Both the position numbers and the translations under genes were made by a program. A stretch of DNA of 64,000 nucleotides, taken from contig NZ_LQPT01000084.1 of the NCBI RefSeq assembly GCF_002102355.1, forward strand, positions 1 to 64,000, given 5' to 3'. The stretch is from Mycobacterium sherrisii. Its GTDB lineage: Bacteria; Actinomycetota; Actinomycetes; Mycobacteriales; Mycobacteriaceae. Numbering within the stretch: the stretch's first letter is position 1; each line of letters starts with the position of its first letter. Below are positions 1 to 64,000 of this stretch, one piece after another. The notes under the pieces were generated by a model. That model had not been told where the DNA came from, ran no database searches, and worked only from the letters and a program-made list of their open reading frames with translations.

Positions 1-450
1 GTGTACCTGCATTCGGCCGTCGACGGGTTCTCCCGACTGTCCTACACCGAAGCCCTTGACAACGAAAAAGCCGTCACCGCAATCGGATTCATGCACCGCG
101 CCCAGGTATGGTTCGCCGTCCATGGCATCGACCGCATCCAGCGGATCGTCACCGACAACGGCGCCTGCTACCGGGCCAAAGACTTCGCCCACGTGCTCCA
201 CGGCGCACGCCACCAATTCATCACGCCCTACACCCCGCGCCACAACGGCAAAGTCGAGCGCTACAACCGCATCCTGGCCGAAGAGTTCCTCTACGCCAGG
301 ACATGGACCTCAGAAACCCAACGCGCCGAAGCACTCAAAGTCTGGAACATCCACTTCAACTACCATCGACCACACTCTGCCGCCGCAGGCCAGCCACCAG
401 CATCACGACTCGCCACCGGCGTCACCAATGTCATGGCCTCATACACCTAG
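1..450 (+). mobile_element. IS481-type transposase, 3' part (5' end outside window)
   Basis: This is the C-terminal part of a DDE integrase-core (rve) transposase; the gene runs off the left edge. The acidic triad is visible as Asp in VDGFSR, Asp in VTDNGACY and Glu in HNGKVERYNR. The last of these, with the following HFNYHRPH segment, is typical of the IS481/IS3 integrase fold. The frame ends at a TAG before position 450. I could not identify the element's right terminal repeat with confidence: the sequence after the stop has two small palindromes (near 450-465 and 506-518), but either could equally belong to the next gene. Whether the full element is intact cannot be judged here. Confidence 0.85.
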
Positions 451-505
451 CCGTCTCAGACGGGACCCGCACCTGCCCCGACGAAGAGACGACTCCCGCT
501 TTTTG

Positions 506-518
506 TCTCACTGTGAGA
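506..518. promoter_or_regulatory. 13-bp palindrome, candidate TetR operator
   Basis: TCTCAC-T-GTGAGA is a perfect inverted repeat with one central base, 38 bp before the start codon of the TetR gene at 557. Position and symmetry fit an autoregulatory operator. It could instead be part of the right end of the neighbouring insertion sequence. Confidence 0.35.
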
Positions 519-556
519 TAAAGAGGTGTTGCTTCTCGCAGACAGGGGTGCTGAGA

Positions 557-1150
557 ATGGCCCGCGCCGATTGGTTGGTCGGTGGCGATCGGCGTGCGCT
601 CGCCACCGAGCGCATCTATGCCGCCGCCACCGAAATGCTCACCCGCGACGGCCTCGAGAAATTCGACATCGACGCGCTGGCCAAGCGCGTCCACTGTTCA
701 CGGGCCACGGTGTACCGCTACGCCGGCGGCAAGTCCGAGATCCGCGACGCGGTCATCACCAGGGCCGCGTCGCGCATTGTCGAAACAGTGCGCACCGCCG
801 TCGAGAACCTGACCGGGCCGCAGCGGGTGGTCACCGCGATCACGGTCGCGCTCAAGTTGATCAGGGCCGACCCGCTGTATCACCTGATGATCAGCCCGGT
901 CCGCGCCGACGAGATGGCATGGCTCACCGAGTCGCCGCTGCTCAACGGGTTCGCCACCGATCTCACCGGGCTCACCGACGGCGACTCGCAGGCCGCCCAC
1001 TGGGTGGTGCGCATCGTGCTGTCGCTGATGTCGTGGCCGGTCGGCGACGACGAGGCCGAATACCAACTGGTGCAGCGCTTCGTCGCGCCGGCCTTTAGCG
1101 ACGCGGGCGGACGGCTACTCGTCGCCGAAGGCGCCGCAGAGCTCCGGTAG
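557..1150 (+). CDS. TetR/AcrR family transcriptional regulator
   Basis: A 197-residue DNA-binding repressor-type protein, the usual TetR length. The N-terminal helix-turn-helix runs over about residues 20-65: a helix ending LTRDGLEKFDIDALAKRV, then the recognition helix CSRATVYRYAGGK. The rest is a helical ligand-binding domain with no recognisable ligand. I chose ATG 557 because an AGGGG lies just upstream and it precedes the HTH by the usual distance; the frame remains open far upstream into the IS region. The 3' end overlaps the convergent PhlG-like gene by 36 bp. A palindrome at 506-518 may be its operator. The regulated genes are probably adjacent, but this is inference. Confidence 0.88.
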   Translation: MARADWLVGGDRRALATERIYAAATEMLTRDGLEKFDIDALAKRVHCSRATVYRYAGGKSEIRDAVITRAASRIVETVRTAVENLTGPQRVVTAITVALKLIRADPLYHLMISPVRADEMAWLTESPLLNGFATDLTGLTDGDSQAAHWVVRIVLSLMSWPVGDDEAEYQLVQRFVAPAFSDAGGRLLVAEGAAELR

Positions 1151-1936
1151 GAAGCCCGCCAGGTGATTCATCTCCTGCGCGCAATGCACCAGCAGGTTGC
1201 GGGCGTTGGTTTCCGGGTTGCCCAGCAGGCGAGCCGCGATCGGCCGCACCGCCCGCGACGCGACGCCGGGGGCACCGCGCACCGCGATGTTAGGCCCGCC
1301 CATCCAAAACCGGGACCGCATCTCGGACCCATCCGGCGTCGCGCGGACGTGATGGATGAACCAGCCGACATCCACCGGCGCGTCGCCGGCGCCGAGCCGC
1401 GCACAGATGGCCACCGCGTCGGCGCCGTCGGGCGGGCAGCCCAGTTCCGCGGGCGCTACGAATCGAATGGCGCCGCTGAGCAGTGTCGACCCGATGTATT
1501 CGCTGATCAACGAGCAGCGCCCGATGTACCGTTCGGCGCCGCGACGCCCGGCGTCGTCGCCGTCGTTGTCCCCGTCTTTCCAGGCCGCGGACAGATGCGC
1601 CCGCGGATGCCATAACTTGTACCGCCGCGTGTCACTGCCGTGCCAACCGAACCACCACGACCACATCGCCGGTGTGATGCCGGGCATGTCGGTGCGCACC
1701 GCGACGTGGCAGCTGCCGTCGTCGAGCACTCCGTAGCCGTTCTCGGTCTGTTGATACCCGTCCTCGGCGATGGTCGCGGCGTCCTGGAACGAGAGCAACG
1801 CCATCCCGCCCTGCGGACCGTGTTCCAATGCGCGGACCACATGGGTTGGCAGCGCGGCCATTTCGGGGTTGAAGAACTTGCCGAACGGAGTGTTCGCGTC
1901 GTCGTCGCGGTAGCCCAGGTATCGGTCGCCGGTCAT
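1115..1936 (-). CDS. DAPG hydrolase (PhlG)-like protein
   Basis: A 273-residue protein that resembles the 2,4-diacetylphloroglucinol hydrolase PhlG family, zinc enzymes that cleave a carbon-carbon bond between an acyl group and an aromatic ring. The family-like segments are WSWWFGWH (about residues 92-99), RYKLWHPRAH (105-114) and HCAQE (251-255). The last is an H-x3-E pair with the spacing of the PhlG zinc ligands; His110 and Glu146 are possible further ligands. The start at 1936 is set by a four-base ATGA overlap with the stop of the upstream FAD oxidoreductase, so the two genes are translationally coupled. An in-frame ATG at 1954 is less likely. Substrate unknown; an acylated phenolic is only inference. 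Confidence 0.68.
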   Translation of the reverse strand: MTGDRYLGYRDDDANTPFGKFFNPEMAALPTHVVRALEHGPQGGMALLSFQDAATIAEDGYQQTENGYGVLDDGSCHVAVRTDMPGITPAMWSWWFGWHGSDTRRYKLWHPRAHLSAAWKDGDNDGDDAGRRGAERYIGRCSLISEYIGSTLLSGAIRFVAPAELGCPPDGADAVAICARLGAGDAPVDVGWFIHHVRATPDGSEMRSRFWMGGPNIAVRGAPGVASRAVRPIAARLLGNPETNARNLLVHCAQEMNHLAGFLPELCGAFGDE

Positions 1937-3275
1937 CAGAGTCGTCCCATCCAACTGTTGAACAGCCCATCGGGATCGTAGGCGGCGCGTATCTGGTCGA
2001 GGCGCTCCATCGCCTCGTCGCTGGCGAAGCGCGCGGGACGCTGGCCCAGGTTTTCGTCGGCCAGCTGGATACCGGTCGCCAGGTGCGACATCGCGGCCAT
2101 GTTCGACCGGGCCCAGTCGCCGTAGCGTGCATCGTCCGCCTTGCTCTTCCAGGCGCCGTAGAGCGCCAGGTAGACCTCGTCTCCGATGCTGTAGGCCATG
2201 TCCGGTCGTTTCGGCGACGGTCCCCAGTTCAGCCAGAGGAAGTGTGCGGGTGGTCGGGGATCGTGTCGATGATGCGGTGGATGCCCGGTAGTAAGTCGGC
2301 CGCGGACGCAGACGTCCACATGTTGTCCGCGGCGTAGCGGTAGTCGGACAGGTAGTTGCTCATCACCGCCGTGTACCAGGTGGGCATATCGGTTGGCAGG
2401 TAAGGGATCTTGACCAGGGCTTGGTCGATCACCGGCACGGTTTCGAAGATGGCCAACGCTTGCTCGGCCTCTTGTTCGGTGTTGGCGAACGCCGGCGAGG
2501 CGAAGGTGATGGCCGGGGTATCCAGATTCATGCTGGGCACGCTGCGGCTCGCGACGATCTGCATTTCGACCCGGCGGTCGACTTCGGCGCTGACGTTGCG
2601 AGCCCAGGTATAGATCTCGTCGGCCAGCTCGATCGGGTAGACGTAGACACTCGTGCCGCAGGCGCCCGGGCGGGGGTACAGCTTGAGGTAGAACGAGGTG
2701 ACGACGCCGAAGAACCCCGGCCCGGCGCCGCGCGCGGCCCAGTACAGGTCACTGTGATGGTCTGCGTCGCAATGGATTTGCTCCCCGCCGGCGGTCACCA
2801 CATCCAGGCCGATGACGTTCTCGCAAGCCAGCCCCCAGACCCGGCTGTTCCAGCCGTATCCGCCCTGCAGCAGGTAGCCACCGACGCAGACGCCCTTACA
2901 GTGCCCGGCCGGGAAGAACAGATTCTGGGCCTCGAGCTCACTCATCAGGATGCTGCCGCCCTTGCCCGGCCCGACGACCGCCACGCCCTTGTCGGCGTCG
3001 ATCGTCGTGTGGTCGATTCGCTTCACGTCGATCAGCACTGCCCCGTCGCGAAGGTGGTTGGTGGCCCAACTGTGGCCGCCGGAGCGGATGTTGACCTTGA
3101 GACCGTTGGACTTGGCGTAACGCAGGGCATTGACGATGTCCTCGGTGTCAACGGCCTGCACGATCAGCTCCGGGTAGCGATCGGGCACCCGCTGATTCCA
3201 GACCGTGCCGCGGCGGGCGGGTTCGTACCCGTCGTCGCCGCGCCTGAAATGCCGGCCCATCGGCAACGCACCCAC
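1936..3275 (-). pseudogene. FAD-binding/BBE-domain oxidoreductase, frameshifted
   Basis: Read from 3275 this is a berberine-bridge/6-hydroxynicotine-oxidase type flavoprotein. The FAD_binding_4 domain contains SGGHSWATNHLRDGAVLID, where the His is the usual flavin attachment site, and GGYLLQGGYGWNSR. A substrate-binding region follows. At about 2235-2255 the frame breaks: it ends in HTSSG and stop, while the missing C-terminus, including the BBE signature YDPDGLFNSW, continues in another frame to 1936. The join fits a one-base loss in a C-rich run. Start GTG 3275 has a perfect AGGAGG five bases upstream. Either the gene is a recent pseudogene or the sequence has an error; the otherwise intact protein and the ATGA overlap with the next gene favour recent loss or an error. 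Confidence 0.8.
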
Positions 3276-3329
3276 AGGGACCTCCTAAGATCCACTTACC
3301 GGTCCTTAGCGGTCCGGAATGCGGAACAC

Positions 3330-3335
3330 TATAGT
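3330..3335 (+). promoter_or_regulatory. -10 box of the IclR gene, probably leaderless
   Basis: TATAGT lies six bases before the ATG at 3342, which would place transcription initiation on or beside the start codon. Just upstream are the direct repeats CGGAA-TG-CGGAA (about 3315-3326) and two GGTCC copies, possible binding sites for the regulator in this divergent region. Confidence 0.45.
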
Positions 3336-3341
3336 TGACTC

Positions 3342-4088
3342 ATGCCGCCCAGGGAATCCAGTTCGTCGCCGAGTCGCGACGAAGGCATCCAGGTGTTGCG
3401 TCGTGCCGCCGCCGCATTGGACGAGATCGCTTCCGAGCCGGGTGAGCTTCGGCTGGTGGACCTCGGTGGACGACTCGGGTTGGCGAAGTCGACGGCGCGC
3501 CGACTCCTCGTCGGCCTGGTAGAGGTCGGGCTGGCCAGCGTCGACGCGCAGGGCCACTTCTCGCTGGGTGAGCGCCTACTGGGGTTCGGCAGTGCCGGCG
3601 GAGCCCACGTCGCGGCGATCTTCCGCCCGACCATCGAGGCGGTGGCCCGGGCGACCGACGGGGAAACCGTCGATCTTTCGGTGTTGCGCGGTCACCGCAT
3701 GTGGTTCGTAGACCAGGTCGAATCGTCTTTCCGGTTGCGGGCGGTCTCGGCGGTCGGCGTGCGATTCCCGCTGGAGGTTACCGCCAACGGCAAGGCGGCG
3801 CTGGCGGTTCTCGATGACAGCGGCGTCGAGACGATGCTTGCGCGGTTCAGCGTCGGCGTCGCGCACCGGCTGCGGCACGAGATCGCCGAGATCCGGCGCA
3901 CCGGAGTGGCTTTCGACCGCGGCGAGCACACCCCAGGGATTTCGGCGGCCGCGATAGCGCGACGGACCGTGGGCGACAACGTCGTTGCCATCTCGGTGCC
4001 GGCGCCCACCGAGCGCTTCCAGGACAAGGAGCAGCGCATCGTCGCGGCATTGCGTGCGGCGGCCGAGTCACCGGCGTGGAGTCGGTGA
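3342..4088 (+). CDS. IclR family transcriptional regulator
   Basis: A 248-residue regulator, the usual IclR length. The N-terminal winged helix-turn-helix (about residues 12-75) contains LVDLGGRLGLAKSTARRLLV. The C-terminal IclR effector domain runs from about residue 90, with VDQVESSFRLRAVSAVGVRF and the late AIARRTVGDNVVAISVPAP strand. It is divergent from the FAD/BBE oxidoreductase and PhlG-like pair, the layout in which IclR proteins usually control the facing catabolic genes. A -10 box sits six bases before the ATG. No effector can be read from the sequence. Confidence 0.9.
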   Translation: MPPRESSSSPSRDEGIQVLRRAAAALDEIASEPGELRLVDLGGRLGLAKSTARRLLVGLVEVGLASVDAQGHFSLGERLLGFGSAGGAHVAAIFRPTIEAVARATDGETVDLSVLRGHRMWFVDQVESSFRLRAVSAVGVRFPLEVTANGKAALAVLDDSGVETMLARFSVGVAHRLRHEIAEIRRTGVAFDRGEHTPGISAAAIARRTVGDNVVAISVPAPTERFQDKEQRIVAALRAAAESPAWSR

Positions 4089-4286
4089 CTGGTCAGTCAA
4101 GCAACCTCATCGCCCGCCTGATCCGGATACGGCGCCGCCGCAACTGACGGGACCGCGCCGGCCAATGCAGCTCGAGCGGGAAAACGTCGTGCTCCCAAGG
4201 TTGTTGGTCAGCGCGATCTTCGGATAGGTTGGCACGGCCGCGGTACCCCCCAGGGACCCCGGCCGCGCCAAGCTCGTGATCACTGC

Positions 4287-4574
4287 TCAACAGCTCAGCG
4301 CTGCTGTGCCGGTGAACAATTGCCCCCACTCGTGGCGCGCGGCCGACTGTGCCTCGCTGAAACTGGATGTCTTCTCGCCGTCACCGGCAAGGTGCACGAG
4401 TGCCCATGCCATCGCGAAGACCGGAACCCGGTGCCGCACGGCTGCGCTGTGCAGTTCGTCGAGGGCGGTCTCCGAACGGCACCGGCGCAGCCCGATGATG
4501 ATCCCCCGCGCGGTGTCGAGAATGCGGCTGGAGTTCGGCCCACCAGAACTCTGTGTGGGAACCCAGTTCGCCAT
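4287..4574 (-). CDS. ANTAR-domain protein
   Basis: A 95-residue protein made almost entirely of an ANTAR domain, an RNA-binding module that acts in transcription antitermination. The signature is ILDTARGIIIGLRRC (about residues 17-31), followed by a helix and AMAWALVHLAG, which matches the three-helix ANTAR pattern. No receiver or GAF sensor domain is attached, so it would need a partner or respond by dimerisation. I chose ATG 4574 because GGGAGGT stands ten bases upstream; the frame stays open upstream to 4772 without family similarity. The 198 bases between the IclR stop and this gene hold nothing I recognise. Confidence 0.75.
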   Translation of the reverse strand: MANWVPTQSSGGPNSSRILDTARGIIIGLRRCRSETALDELHSAAVRHRVPVFAMAWALVHLAGDGEKTSSFSEAQSAARHEWGQLFTGTAALSC

Positions 4575-4737
4575 GCTTTGCCTACCTCCCGTTGCACCAC
4601 TACAGAACTCACGACCACGATTTACCGGGTCGGACCAAAGGCGCACTGTGCCATGATTTGTGGATTCACGCGGCAATGCCAGAGCACGATGCACATCGAT
4701 ATCCGCCTGTGACCGTGTCGATATCAAGGTCGCGGTG

Positions 4738-5967
4738 TCACAGAATCGCGTTGCGCTCCTTCGCCTGCGCAATCTCGTCCCATTCCACGCCGAGTTCGAG
4801 GAGTATCTCCTCGGTGTGTTGGCCGTGTTCGGGCGCCCGGGCGGGAAGCGGTGGGGTTTCGTTGAATTGCACCGGCGCGGCGACGATTCGATATGTTTCC
4901 CCGTGGTCGTCGACGTTCGTCACGACATAGCCATTGGGCTGCACCTGCGGATCATTGAGCGTTTCCCGCGGTGTCGCGAGCACACCCCAGACGCCCGGTT
5001 CGCTTTCCAGCACCCGCCGCCAGTGCGCCAGGTCCTGGCCGGCGAACGCGTTGGCGATGAGTTCGGTTGCCGCGGCCGCGTTGGCAATCAGGTTGGCGGA
5101 GGGGACGAATCGCTCGTCGTTCGCCAACTGCGACAGGCCGATCCGCTCACAGAAGCCGGCCCAGAACTTGTCCGGTTGCAAGAAGACCAGTTGGATCCAT
5201 CTGCCGTCCCTGGTCAGGTAACGATTGACCAGTGGGTTGATCGCCAATCCCGGTGGCGCCCCCGGAATGCCGTCAATGTCGAAGAAATCCGCAGCGGAGA
5301 TCGACGGTGCGATCGACCACATCGCCTGGGCCAGCGGGGACGAGTCGACGACCGGGGCCTCGCCGGTGCGTTCCCGGTGAAACAGCGCCGCGCACACACC
5401 GCCGGCCAGCGTCGCGCCGCCCTGCAGATCACCGAAACCGGGGCCTTGCACCGCCGGGGTCTGCGACCCGAACGGGGTGAGCGTGTAGGCGACACCGCCG
5501 CGCGCCAGGTAAGTCGCCGCGTCGAACCCACCACGGTCCCGGTCCGGACCGCGGACGCCCAGACCGGTGCCGCGCGCATTGATCACGTTCGGGTTGAAGG
5601 CGCGGATGTCGTCGACGGTCAGCCGGGCCCGTTCCAGTGCGCCGGGCAACCAGTTGGTCAAAAAGACGTCGGCGGTGGCTATCAGTCGGCCGAAGAACTC
5701 GCGCCCCGTCTCGGATTTGAGGTCGATCGCGACGCTGCGTTTGCCACGGTTGCCCAACTCGAGCAGGAAGTCGGCATCAGGCCGGGCCGCCTCACGGGTG
5801 AAGCCGCCGATAACCAGGGCGCGCCCCGGGTCGCCTGCGGTGACGCCCTCCACCTTGATCACGTCGGCGCCCCAGTCCGCGAGCGCGGCTCCGGCGGAGG
5901 GCACGTATGTCCACGACGCCAGTTCGACCACCCGCACCCCATGCAGGACGTGCTGCGCGCCCGTCAT
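4738..5967 (-). CDS. CaiB/BaiF (class III) CoA-transferase
   Basis: A 409-residue family III CoA-transferase, moving CoA between an acyl-CoA and a free acid through an aspartyl-CoA intermediate. The N-terminus LHGVRVVELASW...ADWGADVIKVE is standard for the family, and the catalytic Asp is present as Asp149 in GGFDAATYLARGG. Full family length. The ATG at 5967 has AGGGGA upstream. It is divergent from the mycofactocin-type SDR and its operon, so it may activate or recycle the CoA ester used there. The shared upstream region has an AT-rich promoter-like segment. Donor and acceptor acids unknown. Confidence 0.9.
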   Translation of the reverse strand: MTGAQHVLHGVRVVELASWTYVPSAGAALADWGADVIKVEGVTAGDPGRALVIGGFTREAARPDADFLLELGNRGKRSVAIDLKSETGREFFGRLIATADVFLTNWLPGALERARLTVDDIRAFNPNVINARGTGLGVRGPDRDRGGFDAATYLARGGVAYTLTPFGSQTPAVQGPGFGDLQGGATLAGGVCAALFHRERTGEAPVVDSSPLAQAMWSIAPSISAADFFDIDGIPGAPPGLAINPLVNRYLTRDGRWIQLVFLQPDKFWAGFCERIGLSQLANDERFVPSANLIANAAAATELIANAFAGQDLAHWRRVLESEPGVWGVLATPRETLNDPQVQPNGYVVTNVDDHGETYRIVAAPVQFNETPPLPARAPEHGQHTEEILLELGVEWDEIAQAKERNAIL

Positions 5968-5989
5968 CGACCATCCCCTAGCTCACTCT

Positions 5990-6034
5990 GTTCTTGCTAT
6001 TTTAGATATTCTAGCTACTCTAAGGGATATCGGT
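5990..6034 (-). promoter_or_regulatory. AT-rich promoter/operator region between CoA-transferase and SDR
   Basis: An unusually AT-rich stretch for this genome. On the minus strand TAAAAT (5999-6004) fits a -10 box 31 bases before the CoA-transferase ATG. It is overlapped by an inverted repeat TTAGA (6002-6006) / TCTAA (6019-6023). This would suit a repressor controlling the divergent pair. Confidence 0.35.
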
Positions 6035-6205
6035 AGCTCGGCTACAGCCACGCGATGGTGCTCGTGGAAGTGATGCGATGGAGCCGCTCGTTGGTCAGAC
6101 CGCCCCGCTTCGATGCGGTGAATGCGTTGTGCACCTGCGCTTTTGGGAACCGATCCGGCGCGCTCCCGCGGGCCCGGCGGTAGGCGTCCGGACGAAGGAC
6201 ACACG

Positions 6206-7114
6206 ATGGACCACCCGATGAACCACCCGGTGGACGGGGTGACGGGCCGGTTGGCCAACAAGGTGGCCGTCATCAGCGGTGCCGCACGCGGTCAGGGACG
6301 CTCACACGCCCGGATGCTCGCCGCCGAGGGTGCCGACATCATCGCGGTGGACCTGTGCCGCGACATCGACACCAACGAATATCCGTTGGCCCGACCGGAA
6401 GATCTGGACGAAACGGCGCGGCTGGTCGGGAAGGAAGGGCGACGCGTCTTCAGTGCGATTGCCGACGTGCGCGACCGGGCGGCGCTGTCGGCGGCGATCG
6501 ACGAGGGCGTCGCCGCGCTGGGGCACCTCGACGTCGTCGTCGCCAATGCGGGCATCTGCCCACTCACCGCGGGCCTGCCGCCCCAGGCGTTCGCCGACGC
6601 CGTGGACGTCGATCTGGTCGGCGTGCTCAACCTCGTTCACGCCAGTCTCAAACACCTGCAGGCCGGCGCATCCATCATCGTCATCGGATCCAACGCGGCG
6701 TTCATGTCGTCGATGAACACCGCCGGCATCGACAGTGGGGCAGGTGGCCCCGGCGGGGCCGGCTATGCCTTCGCGAAACTCGCTGCGGCCCATTATGTTA
6801 ACGACTTCGCGCGGGCGCTGGCACCGTTCTCCATCCGCATGAACGCGGTACACCCGACCAACGTCAACACCGACATGCTGCACAGCCCGCCGATGTACCG
6901 GGCGTTCCGTCCGGACCTCAAAGAGCCGACCCGCGAGGATGCCGAGCCGATCTTCCCGCTCGTGCAGGCGATGCCGATCCCCTACGTCGAACCCGAGGAC
7001 GTCAGCGAGGCGGTGCTGTTTCTCGCCTCGGATGCCGCGCGCTATATCACCGGGCAGCAGCTGCGGGTGGACGGCGGTGGCTTCCTCAAGGTCAAGCCGT
7101 GGGCGGGCGCATGA
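6206..7114 (+). CDS. Mycofactocin-coupled SDR family oxidoreductase
   Basis: A 302-residue short-chain dehydrogenase. The nucleotide-binding loop GAARGQGRSHA (about residues 25-35) matches the mycofactocin-coupled SDR signature; such enzymes hold NAD non-exchangeably and pass electrons to the redox peptide mycofactocin. NAG is present in VVANAGIC. The usual active-site YxxxK appears as Tyr in GAGYAFAKLA, and the C-terminus has the family's YITGQQLRVDGGG. Start ATG 6206 has AAGGA eight bases upstream; ATG 6218 is an alternative. It is the first gene of the plus-strand catabolic run and likely oxidises an alcohol intermediate. Confidence 0.9.
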   Translation: MDHPMNHPVDGVTGRLANKVAVISGAARGQGRSHARMLAAEGADIIAVDLCRDIDTNEYPLARPEDLDETARLVGKEGRRVFSAIADVRDRAALSAAIDEGVAALGHLDVVVANAGICPLTAGLPPQAFADAVDVDLVGVLNLVHASLKHLQAGASIIVIGSNAAFMSSMNTAGIDSGAGGPGGAGYAFAKLAAAHYVNDFARALAPFSIRMNAVHPTNVNTDMLHSPPMYRAFRPDLKEPTREDAEPIFPLVQAMPIPYVEPEDVSEAVLFLASDAARYITGQQLRVDGGGFLKVKPWAGA

Positions 7115-7157
7115 CGGCGGTGCCACCGATCAGACTGCAGCACAACGGAATCCCGCG

Positions 7158-8144
7158 ATGACCGACGCCCCGACCCCAGACATCCAACGACGCCTGTACG
7201 CGTTGATGGTGCTGATGAAGACCGCCGACGACCGGCTGTCCCGCGGTATCGGCACCGGCGAATTCATGTGCGTGTACTGGCCGTCCCGAGGGCAGGAGGC
7301 GATCGCCGCCGCGATGGGTGTCGCGCTGCGCCCCGACGATCAACTGGTCACCACCTACCGCGGACTGCACGATCTGATTGGCAAGGGTGTTCCGCTCGAG
7401 GAGATCTACGGCGAGATGATGGGCCGCACCGTCGGCGCCAGCCGCGGCAAGGGCGGCACCATGCATATCGCCAAACCCGCAGTAGGAGTGATGCTTTCGA
7501 CCGGAATCGTCGGGGCTGGGCCGCCGGTGGCGGTCGGGCTGGCGTTGGCCGCCAAGCGCAAGCGGCTCGATCGGGTCACCGTCGTGAGCTTCGGTGACGG
7601 CGCCACCAACACCGGCTCCTTTCACGAAGCGGCCAATATGGCCGCCCTGTGGGATCTGCCGGTGCTGTTCGTCTGCCAGAACAACTTGTACGCCGAGATG
7701 ACACCGACCGCCGACACCATGAAGCTCGAGCGGGTCGCCGATCGCGCCGCCGGATACGGCATGCCCGGCATCCGTGTCGACGGCAACGATCCCCTGGCGG
7801 TCAAGGCCGCGCTCGACGCGGCGCTAGGGCGAGCCCGCGCGGGTGCGGGCCCCACCTTCCTCGAGTGCGTGACGTTTCGCTTCCGCGGCCACTATTTCGG
7901 CGACCGGATGCCTTACATCCCCAAGCAACAACTCGACGCGGCGCTGGCCGCCGACCCGGTACCGCGCTTCCGCCGGCAGCTCGCCGACACCGGGATCTGC
8001 ACCGAAGACCAGCTTGCCGGCATCGAGGGCGAGGCCCTGGCCACGGTGGAATCCGCCCTGCAGACTGTGCTGAACGCCGACTCGCCGTCGTCGGTCGAAC
8101 TCGACCAGGACGTGTACGCCACTGCGATCAGGTATCCGGTGTGA
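7158..8144 (+). CDS. Thiamine-diphosphate-dependent dehydrogenase E1 alpha subunit
   Basis: A 328-residue alpha subunit of a 2-oxoacid- or acetoin-dehydrogenase-type E1. The ThDP-binding motif is clear: GDG at 146-148 and NN at 175-176, a GDG-X26-NN spacing. The region SRGKGGTMHI (95-104) is typical of the PdhA/AcoA family. It lies 44 bases after the SDR and six bases before the E1 beta gene. Together they would decarboxylate or cleave a keto compound and transfer an acyl group to a lipoyl arm. The true substrate (pyruvate, acetoin or a pathway-specific ketone) cannot be read; the catabolic context argues against housekeeping pyruvate dehydrogenase. Confidence 0.88.
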   Translation: MTDAPTPDIQRRLYALMVLMKTADDRLSRGIGTGEFMCVYWPSRGQEAIAAAMGVALRPDDQLVTTYRGLHDLIGKGVPLEEIYGEMMGRTVGASRGKGGTMHIAKPAVGVMLSTGIVGAGPPVAVGLALAAKRKRLDRVTVVSFGDGATNTGSFHEAANMAALWDLPVLFVCQNNLYAEMTPTADTMKLERVADRAAGYGMPGIRVDGNDPLAVKAALDAALGRARAGAGPTFLECVTFRFRGHYFGDRMPYIPKQQLDAALAADPVPRFRRQLADTGICTEDQLAGIEGEALATVESALQTVLNADSPSSVELDQDVYATAIRYPV

Positions 8145-8150
8145 GGCCGC

Positions 8151-9161
8151 ATGGACGAACAAGAGATGACGATGCGCGCGGCGCTGAACCTCGCGCTGGA
8201 TCAAGCGCTGCAGGCCGACGACCGGGTGTTCCTTCTCGGTGAGGACATCGCCGATCCGGGTGCGTCCGGGCCGACCGCGGGACTGTCCACGAAATTCGGC
8301 CCCGACCGGGTGCTGGATACGCCGATTTCCGAGGCCGGGATCATCGGTGCGGCGGTCGGGGCCGCGATCGACGGGCTGCTGCCGGTGGCCGAGATCATGA
8401 TCATGGACTTCATCGGCATCGCCGCCGACCAGCTCGTCAACAACGCCGCCAAACTGCGGTTCATGACCGCGGGCCGCACCACGGCGCCGGTCACGATCCG
8501 CACCCAGGTCTACGCCGGGCTGGCGACCGGCGCCACGCACTCCCAGAGCCTGGAAGCGTGGTTCATGCACGTTCCCGGGATGAAGGTGATCGTGCCGTCC
8601 ACGCCGCGCGACGCCAAAGGTCTGCTGACGTCGGCGATCTTCGACGAAGATCCGTGCCTCTTCGTGGAGACCATCCGGTTGCAAAGCAAAAAGGGTCCCG
8701 TCCCCGTGCATCCCGGGTTCTCGATCCCGTTGGGACAGGCCGACATCAAACGACCGGGCACCGACGTCACGATCATCAGCTACGGCCGCGGCGTGCACGA
8801 CGCCCTCGCCGCGGCGGCCACGCTGGCCGGGCTGGGCGTCAGCGCCGAGGTCGTCGACCTGCGCACCCTGGTGCCGCTCGACGTCGACACCGTCATCGAG
8901 TCGGTACGGCGCACCCGCAGAGCCGTCATCGCGCACGACGCGGTGCAATTCGCGGGCCCCGGCGCGGAGATCGCGGCGATACTGAGCGCCGAGCTGTTCG
9001 GCGAGCTTGCGGCGCCGGTCGAGCGGGTCGGCGCCCGATTCGTCCCCACCCCGGCCGCGCCGGCACTCGAGGCGCGGATGTATCCGACGCCCGAGCGCAT
9101 CGCCGAAGCGGCCCGGCGCACCTGCAACAACGCCGACGCGAGGGCGAATCTGCGTGGCTGA
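8151..9161 (+). CDS. Thiamine-diphosphate-dependent dehydrogenase E1 beta subunit
   Basis: A 336-residue partner of the E1 alpha subunit. Family marks are DRVFLLGEDIADPG near residue 25, DTPISEAGIIG with the conserved cofactor-activating Glu, and the C-terminal transketolase-type domain from about residue 200 (VTIISYGRGVHDAL, AEVVDLRTLVPLD). Length is normal for AcoB/PdhB proteins. The gene starts six bases after E1 alpha and its end overlaps the lipoyl gene by eight bases, so all three are almost certainly made together as one complex. Confidence 0.88.
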   Translation: MDEQEMTMRAALNLALDQALQADDRVFLLGEDIADPGASGPTAGLSTKFGPDRVLDTPISEAGIIGAAVGAAIDGLLPVAEIMIMDFIGIAADQLVNNAAKLRFMTAGRTTAPVTIRTQVYAGLATGATHSQSLEAWFMHVPGMKVIVPSTPRDAKGLLTSAIFDEDPCLFVETIRLQSKKGPVPVHPGFSIPLGQADIKRPGTDVTIISYGRGVHDALAAAATLAGLGVSAEVVDLRTLVPLDVDTVIESVRRTRRAVIAHDAVQFAGPGAEIAAILSAELFGELAAPVERVGARFVPTPAAPALEARMYPTPERIAEAARRTCNNADARANLRG

Positions 9162-9390
9162 CTTCATCATCCGCATTCCCCGGGTGTCGGTGGCCGTCGC
9201 CGAGGCCGAGCTGACCGGGCTGCTGGTGGACACCGGCGAGCACGTCGAGGCAGGGACACCGATCTACGTGATCGCCACCGAGAAGGTGGAGCAGGAGATC
9301 GAGGCGGGTGCCTCCGGCACCGTGCGGTGGACGGGCCAGGTCGGGACGACCTACGACATCGGTGCCGAAATCGGCGTCATCGCTTCATAG
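9154..9390 (+). CDS. Stand-alone lipoyl-domain protein (minimal E2-like carrier)
   Basis: A 78-residue protein consisting of one biotinyl/lipoyl domain and nothing else. The modified lysine is in the turn ATEKVEQEI (about residues 44-52), placed as in E2 lipoyl domains. An ordinary E2 would continue with a subunit-binding segment and a catalytic acyltransferase domain of about 230 residues; here the gene stops. Start GTG 9154 overlaps the end of E1 beta by eight bases. The acceptor of the acyl group and the dihydrolipoamide dehydrogenase are not in the window. A biotin carrier is the alternative, but the E1 neighbours argue for lipoate. Confidence 0.82.
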   Translation: MADFIIRIPRVSVAVAEAELTGLLVDTGEHVEAGTPIYVIATEKVEQEIEAGASGTVRWTGQVGTTYDIGAEIGVIAS

Positions 9391-9423
9391 TCCAGACCAC
9401 TCCTCGAGAAAGGTGCCACACAC

Positions 9424-10296
9424 ATGGATCTCCACGAGACCCGCGAGCGAATCATCTACGAAAAGCAGGGGCCGATCGCCCGCGTCACGCTGAACTGGCC
9501 CGAAAAGGCCAATGCACAGGACCAGAAGCTGGCCGAGGAGGTCGACGCGGCGTTGCTGGACGCCGATCGTGACTACGACATCAAAGTGCTGATCATGAAG
9601 GCCAACGGCAAGGGGTTCTGCTCGGGACATGCCATCGGCAACAACGCGGTCGACTATCCGGCGTTCGTCGAGGGCGCCAAGGCGATGGGCACGCCGTGGA
9701 AGCCGCAGACCGACCTGTTCGTCAAGCCGATCCTCAACCTTTGGGAGTTCTCCAAGCCAACAATCGCCCAGGTGCACGGATACTGCGTGGGTGGCGGCAC
9801 CCATTACGGGCTGACCACCGACATCGTCATTGCCTCCGAGGACGCTTACTTCTCCTACCCGCCACTGCAGGGCTTCGGGATGCCATCCGGCGAATGTTCA
9901 ATCGAGCCTTGGGTTTTCATGAACTGGCGGCGCGCCGCCTACTACCTGTACCTCGCGGAGGTGATCGACGCCAAGAAAGCGTTGGACGTCGGACTGGTCA
10001 ACGAGGTCGTTCCGCGCGAGCAGCTCGAGGACCGTGTCGAGGCGATCGCCCGCCACATCGCGCAGGCGCCGATGACCACCCTGTTGGCGACCAAAGCCAA
10101 CCTCAAACGGGCCTGGGAGCTGATGGGGATGCGTGTGCACTGGCAGAGCTCCAACGATCTCGTCGCGCTGGCATCGATCAGCAAGGATGTGCAGGAGCTG
10201 ATCCAGACGGTGTTCAAGGACAAGGTGCTGCCGTCCGAGCAAGCCCGCCGCCAAGCCGCCGCGGCTGCCCAGACCGACGGTGCCGCAACAACTTAG
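9424..10296 (+). CDS. Enoyl-CoA hydratase/isomerase (crotonase) family protein, atypical active site
   Basis: A 290-residue crotonase-fold protein: RVTLNWPEKANAQ, the oxyanion-hole segment MKANGKGFCSGHAIG, and VHGYCVGGGTHYGL. Compared with rat mitochondrial hydratase, both catalytic Glu positions appear changed: the QPE segment reads YPPLQ and the second Glu region reads YYLYLAEV. It may therefore catalyse something other than hydration, such as ring cleavage, isomerisation or hydrolysis. It resembles the convergent crotonase at 14977-15825 (shared SEDAYF and LMGMRVH segments). It sits between the lipoyl gene and the acyl-CoA ligase in the operon. Confidence 0.86.
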   Translation: MDLHETRERIIYEKQGPIARVTLNWPEKANAQDQKLAEEVDAALLDADRDYDIKVLIMKANGKGFCSGHAIGNNAVDYPAFVEGAKAMGTPWKPQTDLFVKPILNLWEFSKPTIAQVHGYCVGGGTHYGLTTDIVIASEDAYFSYPPLQGFGMPSGECSIEPWVFMNWRRAAYYLYLAEVIDAKKALDVGLVNEVVPREQLEDRVEAIARHIAQAPMTTLLATKANLKRAWELMGMRVHWQSSNDLVALASISKDVQELIQTVFKDKVLPSEQARRQAAAAAQTDGAATT

Positions 10297-10304
10297 GCCC
10301 GCTG

Positions 10305-11855
10305 GTGAACATCGCCGACCACGCGATCGCGGCCGCGGCATCGCCGGCCCTGATCATCGACGGCGACCCGGTGACGTTCGGCGAGCTGTATGCGGCCAGT
10401 CAACGGGTCGCGGCCGCGCTGCACGACGCCGGGCTGCGGCGTGGCGACGGCGTGGCCCTGGTGTTGCCCAACCGAGCCGAATTCCTCGAGATCACTTGGG
10501 GATGCCAGCTTTCCGGGCTCTACTACACGCCGGTCAACACCCACTTCACGCCCGACGAGGTGGCCTACGTGATCGGCGATTCCGATGCCAAAGCGGTGTT
10601 CGTGGACGGCACCGACGCGGCCTCGGTCGCCATCGCCCACCGGGTGCATGCGGTCAACACGAAGGTCGGCGTCAACATTGTGGTCGGAGCCGCCGAGGCC
10701 GCTGCGCCGGGGTGGCGCCGATACGAGGACGCCGTCGCGGCGGCGGGCACCGCCCCACCGTTGTCGGACGGGTCCGAGATGCTGTATTCCTCGGGCACCA
10801 CCGGTCGGCCCAAGGCGGTCCGCCGCCCGCTCCCGGTTGACTCCAACGGCTCCTGGGCGCAAGCCGTGCTGGAAATGGCGCTCACCCACCGCTATGGGAT
10901 GACCCCGTCGAGTGTGTACCTGTCCCCCGCGCCGCTGTATCACGCCGCCGGGGTGAACTACACGATGGCGGTCAACCGAGTGGGTGCCGCGTCGGTCCTG
11001 ATGCGCAGATTCGACGCCGAGACCGTGCTGCAGCTCATCGAAACCCACCGGGTCACCCACGCCCAGTTCGTCCCGACGATGTTCGTCCGGATGCTCAAAC
11101 TGCCCGATCCGGTGCGCAACCGCTACGACATTTCCAGCCTGCGCTGTGTGCTGCACGCGGCGGCCCCCTGCCCCGTCGACGTCAAGCACCGGATGATGGC
11201 GTGGTTCGGGCCGATCATTCACGAATACTACGGCGGCACAGAAGGTTTCGCGGGCACCGTGATCGGGCCCGAGGAGTGGCTCGCCCACCCCGGCTCGGTG
11301 GGCCGGCCGATGTCGGCCGTACACGTGGTAGGCGACGACGGCCAGGAGCTTCCCATCGGCCAGGCTGGAGAGCTTTACTTCGAGAGTGGACCCCCGTTCG
11401 AGTACTTCAAAGATGCCGCGAAGACCGCAGCGGTGTACAACGATCGCGGCTGGCGATCCCTGGGCGACATGGGCTACCTCGACCGGGACGGGTACATGTA
11501 CCTGACCGATCGATCGACGTTCACGATCGTCTCCGGTGGAGTGAACATCTACCCGCAGGAGGCGGAGAACCTGTTGGTGATGCATCCCAATCTGGTCGAC
11601 GCCGCCGTCTTCGGCGTGCCGAACAACGAGTTCGGTGAGGAAGTCAAGGCGGTGGTGCAACCGGTCCCCGGTGTTGCGGCGGGTCCCGATCTGGCCGCCG
11701 AACTCATCGCGTATTGCCGAGCGCACCTGGCCGGTTACAAGTGCCCCCGCACAGTCGATTTCGATCCGGAATTGCCGCGCGATCCCAACGGCAAGCTCTA
11801 CAAACGACGGATCCGGGAACGTTACTGGCGGGGGCGAGAATCACGAATCGTGTGA
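10305..11855 (+). CDS. Acyl-CoA synthetase (AMP-forming)
   Basis: A 516-residue ANL-family ligase that would activate a carboxylic acid as an acyl-AMP and then an acyl-CoA. The phosphate loop is YSSGTTGRPKAV (about residues 160-171), the EYYGGTEG motif lies near 310, and the C-terminal catalytic lysine is in DPNGKLYKR. GTG 10305 is chosen as the first start after the crotonase stop; the open frame continues upstream inside the crotonase gene. It probably supplies the CoA ester used by the neighbouring crotonases. The acid is unknown. Confidence 0.9.
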   Translation: MNIADHAIAAAASPALIIDGDPVTFGELYAASQRVAAALHDAGLRRGDGVALVLPNRAEFLEITWGCQLSGLYYTPVNTHFTPDEVAYVIGDSDAKAVFVDGTDAASVAIAHRVHAVNTKVGVNIVVGAAEAAAPGWRRYEDAVAAAGTAPPLSDGSEMLYSSGTTGRPKAVRRPLPVDSNGSWAQAVLEMALTHRYGMTPSSVYLSPAPLYHAAGVNYTMAVNRVGAASVLMRRFDAETVLQLIETHRVTHAQFVPTMFVRMLKLPDPVRNRYDISSLRCVLHAAAPCPVDVKHRMMAWFGPIIHEYYGGTEGFAGTVIGPEEWLAHPGSVGRPMSAVHVVGDDGQELPIGQAGELYFESGPPFEYFKDAAKTAAVYNDRGWRSLGDMGYLDRDGYMYLTDRSTFTIVSGGVNIYPQEAENLLVMHPNLVDAAVFGVPNNEFGEEVKAVVQPVPGVAAGPDLAAELIAYCRAHLAGYKCPRTVDFDPELPRDPNGKLYKRRIRERYWRGRESRIV

Positions 11856-11876
11856 CATAGGGACAGGGATGGCGAG

Positions 11877-13283
11877 ATGGCAGTGGAGACAGGGTCCAGA
11901 CGGACCGGCAAGAACACGGCGAACTGGACGGCGTTGCCGGTGCCGTGGGCGGTGCAAACCGCCGACCGGATTCCCAAGCAGCGCTACTACGATCCCGATT
12001 TCTACGCCTTGGAGGCCGAGAAGCTGTGGCCCCGGGTGTGGCAGATGGCCTGCCGGCTCGAGGAGATCCCGAGAGCCGGCGACTACGTCGAGTACCAGAT
12101 CCTCGACGAATCAATAATCGTGGTGCGCGTCGATGCCGGCACGGTGCGGGCCTATCACAACGCATGCCGTCATCGTGGCGTAAAGCTGGTGGAGGGCAAC
12201 GGAAATCGGCGGACCTTCGTCTGTCCCTTCCACGGCTGGTGCTGGGGTCTGGACGGGCGCAACACGTTCGTGTTGCGGCCCGAGGCCTTTGCCGAGGACA
12301 ACATGCATCCCGATGACCTGGAGCTCGTTTCGGTGCGGTGCGAACTGTGGGGCGGGTGCGCGTGGATCAACCTCGACGACACCGCGCCGGGGCTACGGGA
12401 CTGCATGGAGCCATTCGCGTCGATCTACGACGCGTGGCAGGTCGAAACGCTGCAGACCGAATGGTGGCAAGCCTGCCGGCTTCCAGTGAACTGGAAACTG
12501 GCGACGGCGGCGTTCATGGAGGGGTACCACGTCCCGCAGACCCACCCGCAACTGCTGCCGTCGGCACAGACATCGGCGCAGACCTGGGCACCTGCCGAGA
12601 CCGCCTCGGCGAAAGTGCATCCGGTGGTGCAAAGCAGCCTGTACTTCATGCGCACGCTGGGCACGGGAATGGGCGGCATGACCCACGAGAACGACATCCG
12701 GATCGCCGAAGGACTGCAGACCATCGAGCTGCCGGCAGATCCGGCCGAAGCGCTCACCGCATGGCGCAGCGCGCTCAACGACGCCGTCGTCAGCTGGCAT
12801 CGCGCTCGGGGCAGCGCCATGCCGGACCTCAACGACCTGGCCCGGCGCGGAATCACCGATGCGATCGGGTTTTGCTTCCCGCACCATTTCATCCTGCCCA
12901 CCTACAGCAGCGCTTCGTCCTACCGGATCCGCCCGTTGGGTCCGGAGGAGACGCTGTTCGAGATCTGGTCGCTCACCCGGTTTCCCTCGGACCGTTCGGC
13001 GGGCAAGCCCACCGCACCCGAACCGATGGCGCCCGACGACCCGCGCTGGCCGCCGATCCCCGCCCAGGACTTCTCCAACTTGCCCCGCCAGCAACAGGGG
13101 TTGCGCTCCAAGGGGTTTGCGTTCATGCGACTGTCGCACCAGATCGAGGGGCTGATCTCCAACTTCGAGCGGGTCGTCGACGGGTTCTTGGCCGGTCTGC
13201 CCTACGACGCACTGGTTCCGGCGATCCAGAAGACCAACACCACCATCGACGTCCCGATCGCGGACCTGGGTTTCGGCTCATGA
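11877..13283 (+). CDS. Rieske non-haem iron oxygenase, alpha subunit
   Basis: A 468-residue terminal oxygenase. The Rieske [2Fe-2S] ligands are Cys97/His99 in CRHRG and Cys116/His119 in CPFHGW. The mononuclear iron site is visible in EGYHVPQTH with His218 and His223. This architecture matches ring-hydroxylating oxygenases that add hydroxyl groups to aromatic or alicyclic rings. It is longer than steroid 9-hydroxylase KshA. No ferredoxin or reductase gene is nearby, so electrons must come from elsewhere. Its stop overlaps the start of the KstD-like gene (ATGA), tying hydroxylation to ring desaturation. Confidence 0.9.
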   Translation: MAVETGSRRTGKNTANWTALPVPWAVQTADRIPKQRYYDPDFYALEAEKLWPRVWQMACRLEEIPRAGDYVEYQILDESIIVVRVDAGTVRAYHNACRHRGVKLVEGNGNRRTFVCPFHGWCWGLDGRNTFVLRPEAFAEDNMHPDDLELVSVRCELWGGCAWINLDDTAPGLRDCMEPFASIYDAWQVETLQTEWWQACRLPVNWKLATAAFMEGYHVPQTHPQLLPSAQTSAQTWAPAETASAKVHPVVQSSLYFMRTLGTGMGGMTHENDIRIAEGLQTIELPADPAEALTAWRSALNDAVVSWHRARGSAMPDLNDLARRGITDAIGFCFPHHFILPTYSSASSYRIRPLGPEETLFEIWSLTRFPSDRSAGKPTAPEPMAPDDPRWPPIPAQDFSNLPRQQQGLRSKGFAFMRLSHQIEGLISNFERVVDGFLAGLPYDALVPAIQKTNTTIDVPIADLGFGS

Positions 13284-14980
13284 CCGCCGCGTGGGATCGG
13301 TCGGTGGACTTGCTCATCGCGGGCAGCGGGGGTGGCGGAATGGTGGCCGGCCTGGCCGCGCTGGATTGCGGGATCGAGCCGCTGATCGTCGAGAAGCAGG
13401 CACTCGTCGGCGGATCGACCGGGCTGTCCGGCGGTATCGTGTGGCTGCCCAACAACCCGTTGATGCGTGCGGACGGGATCGCCGATTCACACCAGGACGG
13501 CTTGGCGTACCTGGCCGACGTCGTCGGCGACATCGGGCCCGCATCCTCCCCGCAGCGGCGCGAGATGTTCCTGACCGCGGGCTACGAAATGCTGAACTTT
13601 CTGCGCCGCAAGGGTATTCGGTTGATCCGCTGCGCCGGATGGAGCGACTACTACCCGAATCACAAGGGCGGCAACGAGTCCGGCCGAGCGGTCGAGGGAA
13701 TCCCGTTCGACGCCGCCGAGCTGGGCAGCTGGTGCGGCAAGGTGCAGCCGCCGCTGGCCAAGAACTACGGTTACGTGGTCCTGACCAACGAGCTGCGCTC
13801 GGTGCAGTACTTCAACCGGTCGCCGCGGGCGTTCGCGGTGGCGAGCAGGGTGTTTCTGCGCACCGCGGCGGCCCGCGCGCGCCGTCGCCACATCCTGACC
13901 AACGGCGCATCGCTGATCGGGCAACTGCTCAAGGCGCTGATCGAGCTCGGCGGACCGCAACCGCCGCTGTGGACCGACACCGCGCTGGAAGATCTCATCG
14001 TCGACGACGGCCGGGTGGTCGGGGCGCGGGTCAACCGGGGCGGGGTCACGCTCAACGTCGAGGCGCGCAAGGGCGTCCTGCTGGCCGCGGGCGGTTTCGG
14101 TCACAACACACAGATGCGCCGCCGGTACAGCGGCGACCAACCCAACGACGGCAGCTGGTCGATCGCCAATGCCGGCGACACCGGTGAAGTGCTCGAAGCG
14201 GCGATGCGGTTGGGGGCCAAGACCGATCTCCTCGACGAAGCATGGTGGCTGCCATCGGTTTTCATCGCCAACGGCGGCGCCGTGGCCGCCTCGCTGGGGT
14301 CGGGCAGACAACGGCCCGGAGCCATTTACGTCGACTCCACCGGGCGCCGGTTTTGCAACGAGTCGAACTCCTACGTCGAAGTCGGCAAGGCGATGTACGC
14401 CAACAAGGCGGTGCCGTGCTGGATGATCTTCGACGACGGCTACGTGCGCCGGTATGTCACCAGTGCCAATCCGTTGCAGCGCAACGCGCACCTGCCGCCC
14501 GACCTGATCGAAAGCGGCGCGGTCAAACGGGGTGACACCATCGCCGACCTCGCACGCCGGATCGACCTGCCCGCCGACGAGCTGATGCGCACCGTGGAGC
14601 GGTTCAACGGTTTCGCCGTCAAGGGCCTCGATCCCGACTTCGGGCGTGGCCAGTCAGCGTACAACGACTGCCTTGGTGACCCCGGTTACCGGCCGAACGC
14701 CGCCATCGGGCCGCTGGACCGCGCGCCGTACTACGCCACCCGGGTTCTCCCGGCCGACGTCGGAACCTGCGGCGGTGTCATCACGAACGAATATGCCCAG
14801 GTGCTGGATCAGCACGACCACGTCATCGACGGCCTGTATGCGACCGGCAACACCACCGCAACCGTGATGGGCCGCACGTATCCGGGCGCCGGGGCGAGCA
14901 TCGCCAGCTCGATGGTGTTCGGCTATGTCGCGGCGCGGCACGCGGCCGGGCGACGCATCGCCGGCGAGGCGGGCCGTTAG
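13280..14980 (+). CDS. FAD-dependent 3-ketosteroid-dehydrogenase-like protein
   Basis: A 566-residue flavoprotein of the fumarate reductase/KstD family, which removes hydrogens from an activated ring ketone. The FAD site is GSGGGG at residues 15-20 with the acidic strand end Glu38. KstD-like marks are LLAAGGFGHN, and near the C-terminus GNTTATVMGRTYPGAGAS, closely resembling the flavin-binding end of delta-1-ketosteroid dehydrogenases. The start is fixed by an ATGA overlap with the Rieske gene; the 3' end overlaps the convergent crotonase by four bases. A steroid substrate is not established; another cyclic ketone is equally possible. Confidence 0.87.
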   Translation: MTAAWDRSVDLLIAGSGGGGMVAGLAALDCGIEPLIVEKQALVGGSTGLSGGIVWLPNNPLMRADGIADSHQDGLAYLADVVGDIGPASSPQRREMFLTAGYEMLNFLRRKGIRLIRCAGWSDYYPNHKGGNESGRAVEGIPFDAAELGSWCGKVQPPLAKNYGYVVLTNELRSVQYFNRSPRAFAVASRVFLRTAAARARRRHILTNGASLIGQLLKALIELGGPQPPLWTDTALEDLIVDDGRVVGARVNRGGVTLNVEARKGVLLAAGGFGHNTQMRRRYSGDQPNDGSWSIANAGDTGEVLEAAMRLGAKTDLLDEAWWLPSVFIANGGAVAASLGSGRQRPGAIYVDSTGRRFCNESNSYVEVGKAMYANKAVPCWMIFDDGYVRRYVTSANPLQRNAHLPPDLIESGAVKRGDTIADLARRIDLPADELMRTVERFNGFAVKGLDPDFGRGQSAYNDCLGDPGYRPNAAIGPLDRAPYYATRVLPADVGTCGGVITNEYAQVLDQHDHVIDGLYATGNTTATVMGRTYPGAGASIASSMVFGYVAARHAAGRRIAGEAGR

Positions 14981-15825
14981 TCGCCTGGCGGCGGTGCCGG
15001 GTCGCGGTCGACGAACTCGCGCGGCTTCATGCCGGACCGCATCAGCTCGGCTCGCCGCGCCTGGACGTCGGAGGCGGCGCCGACCATGTTGGTCAGGATG
15101 TGGCTGACCTGCAGATGCACGCGCATCCCCATCAACTCCCAGGCGCGTTTGACGTTGTTCTTCACCGCCATCAGCGTGGTCAACGGGATCTGGGCGATTC
15201 TGCGCGCCATGTCCTCGACGGTGTCCTCGAGGTCGTCGCGCGCAACCACCCGGTTGAGCAGTCCCCAGTCGAGGGCCTCCCGGGCGGTCAGGGTCGGCGC
15301 CAGCAACAGCCAATCCATGGTCCGATGCCAATTCATCAGCAACCACGGCTCGATCATCGTGTGCCCGCCGGGTTCACCGAGACTTTGGGCCAGGGGCATC
15401 TGGAAATAGGCGTCCTCGGAGGCGACGCAAAAATCGGTCAGCAAGCCCAGGTAAATTCCGCCGCCCATGCAATATCCATGGATTTGGGAGATGGTCGGTT
15501 TGGGAAACTCCCAGAGGTACAGCGTCGGCCACAGAAACAGGTCCGCGGTCCCTTTGTACAGATCCTCAAACGTGTTTCCGAAGTCGGGGTAAGGGTTTTC
15601 GTCGGGTTCCCAGCGGGCCACATGGCCGCCGCAGAAGCCGTTGCCGTTGGCCTTGAGGATGACGACCTTGATCTCCTTGTCGTGGTCCGCTTCGTGCAGG
15701 CAATCGTCGACTTCGGTAACGAGGACGGCGTCCTTGGTATTGGCCTTATCGACCCGATTGAGAATGATCCGCGCGATCGGCGGGTCGCGTTCGTAGATGA
15801 TCGCCTCGAGGACGCGGCGCTCCAT
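14977..15825 (-). CDS. Enoyl-CoA hydratase/isomerase family protein, atypical active site
   Basis: A 282-residue crotonase-fold protein related to the one at 9424-10296: IARIILNRVDKANTKD, KANGNGFCGGHVA, IHGYCMGGGIYLGL and LMGMRVHLQ. Both Glu positions used by classical hydratases seem replaced (MPLAQSLGEPGG and MDWLLLAPT segments). ATG 15825 is the start nearest the family N-terminus but has no clear ribosome-binding site; the frame is open to 15999. It is transcribed toward the KstD-like gene and divergently from the nitrile-hydratase-type genes. The reaction is unknown; a second cleavage or isomerisation step in the same pathway is inference. Confidence 0.82.
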   Translation of the reverse strand: MERRVLEAIIYERDPPIARIILNRVDKANTKDAVLVTEVDDCLHEADHDKEIKVVILKANGNGFCGGHVARWEPDENPYPDFGNTFEDLYKGTADLFLWPTLYLWEFPKPTISQIHGYCMGGGIYLGLLTDFCVASEDAYFQMPLAQSLGEPGGHTMIEPWLLMNWHRTMDWLLLAPTLTAREALDWGLLNRVVARDDLEDTVEDMARRIAQIPLTTLMAVKNNVKRAWELMGMRVHLQVSHILTNMVGAASDVQARRAELMRSGMKPREFVDRDPAPPPGD

Positions 15826-15992
15826 TCGGGTGACATTACCGGAACCGACGATGCGTGAAACCTCAAAAGCGCCGCGAACTTTCCGGCCAACACTGCTACG
15901 ACTTGCGCGAATCGCGCGGTAGTAGTGAGCTGTATCCAAGTTAGGCGTGCGGCGACCATCGGTCCGCCCCCACCGACGAATGGCGGCTTTGC

Positions 15993-16853
15993 ATGGCAAC
16001 TCCCGTGGACCGGATCAAACAACTGAACCTGGTGGCCAGGCTGAAGTCCTCCTACCCGGAACTGCCCGACGCACCGACCCCCGACCTCATCGATCACGAC
16101 CGTTTCGCCGCCTACGTCAAGACCCCGCACGACGTCGGCGGCGAACCGGACGCGCCGATCGAATTCCAGAACAAGCAATACGAGATCTGGGAAGAGAACA
16201 CCTATGTCCTGTGCGAGGTGCTGGGGATGCGCGGAATCTGGTTGTCCGAGGAGCGACGCCGGATGGGCAATGTCGATCTCGGGCGCACCATCTATCTCGG
16301 ACTGCCGTACTACGCACGCTGGCTGCTCGCCGTCGTTCGCGTTCTGGTCGAAAAACACCACATCGGCCTGAGCGAGCTGGCCGAACGCATGGTCGAGGTC
16401 AAGTCCCGGTATGAGGGCGGCTTAGCCGGAAAGCCATTGGAAGCCAAGCCCAAGTTCGAGGGCGACCCTTCCGGGGTGAGACGCAACCGGCATCACGTGC
16501 ACGCGGTAGGAAAGGGCGATCCGCAGGTGTTCGCGGGGCAAGCCGGCGCCCCCAGGTTCAAGGTCGGTGACAAGGTGACGGTGCGTGAGCTGCCCGTCCT
16601 GCTCTATACCCGCACCCAGGAATACGTCCGGGGCGCATCCGGCGAGATCGCGAAAGTCTCCTACGAAAGTCCGGCGGCCGAGGACGAGACGTGGGACGGC
16701 CCCAACCAACAGCCGGAGTGGTTCTACATCGTCCGCTTCAATCTCTCCGAGCTCTGGCACGGCTATACCGGTCCCGGCAATGACACGCTGCAGACCGAGC
16801 TGCCCGAGCGATGGCTGCAAGCGGCCGTCGCCTCCGAAGGGACGTCGCCATGA
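15993..16853 (+). CDS. Nitrile hydratase beta-subunit-like protein
   Basis: A 286-residue protein with the nitrile hydratase beta arrangement. The helical N-terminal part has PHDVGG followed by YEIWEENTYVLCEVLGMRGI, and the helix LPYYARWLLAVVRVLVEKHH resembles the family's YYERWLxALExLL segment. The SH3-like barrel covers about residues 180-285 (RFKVGDKVTV, YVRGASGEI, and a late ELWHGY). It would form the complex with the cobalt-binding alpha subunit that follows with an ATGA overlap. Thiocyanate hydrolase and toyocamycin nitrile hydratase use the same folds, so the substrate may be something other than a simple nitrile. Confidence 0.8.
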   Translation: MATPVDRIKQLNLVARLKSSYPELPDAPTPDLIDHDRFAAYVKTPHDVGGEPDAPIEFQNKQYEIWEENTYVLCEVLGMRGIWLSEERRRMGNVDLGRTIYLGLPYYARWLLAVVRVLVEKHHIGLSELAERMVEVKSRYEGGLAGKPLEAKPKFEGDPSGVRRNRHHVHAVGKGDPQVFAGQAGAPRFKVGDKVTVRELPVLLYTRTQEYVRGASGEIAKVSYESPAAEDETWDGPNQQPEWFYIVRFNLSELWHGYTGPGNDTLQTELPERWLQAAVASEGTSP

Positions 16854-17554
16854 CCGACCATGACCATGACCATGACCGTACGGCCGCGCCGATGGTCGAT
16901 GAGATCACCGATTTCGAAGTTCTCGAGATCGCCCTGCGCGAATTATGTATCGAGAAAGGACTTTTCACCGCACAGGACCACCGGCGCCTCACCGAATTCG
17001 CCGAGCAGATCGGCCCGACGCCGGCCGCGCGGTTGGTCGCTCGGGCCTGGCTCGACCCGGGGTACAAGGCGCTGGTGCTGTCGGATCCGATGGCGGCCAG
17101 CAAGGAGGTCGGCGTCGATTGGCTGGCGCCGACCGGCTTTGGAACTCCCAGCGATTTCACCGCGTTTCATGTCCTCGAAGACACTCCGACCCTGCACCAT
17201 GTCATCGTGTGCACGTTGTGTTCGTGCTATCCGCGCCCGATTCTGGGCAACTCGCCGGAGTGGTATCGCACGCCGAACTTCCGGCGTCGCATCGTGCGGT
17301 GGCCGCGTGAGGTCCTCGCCGAATTCGGCCTCTATCTACCTGAGGACGTCGAAATCCGGGTCGAGGATTCCAACCAGAAGCACCGCTTCATGGTGATGCC
17401 GGTACGCCCCGACGGGACCGACGGCTGGACCGAGGACCAACTGGTCGAAATCGTCACACGCGACTGCCTGATCGGCGTCGCACTTCCGAAGCCGGACGTA
17501 ACGACGAACGCCATCACCGCAACCCGGCCGGCCAACCACCCGGTCGAAGACTGA
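16850..17554 (+). CDS. Nitrile hydratase alpha-subunit-like protein, cobalt type
   Basis: A 234-residue alpha subunit carrying the metal-binding claw CTLCSC at residues 121-126. The Thr after the first Cys is the mark of cobalt rather than iron enzymes, and the Cys residues are normally oxidised to sulfinic/sulfenic acids. YRTPNFRRRIVRWPREVLAEFG further on is typical of the family. The N-terminus has an HDHDHD run (residues 4-9) that could bind or deliver metal; I do not know it as a standard family feature. The start is fixed by the ATGA overlap with the beta gene. It likely hydrates a nitrile to an amide. Confidence 0.86.
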   Translation: MTDHDHDHDRTAAPMVDEITDFEVLEIALRELCIEKGLFTAQDHRRLTEFAEQIGPTPAARLVARAWLDPGYKALVLSDPMAASKEVGVDWLAPTGFGTPSDFTAFHVLEDTPTLHHVIVCTLCSCYPRPILGNSPEWYRTPNFRRRIVRWPREVLAEFGLYLPEDVEIRVEDSNQKHRFMVMPVRPDGTDGWTEDQLVEIVTRDCLIGVALPKPDVTTNAITATRPANHPVED

Positions 17555-17571
17555 CGGTCGGGGACGCGCCA

Positions 17572-17925
17572 GTGAGCACTTCCGACCGGCCGGCTATCGC
17601 ACCGCTGGCGAAAATTGTCGAGCGTAACCAGGTCTGGAACCGGATGGCGGCGAAATACGGGGTGAGCAACCCCGTGCCACCGTGGCAGACGAGTCTGGAC
17701 GGCATCTGCGACGCGATCGATCAGAGTCATTGCGGCGCCGAGATTCTCGGCTTTGCCGACCGTCGCAACGAAGAGGACACCCTGTCGACAACCGTCTACG
17801 CGGACCTGCCATATCCGGAGAATCGTTTGCTGGCACTGGCGCACTCGCTGGTGGTGCGCGGCGTCATCGGCGAGGACGAGCTGGCCCAGCGATTGGCCGC
17901 TGTCCGGGACAGGCTGGAAGCCTGA
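17572..17925 (+). CDS. Nitrile hydratase accessory or third subunit
   Basis: A 117-residue protein 17 bases after the alpha gene. Its PPWQTSLDGI segment recalls nitrile hydratase activator proteins, and LPYPENRLLALAHSLVVRGV resembles the helix of the beta N-terminal domain. In cobalt nitrile hydratases a protein of this size loads cobalt into the alpha subunit by subunit swapping. In three-subunit relatives (thiocyanate hydrolase, ToyJKL) it is a structural subunit. The sequence does not settle which. GTG 17572 is the start. Two Cys residues (in DGICDAI and QSHCGAE) could matter for metal handling. Confidence 0.68.
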   Translation: MSTSDRPAIAPLAKIVERNQVWNRMAAKYGVSNPVPPWQTSLDGICDAIDQSHCGAEILGFADRRNEEDTLSTTVYADLPYPENRLLALAHSLVVRGVIGEDELAQRLAAVRDRLEA

Positions 17926-17935
17926 GCGAGGCGTT

Positions 17936-17973
17936 TCCGGTGGGCTCATCCGGTGGGCTCATCCGGTGGGTTA
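17936..17973. repeat. 13-bp tandem repeat, 2.9 copies
   Basis: TCCGGTGGGCTCA is repeated twice exactly (17936-17948, 17949-17961) with a third near-copy to 17973. It lies in the 267-base gap between the nitrile hydratase accessory gene and the DEAD-box helicase. It may vary in copy number between strains; no regulatory role can be shown. Confidence 0.8.
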
Positions 17974-18192
17974 GAATGGTGTCAACGTTGGCGTCACTGC
18001 GTTGCATGCCAACACCGTCGTGAAATGCTTTCTCGCCCCCGGTGCCGGCCCGAAGGTCGCGCAGGACACCGAATCCAGCTTGTCTCGCGGCGATCGATTT
18101 TGCCGACCGGCAATCTCGCCCCCCTGTGTCCAGGGCCGCGCGACGTCGACGTCCGCCGCCCGGTGACACCGATGCCTGAAAGGCACCGAAAA

Positions 18193-19554
18193 GTGACCAC
18201 CGACAAGACCTTTGCCGACCTCGGCGTGCCCCAACCAGTAGTCGACGCGCTCGTCGCGCTCGGCATCACTCACCCGTTCCCGATTCAGGTGTACACCCTG
18301 CCCGACACGCTCGCGGGTAAAGACGTGCTGGGCCGCGGGAAAACCGGCAGCGGCAAGACCCTCGCCTTTTCCATTCCGCTGGTCAGCGGGCTCTCCGGCC
18401 GGGGCAGGCGGCCGTCTAGACCCTCGGGGTTGGTGCTCGCGCCCACCCGTGAGCTGGCCAGCCAGATCACCGCGACGCTCGAGCCGCTGGCGGCCGCGCA
18501 GGGCCTACGGGTGACCACGATCTTCGGCGGGGTCCCGCAGGGCCGTCAGATCACCGCGCTCAGGGCCGGGGCGGACATCGTGGTCGCCTGTCCCGGGCGG
18601 CTGGAGGACCTGATGAAGCAGCGCTTGATCAGCCTCGAGGCGGTCGAGATCACGGTGATCGACGAGGCCGACCACATGGCGGATCTCGGCTTTCTGCCCG
18701 CCGTCACCCGAATCCTGGCCGCGACTCCCAACGGCGGTCAGCGGCTGTTGTTCTCGGCGACGCTGGACAACGGCGTCGACAAACTCGTCAAGCGATTCCT
18801 GCGCAACGAGGTGCTGCACTCGGTGGAAGGTGCCGACTCGCCGGTCTCGGAAATGACCCATCACGTATTCCACGTTGCCGACGTCGAGGCCAAGAAGGCG
18901 GTCGTGCACCGGCTGGCATCCGGGACCGGACGCCGGATCCTGTTCTTGCGCACCAAGCATCAGGCGCGCAAGCTGGCCCGCCAGCTCACCGAATCGGGTG
19001 TTCCCTCGGTTGACTTGCACGGCAACCTGTCTCAGGCCGCGCGGGAACGAAATCTTGCGAGCTTCGCCTCGGGCAGCGCCCGGGTGCTGGTGGCAACGGA
19101 TATCGCCGCGCGCGGGGTGCATGTCGACGAAGTCGAGCTGGTCGTGCACATCGACCCGCCGAGCGAGCACAAATCCTATCTGCACCGGTCCGGACGCACG
19201 GCACGGGCGGGCAGCGCCGGCGATGTCGTCACCGTGGTCCTCCCCGAGCAGCGCCGGGACACCGAGGCGATGATGCGCAAGGCCGGCATCAAGGTCGCGC
19301 CCCAACACGTCAGCGCCACCTCCGAGGCGGTGCAGGCGCTCGTCGGCGAGATCGCACCGTACCGGGCCCCCGCGCCCGTGCACGCGCCCGCGCCGCAGCG
19401 ACCGGCCGGCGGCGCCAAGCGGCGCCGGCGGAACAGCCCGCGGACGCCGAAAACAACGGGCGCCCCGACCGAAGCGGTCGCGGTGCACCGCAACGCGGCG
19501 CCGGCCAGGCGCCCCGAACACCGTCGCCGTGTGGTCCGCGCGCAAGGCGGGTGA
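18193..19554 (+). CDS. DEAD-box ATP-dependent RNA helicase
   Basis: A 453-residue RNA helicase that unwinds RNA duplexes using ATP. All core motifs are present: Q motif (TFADLG...HPFPIQ, residues 6-32), Walker A TGSGKT near 51-56, PTRELA, DEAD at 157-160, SAT in LFSATLD, and HRSGRTARAG in the second RecA domain. A basic, proline-rich tail of about 65 residues follows (KRRRRNSPRTPK), as in RhlE-type helicases that bind rRNA or structured mRNA. GTG 18193 has AAAGG upstream; ATG 18172 and GTG 18163 in frame are alternatives. Confidence 0.9.
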   Translation: MTTDKTFADLGVPQPVVDALVALGITHPFPIQVYTLPDTLAGKDVLGRGKTGSGKTLAFSIPLVSGLSGRGRRPSRPSGLVLAPTRELASQITATLEPLAAAQGLRVTTIFGGVPQGRQITALRAGADIVVACPGRLEDLMKQRLISLEAVEITVIDEADHMADLGFLPAVTRILAATPNGGQRLLFSATLDNGVDKLVKRFLRNEVLHSVEGADSPVSEMTHHVFHVADVEAKKAVVHRLASGTGRRILFLRTKHQARKLARQLTESGVPSVDLHGNLSQAARERNLASFASGSARVLVATDIAARGVHVDEVELVVHIDPPSEHKSYLHRSGRTARAGSAGDVVTVVLPEQRRDTEAMMRKAGIKVAPQHVSATSEAVQALVGEIAPYRAPAPVHAPAPQRPAGGAKRRRRNSPRTPKTTGAPTEAVAVHRNAAPARRPEHRRRVVRAQGG

Positions 19555-19565
19555 CGTCGGGCCCG

Positions 19566-20126
19566 TCAGCCACGGGCCAGTAGCCAGGCCCGGCCATCGC
19601 CTTCCCCGGCAGCGACGACGGTCAACGCCGCGAATGCCTCGGCCAACTCCCCCGCGGCGACCCGAAACGGGCCGGGCGCGGCACCGACGGCGCTGAGGGT
19701 AGCGATGGCCAACAGTCCGCCCGGCGCCAGGCGGTTGATGATCGCCTGGTCCAGCCGGCGGTCCCGAAACTTATGGCAGACGATGACGTCGACCATCGGC
19801 CCGTCCGGCAATCCGTTGTCGAGATCCACGACGTCAAACCGGCAACGGTCCTCGACGCCGCTGTGCCGGGCCAGGTTTCGCGCTTGACCGATGGCCACCG
19901 CGGAGATGTCGAGCCCGACCACCCGCATTCCGCACCGGGCCAACCAGACGCTCGTGATGCCCCGGCCGCAGGCGATATCGAGGGCCCGTCCCGCCGTCGG
20001 AAAGGCGTCCACGTAGGCCGCAAAGACGTCGGGCGGGCCGACCTGGGCAACGGAGTGCGGCGCCGGCCCTTGCGCGGCCTGGGCGGCATACCGCTCGTCC
20101 CATCGGCGCTCGTCTTCCCGGGTCAC
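19566..20126 (-). CDS. Class I SAM-dependent methyltransferase
   Basis: A 186-residue methyltransferase with a Rossmann core. Motif I is ALDIACGRGITSVWLA (about residues 48-63), the acidic end of strand 2 is VVGLDIS, and strand 4 is VDVIVCHKF. The short length and the N-terminal DERRWDERYAAQ resemble TehB-like/small-molecule methyltransferases. GTG 20126 is the start. It converges on the helicase with an 11-base gap. Substrate unknown. Confidence 0.8.
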   Translation of the reverse strand: MTREDERRWDERYAAQAAQGPAPHSVAQVGPPDVFAAYVDAFPTAGRALDIACGRGITSVWLARCGMRVVGLDISAVAIGQARNLARHSGVEDRCRFDVVDLDNGLPDGPMVDVIVCHKFRDRRLDQAIINRLAPGGLLAIATLSAVGAAPGPFRVAAGELAEAFAALTVVAAGEGDGRAWLLARG

Positions 20127-20318
20127 AACGTCACCCTACGGCCGGCGCACGCAACGACCCCTGATTCTGGACAACTGTCTGTATTTGATTCGCCGCCAGG
20201 TGTGCGTCCGTTGGTCCGGAACCGGTCGACGAGATGGCCATTGGCGTTGTCAGCGCGCTGATGAGCGGCTTCAACGACCGGGCGACGCCGTCGTGCCGCC
20301 GAACCCCCGAGCGCTGCA

Positions 20319-20324
20319 TACACT
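20319..20324 (+). promoter_or_regulatory. -10 box of TetR gene, probably leaderless
   Basis: TACACT six bases before GTG 20331 fits the mycobacterial leaderless arrangement, with transcription starting on the start codon. Confidence 0.4.
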
Positions 20325-20330
20325 GGACGA

Positions 20331-20930
20331 GTGTCTAGAGACGCGGCCGCTCCCGCCGAGACGGTCACCGGGGCCGCCGGCGCTCGCCGGTCGGACCGCC
20401 GCCCGGGACAAACAATCCGCAAGGTCCTCGACGCCGGGCTTGCGGAGTTGCGGGAGTCCTCCTTCGCGAACCTGACGATGCGCGCCGTGGCGGCCCGCGC
20501 GGGGGTCTCACCGGCCAGCGCCTACACCTACTTTCCGTCGAAGAGCGCGCTGGTAGCCGCGGTCTACCTTCGTTTCCTACGCGAGTTGCCCTTGCACACC
20601 GACGTCAACGACACCACCAAGACCCGGGTTAGCTCGACCCTGCGCGACATGGCGGTGGCCGTTGCCGACGAGCCGGAATTGAGTGCCGCATGCGGCACCG
20701 CCTTGATGGCCGACGATCCCGCCGTTGCGCCCATCCGCGAACAGATCGGGGAGGAGGTCGCCAAGCGCATCGCGGCGGCGTTGGGTCCGGGATGGCCGCG
20801 CGCGGTGAAGTCCACCCTGCAGATGACCTTCGCGGGCGCGCTGATGACGGCGCGATTTGTCCGCTACGCGGAGATCGCCGGGCAGCTGGACGAGGCGGTC
20901 AACCTCATCTTGGGGGCTTCGGTCGCCTAA
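20331..20930 (+). CDS. TetR/AcrR family transcriptional regulator
   Basis: A 199-residue regulator. The HTH covers about residues 28-75: AGLAELRESSFANLTMRAVAARAGVSPASAYTYFPSK contains the full helix-turn-helix and the YTYF segment that ends the recognition helix. The C-terminal ligand domain is unassigned. GTG 20331 is supported by a -10 box six bases upstream. It ends 40 bases before the convergent amidohydrolase gene. Its target is not obvious: the 204-base upstream gap is shared with the methyltransferase on the other strand. Confidence 0.88.
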   Translation: MSRDAAAPAETVTGAAGARRSDRRPGQTIRKVLDAGLAELRESSFANLTMRAVAARAGVSPASAYTYFPSKSALVAAVYLRFLRELPLHTDVNDTTKTRVSSTLRDMAVAVADEPELSAACGTALMADDPAVAPIREQIGEEVAKRIAAALGPGWPRAVKSTLQMTFAGALMTARFVRYAEIAGQLDEAVNLILGASVA

Positions 20931-20970
20931 TTGATCGGCCGCACAGGGCAATTGCCGCCCGGCTCGAGCG

Positions 20971-22737
20971 CTAGCCGGCCGGGGCGAGCGTCCCGCTGGG
21001 CTGCCCGGCGCGCAGGAACTGGCCGAACCGCTGGTTGCCCAACGTCGGGGCCGCCTGGCCCGTCACGAACACGAGCTGACCCGACACCAGGACACTGCGG
21101 ACGGTGTCGTCGTTGCGGTTGACCATGCGGGACAGCCCGCCGTAGGACTCGACTGGGTGCTCCGCGTAGGCGTCGAGCGAGTCGTCGAGCCGCTCGGGAT
21201 CGATCACCACGATGTCGGCGCGGTCGCCTTCGCGCAGGGTGCCCGCGTCGATGTCGTACCAGGCACCCAGCTCACCGGTCAGCCGGTGCACCGCACGCTC
21301 GACCGACAGGAAGGGGGCGCCCCGGCGCTCGGCGTCGCGCACGTGCCGCAGGAGCCGCAGACCGGAGTTGTAGAACGCCATGTTGCGCAGATGCGCGCCC
21401 GCATCGGAGAAACCCATCTGCACGTTCGGGCTTTGCGCCAGCTTCTTGAGCAGTTCGGGGCGGTGGTTGGAGATCGTGGTGCGCCAGCGCAGCGCTTCGC
21501 CGTGCTCGACCACCAGGTCCAGGAACGCGTCGACGGGGTGCAGACCGCCGCGATCCACCCCGACCTGCCCGAACGACTTGCCGACGACCGAGACGTCCGG
21601 GCATGCCACGATCTCGGCGTCGAAGAAGTCGCGGTGCCACACCCGTGGCCCGTATTTCTGGTCGTAGTCCTTGCGGAACTGGCGCCGGTACGCCTCGTCG
21701 CGCAGTAGCTCGTTACGTGCGATCTCGTCCTGCAGGTGCAGAGCCGCCGCGCCGGAGCCGAACTCTTCGAAGATCACCAACGATATGCCGTCGGCGTAGA
21801 CCTCGAACGGCACCGGCAAATGCTGCCATCGGAAGTCGGCACCGAGCGCATTGACGACCCGCGCGAGCGCCTCCATGACGTGGATGACCGGCGGCAAGGA
21901 CTTGACATCGGCCGCCGACAGCAGGCTCGTCTTGAGCCGGCGCCGCCCCACCCCCAGCGACGCGGCGAGCTGAGAGACGACGGAGAACGGATTCTTGATA
22001 TCGGGCCCCGACTGCAGAACCTTGTTGCGCCGCCGCAGGATGGCGTTCAACCGCCGCAGTTCGCGGGCGGTGGCGTAGGTCGAGGGCAGCGTACGCGATC
22101 TGCAGACCTCGCCGTCGAGTTTGTCGAACAGCAATTGTTGCGACGACAGCCCGACGAATCCCGCGTCGAGGGCCTCCTCGAGCATCGATTCCATCCGGGC
22201 GAGTTCCGGCCTGGACGGGCGAACGTCCTTGCGGGTGGCCCGATCCAGGCCCATGGTCGCGGCCCGCATGTCGGAGTGGCCGATGAAGGTCGCGATATTC
22301 GGGCCCAGGTTCAGCCGCTCGAGTGCGGCGACGTACTCCTTGGGATTGCTCCAGCAGCGCGCCCGGTCCAGGTGCTCGATGACGTAACGGCGCGGGATCG
22401 CCTCCACCCGGCCGAAGATGTCCCCCGCGTCGACGTTGTCCAGATATACCGTGGACAGCGAACACGAGCCCAGCAGCACCGTCGTCACACCGTGTCGCAA
22501 CGACTCGGAAAGCGCTGGCTCACATAGTGTTTCGATGTCGTAATGAGTGTGGATATCGATGATCCCGGGAATCACCCACTGCCCGGTTGCGTCGATGACG
22601 TCGGCACCCGCCGATTCGACCGGTTCGGCCGTGATGGTCGCGACCCGGCCGTCGCGGATCCCGATGTTTCGCACGGCCGACGCAGCGCCGGTCCCGTCAA
22701 ACCAGCGTCCATTCACGACCACGGTGTCGTACGGCAT
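20971..22737 (-). CDS. D-aminoacylase-like amidohydrolase family protein
   Basis: A 588-residue metal-dependent amidohydrolase of the N-acyl-D-amino-acid deacylase/AmdA-like group. The metal HxH is in GIIDIHTHYDIE (about residues 60-71); further ligand candidates are the His in FIGHSDMR and the Asp in GFSDAGAHLRNM. The C-terminal composite beta domain reappears at REGDRADIVVIDP. Length is somewhat above typical D-aminoacylases (about 480-530). ATG 22737 is chosen for the AGGAGGG seven bases upstream. It is divergent from a TetR gene, which probably controls it. The substrate may be an N-acyl amino acid or another cyclic amide. Confidence 0.83.
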   Translation of the reverse strand: MPYDTVVVNGRWFDGTGAASAVRNIGIRDGRVATITAEPVESAGADVIDATGQWVIPGIIDIHTHYDIETLCEPALSESLRHGVTTVLLGSCSLSTVYLDNVDAGDIFGRVEAIPRRYVIEHLDRARCWSNPKEYVAALERLNLGPNIATFIGHSDMRAATMGLDRATRKDVRPSRPELARMESMLEEALDAGFVGLSSQQLLFDKLDGEVCRSRTLPSTYATARELRRLNAILRRRNKVLQSGPDIKNPFSVVSQLAASLGVGRRRLKTSLLSAADVKSLPPVIHVMEALARVVNALGADFRWQHLPVPFEVYADGISLVIFEEFGSGAAALHLQDEIARNELLRDEAYRRQFRKDYDQKYGPRVWHRDFFDAEIVACPDVSVVGKSFGQVGVDRGGLHPVDAFLDLVVEHGEALRWRTTISNHRPELLKKLAQSPNVQMGFSDAGAHLRNMAFYNSGLRLLRHVRDAERRGAPFLSVERAVHRLTGELGAWYDIDAGTLREGDRADIVVIDPERLDDSLDAYAEHPVESYGGLSRMVNRNDDTVRSVLVSGQLVFVTGQAAPTLGNQRFGQFLRAGQPSGTLAPAG

Positions 22738-22761
22738 GTCAGCCCTCCTGGATTCGCTGTG

Positions 22762-22792
22762 ATCATACACACACCCGATTGTGTCTCGTCAG
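22762..22792 (-). promoter_or_regulatory. Promoter of the amidohydrolase gene with embedded inverted repeat
   Basis: On the minus strand TATGAT (22762-22767) forms a -10 box 24 bases before ATG 22737, with a weak -35 (CTGACG, 22787-22792). Between them lies ACACA-cccgat-TGTGT (22769-22784, plus-strand reading), an inverted repeat well placed for a repressor such as the divergent TetR protein. Confidence 0.4.
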
Positions 22793-22839
22793 TGGCAGCC
22801 CGTCGCCGCGCCTGAGCAACGATCGCCTAGCTGCGACGA

Positions 22840-22845
22840 TATGAT
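22840..22845 (+). promoter_or_regulatory. -10 box for leaderless uORF and TetR gene
   Basis: TATGAT sits six bases before GTG 22852, so transcription should start on that codon. It is the same hexamer as the -10 of the divergent amidohydrolase promoter. Confidence 0.45.
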
Positions 22846-22851
22846 CTAGCG

Positions 22852-22887
22852 GTGATGACGACCGACGACGTGCCCGCCGTTCGCTGA
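22852..22887 (+). CDS. Possible 11-codon leaderless upstream ORF
   Basis: GTG-ATG followed by codons for TTDDVPAVR and a TGA, ending two bases before the TetR ATG at 22890 in a different frame. The -10 box six bases before the GTG implies that ribosomes load here first and reach the TetR start by reinitiation. The alternative is that this is the original TetR N-terminus, cut off by a small frameshift near 22885. No ribosome-binding site precedes ATG 22890, which fits either view. Confidence 0.4.
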   Translation: MMTTDDVPAVR

Positions 22888-22889
22888 GC

Positions 22890-23558
22890 ATGCGCAGCCA
22901 CGGCTGGGCGGGGAACACGCCCGCCTCCGACGAGGAGGCGATCGAGCGGATCCTGGACGCGGCGGACAGGATCATCGAGGAGCGCGGCTCGGCCATGCGG
23001 ATCGCCGACGTGGCCCGGGCGCTGGGGGTGACCAGGCAGACGGTCTACCGCTACTTTCCGGGAACGCAGGCGTTGTTGGTCGCGAGCGCGATGCGGTCGG
23101 CCGACGGTTTTCTCGACCATCTGGCCGCCCACCTCAAGGGCATCACCGATCCCGTGTTGGCGGTCACCGAATCGTTCGCGTTCGCCGTCGAGCAGTTGGC
23201 CGCCGACAATCAGCTCGAGGTGGTGCTCAACCGGCGCAACCGGGGCGGCCAGGCCGTCTCGATCGTGTCGGACACCGCGCTGGCGTTCGGGCGATCGATG
23301 CTGCACCGTTTCGATATCGACTGGCAGCAGCACGGTTTCGACGACGCCGGTCTGGACGAACTCAACGAATTCACCCTGCGGTTGCTGCATTCGTTCTTGG
23401 CCGATCCCGGCCGGCCACCCCGCACCGGTGCGGATCTTCGGCGTTACCTGATCCGGTGGATCGGACCCGCGATCGCCTATCCGCGGATCGCGCAGGCGTT
23501 GGACCCGTTGCGAGCCCCCGAGCCGCGAGCGCGGCGCCGGTCCTCGGCGGCATCCTGA
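22890..23558 (+). CDS. TetR/AcrR family transcriptional regulator
   Basis: A 222-residue regulator with HTH at about residues 16-60: RILDAADRIIEERG, then MRIADVARALGVTRQTVYRYF. The C-terminal domain is long and helical. It is divergent from the D-aminoacylase-like gene with 152 bases between start codons, holding two matching TATGAT -10 boxes and an ACACA/TGTGT inverted repeat. This makes control of that gene likely. The start has no Shine-Dalgarno and follows a short upstream ORF by two bases. Confidence 0.87.
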   Translation: MRSHGWAGNTPASDEEAIERILDAADRIIEERGSAMRIADVARALGVTRQTVYRYFPGTQALLVASAMRSADGFLDHLAAHLKGITDPVLAVTESFAFAVEQLAADNQLEVVLNRRNRGGQAVSIVSDTALAFGRSMLHRFDIDWQQHGFDDAGLDELNEFTLRLLHSFLADPGRPPRTGADLRRYLIRWIGPAIAYPRIAQALDPLRAPEPRARRRSSAAS

Positions 23559-23705
23559 TTTGCGGCGTGGGCCGCAGCAGCCGCGTGGCGGTGGTGCTGT
23601 GCGCCAGCATGTGCGCACACCTGCGGTACCGAGCCACAGTGCGAGCCATAGCGGCCTAGCGACCACCGCGGACACCGAAATGCGTTGTGCCAACAGTTGA
23701 TTCGC

Positions 23706-24083
23706 TCAGTAGCGGGGTGCCGCTTCGAGCAGTTCGATCGCCGCGTCGAGGTGCGGGATGATCGACGGGCCGTAGGCGGCCACCACCTGTCCCAGCGCCC
23801 GGGCGATATGCGGTCCGACGGCGGCGGCCGCGAGCACCTCCTCGGCCAGCACGATGTCGTTGACCACGTGGGCGGCGCTCAGGCGGCCGTCGGGAGTGAG
23901 CTCGTATCGCCACTCCCCGATCCGGACTCGCTCGGGCTGCGAGCGGAAGAACCCGCGGCGCGCCGGAGTCAGTACGACGCCCGGAACACCACAGAACACG
24001 CTGATCACCTGCCCGACCCCGCCGGGGCCGCCGAGTGCGGCGCCTACGGCGCGGCGCGCTCGGTCCTGGTCGAAGCTCGTCAT
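23706..24083 (-). CDS. Conserved-looking hypothetical protein
   Basis: A 125-residue soluble protein I do not recognise. It has alternating beta and helix-forming parts: RVRIGEWRYELTPDGRLSAAHVVNDIVLAEEVL, then a helical C-terminus (IARALGQVVAAYGPSIIPHLDAAIELLEA). No signal peptide or membrane segment. ATG 24083 overlaps the stop of the upstream YbjQ-type gene (ATGA), so it is coupled to it. Function presumably linked to that protein; nothing more can be said. Confidence 0.72.
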   Translation of the reverse strand: MTSFDQDRARRAVGAALGGPGGVGQVISVFCGVPGVVLTPARRGFFRSQPERVRIGEWRYELTPDGRLSAAHVVNDIVLAEEVLAAAAVGPHIARALGQVVAAYGPSIIPHLDAAIELLEAAPRY

Positions 24084-24868
24084 CAATCGCTCATCGGTAG
24101 CACGAATGTCGGCGTGATGGTCTGTGGTTCCCCGATGCGGCGCACGGCGGTGCCCGCCACGTAGAACTCGACCGTGTGGTGTCCCCAGGCGTAGTTGGAG
24201 ATCGCGAAATGCACGCCGACGACGCCGTTTCCGCCGTCGCGCTCGGCCTCGCTCTGCATCCGCGACATGGCCAGCTCCCGCGCTTGATAGCTGCCCTGCG
24301 TCCATTGCGGCATCTCCGCGTTGCGACCCACCTGGCTGAGCGTGCGCAAGAAGCCCTGGACGGCAATGTGGAACACGCAGTTGCCCATGACGAATGCGAC
24401 CGGCGCGAACCCGGAGCGCAGCAACGTCGTCAGGTCCTGACCGGTCAGGTGGCTGGTGAATGCCTGGCCGCCGGGCCGGCGGTAGGCGCCGGGCTTCTCG
24501 GCGAATCGCACGGCCGTTCCTACTGCGATGAACTCGAGGTGCTCCCCCTCACCCTGGTGGCGCCATTCGAGCCGGACACCGACCACCCCGTCGGCGCCCA
24601 GCGCGTCGGCCTCGGCCTGCATCCGCGACATCGCATTCCAGCGGGCCCGGTAGGTCGCATCGGTCAGCACGGGGAGCTCGGACTGCTGTCGGATACCGGT
24701 GAATTGGTAGCCCACGTGATAAACCGAGACCCCCATGACAAGCTCCATCGGCTCGAATCCCGCCCCGTGCAGCAGAGCGAATTCGTTGATCGACACATCG
24801 GAGGTGAATATTTTCCCGGCATGCGACAGACGTTCGCTGGCCACGGGGTCGAGCGGATTTGGCTGCAT
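24083..24868 (-). CDS. Protein with two YbjQ/DUF74-like domains
   Basis: A 261-residue protein made of two similar halves. Each ends with the pattern xAMSRMQ-EA...GVVGV...EF-xVGTAVR: first at about residues 79-121, second at about 198-240. YbjQ-type proteins are small pentameric barrels sometimes annotated as heavy-metal-binding; here two units are fused, which would give a pseudo-symmetric assembly. The motif Asn/Asp-Gly-Val-Val-Gly-Val is kept in both halves. The first gene of a two-gene unit with the hypothetical protein at 23706. Function unknown; metal binding is family annotation, not shown here. Confidence 0.75.
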   Translation of the reverse strand: MQPNPLDPVASERLSHAGKIFTSDVSINEFALLHGAGFEPMELVMGVSVYHVGYQFTGIRQQSELPVLTDATYRARWNAMSRMQAEADALGADGVVGVRLEWRHQGEGEHLEFIAVGTAVRFAEKPGAYRRPGGQAFTSHLTGQDLTTLLRSGFAPVAFVMGNCVFHIAVQGFLRTLSQVGRNAEMPQWTQGSYQARELAMSRMQSEAERDGGNGVVGVHFAISNYAWGHHTVEFYVAGTAVRRIGEPQTITPTFVLPMSD

Positions 24869-25185
24869 CGTCGAAGACCCTCCTGCGGTTCGCAGCTAGC
24901 GTAAGCCCCCGCGCCCCCGCGCACACCCACAACGTGCGACATCGCCGACCGCGCGGGCGTCGAACGGCCCGGGCAGCGCGGCCGGTTCACGCCGCCCGTG
25001 CTCCCCCCGCGCGGTTGTGCGGCGGGTAGCTACGCGCCCGCCGGGTGTTGCTGGCCCCGCGGTCCGGGTGGCTTCCGATGAACCGATCACGTTTTGGTCT
25101 CGTGATAACCGATAACGGCGCTTTGGGCGCCCGGCACGGTGAGTGGTAGCCATGCGCCGATGAGATGGGGACTCGCGGGAGGGTC
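24869..25185. other. Intergenic region between YbjQ-like gene and ABC transporter
   Basis: No gene seen. It is the shared upstream region of two divergent units. It contains GATAAC repeats near 25103-25116 that could be promoter elements for the ABC operon and a small hairpin GGCGC-tttgg-GCGCC (25117-25131). Confidence 0.4.
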
Positions 25186-25925
<740 letters not shown>

Positions 25926-25929
<4 letters not shown>

Positions 25930-28451
25930 GCACCGGTTCGTCCATCGCCGCCACGGCAAGCCGGTTGCGGCTGTTCAGCCTCCGCGAACTCGCCGTGCAC
26001 CGGCGGCGCACGTTCGCGTCGATGGCGGTAATGGCCGTCTCCGCAATGTATTTGGTCGCCGTGTTCGGCATCTTCGGTTCGATCACCGGGTCGGTCAATC
26101 GGCTCAGCGACGGGATCGCCGGGATCGCCTCGCTGGAGGTGTCGGGCATCACCGACGCCGGCTTCCCGGACAGCATCGCCGCCGACGTCGCCGCGGTGCC
26201 CGGGGTGGCGACGGCCGCGCCGATGATCCGGACATCCGCGTCGACGCCGTCGGGACCGGTGTTGTTGTTCGGTGCCGACCAGCGCCTCTCGGCATTGGGC
26301 GGTGCGCTCAAGGGCGCCCTGAAGGGCGACGCGAAAGACCCGGCCGCTCAGCTGGCCAATCCGTCCGGGCCCGCCAATGGCGTTCAGGTGGGCCCCGGGG
26401 TGGGCCGCCGCAAAGGTGAGACCTTCCAACTCGGCTCGGGCTCGGTCACGGTGACCGAGGTGCTCACGGGTAAGGATGTGTCGGCCCTCAACGGCGGGCA
26501 TTATGTGCTGGCGCCACTTGCGTTGGCGCAGAACGTCACCGGCAGGCAGGGTCAGCTGGATTCCATTCTGATCACCGTCAAACCCGGCGCCGAGCTACAG
26601 CAGGTCCGCGCAGCGGTCAACGCGGCGGTGAACGGACGCGCCATCGTGGCCGACCCGAGTATGCGCGCCACGCGCGCCGGCGACGGCGTCAAGCTGATGA
26701 ACTACATGGCGCTGATGGGCGCGATGGTCGCCCTGATGGTCGGCGCCTTCCTGATCTACACCACGATGACCATGGCGATCACGCAGCGGCGCCCGGTCAT
26801 CTCCCTGCTGCGCGCCATCGGGGGGCGGCGCGCCACGATCGTCCGCGACATGCTGGCCGAGGCGGCAATTCTCGGCGTGATCGGCGGCGGAATCGGGTCG
26901 GCACTCGGAATCGGGCTGGGCCGCTTGGCGATTGGCCGGCTCCCCGCGGCCCTGACGCAGGGCCTGGAGGCCCGGATCGAATACTGGCTGCCCGGCTACG
27001 CGATACCGATCGCGCTGGTCACCACCACCCTCACCAGCGTGGTGGCCTCGGCCATGGCCGCGCGGCAGGTGTACAAGGTGGCGCCCATCGAGGCCTTGGC
27101 GCCCGTCGGGGTGTCGGTGGCCGATCGGGTGCCGCGCTGGCTGCGCATCGCGTGTGGGGTGAGCGCGGTACTGGTGTTCGCGGCGGCCATCGTCGTCGTG
27201 CTCTACCAGCGCGGCGTGCTGGCGTTCGTGGCGATGTCGGCCGTCTTCGCCGCGGAGGTGACGCTCGGCTTCGCCCTGGCCATGCCCATCGTCGGCGCCG
27301 CAGCCGCAACCTCCCGGATCTTCGGCACCGCGGGTGCGCTGGCCGCGGCCACCATCGAGCGCGCCCCGCGACGGGTCTGGGCGACGGTCATGACGGTGGT
27401 CATCGCGGTCGTCACGACCGTCACGATCACCGGCACCAACACCGACATGATCCGCTCCGCCCGCGCCATCTTCGCCCCGGTGACCGACAGCCCGGTGTGG
27501 GTCAGCGCGAGTCCCCCGGATACCTACCCCACCGACGCGCTGCCGCAAGGACTTTCGGAGAAACTCGCGGCGCTGCCCGATGTCGCCCGGGTCACCGAGG
27601 GCGCCTTCGGGTTTGCGGAAGTCGGCGGCACCCGGGTGATGCTCGACGGGTTCGCGGCCACCACTGCCGATCCTTTGTACCGGGCGCTGGACCACCAGGA
27701 GCGCGAGGCGGTGCTCGCCGGACGCGGAGTCGTACTCACCCAGAATCTGGGCAAGACGCTGCACGTCCGGGTCGGCGATCCGTTGCGCATGCAGACCCCG
27801 CACGGCGTGCGGCAGGCCACGGTGCTGGCTCTGGTCCCCTACTTCTCCACGGTCATCGGCACCGTCGGGATGAGCCTGGATCAGTTGCGGTCCTGGTTCG
27901 ATCGCCCGGTGGCGACCAGCCTGCAGATCGCTGCCGCGCCGGGCGTCGATCCGCATCGATTGCTCGGCGATATCCGCGGCGCCGTGCCCGCGCCGAATTA
28001 CGTGTTCGACGGTCGCGCCGAGCTGGCGGGGCTGGAAGCACCCATGCACCAAAGCATGTTCATCGCCAACGCCGTGTGGATCATCGTGATGTTGGTGGCC
28101 GCGGTCGCGCTGCTCAACACCTTGACGCTGTCCGTGCTCGAGCGCCGGCGCGAGATCGGGGTGCTGCGCGCGATGGGATCCAGCCGCCGATTCACGCTGC
28201 GGATGGTGCTGGCCGAGGCGGCCGGAATCGGTGTCGTGGGCGGGCTTTTGGGCCTGGCGTTCGGTTGCGCCGACCAGTGGCTGTTCAGCTTGGTCAGCGC
28301 CGACATGATGAATTTCCAAGTCACCTTCCGGCCGAGCTGGATGTCGCTGGCGTTCACCCTGGGCGCATTGGTCATCAGCATGCTGGGCTCGGTGCCGCCG
28401 GCACGGCGGGCGGCGGGACTGAACATCATCGAAGCGGTCGGCGTCGAGTAG
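25926..28451 (+). CDS. FtsX/MacB-family ABC transporter permease
   Basis: An 841-residue membrane protein with two FtsX-type units. A TM segment lies near residues 30-55 (MAVMAVSAMYLVAVFGIFG), then an extracytoplasmic domain to about 250. Three TM segments follow (255-370), a further TM pair near 405-450, a second outer domain (about 510-695), and three final TM segments from 705. FtsX marks RRPVISLLRAIGGRR and RRREIGVLRAMGSSRR occur at the start of each core. It would work with the ATPase to move a lipid or peptide, or to transmit force, across the inner membrane. Cargo unknown. Confidence 0.9.
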
Positions 28452-28462
28452 CGGTTAGTCGA

Positions 28463-29095
28463 TCACTCGTCGATCAGCGTGGCGAAGCCCTGCAGGTGAG
28501 GTTTGCAGGGGAACGGCACCGGGGTGCGCGCGAGCCGGTGCAGTCCGCTGGTGTCGAATCCGGCCGCGGCGATGGAATCGATTGTGCGGCGGTTGGGTTC
28601 ACACCCGGCCGCCAACCAGGACCACGGTTTGGCGATCAGATCCTGCAACCGCCCGGTCGCGCCCTCACCCCGGACATGCTCGAGAACGACCAGCCTGCCC
28701 CCCGGCACCAGGACGCGGCGGATCTCCCGCAGCGTCGCGGCGACGTCGTCGACCGAACACAGCACCAGCCCAATATGGACGGAATCGAAACTGTTGTCCG
28801 CGAAGGGTATTGACTCGCCGGTGCCCTCCACGATGTCGGCCGTGATGCCGTGCCGGAGTGCGAGGCGAGACGCCGCCTGCCGAAACGCCGCCACCGGCTC
28901 CACCGCGGCGACCGAACTCACCGCGGGCGGCACGAATTTCAGGTCGGTGCCCGGACCAAGCCCCACCATCAGCAGCCGGCCCCTGGCGTGGGCAAGCGCG
29001 CCGCGGCGGTACCGGTTGTAGAACAGCCGGTCGAACAGCGGCTGGCCGAACCGATATACCAAGGGAAATAACGGATTAACGCGCTTAACGGCCAC
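28463..29095 (-). CDS. Class I SAM-dependent methyltransferase (UbiE-like)
   Basis: A 210-residue methyltransferase. Motif I is LLMVGLGPGTDLKFVP (about residues 41-56), strand 2 AAVEPVAAF, and post-motif segment GTGESIPFADNSFDSVH; then LREIRRVLVPGGRLVVLEH, all typical of the UbiE/Methyltransf_11 group. The C-terminus LIAKPWSWLAAGCEPNR resembles METTL7-like enzymes acting on hydrophobic substrates. GTG 29095 overlaps the end of the DUF4389 gene by 11 bases. Last gene of a three-gene operon with a flavin monooxygenase, so it may methylate that enzyme's product. Confidence 0.82.
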   Translation of the reverse strand: MAVKRVNPLFPLVYRFGQPLFDRLFYNRYRRGALAHARGRLLMVGLGPGTDLKFVPPAVSSVAAVEPVAAFRQAASRLALRHGITADIVEGTGESIPFADNSFDSVHIGLVLCSVDDVAATLREIRRVLVPGGRLVVLEHVRGEGATGRLQDLIAKPWSWLAAGCEPNRRTIDSIAAAGFDTSGLHRLARTPVPFPCKPHLQGFATLIDE

Positions 29096-29738
29096 CTAAG
29101 TCCATCCGGAAAGGCGGATATTCGTCACACATCAACGATACATATGCCGCGACTCGGTAGCGCCATCGACAGATGCCGACCAGCAGATCGAACATGCCCC
29201 GCGGCATCGACCCGGTGGCCAACAACGCAGCCGCGGCGATCACGGTGAGCACCTGCAACAGCGGCTCCATCGCCCAGCACAGCACGATCTGCGGCAATCC
29301 CAGCAGCCACCATTTCACCAGCACGGCCCACCGCGATAACCGCTCGGGATATGCGATCTCGAGGTCCCCCGGGTAGTCGGGCCGGGCGGCCAGCGTGAAG
29401 GGCGGGTACCTGTCAGTGCTGTTCATCGGGAACCGGTAATTCATCACCCGCCACGACCAACGCAACACGCCGACGTTGAAATCGAAGATCAACCGCGGGT
29501 AACGCCCGGTGAGAAGGATTGCGATGCCCGCAATCAACGTCATCGGCGGATAGACCAGGTAGAGCAGGATCAGGATGGGATAGTGCGGCACGGCCAGGAC
29601 ACACCATTTGAGCAACCAGAGCCAGCGTGACGGCGCGTCGTCGTAGCATCTGACTCGCACGGTGTCGGTCCTCGTGGGCGATTCGGCGACTGCGCTTTTG
29701 GTCGTGGGCGTGGGCGTGGGCGTAATCACTGCCGTCAC
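29085..29738 (-). CDS. DUF4389-type membrane protein, two repeats
   Basis: A 217-residue integral membrane protein with an internal repeat. Each half has RWLWLLKW/RWAVLVKW, a hydrophobic helix pair (about residues 45-80 and 150-180), then a conserved phenylalanine-aspartate/leucine stretch ending WRxxxY. The signatures NYRFPMNSTDRYPPF and the closing DEYPPFRMDL match the DUF4389 pattern. Cytoplasmic N-terminus of about 35 residues is Pro/Thr-rich. Starts with an ATGA overlap on the monooxygenase stop and overlaps the methyltransferase start by 11 bases. Possibly a membrane anchor for the two enzymes; function of the family is unknown. Confidence 0.78.
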   Translation of the reverse strand: MTAVITPTPTPTTKSAVAESPTRTDTVRVRCYDDAPSRWLWLLKWCVLAVPHYPILILLYLVYPPMTLIAGIAILLTGRYPRLIFDFNVGVLRWSWRVMNYRFPMNSTDRYPPFTLAARPDYPGDLEIAYPERLSRWAVLVKWWLLGLPQIVLCWAMEPLLQVLTVIAAAALLATGSMPRGMFDLLVGICRWRYRVAAYVSLMCDEYPPFRMDLGGR

Positions 29739-31021
29739 GCCCCGACCGGGCTTGCCGCCGCGAGGTCGCGACCGACCTGTGCGGCGATGCCGGGGTGGCT
29801 GGTCATCCGCACGAAATGAGTCAGTGCCCAGGTATGCACCCGATCCGGCAGCAACGCCGCGGGCCGCAACACCGATTCGGCGTGGGAGACTTGCAGCGAC
29901 GCCATCCGGGACACCGCACCTACCTGTCGCCGCCGGGTTTTCTCGTACCCGCGCAGCGCGCGGGACAGCGCGGTGCGGCCGCTGTCGGCGCGAACCTCGT
30001 TAAGCGCCGCACCCAGGACCATCGTGTCGAGCAGGGCCTGATTGGTGCCCTGCGCCAGGGTCGGTGGCATCGTGTGCGCGGCGTCGCCGAGCAGCGTCAC
30101 GTGCCCCGCATTGAGCGCGCCGGGAACCGGATGCCTGAAGTGGGGGTAGGGCGAGCGGGCCAGGTCCGCGTCGGTGAGCCTGTCCAAGACCAGATCCACC
30201 ACGTCGGACCAGCCGCAGAAGGTGGAGCGGATCACCTCGATCGGTCGTTCGGGCCGCACGAAATCGTGGGCCCACGGCAAGTCGAACCACCACTGCACCC
30301 GGTCGCCGCCGGCGGGCCACACGCCGGTGTTCCCTCGCTCACCGATGACGATGTAGGCGATGTCTCGCTCGACAATCTCCGGCACGCTCACCAGCCCCTG
30401 CCAGCTGCACCAGCCGGTTGCTTCGGCCGGCGGCGCACCGACCACATCCCGGATCACCGAATGCAGGCCGTCGGCACCGATCAGCAGGTCTCCCTCCACC
30501 ACCCCACCGTCGTCGAAACCGACGGCCACGCCGTCGGGCATCGTGATGACTCGGGTCGCGCGGGCATTGCGCCGGATGGCCTCCCCGGGAAATCCGTCCA
30601 TCAGCCGTTCCAGCAGCACCTGGCGAGGCACCATTCGCACCGGCGCGCCCAATCGGTGCGCCAAGGCGCTCACGTCGACGGTGGCGACCCGGCGTCCCGT
30701 TGAGGTGCGCACCCGAACGCTGGACAGCAGCTGACCGGCCCCACCCATGTCGACGCCCAGCTGCCGCAGCACGGTCTCGCCGTTGGACCAGATGGTCACG
30801 GCGCCACCACCGGCTCGCGTGTCGGTGCGCTGATCGAAGACGGCGACGTCGTGCCCGTCACGTAGCAACCGCCGGGCCACCGAGATCCCGCTGACCCCGG
30901 CGCCCACCACCAACACCCGCAGCGGCCGACCCGAGGCTGCCCGCATGGGCGGTAAACAGCTGATACGACCGCCGGTGCCTACCCGCTCACGTTGTTCCAT
31001 CCGCCCCCCCGATCGCGGCAT
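29735..31021 (-). CDS. FAD-dependent monooxygenase (salicylate hydroxylase-like)
   Basis: A flavoprotein hydroxylase of up to 428 residues. The FAD dinucleotide site is LVVGAGVSGISVARRL (about residues 37-52), the mid DG motif is LLIGADGLHSVIR, and the second FAD motif is VTLLGDAAHTMPPTLAQGTN. Such enzymes add one oxygen to aromatic or conjugated rings using NAD(P)H. The start is uncertain: ATG 31021, ATG 31000 (a G-rich run just before it) or ATG 30946 are in frame, and the domain itself needs only the last. It is the first gene of the operon with DUF4389 and methyltransferase. Confidence 0.85.
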   Translation of the reverse strand: MPRSGGRMEQRERVGTGGRISCLPPMRAASGRPLRVLVVGAGVSGISVARRLLRDGHDVAVFDQRTDTRAGGGAVTIWSNGETVLRQLGVDMGGAGQLLSSVRVRTSTGRRVATVDVSALAHRLGAPVRMVPRQVLLERLMDGFPGEAIRRNARATRVITMPDGVAVGFDDGGVVEGDLLIGADGLHSVIRDVVGAPPAEATGWCSWQGLVSVPEIVERDIAYIVIGERGNTGVWPAGGDRVQWWFDLPWAHDFVRPERPIEVIRSTFCGWSDVVDLVLDRLTDADLARSPYPHFRHPVPGALNAGHVTLLGDAAHTMPPTLAQGTNQALLDTMVLGAALNEVRADSGRTALSRALRGYEKTRRRQVGAVSRMASLQVSHAESVLRPAALLPDRVHTWALTHFVRMTSHPGIAAQVGRDLAAASPVGA

Positions 31022-31137
31022 TCGGCCGCTGGGTGATCGGCCACCTCGCTCCGGTCGTCACTTTCCTGGAAACGTTGGCGCCCGCGGATCGGTTCAAGGC
31101 TTCCGTCGATGCCCGGTGGACGCCCAGCGCAGGCGGG

Positions 31138-32019
31138 TCAACTTGGGGCGATCATCCGGTGCAGGTCCTGGACCGACCACGGCTGACCGCCGTGATGGTC
31201 GCGATAGCCGAGGAGCGACGGGGTGGGCCGATCGAAGCGGCCGACGAATCCGCCTGCCGCGACCAGGATCTGACCGGTTACCTCGCACGCCAGGTCGCTG
31301 GCGAGGTAGGCGTACAGCGGGGCGACGAAGTCCGGCGGGGCGCTGTCCAACGACGCTTGCCTGGCCACCTCGTCCAGCAGGCCACGGCGGTACAGATCGT
31401 CGATGTGTTTCTCGTACTCGGTGCCGGTGGACAGCCGGGTCCGCGCGCCCGGGCACACCACATTGGCCCGGACGCCGCTGGCTTTGAGCTCCGCGGCGAT
31501 CGCCAGGGTCAGACCGTTGACGGCGCCCTTGCCGGCCGGGTAGCCGGTGCCGCCGTAGTCGCCGAGGAAGGCGACCGAGCTCGTGTTGATGATCGCCCCG
31601 TGCCCCTGCGCCACCAGCACGGGCGCCGCGACGCGGCAGGTGTGAAACACGGTGCCGAGGTGTGCCCCGATAAGCCGATCGAAGTCGGCGGGCGAGATGT
31701 CCAGGATCGACGAGCCCGCGGGTTCGGCGATGCCCGCGCAGTTGACCAAGGTGTCGAGGCGTCCGAACTCGTCCAGGCAGGTTTGCACGAGCAGCTTCGC
31801 GACGCGTTCGTCATCGGCTGCTCCGGTCACGCCGGTGGCCCGTCCGCCGGCCGCTCCGATCGCCGCCACGGTTTCGGCCACCGCATCCGCGTCCCGGCCG
31901 TTGACCACCACGCGGGCGCCGTGGCGGCAGAGCAGTTCGGCGACCGCACGTCCGATCCCGCGGCTGCCCCCGGTCACGACCGCGCCCCGCTCGGCCAGCA
32001 GCTCGGCCGGGCCGCTCAT
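31138..32019 (-). CDS. SDR family oxidoreductase
   Basis: A 293-residue classical short-chain dehydrogenase: cofactor loop TGGSRGIG (about residues 18-25), VNCAG, active-site Ser in NTSSVAF and YxxxK as Tyr in GTGYPAGKGA, then the ANVVCPGARTRL segment. The C-terminal 60 residues are longer than standard (LASDLACEVTGQILVAAGGFVGRF, then a tail), as seen in multifunctional-enzyme-like SDRs. ATG 32019 fits the family N-terminus; the frame is open to 32268 and ATG 32103 follows an AAGGA, so a longer form is possible. Located 116 bases upstream of the monooxygenase operon on the same strand. Confidence 0.86.
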   Translation of the reverse strand: MSGPAELLAERGAVVTGGSRGIGRAVAELLCRHGARVVVNGRDADAVAETVAAIGAAGGRATGVTGAADDERVAKLLVQTCLDEFGRLDTLVNCAGIAEPAGSSILDISPADFDRLIGAHLGTVFHTCRVAAPVLVAQGHGAIINTSSVAFLGDYGGTGYPAGKGAVNGLTLAIAAELKASGVRANVVCPGARTRLSTGTEYEKHIDDLYRRGLLDEVARQASLDSAPPDFVAPLYAYLASDLACEVTGQILVAAGGFVGRFDRPTPSLLGYRDHHGGQPWSVQDLHRMIAPS

Positions 32020-32532
32020 CGGTGCGGCCGCCCGGCGCCGGTCACCCACATCTGCCGAACAGTACCCAGCGGACCGCGAGACGAGGATCTCGGGTCCCGC
32101 CATCGTCCTTGACCCAGACGTCAATTTATGTTTGCTGGCGATCCGCAGCTTGCTCCCGACGGCGCAGTTCCGGCCCGAGCGAGGTTGCTCGGGAGCTGGT
32201 TGCCAGAAAACAATCGTGCAATCCGTGCTGATGCGCGTAGTATTCAAAGCTAAGTCCGTTCTGGACACGTCGCCGTTTAGCTAAAAGCGGTCTGTCAGCC
32301 GCACGGCTGTCGGGTTAGGGCTCCGGCGTTCTTCACATATCCGGCCCGCCCCGTTCCGGCGATGCGTGCGCTGCCTTTGATCAATCCGTGTCGACGGACT
32401 GGTGCAGTGGAGTGCCGTGCGCACGCCTGCGATACCCCTGCACGCGACTTCGTTAGGAAGTGCCGCAATGCAAAACCGTTGGTACGCAGTTCCTCTCGCA
32501 AAATCCCTAACAGCGAGGGAGCACTCAGCAAC
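32020..32532. other. Intergenic region upstream of SDR and sigma factor genes
   Basis: 513 bases between the divergent SDR and the SigF-like gene. I see no separate gene. Promoters for both must lie here. A GAGGGAG about 12 bases before ATG 32533 is the likely ribosome-binding site of the sigma gene. No clear SigF-type promoter could be fitted. Confidence 0.4.
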
Positions 32533-33342
32533 ATGACCGAAGTACTCACACCAACCAGGCCCGCCCGTCCGGCGTCCACCCGCAACGACGACTCCTACGA
32601 CGACGTAGTCGAGATGTTCGTGGTGCTGCGCACCATGCCGGCCGAATCGCACGAATATCGCCGGCAGCGGGAGCGCATCGTGAACCGATGCCTGCCCCTG
32701 GCCGACCATGTGGCTCGTCACTTCGGGCGCCGCGGCGAGGGTCTTGATGATCTGACCCAAGTCGCTCGCCTGGGGTTGATGAACGCCATCAATCGGTTCG
32801 ATCCGGACAAAGGCCCGAGCTTCATCGGGTTCGCGATTCCCACCATGATGGGCGAGGTTCGCCGTCATTTCCGCGACTACAGCTGGGGCATGCGGGTCCC
32901 GCGCCGACTGCGCGAGCTTCACGTCCAAATCAGCCGGGCCACAGCAGATTTGGTTCAGAAGCTGGGCCGCGCCCCGACGGCGCGTGAGCTGTCCGAGGAA
33001 TTGGGCGTCGCACACGAGGAGATCGTCGAATGCCTCGTCGCGGGTGACGCCTACCAGCTCGAGTCGCTGGACGCGCCGGTGGGTGCCGACAGCTCGGGCA
33101 AGACGCGCCTGGTGGCCGACGCGGTCGGCGGGGTCGATCCCCAGATCGACCACATCACCAACCGGGAAGCGGTGCGGGCCTTGATCGCCGCGCTTCCGGA
33201 GCGCGAGCGCGAGGTTCTGCATATGCGATTCTTCGAATCGATGACGCAGAGCCAGATCGCCGAGCGCATCGGGGTATCGCAGATGCAGGTCTCGCGAATC
33301 TTGGCCAACACCCTGACATCCCTGCGTGACCAGCTGGAGTAG
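32533..33342 (+). CDS. SigB/SigF-family RNA polymerase sigma factor
   Basis: A 269-residue group 3 sigma factor. Region 2 is DLTQVARLGLMNAINRFDPDKG...FAIPTMMGEVRRHFRD (about residues 73-120), the core-binding and -10-recognition part. Region 3 covers RRLRELHVQISRATADL...GRAPTARELSEELG, and region 4 is ALPEREREVLHMRFFE...SQIAERIGVSQMQVSRIL, which reads the -35. It resembles mycobacterial SigF, but no anti-sigma (RsbW-type) or antagonist gene is adjacent, so it is probably an extra paralogue controlled elsewhere. ATG 32533 is chosen over the open upstream frame because of the GAGGGAG. Confidence 0.87.
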   Translation: MTEVLTPTRPARPASTRNDDSYDDVVEMFVVLRTMPAESHEYRRQRERIVNRCLPLADHVARHFGRRGEGLDDLTQVARLGLMNAINRFDPDKGPSFIGFAIPTMMGEVRRHFRDYSWGMRVPRRLRELHVQISRATADLVQKLGRAPTARELSEELGVAHEEIVECLVAGDAYQLESLDAPVGADSSGKTRLVADAVGGVDPQIDHITNREAVRALIAALPEREREVLHMRFFESMTQSQIAERIGVSQMQVSRILANTLTSLRDQLE

Positions 33343-33447
33343 TTCGCAACTGCGGTGCCTGGGCGGCCCGGCGACGCATGCACTGTACTGTGCCTTTGGG
33401 GTGCAACCGGCCCTGTCGACTGACCGAGCCCAAAGGAGCACGATGCG

Positions 33448-34077
33448 ATGAGGCTTTCACAACCAGTGGTCGCGGGAGTCGTCGGCGTCACGGCGCTGGC
33501 ACTGGCGGTCGCCGGATGCGGCGGTAACAAGACGACCGCGCCGACCAAGTCGGGGTCGGCTACCTCATCGACCAGTGCGGGCATTGGCGCTCCCTCGTCC
33601 TCGGCCGCCTCGGCGCCGGCGCAGCCCAACCAGTACACGACGTGGCTGATTGCGGCCAGCGACATCAACGCGCCGGAGCCCTTCACGGCCGCGCCGCCGA
33701 CGAGCGACCCGAACGGCCAACCCGGTGCCTCGGTCGTCTTCAGCACCCAGGACAACAGCCACGTCATCAAGGACACGATCCAGGTGTACGACGACCCTGG
33801 CGCGGCGACAGCAGCGTTGAACGTCGCGAAGTCCGGTCAGGGCGGCATCATCAAACACCCGGCCACCGACCCGGTCAAGGTCGGCACGGACGGGACGATG
33901 GTGTCCGGAAACTCCACGGACAACTCCAAAGGCATTGCGGTGCTGCTGTTCACCGAGGGCAAGGTGTTGGTGACGCTGGAATTCGACGGCCCCGCCGACA
34001 CGCTCCCGCCGCCGGACTTCGTCAGCGATGTCGGCCAGAAGCAGGATGCCGCGGTCAAGAAGGGCCTGGGCGGCTGA
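33448..34077 (+). CDS. Exported lipoprotein, unknown function
   Basis: A 209-residue putative lipoprotein. The signal peptide is MRLSQPVVAGVVGVTALALAV with a lipobox ending VAGC at residues 21-24, so Cys24 would be lipidated and anchor it outside the membrane. A Ser/Ala/Thr-rich linker (about 25-60) precedes a globular domain containing VVFSTQDNSHVIKDTIQVYDD and GKVLVTLEFDGPAD. This resembles mycobacterial Lpq-type lipoproteins, but I cannot name one. AAAGGAG ten bases before ATG 33448 supports the start. It stands alone 105 bases after the sigma gene, so possibly a target. Confidence 0.8.
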   Translation: MRLSQPVVAGVVGVTALALAVAGCGGNKTTAPTKSGSATSSTSAGIGAPSSSAASAPAQPNQYTTWLIAASDINAPEPFTAAPPTSDPNGQPGASVVFSTQDNSHVIKDTIQVYDDPGAATAALNVAKSGQGGIIKHPATDPVKVGTDGTMVSGNSTDNSKGIAVLLFTEGKVLVTLEFDGPADTLPPPDFVSDVGQKQDAAVKKGLGG

Positions 34078-34227
34078 CCTCGCGCCGCGGGTCGCCGCGG
34101 CCACTGGGGATACGACTGCCTCTCACGACAGGTGATCGGGGTACGGCGAATGGCGTACCGCCGCAACGTCAACGAAGGCCGTCACTGATTGTCCGAGCCG
34201 GGCCGGCAGCGGCGGCGTTGCGGCATC

Positions 34228-34255
34228 GGTTTAAATAAACCGCTTGATTTAATCC
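34228..34255. promoter_or_regulatory. 28-bp imperfect palindrome, candidate TetR operator
   Basis: GGTTTAAATAAACC followed by GCTTGATTTAATCC reads as a dyad with 11 of 14 positions matching, strikingly AT-rich for this genome. The left half alone is an inverted repeat GGTTTA-AA-TAAACC. It ends eight bases before GTG 34264 and covers the likely -10 region, an ideal place for self-repression. Confidence 0.55.
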
Positions 34256-34263
34256 GCGCGCCG

Positions 34264-34941
34264 GTGTTCACTGAGGCGGTGAAAGCCGAGCGGACGCTGC
34301 GCTCCCACCGGTCGACGGGGACCCGCGAAGCGATTCTGTCGGCCGCCGAATGGCTGTTCGCCGAGCGCGGGATGTATGCCGTGTCCAACCGGCAGATCAG
34401 CGAGGCGGCCGGGCAGGGAAACAACGCGGCGGCGTGCTACCACTTCGGCACCCGGACCGAGCTGCTGCGGGCGATCGAAAGCAAACATCGCGAACCGATC
34501 GAAGAACTGCGCGCGCAGATGTTGCGCGAGATCGGCGACTCGACCGAATTACGGGACTGGGTGAGCACATTGGTGCGCCCGCTCACCGACCACCTCGCCG
34601 CGCTGGGCACCCCCAGTTGGTACGCGCGGTTCGCGGCCCAGGCGATGGCCGATCCCACCTATCGTCACGTCGTCACCAAGGACGCGCTGACGTCGCCTAG
34701 GCTGGTGCAGACCGTCGAGGGCATCAACCGGTGCCTGCCCGAGCTGCCCAGACGGGTGCGCTCCGAGCGCATCGTCATGGTCCGAAACCTGTTGATGCAC
34801 ACCTGCGCCGAGCACGAAGGCGCCCTGGCCGAACACGGCCCGCGCGCACGATCGGCCTGGCCGGTTGCCGGCGAGGGGCTGATCGACGCGATCGTGGGGC
34901 TGTGGCGAGCACCGGTGCACGTGAGCGCCGCGGGCAACTGA
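34264..34941 (+). CDS. TetR/AcrR family transcriptional regulator
   Basis: A regulator of about 225 residues. HTH: REAILSAAEWLFAERGMYAVSNRQISEAAGQGNNAAACYHF (about residues 21-61), where NNAAACYHF is the recognition helix of a recognisable TetR subgroup. Start is GTG 34264 or GTG 34279; both lack a good Shine-Dalgarno and the frame is open to 34189. Lies directly behind a strong palindrome and 70 bases before the P450 gene on the same strand, so it probably controls itself and the P450/M24 unit. Confidence 0.86.
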   Translation: MFTEAVKAERTLRSHRSTGTREAILSAAEWLFAERGMYAVSNRQISEAAGQGNNAAACYHFGTRTELLRAIESKHREPIEELRAQMLREIGDSTELRDWVSTLVRPLTDHLAALGTPSWYARFAAQAMADPTYRHVVTKDALTSPRLVQTVEGINRCLPELPRRVRSERIVMVRNLLMHTCAEHEGALAEHGPRARSAWPVAGEGLIDAIVGLWRAPVHVSAAGN

Positions 34942-34955
34942 CCCGACGCCGGCCC

Positions 34956-34991
34956 GGAGACGTGACCGGAGACGTGACCGGAGACCGACCC
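34956..34991. repeat. 12-bp tandem repeat, three copies
   Basis: GGAGACGTGACC twice exactly, then GGAGACCGACCC, filling most of the gap between the TetR and P450 genes. Could be a short slipped-strand repeat; no known site matches. Confidence 0.75.
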
Positions 34992-35011
34992 CGAGACCGA
35001 AGAGGAGCACG

Positions 35012-36241
35012 ATGACCGACATCGCGACCGATGCCGCCACCGAAATCCCCGACTTCCCCATGACGCGGGATCCGGCCTGCCCGTTCGCTCCTCCCCCAGA
35101 CTCGTTGGCGCTCAACACGAGCCGGCAGCTCAGCAGGGTCCGAATCTGGGACGGCAGCACTCCCTGGTTGATCCACGGTTACGAGGCGATCCGGACGCTG
35201 TTCACCGATTCGCGCACCAGCGTCGACGACCGGCTGCCCGGGTATCCGCACTGGAACAAGGGGATGCTGGCAACCGTGCACAAACGGCCCCGCTCGGTAT
35301 TCACCTCCGACGCCGAAGAGCACACCCGCTACCGGCGGATGTTGTCAAAACCCTTCACGTTCAGGCGTGTTGAGGGATTGCGCCCTGCGGTACAGAAGAT
35401 CGCCGACGAGCGGATCGACGCCTTACTGGCCGGACCCAAGCCGGGCGACGTCGTGGGCACGCTCGCGTTGCCGGTGCCATCCCTGGTCATCAGCGAACTG
35501 TTGGGTGTGCCCTACGAAGACGCGGATTTCTTTCAGGAGCAAGCTCAGCGGGGCACCGGGCGGTATGCGACCGAAGAGGACACCGCGCACGGCGCCGCTT
35601 CGCTGGCGAAGTACATCGCCAAGCTGATTCGCGCGCGGATGGAAAACCCCGCCGAGGATCTGGTGTCCGATCTGGCGGAGCGGGTCAACGCCGAAGAACT
35701 CAGCGTGCGCGAGGCGACCCAGCTCGCCCTCGGTGTGCTGATCGCCGGTCACGAGACCACCGCGAACATGATCAGCCTGAGCATCGCGGCGTTACTCGAG
35801 CACCAGGACCAGCGGCAGTTGCTCTGCCAGACAAAGGATCCGAAGGTGATCGCCACGGCGATCGAGGAACTCATGCGCTATCTCAGCATCATCCAGACCG
35901 GTCAGCGCCGCATCGCCGTCGAGGACATCGAGGTGGGTGGTGAAACGATACGGGCCGGCGAAGGCATCATTCTTGATGTTGCGCCGGCGAACTGGGATGC
36001 CCGGCAGTTCCCCGATCCCGGTCGACTCGACCTCACCCGGGACGACGGCGCGCACGTCGGTTTCGGCTATGGCCGCCATCAATGTGTCGGACAGCAGTTG
36101 GCGCGCATGGAATTACAGATCGTGCTGCCCACACTGCTGCGCCGGGTGCCGACGTTGCGACTTGCCGTGCCGGTCGAAGATCTTCCGTTCAAACACGACA
36201 CGCTGGCCTACGGCGTCTACGAGCTGCCCGTGACATGGTGA
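35012..36241 (+). CDS. Cytochrome P450
   Basis: A 409-residue soluble bacterial P450 that would insert oxygen into a small molecule. The I-helix proton-relay motif is AGHETT (about residues 248-253), the ExxR pair is in EELMRYL, and the haem-binding loop is [10 protein letters not shown] with Cys358 as the iron ligand. The style ([25 protein letters not shown]) is that of actinobacterial CYP105-like enzymes. AGAGGAG upstream of ATG 35012. Its stop overlaps the start of a deleted SDR remnant, and the M24 genes follow in the same run. Substrate unknown; no ferredoxin nearby. Confidence 0.92.
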
Positions 36242-36393
36242 AGCCGGATCTCCCCCTGACCGTGCCGGATCTGTCCGGCAAGCTGGCGATTGTCACCGGG
36301 GCCAACAGCGGGCTGGGATTCGGCCTGGCCTCGCTGAAAAGCGTTGCAGTGGTTGGCGGCAACATCAAGAATTTGCTGGGGATCTCGGCATGA
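36235..36393 (+). pseudogene. Short-chain dehydrogenase remnant (internal deletion)
   Basis: A 52-codon frame beginning [20 protein letters not shown] followed by [12 protein letters not shown], the start of an SDR with an intact cofactor loop, then abruptly [20 protein letters not shown] and stop. The rest of the Rossmann fold (about 230 residues) is missing. Both gene borders are kept: the start overlaps the P450 stop and the stop overlaps the M24 start (ATGA). This is what an in-frame internal deletion would leave. It cannot be an active dehydrogenase but would still be translated and keep the operon coupled. Confidence 0.75.
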
Positions 36394-37622
36394 CTGCTAT
36401 CGCTGGCCGCGACAGGGTCCTCGATATCCCCGACGAGCCGGACTGGGCCCGGATGCGCACCGAGGTGGGGGCGCGGTTGCGCTCGGCGATGGCCGAGCAC
36501 GGCGTCGACGCGCTGATCCTGCTGATGAACGGCCACGTCGGGTACGCGACGGGCGCCAGTTGGCCGCTGCTGGACGCGGGCCTGTCGCACGTGGAACGCC
36601 CGGTCGCGGTGGTGCTCGCCGATGATGTGCACCCGCACCTGTTCATGCCGTTGCGCAGCGGAGCCTCGGCGGATGCACCGGTGCCCGACGATCATCTGCA
36701 CGACCCGGCGTACCTCGAATTCGACCACGGGGTCGAGGATTTCGCGCGGCAGCTGGCCGGCCTGGTCCCGCCTGGAGCGAGTATCGCCGTCGACGAGCTC
36801 ACCGGGGCGATGCGCCGGGCAGCGACCAAGTTGTTCCCCGCGGGCCCGCCGACGGACGCGGCGATCGTGCTCGGCGCCGCGCAACTGGTCAAGACCCGCG
36901 ACGAGCTGTCCTGTCTGCGCCGGGCGGCCCGCATCACCGAAGAGGCCATCGTCGACGTGCAACAGGCGCTGAGACCCTGTGTGCGGCAGATCGACTTGTC
37001 GGCCACCTTCGTGCGTCGCGCCTTCGAACTCGGGGCCACCACCAACATGCTGGAGGCCATCTGGCAGGTCATGCCGAGCTCACGGGCAGAGGGCGTGTGG
37101 ACGACGCACGGGGATCTGGCACTGCCGCTGCTGCCGACCGAGCGCCAACTGGCCGCCGGCGACGTGCTGTGGACCGACATCAGCATCACCTACCACGGGT
37201 ACTGCTCCGACTTCGGTCGAACCTGGGTCGTGGGCCAGCAGCCCACCGGTGAACAGCAGGATCAGTTCCGGCAGTGGCGAACTGTCCTGGACGCCGTCCT
37301 CGCCGTGACCAAAGCCGGTGTGACGTCCGGTGATTTGGCGCGCGCGGCGATCGCCGCCAACGGTGGCCGCAAGCCGTGGTTGCCGCATTTCTATCTGGGG
37401 CACGGCATCGGCACCTACCCGGCCGAGGCGCCGATGATCGGCACCGATCTCGGCGAGGCGTTCGACGACAACTTCGTCTTCCCGCCCGGCATGGTGCTGG
37501 TGTTGGAGCCCGTCATGTGGGAGGACGGCACCGGAGGCTATCGCAGTGAGGAGATCGTGGTGATCACCGAGGACGGCTATGTGCCGATCACCGACTACCC
37601 CTATTCGCCCTATGGCGACTGA
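36390..37622 (+). CDS. M24 family metallopeptidase (Xaa-Pro peptidase-like)
   Basis: A 410-residue protein with a creatinase-type N-terminal domain (about residues 20-160) and a pita-bread M24 domain. All five metal ligands are present: two Asp in [19 protein letters not shown], His338 in LGHGIG, Glu373 in LEPVMW and Glu387 in [10 protein letters not shown]. It should therefore bind two metal ions and hydrolyse an Xaa-Pro-like or other amide bond. Start ATG overlaps the SDR remnant's stop (ATGA), and the next M24 gene begins 11 bases before its stop. In this P450 setting the substrate may be a small molecule rather than a peptide. Confidence 0.88.
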
Positions 37623-38727
37623 GGTTCTGCCCGACGACTGGGCATTGCGATCCGGACGGCGGGAACGCGCGCTGGCCCAGATGGACGAACACGGCCTGGA
37701 CATCCTGGTGCTCGGCCGGCAGGCCAATATCCGCTATGTCACCGGGGCGCCGCAGCTGTGGATCGCCGGGACGCGCCCGTTCGGCCCGATGTGCGTTGTG
37801 GTGCGCGCGACCGGGGCAATCTACCTCAACAGCACCGACGACGAAGGGGTGCCGGAGGAAATCGACCACGATCATCTCTACGGGTTGGCGTGGAATCCGT
37901 TGACCCTGATCGACGTGCTGAAGAAGGTCGACGGCGCCGACACCGCACGGCGGGTCGGGACCGACGCGATCACGCCGACGTTCGCCGCGCTGCTGCCCGG
38001 CGCGTTCCCCCATGCCGAGCTGGTCGACGCCGAGCCCGCCCTGCGCGCGGCGCGGCGTATCAAGACCGCCGACGAGATTGCCGCGATGACCGCCGCGCTG
38101 CGCATCGCCGAGCACGGACTCGCCACGGCCCTAACCGAATTGGCGCCGGGCGTCTCGGAGCAGACGCTGGCCGGGGCCATGATGGAGGCTATGGCCGCCG
38201 GCGGGGTGAGCACGCCGGCCACCCAGGACGCCGCGTGGGTGACCTCGCGGCAACGGCCGTGGCATCGCGGCGCGGCCGAGGCCGGGCCGGGTGACCTCGT
38301 CGCGTTCGCCGCCGGGGCGCTGGCCAATGGCTATGTCGCGGAGGTGGGCCGAACCTGGCCGGTTGGCGACGGCGCCGAGGCGCGGGGGCTGTTCGGACGC
38401 TCGAATACGTTGTACGACAAGATGGTTAGCGCCTGTCGTCCGGGCGCGTCGATCCGCGACCTGCTTGCCGCCTACCAGGCCGCCGGGGAACCGATACCGC
38501 CGATGCCGATAGCGCACGGTCTGGGGCTGGGCTTCGACCCGCCGGTAGTATCCGAAACGCTTTTGGCCGCATGCGAACACGACCGCCTCGATGCCGGGAT
38601 GGTGCTGGCGCTCACGGGATATGTGTGGCAGCGCGGCGTCGGTGCGGTGTTCCGCCGGGACACCGTCCACATCACCGAGGACGGCGTCGACGCGCTGACC
38701 GCCAGCCCGTCGTGGAGCGATAGCTAG
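37612..38727 (+). CDS. M24-fold protein with degenerate metal site
   Basis: A 371-residue relative of the preceding peptidase. The M24 fold is kept, but aligned without gaps to its neighbour the ligands read Ala, Glu, His, Thr, Arg in place of Asp, Asp, His, Glu, Glu: GDLVAFAAGALANGYVAEVG, AHGLGLGF, LALTGYVW, FRRDTVHIT. It should not hold the dinuclear metal centre. Creatinase is a metal-free enzyme of this fold, so a hydrolase activity remains possible; a regulatory or structural partner of the intact M24 protein is the other option. ATG 37612 overlaps the upstream gene by 11 bases. Confidence 0.82.
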   Translation: MATEVLPDDWALRSGRRERALAQMDEHGLDILVLGRQANIRYVTGAPQLWIAGTRPFGPMCVVVRATGAIYLNSTDDEGVPEEIDHDHLYGLAWNPLTLIDVLKKVDGADTARRVGTDAITPTFAALLPGAFPHAELVDAEPALRAARRIKTADEIAAMTAALRIAEHGLATALTELAPGVSEQTLAGAMMEAMAAGGVSTPATQDAAWVTSRQRPWHRGAAEAGPGDLVAFAAGALANGYVAEVGRTWPVGDGAEARGLFGRSNTLYDKMVSACRPGASIRDLLAAYQAAGEPIPPMPIAHGLGLGFDPPVVSETLLAACEHDRLDAGMVLALTGYVWQRGVGAVFRRDTVHITEDGVDALTASPSWSDS

Positions 38728-38851
38728 GAGACCGGGCCTTCCTCGGCGCAGCTACTAATCCGTCGGCAACTTCTGTAATCCCTTGCAGCACTTTGGTTTC
38801 ACCTGTCACAAGTGGGCCGTTTTTGTCGGTGGTTGTCGATAAGTTCGGGGC

Positions 38852-40213
38852 GTGAGTACGGATCGCGAGGCATTGTCAGCGGCTTTCGACACCATCGACG
38901 CTGCCTTCGACGAGCTTGTCGCACACGACTACGACGCGTTGACCACCCACGAGCAGCTGGCGATGCTCGAGCGCTGCGAAAAGGTGCGCCGCCGGCTGCC
39001 GGCCATCGAGCACCAGTTCGTCAACAACCTCGTCCGGCAGGCCACGCCTCAAGAAATCGGCGGCAAGCTGTCGCATGCGATTGCCGAGGCGACCTTGATC
39101 AGTCGTTCCGAAGCGTCTCGGCGCATTAGCGAGGCCGCCGACCTGGGACCGCGGCGCGGGTTGACCGGCGAACCGCTCCCGCCGACGTTGGCGACCACCG
39201 CCGCCAAGCAGCGTGAGGGCGCGCTCGGGCCCGGTCAGGTGGCGGCGATCCGCAAGTTCTACCACCAACTGCCCGGCTGGATCGATGCCGCTACGCGTGA
39301 ACAGGTGGAAGCGAAATTGGCCGCCGAAGGCACCAAATACCGGCCCGAACAAGTCGCCGATTTGGCCGCCGTTCTGGCCGACTGCATCAATCCCGATGGG
39401 ATTTACACCGATCAGGATCGCGCGCGGCGCCGCGGCATCACGCTGGGAAAGCAACAGGCAGACGGTATGTCCGAACTACGTGGCATGTTGACGCCTGAGG
39501 CTCGCGCAACCGTCGAGGCGGTGCTGGCCAAATTGGCGGCCCCGGGTATGTGCAACGGGGACGACGAAACCCCTTGTGTGGATGGCACACCGAGTCAGCA
39601 GACGATCGACGGCGATCACCGTTCGGCGGCCCAACGTAACCATGATGGCCTGCTGACCGGGATGCGCGCCTTACTGGCATCCGGGAAGTTGGGCCAGCAC
39701 AACGGCCTACCGGCCTCGATCATCGTGACCACTACCCTTGCGGAGCTGGAGGCCGCCGCCGGTCGCGGCTTGACGGGCGGCGGCACCATTCTGCCGATGA
39801 GCGACGTGATCCGGTTGACCCGCCACGCCCGGCACTATTTGGCGATCTTCGACAAGGGCAAAGCCCTGGCGCTGTACAGCACTAAACGGCTGGCGTCACC
39901 GGCGCAGCGATTGGTCCTGTACGGCAAGGAGCGCGGCTGCTCCGCCCCGGGCTGCACCGTGCCCGGTTACTACTCCGAAGTCCACCACGTCACCGAGTGG
40001 GCCACGTGCCACACCACCGATGTCGACGACTTGACCTTCGCATGTGGCACCCAGCACCGCATGCTGCGACCCGGCGGTTGGACCACCCGCAAGAACAGCA
40101 GGGGCGAAACCGAATGGCTCCCGCCTCCGCACTTGGATCGTGGCCAACCGCGCGTCAATACCTTTCATCATCCCGAAAAGTTGCTCCAGGACCGAGACGA
40201 CGACGCGCCCTAG
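38852..40213 (+). CDS. 13E12 repeat family protein (DUF222) with HNH nuclease domain
   Basis: A 453-residue protein of the mycobacterial 13E12/REP family. DUF222 covers about residues 30-330 and the HNH endonuclease module lies near 370-420: [21 protein letters not shown] with two Cys pairs and the His-His, then CGTQHRML. These proteins are often present in several copies, and the family repeats are phage or element insertion sites in some species. GTG 38852 is the start; TAAGTT six bases upstream could be a leaderless -10 box. Its end overlaps the convergent kinase-like gene by four bases. Whether it cuts DNA is unknown. Confidence 0.9.
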
Positions 40214-41508
40214 GCGACGCGGCCTTCCTCGGCCAGGGCTGCCTCGAGCAGCTCCCCCGCCCCATACCGCTGCCACGCGCTGAGCAGATTGCACAGCATC
40301 TGCAGCGGCGCGCGCACGCCTTCGTCTGCCCGGATGCGTGGGTCCTTGCGGGTGCGGGGCCCGTCGACGCCAAACTTCCTTCGTATCAAGGCCGGCACGT
40401 CCAGCAGCCAGGCCACGCCCATCGCGGCGGCGTATAGCAGGGTGTGGCGGCGCAACCGGGCCCAGTCCAGCTCTGGGCCGCCGTGTCGGCGCACCTCGAC
40501 GACGAACAAATCCAGCAGTTCGGCCAAATGACGTTCCCACACATACGTTTCGGCGCCGGACAAGGCTCCCCAGATGGCCATGCCCATGTTCATCTGGCCG
40601 ACACATCCCCAGTCCATCAACCCGCAGTTCAGCACCCCGTCAGCGGCTCGCCAGAACCACGCGTTGTCGATGTTGGCATTCCAATGGCACAGCGCGACGT
40701 AGTCTGCGTCACCGGCCAACTGGCCCACGATCGCGTCCTCGTGGTGCGCCAGGCGGGGCACGTCGACGCGCAGCCGGGCCAGGAAGTCCGGTGAGCGCAC
40801 CTTCGCCGGCAGCAGTCCGGGGTGGGTGTCGGCGAATTCGGCCAGCTGGTTGAGCCGTCGTTCCAGTTTGGCCACCGACAGCGGCGCGCGCTCCCCCACC
40901 ATCGCGGCCCGCACGTCCAGCGGAAAGTGCGCGATCTGCTCGGCCGGCAGCCGCCCGGAACGGTGGGTTCCGGCCAGCCGGGCCAGTGCGGTGAGCAGCG
41001 CCCGGTAGTGCTCGACCGGCTGGGGCATTTCGTAATCCAGGCACTTATGGTATTGCGGTTCGATTCCGTTGTCGCCGAATCGGATTCGCTCGGTAATCAG
41101 AATCCCCGTTCCGCTTTCCCGGTGGTAATCGCCGAACAGCGCGGTGGGCACCGCGATCGGGAAACCGGACGTCCGGGACAGGGCCGCGAATCGCACCTCG
41201 GGCTGCAGCTGGGTTTTGCCCCGGTCACGAATCGGATCGTCAAAATCCCGCGAGAACTTGACGAACAGTTCGGTGTGCAGATTCGGTGCGGCCGTGGCGT
41301 ATTCGATCGACAGCATGACTTTGCGTCCGGTGCTGCCGCCGTGCACTTCGGCGAAGTCCGCAACCTTGGCGACGGCAGCGTCCTCACCCAGCACGCCCGA
41401 TGCCCGGAACGCCGCGGTGAGAAATTCCGCGCCCGCCGCACGCAGCGATGCAGGGTCCGCGGGAAACGCCAGGCCGCACTGATCCCCGACGACCCACCGC
41501 GCACCCAT
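40210..41508 (-). CDS. Phosphotransferase (aminoglycoside/ecdysteroid kinase-like fold)
   Basis: A 432-residue protein-kinase-fold phosphotransferase. ATP-binding Lys is probably Lys84 in LFVKFSRD; the catalytic (Brenner) loop is [11 protein letters not shown] with His275 and Asn282, and the metal-binding Asp299 is in GLMDWG. The long form and loop wording are closer to ecdysteroid-kinase-like/choline-kinase-like proteins than to antibiotic kinases. Last gene of a six-gene minus-strand operon of CoA and redox enzymes (four bases after the SDR), so the phosphate acceptor is more likely a pathway alcohol than a drug. Start ATG 41508. Confidence 0.76.
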
Positions 41509-41512
41509 GTGG

Positions 41513-42277
41513 TCACCAGGTCTGTTCGGCGGCCCGCACCAGCATGTGGTTGACAGCCACCCTGCGGTCGCGGGTCACCATGAACAGGACCGCGTCGGCA
41601 ATGTCGGAGGGCCGCAGCTTCATCATGCCGGCGGTCTGCTGTTCGAACGCCCGCCGGGACGAGTCGGCCAGGTGGCCGAAGATTTCGGTGTCCACCGTCC
41701 CGGGCCCCACCACACCGACCCGGACCCGCTTGCCCAGGACCTCCTGGCGGATACCCTCGCTGAACGCGTTCACCCCGAACTTCGTCAACGAGTACACCGC
41801 GGTGTTCGGTCGGGCCACCCATCCCGCGGTCGAACTGATGGTGACCAGGTCGGCGACCTGCCGCGGCGAGTCGGCGGCCGCCTCGATCAGGTGCGGCAGG
41901 GCGGCGCGGGTGCCGTAGAGCACGCCTTTCACATTGACGTTGACCATGGCGTCCCAGTCTTTCAGTGACGACTCGGCGGCGGGCGCCGACTGCATGAGGC
42001 CGGCGTTGTTCACCAAGATGTCCAAACGCCCCAGCTCGGCCACGGTGTGCTGTACCGCGTCTGCCACCTGCTCGGCATCGGTGACGTCGGCCGTAACCAC
42101 AAGTGCCGTGCCGCCCGCGGATTCGATCTCCGCCTTCAGCTGTGTCAGCCGGTCGGCGCGACGGGCCAGCAAGGCGACCGCGGCACCGGCGGCGGCCAGA
42201 GCTTTAGCCGTCGCCTCGCCAATGCCGCTGCTGGCACCGGTCACCAGTGCCGCCGTCTGTGTCAGTGTCCCCGCCAT
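41513..42277 (-). CDS. SDR family oxidoreductase
   Basis: A 254-residue classical SDR: VTGASSGIGEATAKAL (residues 13-28), NNAGLMQ, ISSTAGW with the active Ser, and the YxxxK segment YSLTKFG. This matches the broad serine-3-dehydrogenase/NADP-alcohol dehydrogenase group (YdfG-like). ATG 42277 overlaps the end of the double CoA-transferase gene by 16 bases. It probably oxidises or reduces an alcohol/ketone of the same pathway as the upstream P450 and mycofactocin-type SDR. Confidence 0.88.
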   Translation of the reverse strand: MAGTLTQTAALVTGASSGIGEATAKALAAAGAAVALLARRADRLTQLKAEIESAGGTALVVTADVTDAEQVADAVQHTVAELGRLDILVNNAGLMQSAPAAESSLKDWDAMVNVNVKGVLYGTRAALPHLIEAAADSPRQVADLVTISSTAGWVARPNTAVYSLTKFGVNAFSEGIRQEVLGKRVRVGVVGPGTVDTEIFGHLADSSRRAFEQQTAGMMKLRPSDIADAVLFMVTRDRRVAVNHMLVRAAEQTW

Positions 42278-44613
42278 AGCCCGCCCAACGTCGGTGCCGC
42301 ACCCAGTATTTCGTGGAGAACATAGCCGGTGTCCTCGCCCAGGTCTGGGGCGCCCCGCTCGACGCGCGCGGGCCCGCGCGTCATCCGCCACGATGCCCCC
42401 ACGATCGGACGCTGGCCTTCGCGGTGATCGGAGACGAAGCGGTAGAGTCCCCGCTCCCAGAGTTGTTGATCGGCAATCACATCCAATGCGGTAGCGCTCT
42501 TGGCCGCCGCCACACCCGCGGCGCGCAGCCGCCGAGCAAGATCCTCGGCGTCGTGACTGCGGGTAAGGCGCGCGAGGTCGGCATCGAGCGCATCGACGTG
42601 CGCGCGCCGATCGTCGGCTGCGACGTAGCGGGGATCGTGCGCCAGTGCGGGGACATCGAGCGCCCGGCACAGCCGCTGCCACTCGGAGTCGTCGGAGATG
42701 GCTAACGACACCCAGGACTCGTTTGCGCACGGGTAGCAGCCGTGCGGACACAGGTCCGGGTGATTGTTGCCGTCGGGACCGAGACGTCGCCCGGTGAGGC
42801 TTTGTTCGACCAGGCAATCGCCGATCATCGACGAGAGGGTCTCGACGGCCGAGACGTCGACGAACTGCCCGGCACCGGTGATCTCCCGGTGTAGCAGCGC
42901 CACCACCGCGGCGTAGGCAGCGGCCGCGCCGACGGTGGAGTCCCCGTAACGCATGCTGGTTCCCAGCGGTGACCCACCGGGATAGCCGACCAGCGGAGCG
43001 AGTCCGGCCAGCGCGGCGAAGCAGGGCGCGTAGCCGGTCTGGTGGCCGAGCGGACCGTCGTTGCCCCACATCTTGATCGACACCGAGATGATGTCGGGTT
43101 TGATCTCGGTGAGCTGGCGATACCCCAGGCCTTGACGCTCCATCGCGCCCGGTCGCAGGTTGTTGAGCACGACGTCGCTGCGCGCAATCAGGTCGCGCAG
43201 CCCTGCCATGCCGACGGCCGACTTGATGTCGAGGTCCACGCTCAGGATCTCCGGGTTGATGCTGAGAAAGAACGGCGCGTGGTTGACGTCCGTGCCGCCG
43301 TAGGCACGCATCTCTTCGGGCAGGGCGGCCGTCTCGACCTTGATCACCTCCGCGCCCAGCAGTGCCAGCAGTTTGCCTGCGTACGGGCCGGCCCACACCT
43401 TGGTCAGCTCGACGACGCGTACCCCTTGCAGCGGTCCGCCGCGTGGTCGTTTCGGCGGTTTCAGTTGCGGCGACCGCACTGTCGGTGCGGTGTGTGCGGC
43501 CGCGCGTAGCCGGTGCATGACCTGATCGGTGTGCTGCCCGAAACTCGGTGCGGCAGAGGTGATTGTGGCAGGCGATGCGCTTAGCGCGTACGGCACCGTG
43601 GGGTAGGCGGCCTCGCCCAGCACCGGATGAGCGACGGTCTGGAAGAAGCCGCGGTGGCGATACTGCGACGACGCGTGCAGATCGGCGGCATCGTTGACCG
43701 GCACCAGCGGCACGCCGAGCCGCTGCGCCGCGTCGGCCGCCGTTTCCTTGGGCAGGCCGCGCACCCACCCGGCGAATCCTTGCCGAAATGCCGCCACCTT
43801 CTCCGGCGTCACCGAGAACTCCAGCCAGTCGTCGTCGAAAGCTTCGAGCCAATCGGGTTGGCCCAACAGCGTTTTCACGCCAAGCCAATGGGCGCGGCTG
43901 GTCATGTACAGATAGACGAAACCGTCGGCGCAGGCGAAGAACGACGCCGGCCCTTGCTGGTCGTAATCGTCACGGGTACCCGACGCGGGGACCTCCCCGG
44001 TGATAAACCGGCCCAGGACGCAGTCGGCGCGGGAGACCAACACGGCCTGCTCAGAGATGTCGATGCACTCGCCCCGGCCGGTATGCAAACGCCCGAACAG
44101 CGCGGCCGTCACGCACAATGCCGCCTCCAACCCCGCTTCGTAGTCGGCCAGAAACCGGCCGGGCCCCCGCAGCGGGGGTTTGCCGGCGTCTGGATGACTC
44201 GGCGTGTGATAACCCCACCCGCTGGCATGGAACACGTTGATGCTCTTAGCATTCGCGTACTCGGGACCCGCGCCCTGCCCGAACGGGGTGATCGAACAGA
44301 ACACCGCATCGGGATGCCGGCCGGCCAGCGTCGTCGCGCCGTCGTGAATCACCGCGTCGGCGGTGTCGATCAGCTCGTGCAAGCGCGAAGCGTCCAACAC
44401 CACCGACTGCTTGTTGGTGTTCAGATAGGCGAACACGGCGCTACCATCGGGCCCCTCCCGTACGCGTGGGGCCATTGCCCGGGTGGGGCTTCCGCACCCG
44501 GGCGACTCGACCTTGATTACCTCGGCGCCGAAGTCGGCCAGCAGCTTACCGCAGTACTCGCCGGCGACCGACTCGGCCAGCTCGACGACCCGGAAGGCCG
44601 TCAGCGCCGACAT
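42262..44613 (-). CDS. Fused double CaiB/BaiF CoA-transferase family protein
   Basis: A 783-residue protein made of two class III CoA-transferase domains (about 1-370 and 393-783), each starting with the family's RVVEL...G-AEVIKVE pattern. In the single-domain enzyme at 4738-5967 the catalytic Asp is in GGFDAATYLARGG; at the same place the first half has Ser124 (NAKSINVFHASG) and the second half Ala529 (GYAPCFAALAG). If this hand alignment is right, neither half can form the usual aspartyl-CoA. It may act in another way, for example as a racemase-like or CoA-binding protein. ATG 44613; 18 bases after the crotonase. Confidence 0.8.
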   Translation of the reverse strand: MSALTAFRVVELAESVAGEYCGKLLADFGAEVIKVESPGCGSPTRAMAPRVREGPDGSAVFAYLNTNKQSVVLDASRLHELIDTADAVIHDGATTLAGRHPDAVFCSITPFGQGAGPEYANAKSINVFHASGWGYHTPSHPDAGKPPLRGPGRFLADYEAGLEAALCVTAALFGRLHTGRGECIDISEQAVLVSRADCVLGRFITGEVPASGTRDDYDQQGPASFFACADGFVYLYMTSRAHWLGVKTLLGQPDWLEAFDDDWLEFSVTPEKVAAFRQGFAGWVRGLPKETAADAAQRLGVPLVPVNDAADLHASSQYRHRGFFQTVAHPVLGEAAYPTVPYALSASPATITSAAPSFGQHTDQVMHRLRAAAHTAPTVRSPQLKPPKRPRGGPLQGVRVVELTKVWAGPYAGKLLALLGAEVIKVETAALPEEMRAYGGTDVNHAPFFLSINPEILSVDLDIKSAVGMAGLRDLIARSDVVLNNLRPGAMERQGLGYRQLTEIKPDIISVSIKMWGNDGPLGHQTGYAPCFAALAGLAPLVGYPGGSPLGTSMRYGDSTVGAAAAYAAVVALLHREITGAGQFVDVSAVETLSSMIGDCLVEQSLTGRRLGPDGNNHPDLCPHGCYPCANESWVSLAISDDSEWQRLCRALDVPALAHDPRYVAADDRRAHVDALDADLARLTRSHDAEDLARRLRAAGVAAAKSATALDVIADQQLWERGLYRFVSDHREGQRPIVGASWRMTRGPARVERGAPDLGEDTGYVLHEILGAAPTLGGLWRGH

Positions 44614-44631
44614 GTCAGCTCTCCCAACGGG

Positions 44632-45600
44632 TCAGGGTTTCGCGCGGCCGGAGCGGCTCAGGCGCCACTCCGGCGGGAAGTTCATGTCGTTGTCCTTGAC
44701 CACGTTGTTGAGGCCCTTGTTGAAGGTGCCCTCGGTCAGGTCGACTTCCTCGGCGTCGTTCTGGATCATCGGCAACATGCCCTCGACCATGCCGGTGAGC
44801 AGGCTGCCGAAGTATTCGCCCTTGTGCTGCTTGTAGAGCTCGAGGAAGGTCTTTTGCACCGCAACCGTGTCGGTCGGGCGGGATCGCGAGCAGGCCAGCG
44901 CGTACTTCTCGGTCTCCTTCTCCAGTTGATCGCGGGGCACGACACTGTTGACGAAACCGCAGTCGTACATTTCCTTCGCGCTGAAAGGCCGGCCGGTGAA
45001 GAGCATTTCGGAGAACTTCCGCAAGCCCATCGTCTCGGCCCACCACCACAGCCGGGGACCCCACCCGACGTAGCGGAAGGCAGGGTGACCGAACAGCGCG
45101 TCGTCGGAAGAGATCACCAGATCGGCGTCGCCGGCCTGATAGAAGTGCCAGCCGTAGCAGTAGCCCTTGGCCTCGACGATGCTGATCTTGCGGAGCTCTT
45201 GCAGCGGCCGGTTTCCCGCGCGGGCCTTCGCATAGAAGTCGGTGACGGTGGACAGATAGCGGTAGGACCCGCCCGGCGGGTACTTGACCTCGTCGTCGTT
45301 GATCGCAAGCTCGTGATGCAACGGAAGCCCGGGGTTTTCCAGCATGGGGCGCTGCTCGGGCAGGTCCCCGCCGCTACCGAAATCTTGCCCTTCTCCCCGG
45401 ATCACGACGACCTTGACCTCGTCGTCCACGTTGCACTTGTGGATCAGGTCGGCGTAGTTCTGCCGCATTCCCAAGCTGGTGGCGTTCTGGGCGTCGGATC
45501 GGTCGAAGGTGATGTAGGCGATGCGGTTCTTCGTGTCCTTTTCAAACTTGATGTACTGCTCGGCTTCTTTCTTCAACTTTTCGTAGTCGAATTCGACCAT
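44632..45600 (-). CDS. Enoyl-CoA hydratase/isomerase family protein
   Basis: A 322-residue crotonase-fold protein, longer than the usual 260. Core: RIAYITFDRSDAQNATS, the oxyanion-hole segment GEGQDFGSGGDL, and AKGYCYGWHFYQAGDADLVI. At the first catalytic position the usual Glu appears to be Ala (HPAFRYVGWG), while a Glu remains at the second (KFSEMLFTG). The C-terminal helix MNFPPEWRL is an extension. ATG 45600 has GGAGAAAG nine bases upstream. Third gene of the operon; it likely handles the CoA ester made or carried by the neighbouring transferase. Confidence 0.84.
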   Translation of the reverse strand: MVEFDYEKLKKEAEQYIKFEKDTKNRIAYITFDRSDAQNATSLGMRQNYADLIHKCNVDDEVKVVVIRGEGQDFGSGGDLPEQRPMLENPGLPLHHELAINDDEVKYPPGGSYRYLSTVTDFYAKARAGNRPLQELRKISIVEAKGYCYGWHFYQAGDADLVISSDDALFGHPAFRYVGWGPRLWWWAETMGLRKFSEMLFTGRPFSAKEMYDCGFVNSVVPRDQLEKETEKYALACSRSRPTDTVAVQKTFLELYKQHKGEYFGSLLTGMVEGMLPMIQNDAEEVDLTEGTFNKGLNNVVKDNDMNFPPEWRLSRSGRAKP

Positions 45601-45639
45601 GAGCTTTCTCCACTTCGTTGTGTCTACTCGGCTTAATGC

Positions 45640-46488
45640 TTATTTGAGCAAGCTGCCCGCGTCAACGGGCAGCGAAACGCCAGTGACATAACGAGATTCG
45701 TCAGAGGCGAGGAACAGGACGGCGTTACTGATGTCGATGGGGTCGACCCAGGGCACCGGCAGCGTGTGCATCAGCTGCGAGATCGGGGCGAAGTCGTCGG
45801 GCCCGGGATCGGCCAGGTCCGGGCGGAACAGCCGGTAGGTGTTGTCGTTCATCACCATCGTGGTGCTCACCTGAGTGGGCAGCACCGCGTTGACGCGGAT
45901 CATGTGCTGGCCCAATTCGACGGCGAAGGCCCGCATCAGCCCGATGACCCCGTGCTTAGCCGCCACGTAATGCCCGGTGTTCTGGTAGGCCTTGCGTCCG
46001 CCGACCGAGCTCGTCAGCACGATCGAACCGCCGCGACCTGCCGAAAGAATATGCGGTACACCGGCTTTGACGGTATGCCAGACGCCCGTGAGGTTGATGT
46101 CGATCATGTCCTGCCAGACGTTCTCGCGGATCTTGTGCAGCCTGCGGCCGTCGGTGCCCACGCCGGCATTGGCGACGATGATGTCTAGATGCCCGAGTTG
46201 CGCCACGCCGTTGTCGACCGCGGCCTTGAGTCCGTCGTAGTCCCGGACGTCCACCTGCGCGGTGACGATGCGCCGGTCGAGATTCTGGACCTGTTCGGCG
46301 GTTTCGGCGAGGTCCTCCGGGGTCGCGTGCGGGTAAGCGAGGTTGTCGATCGGTCCGCACACGTCGATCGCGATGATGTCGGCGCCCTCTTGCGCCAGGC
46401 GCACCGCGTGACTACGGCCTTGGCCGCGGGCGGCGCCGCTGACGAAGGCGACTTTTCCCGCTACCCGGCCTTCGGCGCGGCCGGTCAA
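45640..46488 (-). CDS. Mycofactocin-coupled SDR family oxidoreductase, TTG start
   Basis: A 282-residue SDR with the mycofactocin-type loop GAARGQGRSHA (about residues 15-25), VANAGVG, the active Ser in LTSSVGG and YxxxK in GHYVAAKHG. NDNTYRLFRPDLADP is a segment also seen in the SDR at 6206 (MYRAFRPDL). The start is inferred as TTG 46488, which overlaps the P450 stop as TTGA; no ATG or GTG gives the family N-terminus. It should take the alcohol made by the adjacent P450 and pass electrons to mycofactocin. Confidence 0.88.
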   Translation of the reverse strand: MTGRAEGRVAGKVAFVSGAARGQGRSHAVRLAQEGADIIAIDVCGPIDNLAYPHATPEDLAETAEQVQNLDRRIVTAQVDVRDYDGLKAAVDNGVAQLGHLDIIVANAGVGTDGRRLHKIRENVWQDMIDINLTGVWHTVKAGVPHILSAGRGGSIVLTSSVGGRKAYQNTGHYVAAKHGVIGLMRAFAVELGQHMIRVNAVLPTQVSTTMVMNDNTYRLFRPDLADPGPDDFAPISQLMHTLPVPWVDPIDISNAVLFLASDESRYVTGVSLPVDAGSLLK

Positions 46489-47690
46489 CAGGGCACCACG
46501 GTCGGCAATGTTTCCCAGCCCCGCACCGACGATGTCGGGCTCAGCGTGGCACTGGCCATGTCGGGCTCCCACTCGGGGAAACGCTTGAGGATCTCCTCCA
46601 GCGCGACCCGGCCCTCCAGCCGGGCCAGTGCGGAGCCCAAGCAGAAGTGGGCGCCGACGCTGAACGTCAGGTGCGGCCGTGGGGTGCGATGGATGTTGAA
46701 TTCGCCGGCGTCCGGCCCGAATTGCCGCTCGTCGCGGCAGGCGGATCCGATCAGCATGAGCATCACGCTGCCCTGCGGCACCCGCTGGTCATAGATGTCG
46801 ACGTCACGGGTCACGTAGCGCGCCATGTGCGGTGCCGGCGGTTCGAAACGCAGCAACTCCTCGATGGCTTGCGGGATGAGCGCGGGATGCTCGACCAGTT
46901 CGCGACGCTGATCGGGATGCTCCGCGAGAACCTTGCCCGCCCAACCGATCAGGCGCGTCGTGGTTTCGTTGCCCGCCCCGGCCACCACGTTGAGGTACAC
47001 CAGGATCTCCTCGCGCCGCAGCCGCCGCGTGGTCCCGGTCTCGTCGACGAACTCGACGTTGAGCAACTCGGTCATGATGTCGTCGGACGGGTTGTCGGCA
47101 CGCCAGTCGATGTAGGCCTCGAATTGCTCGCCCACCGACAAGCCGTGTTCGGCGGCACTCATCGGCTTGCCGGGCTCGGTGCGTAACTGCGCGTTGCCGC
47201 GGTCGCGGATGTACTCCTGATCCTCTTCGGGAATCCCGAGCAGCATGCTGATGACCTTCATCGGCATGATCGCGCCCAGGTCGGTCACGAAGTCGAAGTG
47301 CCCGGACCCGACCAGCGGGTCCAGCGACTGCGCGCAGAATTCGCGGATCATGGGCTCCAGGGCGGCGATCTTGCGCGGGGTGAACATCCGCGAGAGCAGC
47401 TTGCGGTGCACGTCGTGGATCGGCGGGTCCTCGAAGATCAACATGCCCGACGGAATCTCCAGATCCGCCTTGATCAGCTCCATGATCACGCCGCGGGCGG
47501 AGCTGTAGGTGCCGTGATCGATGATGGCCTTGTTTACGTCGGTGAATCGGCTCAACGCATAAAAGTCGTATTCGGCGTTGTAGTACAGCGGCGCCTCGTC
47601 CCGCAACCGTTTGAACATGGGATACGGGTCGGCGATCAGCTCGACGTCGTACGGATCGAAACGAACGTTGCTCTCGGTACTCGTCGTCAC
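46485..47690 (-). CDS. Cytochrome P450
   Basis: A 401-residue P450. The I-helix motif is AGAGNETT (about residues 232-239), ExxR is in EELLRFE, and the haem loop is FSVGAHFCLG with Cys350. GNETT in place of the more common GHETT is frequent in mycobacterial P450s. GTG 47690 is chosen because AGGAGGG stands five bases upstream; the frame is open to 47729. First gene of the six-gene operon, it would hydroxylate the starting compound for the coupled mycofactocin SDR. Confidence 0.91.
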   Translation of the reverse strand: MTTSTESNVRFDPYDVELIADPYPMFKRLRDEAPLYYNAEYDFYALSRFTDVNKAIIDHGTYSSARGVIMELIKADLEIPSGMLIFEDPPIHDVHRKLLSRMFTPRKIAALEPMIREFCAQSLDPLVGSGHFDFVTDLGAIMPMKVISMLLGIPEEDQEYIRDRGNAQLRTEPGKPMSAAEHGLSVGEQFEAYIDWRADNPSDDIMTELLNVEFVDETGTTRRLRREEILVYLNVVAGAGNETTTRLIGWAGKVLAEHPDQRRELVEHPALIPQAIEELLRFEPPAPHMARYVTRDVDIYDQRVPQGSVMLMLIGSACRDERQFGPDAGEFNIHRTPRPHLTFSVGAHFCLGSALARLEGRVALEEILKRFPEWEPDMASATLSPTSSVRGWETLPTVVPC

Positions 47691-48034
47691 GAAATCCCTC
47701 CTAGCACTGCCGATTTCGGGCTCCGGCACGATTGAGCCACCGCTGCGGCGGCCAGGGGCGCACGCCGGACCCTGATTCGGGCAATTTGTACACTCCGCTT
47801 AAAACGCTCGGTTTGACAAATGCACGGGCTCGGCTGTCGACGGCTCGCCGGCGGCCCGTTAACACCGGCTTACTCTATTCTCGTAGAGAACCATATGGCG
47901 GATGGTCTGGCAAGACCCCAACGGCGCGCCGCGCCGAATAGTGCGGTGATTGCCGTCGGCTCGATGTCGGGCAGGGCCACCGGCCGCCTACCGCCCGCCC
48001 ACCGGCCGCTTACTAGCCGCCTACTAGCCCCCTG
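47691..48034. other. Intergenic region between P450 operon and TetR gene
   Basis: 344 bases with no convincing gene. The P450 end holds the AGGAGGG ribosome-binding site. From about 47979 to the TetR stop there are degenerate repeats: ACCGGCCGC(C/T)TAC twice and several TAGCCGCC-like units, which also place multiple TAG codons in the minus-strand frame. Confidence 0.45.
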
Positions 48035-48706
48035 CTAGCCGCCGCCGGGCCGGGTCAACCGGCCCTTGTGGTGGCTTTTCAGGATGCCGGCCGCGATGGC
48101 GGCCAGGATCGCGTCGAGTTGCTCCGGGCTGTCGACCACCCGGTCGCCGTGCGCGGCGCGCATCAGCAGTCCGTTGATGAAGGTGAGCGTGACGTTGCTC
48201 AGATCCTCGACGACGGCCGACTCCAGTTCGGCGCCGTGCGGCATCAGCTGCACCAGAATCTCGCGGTGCAGCTTGGTGAATGCATCCGTGGCGCGTTGCA
48301 GGATCGCGGCCATCGCAGGATCGCGCGCCGCTTGCATCGTCAGCTCGTAACGCGCCTTGGTCCAGGACAGCTGCGGCTCGGTGGCGGCCTGGATCACCAC
48401 CTGCGACAGCAGCGACGGCGTCGGGTTGCCGCTGTGGCGGCCGGCGTCGTCGGCGATGGATTGCAGCCGTTCCAGGTCGAGTTCGGCTAGCCGCTCGGCG
48501 ACGGCGCGCAACAGCGCCGAGCGGGTGCGGAAATAGAACGACGTGGTGCCGTCGGGTACCGCGGCCTTGCGGTCCACCTTCAGATGGCTGAGCCCCTTAG
48601 CCCCCTCGGCCGCCAGCAGTTCAATTGCCGCATCGCACAGATCGCGGCGTCGCTCCGCGGGATTCGGCTTTCGCCGTTTCACCGCGGCGGACTGGTGTTG
48701 GGCCAT
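48035..48706 (-). CDS. TetR/AcrR family transcriptional regulator
   Basis: A 223-residue regulator with HTH at about residues 16-62: ERRRDLCDAAIELLAAEGAKGLSHLKVDRKAAVPDGTTSFYF. The GTTSFYF end of the recognition helix marks a mycobacterial TetR subgroup. ATG 48706 is preferred over the in-frame TTG 48712. It lies directly upstream of the P450-led operon on the same strand, 344 bases away, and is the natural candidate for its regulator. Ligand unknown. Confidence 0.88.
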   Translation of the reverse strand: MAQHQSAAVKRRKPNPAERRRDLCDAAIELLAAEGAKGLSHLKVDRKAAVPDGTTSFYFRTRSALLRAVAERLAELDLERLQSIADDAGRHSGNPTPSLLSQVVIQAATEPQLSWTKARYELTMQAARDPAMAAILQRATDAFTKLHREILVQLMPHGAELESAVVEDLSNVTLTFINGLLMRAAHGDRVVDSPEQLDAILAAIAAGILKSHHKGRLTRPGGG

Positions 48707-48830
48707 GAACAAGGCTTTCGCGGCGAGGATCTACAGTGAGTATTCGCTGACGTGCAGCCCGACCCTACTCTATGTTCGTAGTGTCGTAAAGCGGCTCGGC
48801 GCGCGTCGGCCTGTTGTGCGCGATCGGAGG

Positions 48831-49430
48831 ATGATCCCGGCGAAGGCGATCGGCGGTTCGATGCTTTCAGCGGCGACGGTGCGGCTGGTTGGTGCCGTAC
48901 TGCTGGCGGCCGTGCCGGCCGGTTGTGCTGCGGCGCAGCATCCCGCCGCGCCGGCCCGCTCGACGAGCACGGCGCCGGCCCGCCCGCCGGCCACAGTCAC
49001 CCGGATCGCGCCGTTGCCCGTCCGCACGGTCGAGAACTCGCAGCCGACCTCGCCGGAGAAGTGCCCCGCGATCGATCCGGCCGCTCCCACCCCGCCGGGC
49101 AATCCCCTGGTCACCTGCGATGTGGCCCGGACGACGCGATACACGTTGGGACCCGAGACGCTGCGGCTCGAACTGATCCACGTCGCCGCCCCCACGCCGC
49201 TGACGGCGGATTTCTACGAAGTGAACCTGACACTGGATCCGGCGTCGGCGACCGCGTGGGCGGCATTCACCACCGCGCACCTGCATGGCCATTTCGCTTT
49301 CCTCCGCGATGATCTCGTCCTGGAAGCGCCGCTGATCGAAGATCCGGTGACCTCCGGGCGGATCGCACTGACCACTCAGACGCTGCAGGCCGCCGAGCAG
49401 TTGGCCCGCCTGGCGGGGCGGCCGGCATGA
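48831..49430 (+). CDS. Lipoprotein with SecD P1-head-like domain
   Basis: A 199-residue exported protein. The signal peptide runs to a lipobox VPAGC, with the Cys at about residue 32 from ATG 48831 or 22 from ATG 48861. A Pro/Ala/Thr linker follows, then a domain whose strands YTLGPETLRLELIHVA, FYEVNLTLDPASATAWAAFT and LVLEAPLIEDPVTSGRIALT resemble the periplasmic P1 head of SecD. Here it stands alone, without SecD membrane helices. GGAGG directly abuts ATG 48831, too close to be an ideal ribosome site, so ATG 48861 may be the true start. Its stop overlaps the next gene (ATGA). Confidence 0.7.
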   Translation: MIPAKAIGGSMLSAATVRLVGAVLLAAVPAGCAAAQHPAAPARSTSTAPARPPATVTRIAPLPVRTVENSQPTSPEKCPAIDPAAPTPPGNPLVTCDVARTTRYTLGPETLRLELIHVAAPTPLTADFYEVNLTLDPASATAWAAFTTAHLHGHFAFLRDDLVLEAPLIEDPVTSGRIALTTQTLQAAEQLARLAGRPA

Positions 49431-50245
49431 CCGAGCTCGCGCTCGGCTTCCTCAACGGATTCGGGCTTCCGCCAGTGGAATTCGTCGACTTGGCCGCGGA
49501 CCTCGGCTGCCGTTATGTCTCGGCGGTCGTGCGGGGCGTGCCGCTGGTTCCGCTCGGTTATCCACCCTTCTCCCTCAAAGAGGATGCCCCGCTGCGCCGC
49601 GAGGTGCTGGCCGCGATGGAACACCGCGGCGTCGCCGCGTCGCTAGGCGACGGGTTCTTGGTGCTGCCGGATACCGATATGGGCGCATTCGGTGCCGATC
49701 TCGATGTGCTGGCCGAGCTCGGCGTACCGCGGATCAACGTCGTCAGCCTCGACCCCGACCTCCGCCGAACGTTCGACCAGTTCGCGGCGCTGACCGAAGC
49801 GGCCGCTCAGCGCGGCCTGCAGACCGTCGTCGAACCCGTGCCCGGGCTCACCGTCGGTGATCTATCCACCGGGCTGGCCGCTCGAAAACACGTCGGGCGC
49901 GATGACTTTCGGCTGCTGGTCGACACCATGCACGTGGTGCGGGCCGGATCCAGCGCCGCCGACATCGCGGCCCTCGACCGCGACTGCATTGGCTATGCCC
50001 AACTCAACGACACGACGCTGCAGCCACGCTTGGACAACTACATGGAGGAGGCGATGTTCGAGCGCATGGTCCCCGGCGACGGCGAACTTCCGCTGCTCGA
50101 CATCCTGACCGCATTGCCGCCCGACCTCATCGTCGAGATCGAAGTGCCCCGACGGTCGTTGGCGTTGGCCGGGGTGAGCCCGATCGACCGGATGCGGCCG
50201 TGCGTCGAAGCCGCTCGCCGCCTGTTGACCGAGATCGGGCGGTGA
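49427..50245 (+). CDS. Sugar phosphate isomerase/epimerase-like TIM-barrel protein
   Basis: A 272-residue xylose-isomerase-like barrel protein. Metal-ligand candidates follow the family order: Glu in TVVEPVPGL, Asp and His in LLVDTMHVV, Asp in QLNDTTL, and the closing Glu in IVEIEVPR. It likely isomerises or epimerises a hydroxy-ketone or acts as a lyase; related proteins occur in cyclitol and aromatic catabolism. The ATGA overlap couples it to the SecD-head lipoprotein, an unexpected pair. No further partner follows on this strand. Confidence 0.78.
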   Translation: MTELALGFLNGFGLPPVEFVDLAADLGCRYVSAVVRGVPLVPLGYPPFSLKEDAPLRREVLAAMEHRGVAASLGDGFLVLPDTDMGAFGADLDVLAELGVPRINVVSLDPDLRRTFDQFAALTEAAAQRGLQTVVEPVPGLTVGDLSTGLAARKHVGRDDFRLLVDTMHVVRAGSSAADIAALDRDCIGYAQLNDTTLQPRLDNYMEEAMFERMVPGDGELPLLDILTALPPDLIVEIEVPRRSLALAGVSPIDRMRPCVEAARRLLTEIGR

Positions 50246-50275
50246 CCGGCGCCGCGTCGCGCGACGCAACCGCGT

Positions 50276-51273
50276 TCAGCTGGGCTGGCGCAGCGGCAAT
50301 CCGGCCGCGCGATAGATCTCGTCGATGACCGTCATGTTCTCGATCGCGTCCTGTGCGGTCGTTTTCACCGGCGCCCCGCGCAGCACCGCGGCCGCGAACG
50401 CATCCAGCTGGTAGGCGTAGGAGGCGCGGCGCGGGAAGCTCTCCACGCGATCGTCGTCGACCGTGCGCACCGACATCCGGTGAAACATCTGCGGCAGCAC
50501 GGGATTGATCACCCGCAGTCGTCCGCGCTCACCGACCACCGTGGCGCTGATGTCGACCAGACGCCTCGACCACATCGAGCAGCGGATGCGCCCGGTATGT
50601 CCTTGGGCGAACTGCAGTTCGGCCGACATGGCTCGATCGACCCTGGCGTCGCGCAGTTTCGGTTGCGCGGAAATGACTTTCGGGGTCGACCCGCCGAAGG
50701 TGCGGACCATGTGGACCGCGTAGCAGCCGGCGTCCATGGTCGCGCCGCCGGCCAGCGCGTAGTTGTAGCGGATGTCGGAGAACTTCGGCAGTGGAAAGCA
50801 CAGCGCAGCCTCCACCCGGGTGAGCGTGCCCAGCTCGCCCGAAGCGACGATCTCCTCGACCCGCAACGCCAGCGGATGATAGCGGTAGTGGAAGGCCTCC
50901 ATGACCACTCGGTCGGATTCCGCGGCCAGGGCCGCGATCTCGGTAGCCTCGGCAGCGTTCGCGGTGAACGGCTTTTCGCACAGCACGTGCTTGCCCGCGG
51001 CCAGGGCCGCGCGAGTCCACCTGCCGTGCAATCCATTTGGCGACGGGTTGTAAATGGCATCGATTTGCGGATCGGCGATCAGCTCATCGTAGTCGTGGTG
51101 CACCCGGGCGATGTGGTGCTCGGCGGCGAAGTCACGGGCACGCGAGCCGTCGCGCGCGGCCACCGCCGCGACCACGACGTCGGCATTGTCCTTGGCCGGG
51201 TTGATCAGCGCCAACGGCGCGATCCGCGCGGCACCCAGGATGCCGATCCGCAGCGGGGCCGCTGTTCGGCCGG

Positions 51274-51277
<4 letters not shown>
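50276..51277 (-). CDS. Gfo/Idh/MocA family oxidoreductase
   Basis: A 333-residue NAD(P)-dependent dehydrogenase. The Rossmann start is RIGILGAARIAP (about residues 9-20), the lysine-containing signature is CEKPFTAN, and the C-terminal Gfo/Idh beta-sheet domain has FSDIRYNYALAGGATMDAGC with the Asp/His region DAGCYAVHMVR that normally holds the catalytic residues. Family members oxidise sugars or cyclitols, or reduce biliverdin-like compounds. ATGA overlap with the preceding monooxygenase gene makes it the third gene of the sulfatase operon. Confidence 0.85.
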
Positions 51278-55253
<3,976 letters not shown>

Positions 55254-55269
55254 TCGCCGGCCGGACGAC

Positions 55270-56085
55270 CTAGAACGTGAAGCGATTCAGCACGTCATAG
55301 GGACCGAACGGCGACGCACTGAAAAAGCGGTAAATCCAGCGCACCAAGGTCGTGTCGATCTTCCGGTATCCGGCCAGGGCCGATGACTGTTCCACGAAGC
55401 GCAACTTCGGGTCCCAGGTTTCGATGTCGCGCGCGTCGCCAATGCCCCACTTGATGATTCCCCGGGTGAAGATTTTCGACAGCAGCGGTGCGACCGCCGA
55501 GAGGGTGTCGAATTGCAGCTCACCGTGATCGAACCGATCCAGCAGCCGCGTGAACAGCGCGCGGACCTGGCTCTCGGACACGTACATCAGCAGTCCCTCG
55601 GCGACGACGAGCGTCGGGTGGCCGCTGGGGATCTGCTCCACCCAGTGTGGATCGGTCACCGATGAACCGATCATTCGATACCGCTCGGTCTCCTCATATA
55701 GCCGCCTGCGCTGATCGATGACGCCGGGCTGGTCGAGGTCGAACCACCGCACCGAGGGCGGCACCGCGAGCCGAAAGGCGCGGCCGTCCAAGCCACAGCC
55801 CAGGTGCAACACCACCGCGTCGGGGTTGTGCTGCAGGAATTCGGCACACCAGTCGTCGAACTGCTTGGCACGCAACGCCACCAGATACTGATTGGCGGCC
55901 GGCAACGAGCTCCGGTGGATGCGGTTGAAGTCGTAGTCGATCCGTTCGACGGCGTCGGCGGCGGCATGGTCGCCCAGGATGGGATGCCGAGAACGGCTCT
56001 CATGGGCGCGTAAATACAGCGTCACCAGGTTCGTCCACTCCACCGACCCCCACCGAACCGAAGTGAAGTCCACCTTGTCCGTCAT
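55270..56085 (-). CDS. Leucine carboxyl methyltransferase (PPM/TcmP)-type methyltransferase
   Basis: A 271-residue SAM-dependent methyltransferase of the LCMT group. Motif I is VVLHLGCGLDGRAFRL (about residues 91-106), then VRWFDLDQPGVIDQRR and VVAEGLLMYVSESQVR, all family hallmarks. In bacteria these enzymes O-methylate polyketides or unknown metabolites rather than protein phosphatase. ATG 56085 is chosen because GGAGG lies seven bases upstream; ATG 56091 is too close to it. Stands alone, convergent with the nitronate monooxygenase. Substrate unknown. Confidence 0.86.
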   Translation of the reverse strand: MTDKVDFTSVRWGSVEWTNLVTLYLRAHESRSRHPILGDHAAADAVERIDYDFNRIHRSSLPAANQYLVALRAKQFDDWCAEFLQHNPDAVVLHLGCGLDGRAFRLAVPPSVRWFDLDQPGVIDQRRRLYEETERYRMIGSSVTDPHWVEQIPSGHPTLVVAEGLLMYVSESQVRALFTRLLDRFDHGELQFDTLSAVAPLLSKIFTRGIIKWGIGDARDIETWDPKLRFVEQSSALAGYRKIDTTLVRWIYRFFSASPFGPYDVLNRFTF

Positions 56086-56294
56086 TGCCATCCCTCCGCG
56101 CCGGGCGCAGCATCTGCTCACAGCCACCCAAGCGCATCCGCCGGCGTCTGGCCAGCCCCGGCGCGCCAGCGAGATAAAAGCGCTGGTGAGTTCCGTGTGG
56201 GCAATCGACACAAACCAGCCCCCCATCCGGACGCCCGCGTGCTCCGAAGACCTATCAACAACGGGCAGTGCCAGGTCAAGAAGGGGGCCTCACG

Positions 56295-56648
56295 ATGCGA
56301 CAGGCGACGTTCAAAATGGTTGCCGCCGGCGACGGTTCGCCGCCGACCGCCGGCGGCTACTGCTACTACCTGGTGGCGCACGCGGTGGCGACGGTGCTGT
56401 TGTTGCTCACGCTGGTCGTCGCCGTGTGGCAGTTCATGGATTGGGTCGTCGCCCCGTCCTGCGCGGAGGCCGGTCCGCAGCCGTCGGCGGCTTCACTGGC
56501 CGCGCAGACCATTAAAGCCACCGAAATCCGCGACGGCGCCGGTCAGCCTGGTGTCTCGTATCGCTCCTGGACTCAACGCCCGGCGTCCTACCGCGACGCC
56601 GCGCGAATGACGGCGATGGCCGGGGCGGTCGGCTGCCCGTGTCCGTGA
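56295..56648 (+). CDS. Small membrane protein, unknown function
   Basis: A 117-residue protein with one clear transmembrane helix (about residues 27-48, LVAHAVATVLLLLTLVVAVW). It continues into a tail with Cys at 56 and two near the C-terminus (GCPCP). AGGGGG eight bases before ATG 56295 supports the start. The tail contains SYRSWTQRPASYRDAARM. I recognise no family. It is divergent from the methyltransferase and convergent with the amidohydrolase operon. Confidence 0.62.
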   Translation: MRQATFKMVAAGDGSPPTAGGYCYYLVAHAVATVLLLLTLVVAVWQFMDWVVAPSCAEAGPQPSAASLAAQTIKATEIRDGAGQPGVSYRSWTQRPASYRDAARMTAMAGAVGCPCP

Positions 56649-56673
56649 CGTCGGTCGGGCGCGGGCAAGGTCG

Positions 56674-57942
56674 TCAGTATGCGTCGGGATCCTGTTGCAC
56701 GGCTGCTGGTACGGGATGCTGATACAGGCGCGACGCGTTCTCCCAGGTGAATTTTCGAATCGCGTCCGGCGGCAGATCACCGATCTGTTCGTGAATCGTC
56801 TGTTGGGTGTGCGGCCAGGTCGAGTCGCAGTGCGGGTAGTCGGCTTCCAGCATGATGTTGTCGATGCCGATCCGGTCGCGCTGCACAAACGACGACTTGT
56901 CCTCCACCGCGCAGAACCAGAAGTTCCGGGTGAAAACCTCTGCGGGCGTGAGCTTCTCCTCCAACTCCCGCCACGTCCCGTACATTTCGTGATAGCTGAG
57001 CATGTGGTCGAGACGGTCGAGTAATCCTGCCACCCAACCGATTCCGCCTTCGGACAAGCAGATCTTGAGATCCGGGAATCTGCTAGGCAATCCGGAGTAG
57101 AGCCAGTCGACCGCAGCCGTGATGGCGTAGGCGAAGAACAGCACGCCCGGCACGTCGGGCGGGGCGTCCTCGGTCGTCGACGGCGACGAACCGGACGAAC
57201 CGATATGCAGATTCACCACCGTCGCGGTTTCGGCGCAGGCCGCCATCATCGGGTCCCAATGACCCGAGTGGATCGTCGGCAGCCCCAGCATCGCGGGGTT
57301 CTCGCTGAAGGTCACGGCGTGGAAGCCACGCTCGGCGTTCTGGTAGATCATCTTGGCGCCGAGCTCAGGATCCAGCAGCCACGGCAACTGGCACGGGATG
57401 ATGCGTTCGGGATACGACCCCGCCCACACCTCGAGGTGCCAGTCGTTCCAGGCGCGGACCGCGGCCAGCGCCAGGTCACGATCCGAGGTGACCTGCTGCA
57501 GCCGCTGGCCCGCGAAGCCGGGCAAAAATGACGGGAAGTTCAGCGACGCGTATATGCCGTTGAGGTCCATGTCTTTGACACGCGCATGGATATCCCAAGC
57601 GCCCCTACGCATCTCGTCGAACCGGACCGGTTCGAAGCCGTACTCGGACACCGGTCGCCCGACCACCGCGTTGAACCCGACGTTGGGCAGTTCCCGACCG
57701 TCGTACACCCACGTCTGACCGCCGCTGTCGGTATCGACGACCCGCGGCGCCCGATCGGCGAACTTTCGCGGCAGCCGGCCGGTGAACGCGTCCGGGGGCT
57801 CCACGATGTGGTCGTCCACCGAGATCACCGTGTACCGGCGCGGCGCGCGGGGCGGGTCCGGCAGCAGGGTGACCGACCGCTCGGCACCGGTCTTGGCGGT
57901 GGTGAAGTTGAGATCGGCCGCCAGCTCGTCAATCGATTTCAT
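56674..57942 (-). CDS. Amidohydrolase-2 family protein
   Basis: A 422-residue metal-dependent hydrolase or decarboxylase of the amidohydrolase-2 group (ACMSD-like). Landmarks are VISVDDHIVEPPDAF near residue 40, where the usual HxH is replaced by DDHIVEP, VVNLHIGSSG, ICLSEGGIGW and LEADYPHCDSTWPH holding the late Asp/His ligands. Relatives decarboxylate or hydrate ring-cleavage products. ATG 57942 has AGGAG eight bases upstream. Last gene of an operon with an acyl-CoA ligase and a class II aldolase. Confidence 0.82.
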   Translation of the reverse strand: MKSIDELAADLNFTTAKTGAERSVTLLPDPPRAPRRYTVISVDDHIVEPPDAFTGRLPRKFADRAPRVVDTDSGGQTWVYDGRELPNVGFNAVVGRPVSEYGFEPVRFDEMRRGAWDIHARVKDMDLNGIYASLNFPSFLPGFAGQRLQQVTSDRDLALAAVRAWNDWHLEVWAGSYPERIIPCQLPWLLDPELGAKMIYQNAERGFHAVTFSENPAMLGLPTIHSGHWDPMMAACAETATVVNLHIGSSGSSPSTTEDAPPDVPGVLFFAYAITAAVDWLYSGLPSRFPDLKICLSEGGIGWVAGLLDRLDHMLSYHEMYGTWRELEEKLTPAEVFTRNFWFCAVEDKSSFVQRDRIGIDNIMLEADYPHCDSTWPHTQQTIHEQIGDLPPDAIRKFTWENASRLYQHPVPAAVQQDPDAY

Positions 57943-57992
57943 GGACAAATCTCCTTGCCGGGCGGGGCACCGGGTATGTGTCGCACCCGGGT

Positions 57993-58766
57993 TCAGGTAA
58001 GCACATCGGGATCCGCCTTGATCGTCATTCGCGCCGCGCCGGACCAATACACGGCCGCGGCACGCTCGATCAGGGATTGCTGCATGCCCACCATGTCGGA
58101 CCAGTTCATCTGCACCGGTTCCCGGCCGGTGAGCATGACGTCGTAAGCCAGCTTGCACACCCGTTCGATCGACGCGGCCCGGTACACCGCCTCGGGCAAA
58201 TTCCGGCCGGTGGCGATGACGCCGTGGTTGGCCAGAATGGTCAGATTCGCATCGCCGATCCTGGCCGCGAGATCCGCCGCGCGCGGAGGGCTGTCGACCT
58301 CCCCGTCGTAGGCGTCGACCAGGCACAAGTCGTCGAGGAACAGCGAACCCGTCTGATGCACCAGCTCGGGCAGCCGGCCCAACGCGGCCAGCACACAGAC
58401 CCAGTACGGGTGGTTGTGAATGACCACCCGGGCATCGTCGCGGACCCGGTGTAGCTCCGTATGGATGTGGATCGCCGGGGTGACGTCCCACCGGCCGCGG
58501 ACCACCCGCGCGTCGCTGTCCACCAGGCAGATGTCGGACGCGGTGAGCTCTTGCCACCACAGTCCCCAGGGATTGACCAGCATGTCGGTCTGCCCGTCGA
58601 GCTGCCAGGTGATGTGTCCGGCCATGTTCTCGGCGAACCCGATGCCGGCCAGATGCCGGAACGCCACGGCCAGTGCCTGTTCGTGGGTCAGCTCGACACC
58701 GATCGGCGGCACCACGGACGGCGCCCACACCTGCAGACCACCCCGACGTGGATTAGGCGTGTTCAT
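57993..58766 (-). CDS. Class II aldolase/adducin family protein
   Basis: A 257-residue zinc-dependent aldolase-fold protein. Zinc ligands are visible as HNH in VVIHNHPYW (about residue 117) and His in ILANHGVI (about 176). The N-terminal LTHEQALAVAFRHLAGIGFAENMAGHITW is typical of the family. It would break or form a carbon-carbon bond or decarboxylate a hydroxy-acid. ATG 58766 overlaps the ligase gene's end by 14 bases; 50 bases separate it from the amidohydrolase. Confidence 0.85.
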   Translation of the reverse strand: MNTPNPRRGGLQVWAPSVVPPIGVELTHEQALAVAFRHLAGIGFAENMAGHITWQLDGQTDMLVNPWGLWWQELTASDICLVDSDARVVRGRWDVTPAIHIHTELHRVRDDARVVIHNHPYWVCVLAALGRLPELVHQTGSLFLDDLCLVDAYDGEVDSPPRAADLAARIGDANLTILANHGVIATGRNLPEAVYRAASIERVCKLAYDVMLTGREPVQMNWSDMVGMQQSLIERAAAVYWSGAARMTIKADPDVLT

Positions 58767-60375
58767 GGTCGGCCTCCATCCTTGTTCGAATATCTTGGCG
58801 CAGATCACCTTTGGCGATCTTCCCGCCAGACGACCGGGGTAATTCATCGACCACGATGAGACGCTCCGGCAGCAGTTCCTTGGAGACGCCCAGCGCCAGC
58901 AGGTGGTCGACGAGTTGGGGCAATTCGAGGCTCGCGGCGCCGACGACTTCGGCATACAGGCAAACCCGCTCACCGAACACCGGATCGGGCATCGCCACCG
59001 CGGCGGCCAGCGCAATCGCGGGGTGGGTCAGTGCGGCGTCCTCCACCTGCGCGGCGCTGATGTTCTTGCCGCCGCGCAGGATGAAGTCGGACGTCCGGCC
59101 GGTCACCGTCAGGTAGCCGTCGGCGTCGCGCTCGCAGATGTCGCCCATCAGCATCCACCCGTCGGAGGTGAACAGCTTGTCGTGGTCGGTGCCACCGAGA
59201 TAGCCCAGGCTGGTCGCCGGTCCCCGGCAGGCGGGCTGGCCTCGTCCCGTCGCGGTGACATCGCGGTCGCCGTCGAAGAGCCGCACCGACATCTCGGGAA
59301 CAATCCGGCCGGCGGTGCGCAGTCGACGCTGCAGCGAGTCGTCGACGGTGGTCGCGCTGAGCAGACCGGTCTCATTCGAACCGTAGAATTGCAGGATCGT
59401 CGCGCCGGTGCGTTCTTCGAACTCCGCCGCGGGCCGATACGGTATGGCTTCACCCCCGGTGAACACCACCCGCAACGAACTCAGGTTCAGCTCGCGGAAC
59501 GCCGGATCGGCCATAAGCATGGTCAATTGCGAACTGACGCAACACAATACGGTCACGTTGTGCCGGGCTATCGCCGCACACGCGGCCCGGGCGGTGAAGC
59601 GCTCCAGGATCACCGCAGTGGCGCCGAGGTAGATCGGCGTGGTGTGACTGGTCCAGATCCCGAACCCGAACGGCATGGGGATGACGGGCAAGAACACGTC
59701 GGCTGAGGTCAACAGTCCATTGGCAACGGCCTTCTGGTGAAAGTAATACCAACGGTTCTGGCTGTGCACCACGCACTTCGGCAGACCGGTGGTTCCGGAA
59801 GTGGAGTTGATCAGAAATACGTCGTCGGCGCCGAGTTGAGCGTCTATTCCAACAGGCGGGGCGGCCGCGTCGACATCCAGCCGTAGCAGTCCCGCGGACC
59901 GGTGCAAAACCAGCACCGGCACCGGGCTTTCCGCCGTGATCCGGGCCGCGGCCTCCTGATGCGCTCCATCGCTGATCAGAACCTTCGGCTCGGTGTTACG
60001 CAGTAGCACGCGCGCTTCACGGGTGCCGGCCCGCGCCCCGATGCCCACCACGATGGCACCGCAGCGCTCGATGGCGACGAACAGGACGTGAATGGCCACA
60101 CAGTCGCTATGCCACACCGCGACGCGTGCCCCGCGACCGACGCCGGCGGCGGACAGCTGTCCCGCCAATGAGGTTGCCGCAGCGTCGAATTCGCGCCAAG
60201 TTAGGGAGACGCCCGGCTCGTCGGAATAGGCACGCCGCTCTGGTGACCGTTCGGCGTTGCGGCGCACCGCGCCCGACAGGGTCGAATCGGACCACCAGCC
60301 GGCCGCGCGGAACCGGGCCGCGTCCTCGTCGGCGAATGCCGGCGAGCCCACGGTGTTCAGCCCACCGGCGCTCAT
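58753..60375 (-). CDS. AMP-dependent acyl-CoA synthetase
   Basis: A 540-residue ANL ligase. The phosphate loop is STSGTTGLPKCVVHS (about residues 190-204), then FYGSNETG, DGWMLMGDI and GRTSDFILRGGKNIS, with the C-terminal catalytic Lys in SSGGKIAKGDLR. The wording is closest to cyclohexanecarboxylate- or medium-chain acyl-CoA ligases. ATG 60375 is the start; there is no strong ribosome site. First gene of the operon with aldolase and amidohydrolase, so it activates the acid those enzymes then process. Confidence 0.88.
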   Translation of the reverse strand: MSAGGLNTVGSPAFADEDAARFRAAGWWSDSTLSGAVRRNAERSPERRAYSDEPGVSLTWREFDAAATSLAGQLSAAGVGRGARVAVWHSDCVAIHVLFVAIERCGAIVVGIGARAGTREARVLLRNTEPKVLISDGAHQEAAARITAESPVPVLVLHRSAGLLRLDVDAAAPPVGIDAQLGADDVFLINSTSGTTGLPKCVVHSQNRWYYFHQKAVANGLLTSADVFLPVIPMPFGFGIWTSHTTPIYLGATAVILERFTARAACAAIARHNVTVLCCVSSQLTMLMADPAFRELNLSSLRVVFTGGEAIPYRPAAEFEERTGATILQFYGSNETGLLSATTVDDSLQRRLRTAGRIVPEMSVRLFDGDRDVTATGRGQPACRGPATSLGYLGGTDHDKLFTSDGWMLMGDICERDADGYLTVTGRTSDFILRGGKNISAAQVEDAALTHPAIALAAAVAMPDPVFGERVCLYAEVVGAASLELPQLVDHLLALGVSKELLPERLIVVDELPRSSGGKIAKGDLRQDIRTRMEADHEHA

Positions 60376-60438
60376 TACCAAATGATAGGAAAATCGCCCG
60401 GGACTACGGTGAGCGACTCCGGGGCCGGCCCGACGAGG

Positions 60439-60747
60439 TTACGGGCTCTGGGGTTTGGCAGCCGGATGTGGCGATGTGGTCGCCGTGATCGGGTGGTGGT
60501 GCTGCATGGGGCGGGGCGGGTTGATGGGCCCACAGTTCAGGCCGATGATGCAGCCGCCACCACCGCCGGCGGGTTCGACCGGCACAGCGGTGCCGCTGGT
60601 ATCCACGGCGGAGGTGGCTTGTGCGGCCACACTGATCGATGGCGCCGTGGCGCCAATCGGCAATTCGCCGGCACCGCTGATCGCCAGGGCGACTACGGCC
60701 GCCCCGCCCGACAGCGCTGCGAGCGTCGCGCCTGTTCTTATATTCAT
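60439..60747 (-). CDS. Small exported Pro-rich protein, CIIGLNCG family (paralogue 1)
   Basis: A 102-residue protein with a signal peptide (hydrophobic core ALSGGAAVVALAISGAG), a Ser/Thr/Ala-rich middle, then the shared block VEPAGGGGGCIIGLNCGPIN (from about residue 57) and a Pro/His-rich tail (PPRPMQHHHP). The two cysteines in C-I-I-G-L-N-C could form a small loop or bind a cofactor. It is one of four tandem paralogues and has its own -10 box (TAAACT) six bases before ATG 60747. I recognise no known family. Located just before the acyl-CoA ligase operon on the same strand, but separately transcribed by appearance. Confidence 0.72.
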   Translation of the reverse strand: MNIRTGATLAALSGGAAVVALAISGAGELPIGATAPSISVAAQATSAVDTSGTAVPVEPAGGGGGCIIGLNCGPINPPRPMQHHHPITATTSPHPAAKPQSP

Positions 60748-60753
60748 GATCCA

Positions 60754-60759
60754 AGTTTA
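60754..60759 (-). promoter_or_regulatory. -10 box of paralogue 1, leaderless
   Basis: TAAACT, then six bases to ATG 60747. Same layout as in the three sister genes, which have seven-base spacers. Confidence 0.45.
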
Positions 60760-60880
60760 CGTATTTGGAACATGGAATGAACTCAGCGGCAACGTGAATC
60801 GGCTGTGGGTCGGCTGTGATGGCGCTTGGTGTTGGACTCACGCGCGCCGGGGCCGCTGCGTGAACTGCCGACCCGATCGG

Positions 60881-61195
60881 CTACGGCGTGTGCGGTGCGG
60901 GTGCGGCGCTCTGCGGGCCGTGTCCAAGGGTCGGCGGACGGCGCGGCGGCGGGGGCTTCGGGGGGTTGATGGGCCCACAGTTCAGGCCGACGATGCAGCC
61001 CGGCCCGCCCCCTGCGGGCTTGACCGGTAGGGCGCCGCCATCGCCCGAGGCCGGGGGCGCCGAGGCCCCACCGGTCGGGACGGCCGGGAAAGCCGTCGCG
61101 GCGCGAGCCTCGGATGGCTCGACACCACCGACACCGGCGGCGACGATGGCGACGCCGCACAACGCGGAGACCGATTTGCTGACGCGATTGCGCAC
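60881..61195 (-). CDS. Small exported Pro-rich protein, CIIGLNCG family (paralogue 2)
   Basis: A 104-residue paralogue: signal peptide from MRNRVSKSVSALCGVAIVAA, an Ala-x-Ala-type cleavage region, then VKPAGGGPGCIVGLNCGPIN and a tail PPKPPPPRRPP. I chose GTG 61195 instead of the in-frame ATG 61204 because TATAAT overlaps that ATG, and GTG 61195 lies exactly seven bases after it. The resulting N-terminus MRNRVSKS matches paralogue 3's MRNRISKS. Secreted or cell-wall located by signal peptide; function unknown. Confidence 0.7.
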   Translation of the reverse strand: MRNRVSKSVSALCGVAIVAAGVGGVEPSEARAATAFPAVPTGGASAPPASGDGGALPVKPAGGGPGCIVGLNCGPINPPKPPPPRRPPTLGHGPQSAAPAPHTP

Positions 61196-61202
61196 CACGC
61201 CC

Positions 61203-61208
61203 ATTATA
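61203..61208 (-). promoter_or_regulatory. -10 box of paralogue 2, leaderless
   Basis: A consensus TATAAT seven bases before GTG 61195. It overlaps an in-frame ATG, which therefore cannot be the start of a transcript from this promoter. Confidence 0.6.
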
Positions 61209-61235
61209 GTCAGACCGCGCCCGGCCCGCCGCCGG

Positions 61236-61568
61236 CTACATCTCGTGCGCCGGAATTGGTTTGTTGGGCACCGGGGCGGCCTCCTGCTGCTGAGGCGCAA
61301 GACGTGGCGGGTTCTTCTTGGCCGGCAGCCGCGGCGGGTTGATCCGCCCGCAATTCAGGCCGATGATGCAGCGGCCCGACCCTACGGGTTCAACCGTCAC
61401 CGCACCCTCACCGCTCCTCGACACCGAGACCACCGTGGACGAAGCCGCGGCAACGCTGATCGGCAATGCAGCGGTAGGGCCGACGACTGCGGCGGCTCCG
61501 GCGGCTAGGGCCAGCACGGCCACGCCACCACCCAATGCTGATGCTGATTTGCTGATGCGGTTTCTCAC
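61236..61568 (-). CDS. Small exported Pro-rich protein, CIIGLNCG family (paralogue 3)
   Basis: A 110-residue paralogue beginning MRNRISKSASALGGGVAVLA, with a hydrophobic core and PTAALPISVAAA near the cleavage site (shared wording with paralogue 1, PSISVAAQ). The conserved block is VEPVGSGRCIIGLNCGRINP and the tail is basic and proline-rich (PRLPAKKNPPRLAPQQQ). GTG 61568 lies seven bases after TACAAT. The spacing, the repeated N-terminus and the shared motif show duplication from a common ancestor. Confidence 0.72.
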   Translation of the reverse strand: MRNRISKSASALGGGVAVLALAAGAAAVVGPTAALPISVAAASSTVVSVSRSGEGAVTVEPVGSGRCIIGLNCGRINPPRLPAKKNPPRLAPQQQEAAPVPNKPIPAHEM

Positions 61569-61575
61569 GAGACCG

Positions 61576-61581
61576 ATTGTA
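61576..61581 (-). promoter_or_regulatory. -10 box of paralogue 3, leaderless
   Basis: TACAAT seven bases before GTG 61568. Confidence 0.55.
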
Positions 61582-61630
61582 CTTAACCGCGGCGGGCGTG
61601 GCCCCGCAGCCGTGGTGGGCTAAAGCGGCC

Positions 61631-61984
61631 CTAGAGCGGGCGTGCCGGCGCCCATCCCTCCGTCGACGGCGCGGCCTGCGGCCTGGGCGCGAGGCGCGGC
61701 GGGTTGGTCGGCGGCGGCGGCCGGGACGGCCTGATCGGCCCACAGTTGAGCCCGATTATGCAGTCGCTGCCGCCCTGGGTGCGCAACGACAAGGGCGCGC
61801 CCATGGGGTCGTTCAGCCAGCCGCAACAATCATCCGGCGACGGGGCCGCGGGCACGATAGGCGCCGCAGGGGCGGTGGCGTAGCTGGGCGAAGTCGTCAT
61901 GCCGCCGGCGGCGCCGAGGCCCAGCACCAGCACCGCCGCACCCCCGCATGCTGCGCCAAGCGACCTGACCGTGCAATCAAGCAC
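61631..61984 (-). CDS. Small exported Pro-rich protein, CIIGLNCG family (paralogue 4)
   Basis: A 117-residue, more diverged paralogue: MLDCTVRSLGAACGGAAVLV with hydrophobic core, a Pro/Ala linker, an extra CC (PDDCCGWLNDP), then RTQGGSDCIIGLNCGPIRPS and a tail PPPPTNPPRLAPRPQ similar to paralogue 3. GTG 61984 is chosen because it lies seven bases after TACAAT and aligns with its sisters; ATG 62053 is in frame but would add an unrelated N-terminus upstream of that promoter. The first gene of the array on this strand. Confidence 0.68.
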   Translation of the reverse strand: MLDCTVRSLGAACGGAAVLVLGLGAAGGMTTSPSYATAPAAPIVPAAPSPDDCCGWLNDPMGAPLSLRTQGGSDCIIGLNCGPIRPSRPPPPTNPPRLAPRPQAAPSTEGWAPARPL

Positions 61985-61991
61985 GCATCGA

Positions 61992-61997
61992 ATTGTA
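61992..61997 (-). promoter_or_regulatory. -10 box of paralogue 4, leaderless
   Basis: TACAAT seven bases before GTG 61984, the same hexamer and spacing as paralogue 3. Confidence 0.55.
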
Positions 61998-62114
61998 ATC
62001 TCCCCGACCGCCAACGCATAGGCCCCGAGCCTGACCGGAAGAATTCCGGGCATTGCGGTGTTCGGCTGCAACACGGCAGTGGCGCCTGCGGCGCCGGCAA
62101 AGGAGGACGAGTTC

Positions 62115-62995
62115 ATGAGCTCCGCAGAGGTGCTCGGCTGCTGGCACGGCACACGGCGGCGGGCCACCGGTTCACGGCCGCCGGAATCTCGTCGTTCGTC
62201 CTGGATGACGGCCCCCGCGACGCGGCACCGGTGGTGTGCGTGCACGGAGTTCCGGCTTCGGCCTTTCTGTACCGCAAGGTGGTCCCGGAATTGGCGTCTC
62301 GAGGGTTGCGCGGCATCGCCATCGACCTGCCCGGACTGGGGCTGGCCGAACGGCCCGGCGATGCCGACTACACCTGGACTGGGCTGGGCCGTTGGCTGCT
62401 GGCGGCGATCGATGAGTTGCAACTCGATCGCTTTCACCTGGTGTTGCACGACATCGGCGGTCCCATCGGGTTCGAGGTGGCCAACGCCGCACCCGACCGG
62501 GTGCTGTCGATGACGTTGTTGAACACCCTCATCGAGGTGGAGTCGTTCCACCGGCCCTGGCCGATGGAACCCTTCGCGCATCCGCTGCTCGGCGAGACGT
62601 GGCTGGCGTCGCTGCGCATCCCGGGAACGTTCCTGTCGATCATGCGGCTGGTAGGTGCCAGTCGCCATGTCCCGGCCGCGGAGATTTTGTGCTGGAAGCC
62701 GTTGCTGTTCGGCGACGACGGCGGGCAAGCATTTTTAAAAATCATGCGCGGCTTCGAGCTGACCGCGGCCAAGCAGCAGCTGTACCTGGATGTGTTGCGC
62801 GACCGCCGCTATCCCGCGCAAGTCGTGTGGGGCGCCCGCGACAAGATGCTGCCCTGGCACCGCTACGGCATCCAGGCTCAACGTGCCGCCGGCGCGCGGG
62901 ACCCAATCACGTTGCCCGCCAAACACTTTCTGCAAGAGGATCATCCGCAGGAAATCGCCGAAGCGGTGTACCGGCTGACCCAGCGGCACGATTAG
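62115..62995 (+). pseudogene. Alpha/beta hydrolase (haloalkane-dehalogenase-like), N-terminal frameshift
   Basis: The body is a clear alpha/beta hydrolase: VVCVHGVPASAFLYRKV (oxyanion loop), IDLPGLGLAERP, and HDIGGPIGFEVA, where Asp of HDIGG is the nucleophile as in haloalkane dehalogenases. VVWGARDKMLPW and KHFLQEDHP supply the later acid and His. That frame has no ATG, GTG or TTG before the domain. The only good start, ATG 62115 with AGGAGG upstream, is in another frame and reads MSSAEVLGCWHGTRRRATG. The two meet around 62155-62165 in a CGG-rich run, consistent with one lost base. Frameshift mutation or sequence error. Confidence 0.78.
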
Positions 62996-63031
62996 CCGCC
63001 GCAATGTCGCCTGCGATCTTGGCAGTCCTCG

Positions 63032-63037
63032 TATTGT
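63032..63037 (+). promoter_or_regulatory. -10 box of membrane protein gene, probably leaderless
   Basis: TATTGT seven bases before GTG 63045, again the leaderless spacing. Confidence 0.4.
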
Positions 63038-63044
63038 CGGCCCT

Positions 63045-63893
63045 GTGCTGATCGGTTTTCTCCTCGCGCTGGGTTGTTCGGTGTGTTACGGCGCGGCGTC
63101 GGTGCTACAAGCCGTCGCGGCTCGCTCGGTGGAAGCCGGCGGCACGTCCGGTGTGGACGCGGCCTTGCTGTTGCGCGCCATCCGTCAGTGGCGCTACCTC
63201 GCGGGCATCGGCCTGGACGGGCTGGGTTTCCTGCTGCAGGTGCTGGCGCTGCGCCTGGTGCCGATCTACGTCGTCGCCGCGGCGTTGGCCGCCTCGATCG
63301 CGGTGACCGCACTGGTGTCGGTGTGGGTGCTGTCGGCCCGATTGTCGCGGGCCGAGTGGACGGCCATCGGGGTGGTTTGTGCCAGCCTGGCCGCGCTGGC
63401 GGCCGCGGCCGGGCCCGGCCACTTCCGCCACGGCCCCGCCGGGCTGGGTTGGGCCCTGATCGGCGTGGTCGCCGCGCTGTTTTTGGGCGGTGCGACCGCC
63501 GGCTGGTTGCCCGACCGGGCACGCGCCCTCGCCCTGGGGCTCGCGGCCGGCACCGGGTTTGGTGTGGTGGAGATCGGGGTGCGTCTGCTCGACGAGATCG
63601 ATCCCACCAAGGCCGCCTTCTACACCGACCCGGCGTTGTACGCGGCGGCCGGTGGCGGCCTTGCGGGGTTTCTGTTGTTCACCTCGGCGCTGCAACGCGG
63701 ATCGGTCACCACCACCGTGGCCGCGATGGTGGTCGGAGAAACCATCGCACCCGCGCTGGTCGGGGTGGTGTGGCTGGGTGACACCGCTCGCGCCGGTTGG
63801 GGCTGGCTGGTCATCGTGGGATTCGTCGTCGCGGTGGCCGCGACGTTGCTGCTGGCGCGATTCGGCGAGGCGCCCAACGCAGCACCCGGTTGA
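63045..63893 (+). CDS. Multi-pass membrane protein, EamA/DMT-like
   Basis: A 282-residue integral membrane protein with about nine hydrophobic helices (for example LIGFLLALGCSVCYGAASVL, ALRLVPIYVVAAALAASIAV, LGWALIGVVAALFLGGATAG, VTTTVAAMVVGETIAPALVG, WGWLVIVGFVVAVAATLLLA). The two-half layout and the GETIAPALVGVVWLGD segment recall EamA/DMT-superfamily and NIPA-like transporters, which export metabolites or carry magnesium. GTG 63045 is the start. No partner gene follows before the window ends. Confidence 0.78.
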   Translation: MLIGFLLALGCSVCYGAASVLQAVAARSVEAGGTSGVDAALLLRAIRQWRYLAGIGLDGLGFLLQVLALRLVPIYVVAAALAASIAVTALVSVWVLSARLSRAEWTAIGVVCASLAALAAAAGPGHFRHGPAGLGWALIGVVAALFLGGATAGWLPDRARALALGLAAGTGFGVVEIGVRLLDEIDPTKAAFYTDPALYAAAGGGLAGFLLFTSALQRGSVTTTVAAMVVGETIAPALVGVVWLGDTARAGWGWLVIVGFVVAVAATLLLARFGEAPNAAPG

Positions 63894-64000
63894 ACCACCG
63901 CGTTGCTCCTCCCGAAACCGGTTGCGCCGCAGCCGAAGCCGACTCAGCGACCGCGTAGGTGGTACCGCGCGGGGGTCGGCTCAGCAGGACACCACCCTGG

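Follow-up and report, generated by a model that had tools for sequence, protein, structure and literature searches.

A conserved C-x5-C ring in small, putatively exported proteins of Mycobacterium

Annotation of mycobacterial genomes deals poorly with small exported proteins, and four neighbouring genes of Mycobacterium sherrisii raise the question of what a short cysteine block might be doing that it should stay nearly the same from copy to copy while the protein around it drifts. The genes lie on a stretch of 64,000 nucleotides (contig NZ_LQPT01000084.1, positions 1 to 64,000), the whole of which was analysed and is referred to here as the window. A reading made from the sequence alone had described them as four minus-strand genes for proteins of 102–117 residues with a shared block, a description borne out by the open reading frames of the window and their translations: the array consists of four consecutive minus-strand frames with products of 117, 110, 107 and 102 residues, and the pattern C[IV]{2}GLNCG occurs once in each product, at residue 75, 67, 70 and 66 of genes 4, 3, 2 and 1, respectively.

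All four proteins are laid out alike, with a hydrophobic segment close to the N-terminus, then a linker of low complexity, the block that we call the ring and a Pro-rich tail (9–13 prolines in 29–36 residues). Gene 4 (61631..61984, minus strand, 117 residues) begins with a GTG that is uncertain as a start because the frame is open far upstream, and encodes a signal region, a CC pair, the linker, the ring CIIGLNCG (codons 61739..61762) and a Pro-rich tail; with its additional cysteine pair N-terminal to the ring, it belongs to what we term the alpha type. Gene 3 (61236..61568, minus strand, 110 residues, GTG start) carries the ring CIIGLNCG at 61347..61370 and a tail that is both Pro-rich and basic. 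The ring of gene 2 (60881..61204, minus strand, 107 residues, ATG start) reads CIVGLNCG, at 60974..60997, and is followed by a Pro-rich tail; its GGALPVKPAGGG block resembles genes proximal to the ligase described below in three other genomes (G132, G110 and G031). Gene 1 (60439..60747, minus strand, 102 residues, ATG start) has CIIGLNCG at 60529..60552 and a His/Pro-rich tail with four histidines. The ring coordinates, all on the minus strand, are DNA pattern matches widened by one base to whole codons.

Counted over 36 nucleotides from the first ring cysteine, pairs of these genes are identical at 28–34 bases, in keeping with the claim that even the DNA of the blocks is nearly the same; the points originally given for it (60521, 60963, 61337 and 61733) sit 6–11 bases to the tail side of the ring codons. 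At the protein level the longest string common to all four is five residues, against at most three in 500 shuffles. Conservation had further been said to be confined to the cysteine block, which is slightly too strong a word: in the four-protein alignment some columns also agree in the signal region, ahead of the Gly run and in the tail. To judge by how the genes are arranged and by their homology, they are likely to have arisen through tandem duplication, although the tree of ring rows, which splits the four-cysteine type from the other types, neither groups the window genes together nor resolves how they originated; built on few columns, it has 40 of its 89 inner branches open.

The array has a recurrent position. 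The stop codon of gene 1 is 63 bp from the start of a co-oriented downstream gene for an AMP-binding acyl/aryl-CoA ligase, FadD-like (58753..60375, minus strand; PF00501, E 4.2e-65), which is followed by two conserved neighbours on the same strand, a class II aldolase/adducin family protein (57993..58766; PF00596, E 3e-37) and an amidohydrolase of the Amidohydro_2 type (56674..57942; PF04909, E 1.8e-25). Of 52 loci in the neighbourhood clustering, 49 collected through the ring and three through the profile, 42 have a ring gene directly ahead of this three-gene set, and the gap between such a leader and the ligase is 2–86 bp in 25 loci of the four-cysteine type chosen within 250 bp. The ligase itself is more widespread than its leader, being present in 77 of 148 sampled genomes of the genus at E 1e-120 or better. 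The upstream DNA was taken from longer stretches for the window, G031, G132 and G143 and from 72 upstream stretches for the remainder, one of them of 96 bases only, with G091, whose contig begins inside the ligase, left out. A ring leader stands in 25 of the 75 ligase genomes with readable upstream DNA, counting one with disrupted frames (G076), and in the other 50 neither a ring leader nor a diverged form of it, defined as a same-strand frame of at least 35 codons with Cx4-6C near its end, was found. The ring gene thus probably entered an operon that already existed, within one part of the genus, and was then retained.

Ring genes also occur elsewhere, at sites whose neighbours we name by sequence recognition: between genes that we take to be glnD-like and ffh-like in Mycolicibacter-type genomes, within a presumed riboflavin gene set, near a presumed DoxX/DUF222 pair, near a putative narG, and beside what appear to be an AMP ligase, an SDR and an alpha/beta hydrolase. 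When the neighbourhoods were compared in ten groups, using genes of at least 80 residues, no partner gene was common to all ten, and only pairs of groups share SDRs, a CopA-like ATPase or one AMP ligase. The AMP ligase at locus L210 is 65% identical to that of the ligase neighbourhood, a single case that hints at a link to acyl-CoA chemistry. The presumed CopA-like ATPase, likewise identified by recognition, is encoded close to the ring gene of L073 and again at the far end of L210, and the two copies are 70% identical.

What is being conserved at these sites can be judged from a set of leaders recruited by position, namely 24 sequences, one per genome, chosen by their place and by the presence of any Cx5C. 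Here pN/pS rises from 0.129 in the ring (0.202 once the two recruiting cysteines are removed) through 0.283 in the Gly run to 0.637 in the tail and 0.680 upstream. When 67 windows are ordered by increasing pN, the ring, scored without the two cysteines, comes second, behind the window shifted back by one column. Five ring positions (C, G, N, C and G) do not vary at all, nor do a V and a P ahead of the Gly run and a Pro close to the end. In 25 four-cysteine leaders the corresponding values are 0.051 for the ring, 0.366 for the Gly run, 0.663 upstream and 0.428 for the tail, with 0.254 for the ligase; as these leaders were recruited by the exact ring, its 0.051 is biased low and the figure from the 24 leaders is the fairer one. 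Ring pS in the 25 (0.318) is close to that of the ligase (0.379). With spacings of Cx4-6C allowed, every leader found, in the genomes that have one, shows Cx5C.

Codon usage was followed in 92 ring rows (91 distinct), collected with a limit of 80 residues from the first ring cysteine to the stop and with a motif in which C, G, N and C are preset, so that invariance at those positions is by construction. Among the remaining positions, Leu is present in 90 of the 92 rows and the Gly after the ring in 91 of 91 where that position exists. The codons vary: Gly+7 is GGG in 38, GGC in 27, GGA in 14 and GGT in 12, and the second cysteine is TGC in 49 and TGT in 43. More biased than ligase usage are the first cysteine (TGC in 89 of 92) and the second Ile (ATC in 73 of 74), a bias that is inseparable from shared descent in these rows. 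Six chance-frame rows (L170, L175, L184, L197, L199 and one reading CSLGWNCV) were excluded from the codon, four-cysteine, cysteine and tree sets. Purifying selection on the frames, which the sequence-only reading had proposed to look for, is accordingly present, acts at the protein level and is centred on the cysteine block, where synonymous codons vary; selection preserves the ring as protein. The near-identical DNA of the blocks follows from amino-acid constraint together with codon bias and relatedness. As a separate matter, an RNA or DNA element was considered, as the minus-strand core contains GGCC...GGCC, yet its third positions vary and the idea was rejected.

The cysteines themselves come in pairs. 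Over the stretch that begins 32 residues ahead of the ring and runs to the protein end, their number is even in 88 of the 92 rows, two in 15 and four in 73, the extra pair standing before the ring in 15 rows, after it in 58 and being absent from 15; in the rows read, the pair before the ring is a vicinal CC, as in gene 4 of the window. The four odd rows are a disrupted copy in M. genavense, the degraded copy L213, and L063 and L074, where the tallied stretch extends into the signal region. In mycobacteria, DsbA-VKOR oxidises exported proteins, of which about 64% have even cysteine counts, according to one report (PMC12421883). Even counts with cysteines gained by twos fit disulfide pairing outside the cytoplasm; as about 64% of exported proteins have even counts anyway, the count alone is weak evidence, and the gain by twos within one family is stronger. 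An exported form, as originally suggested, is plausible, for the best 12-residue stretch of each signal region in the four array proteins has a mean Kyte-Doolittle value of 2.2–2.6 and is preceded by one to three K/R residues, and lipobox-like sites occur in relatives. From these features we infer that the array proteins are Sec-exported and that the ring cysteines form a disulfide, and some of the relatives are presumably lipid-anchored. An AlphaFold2 model made for P0002 lacks secondary structure (mean pLDDT 60.3, pTM 0.21) and a confident ring fold; by block, pLDDT is 47–59 over residues 1–80, about 59 in the ring block and 78–86 in the Pro-rich tail.

At an E-value cut-off of 0.01, a profile built from the four proteins matched 35 of the 148 genus genomes, in the weakest cases mostly through the front part. 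At the DNA level, C-x-[IV]-G-L-N-C was sought with a degenerate pattern, which hit 34 of the 148, six of them with a chance frame only; the reversed control gave seven hits. Outside the genus a stricter pattern was found in none of 230 family-sample genomes (six of 251 with the genus included) and in none of 368 class-sample genomes (six of 394 with the genus included), and in the genus, family and class samples ring genes were therefore found in GTDB genus Mycobacterium only. A scan of GTDB contigs for CI[IV]GLNCG returned 90 stretches, 49 of them confirmed as relatives and the other 41 unconfirmed; all 49 are titled Mycobacterium, Mycolicibacterium or Mycolicibacter. The family is present, for example, in M. 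triplex, M. scrofulaceum, M. interjectum, M. colombiense and Mycolicibacter kumamotonensis, and in most of the 148 sampled genus genomes it was not seen.

That the motif belongs to no named family also held up against the databases searched. P0001–P0004 have no credible family in Pfam, NCBIfam or PHROGs (best E 0.054 and 0.096 in the first two, both below cut-off, and 0.024 in PHROGs), an E-type protein (see below) and a companion protein, the latter searched without its last six residues, have no match in Pfam or NCBIfam, and among solved chains there is no relative of P0002 up to E 10. A search of open-licence literature found no paper with the ring strings and no title dealing with a family of this kind. 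A family with this ring, with lipobox-like and non-lipobox relatives, thus appears to be new, small exported disulfide proteins as such being of a known kind. Carriage by phages or plasmids was rejected: a tblastn search with P0002 against phage and plasmid collections returned nothing, and a pattern scan of viral contigs gave three stretches of which only L217, which lacks the Gly run and was taken as chance, has the motif in an open frame.

The array is part of a wider group of proteins. On another contig of the same genome lies a fifth ring gene, of 65 codons with its stop, whose product ends exactly at CIIGLNC. We take its neighbours, by recognition, to be isocitrate-lyase-like and flavin-monooxygenase-like genes, an order that recurs in G132; the isocitrate-lyase-like neighbour of the E-type gene was seen in the two genomes read. 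We refer to proteins ending at the ring as E-type; they have 64–77 residues and the consensus C[IV]xGx[ND]C, the profile search giving the ends CIIGLNCG, CISGLNCG, CVSGLDC, CISGENC, CIPGANC, CISDLNC, CVAGLDC and CIAGLDC, and, by hand count from the loci, they occur in at least 17 of the 148 genus genomes. A terminal pattern for them gave 15 hits against 11 in the reversed control, and the group is defined by profile search and reading of loci. Since these proteins stop at the ring, the tail is dispensable.

In 10 of the 16 E-type loci of the profile search, and also in the genome of the window, there is a lipoprotein-like gene, whose product has a lipobox-like site such as LTVGC, a long Gly-rich stalk and the end C[IV]GN[ILV]CGG. 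This last motif occurs in 33 of the 148 genus genomes with zero control hits, stands at the end of the open reading frame in 24 of 30 loci fetched, and outside the genus was found in none of 230 family-sample genomes (five of 251 with the genus included). A lipobox-like site is also present in the ring proteins L209, L251 and L263. The signal regions of the array, E-type and lipoprotein-like groups are related: pairwise hhalign comparisons, made between low-complexity profiles, gave 98.2% for A3–A4, where the score is helped by the ring itself and the first two A4 rows had been recruited by it, 97.0% for A4–A5 and 93.5% for A3–A5, against 1.6% (A4) and 1.3% (A3) for the control, a single unrelated mycobacterial exported protein. 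The fixed place before the ligase, the further ring gene of the same genome, the E-type proteins and the lipoprotein-like genes are additions to what had been read from the window.

We tentatively favour an explanation in which the four genes encode small proteins exported by Sec, whose two cysteines would close, after export, into a ring of seven residues, most of them hydrophobic (C-I-I-G-L-N-C), with a Gly directly after it. The ring would be carried on a flexible stalk rich in Gly, Pro, Ala and Ser, and the window genes add a Pro-rich tail; the ring would be the constant element to which stalk and tail serve as spacers. This structural part is likely; for its function we propose that the ring is a short tip for recognition, whose conserved binding partner would lie within the mycobacterial envelope or on its surface, relatives with or without a lipobox-like site perhaps holding the same kind of tip anchored or released. 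A ring kept near-constant while its surroundings drift, in relatives both with and without a lipobox-like site and with several in one genome, suggests that the envelope contains a single conserved partner for it to bind. A bolder version, which we think rather improbable, has genus-specific cyclic peptide tips with the strict code C-[IV]-x-G-x-[ND]-C, lipid-anchored and released, that would serve as a peptide signal or as a ligand for contact, either among mycobacterial cells or with some other surface.

Several other functions could be read into such proteins. Pro-rich tails, Gly runs, four adjacent copies in one genome, a low-order model and hydrophobic residues between the cysteines would suit a wall or matrix protein in which intermolecular disulfides cross-link copies or the wall and the ring is a patch for dimerisation or anchoring; this is unlikely, if worth keeping in view, because the Cx5C spacing seen throughout the leaders and the pairing of cysteines fit local rings better and ring-terminated E-type proteins of 64–77 residues make poor scaffolds. 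The E-type proteins, with their C-x5-C exactly C-terminal after a signal region and with several paralogues per genome, recall secreted antimicrobial or bacteriocin-like peptides, in particular the brevinins, whose Rana box is likewise a seven-residue C-terminal C-x5-C ring. Rana-box peptides are cationic frog peptides with an amphipathic helix before the ring, whereas here the stretch before the ring is rich in Gly, Pro, Ala and Ser, the P0002 model has no helix and, in the window genes, the ring is followed by a tail; the resemblance is one of form, not homology. An antimicrobial role is in any case improbable, as the rings of the window are uncharged and hardly vary, the variable parts (pN/pS 0.64–0.68) look relaxed rather than diversifying, lipobox relatives would remain on the producer and, as judged from sequence in genes of at least 80 residues, where smaller immunity genes are missed, no candidate for immunity or export recurs across the neighbourhood groups. 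We give about as little weight to metal or redox handling, with ring cysteines and tail histidines binding Cu or Zn or forming an envelope thiol switch: many tails contain His (four in gene 1, and in four-cysteine rows), most E-type rows have a His before the ring and a CopA-like ATPase gene, presumably, lies near L073 and at the far end of L210, but neither A3 nor the position-recruited set has an invariant or near-invariant His column, that ATPase gene occurs in only two of ten groups, and even cysteine counts favour disulfides.

Three remaining readings carry less weight still. A short constant core at or near the C-terminus behind a variable front is what a RiPP precursor would show if the ring were an enzyme-modified core, and bufferins and other modified exported copper peptides are likewise short, exported and cysteine-bearing. 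No gene, and hence no modifying enzyme, recurs in all ten neighbourhood groups, however, and the presence of an export signal region and the lack of an NCBIfam match make this origin very unlikely. Equally hard to credit is a translated leader regulating the ligase operon in cis, by analogy with polycysteine attenuators. Such attenuators have runs of Cys codons under codon-level constraint. Polycysteine leaderless short open reading frames are reported from mycobacteria (Canestrari et al. 2020). Like them, the ring gene is a cysteine-bearing frame ahead of a co-directional operon, on the same strand and directly before the ligase in 42 of 52 loci with the short gaps noted above; unlike them, it encodes a full-length product, roughly 100 residues long, that has a signal region and separated cysteines, its synonymous codons vary and the constraint falls on the protein sequence, ring genes occur in ten neighbourhood groups, and none was found in 50 of the 75 readable ligase genomes. 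That the genes are relaxed or decaying and without present function is highly improbable: frames are disrupted in M. genavense (L028, L050) and L213 is degraded, but the ring of the 24 position-recruited leaders keeps a pN/pS of 0.13 while their synonymous sites vary.

Among known systems, two more come close to the array proteins. The exported disulfide proteins made by DsbA-VKOR (PMC12421883) share with the array a signal region and an even number of cysteines outside the cytoplasm; those named there, such as LamA, PstP, LpqW and EmbB, are larger, whereas in the array proteins conservation falls on a single short ring borne by a disordered stalk. Rv0455c, the cinched DUF5078 protein, is similarly small, exported, mycobacterial and equipped with a conserved cysteine pair, which is essential (PMC9042941); it is a helical bundle with cysteines far apart (C49–C140 in the homologue MSMEG_3494), and the array proteins match no Pfam family.

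The distribution of the three groups is nested, with leaders in all 17 of the E-type genomes and the lipoprotein motif in 22 of the 25 leader genomes, and this nesting suggests an order of events. The lipoprotein would have come first, duplicates would then have lost the lipid cysteine and had their loop altered, and the ring gene would have spread to the ligase operon before expanding to four genes in this genome. At the ligase-side locus four copies occur in this genome only, the other genomes read having one or two.

The window's own genome carries a relative of the ring genes, the genes for small, probably exported proteins with a near-constant C-x5-C block. This lipoprotein-like gene, which lies on contig C2 (L085:4862-5215), encodes a long Gly/Pro-rich stalk and has the C-terminal end GGGGGCIGNICGGS. 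In the motif scan, its end motif, C[IV]GN[ILV]CGG, was found in 33 of the 148 genomes of the genus sample, with zero matches in the control, and searches of Pfam and NCBIfam with the L085 protein, minus its last six residues, returned no match. In one 3.3 Mb genome assembled as a single contig (G075), the motif lies within a 28-codon ORF that is devoid of a signal region (L278) and looks like a gene remnant. In the stretches L240, L254 and L283 of another genome, G100, the lipoprotein-like gene's Gly-rich stalk reads largely as X.

Among the ring genes themselves, frames are disrupted in the front parts of both copies preceding the CoA ligase of the window-type operon in M. genavense (L028, L050). 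Elsewhere, at L210 (G143) and L075, a ring gene is adjoined by genes for an AMP ligase, an SDR and an alpha/beta hydrolase, the L210 AMP ligase being 65% identical to an AMP ligase near the window-type operon. The ring-gene stretches L210 and L073 each include a gene for a CopA-like ATPase, named by sequence recognition, and the two ATPases are 70% identical.

Within the window, a small plus-strand ORF of 117 aa (window:56295-56648), starting MRQATFKMVAAGDGSP, has a relative at the corresponding place in the stretch L086, and its small group of relatives forms cluster 19 of the neighbour-gene clustering.
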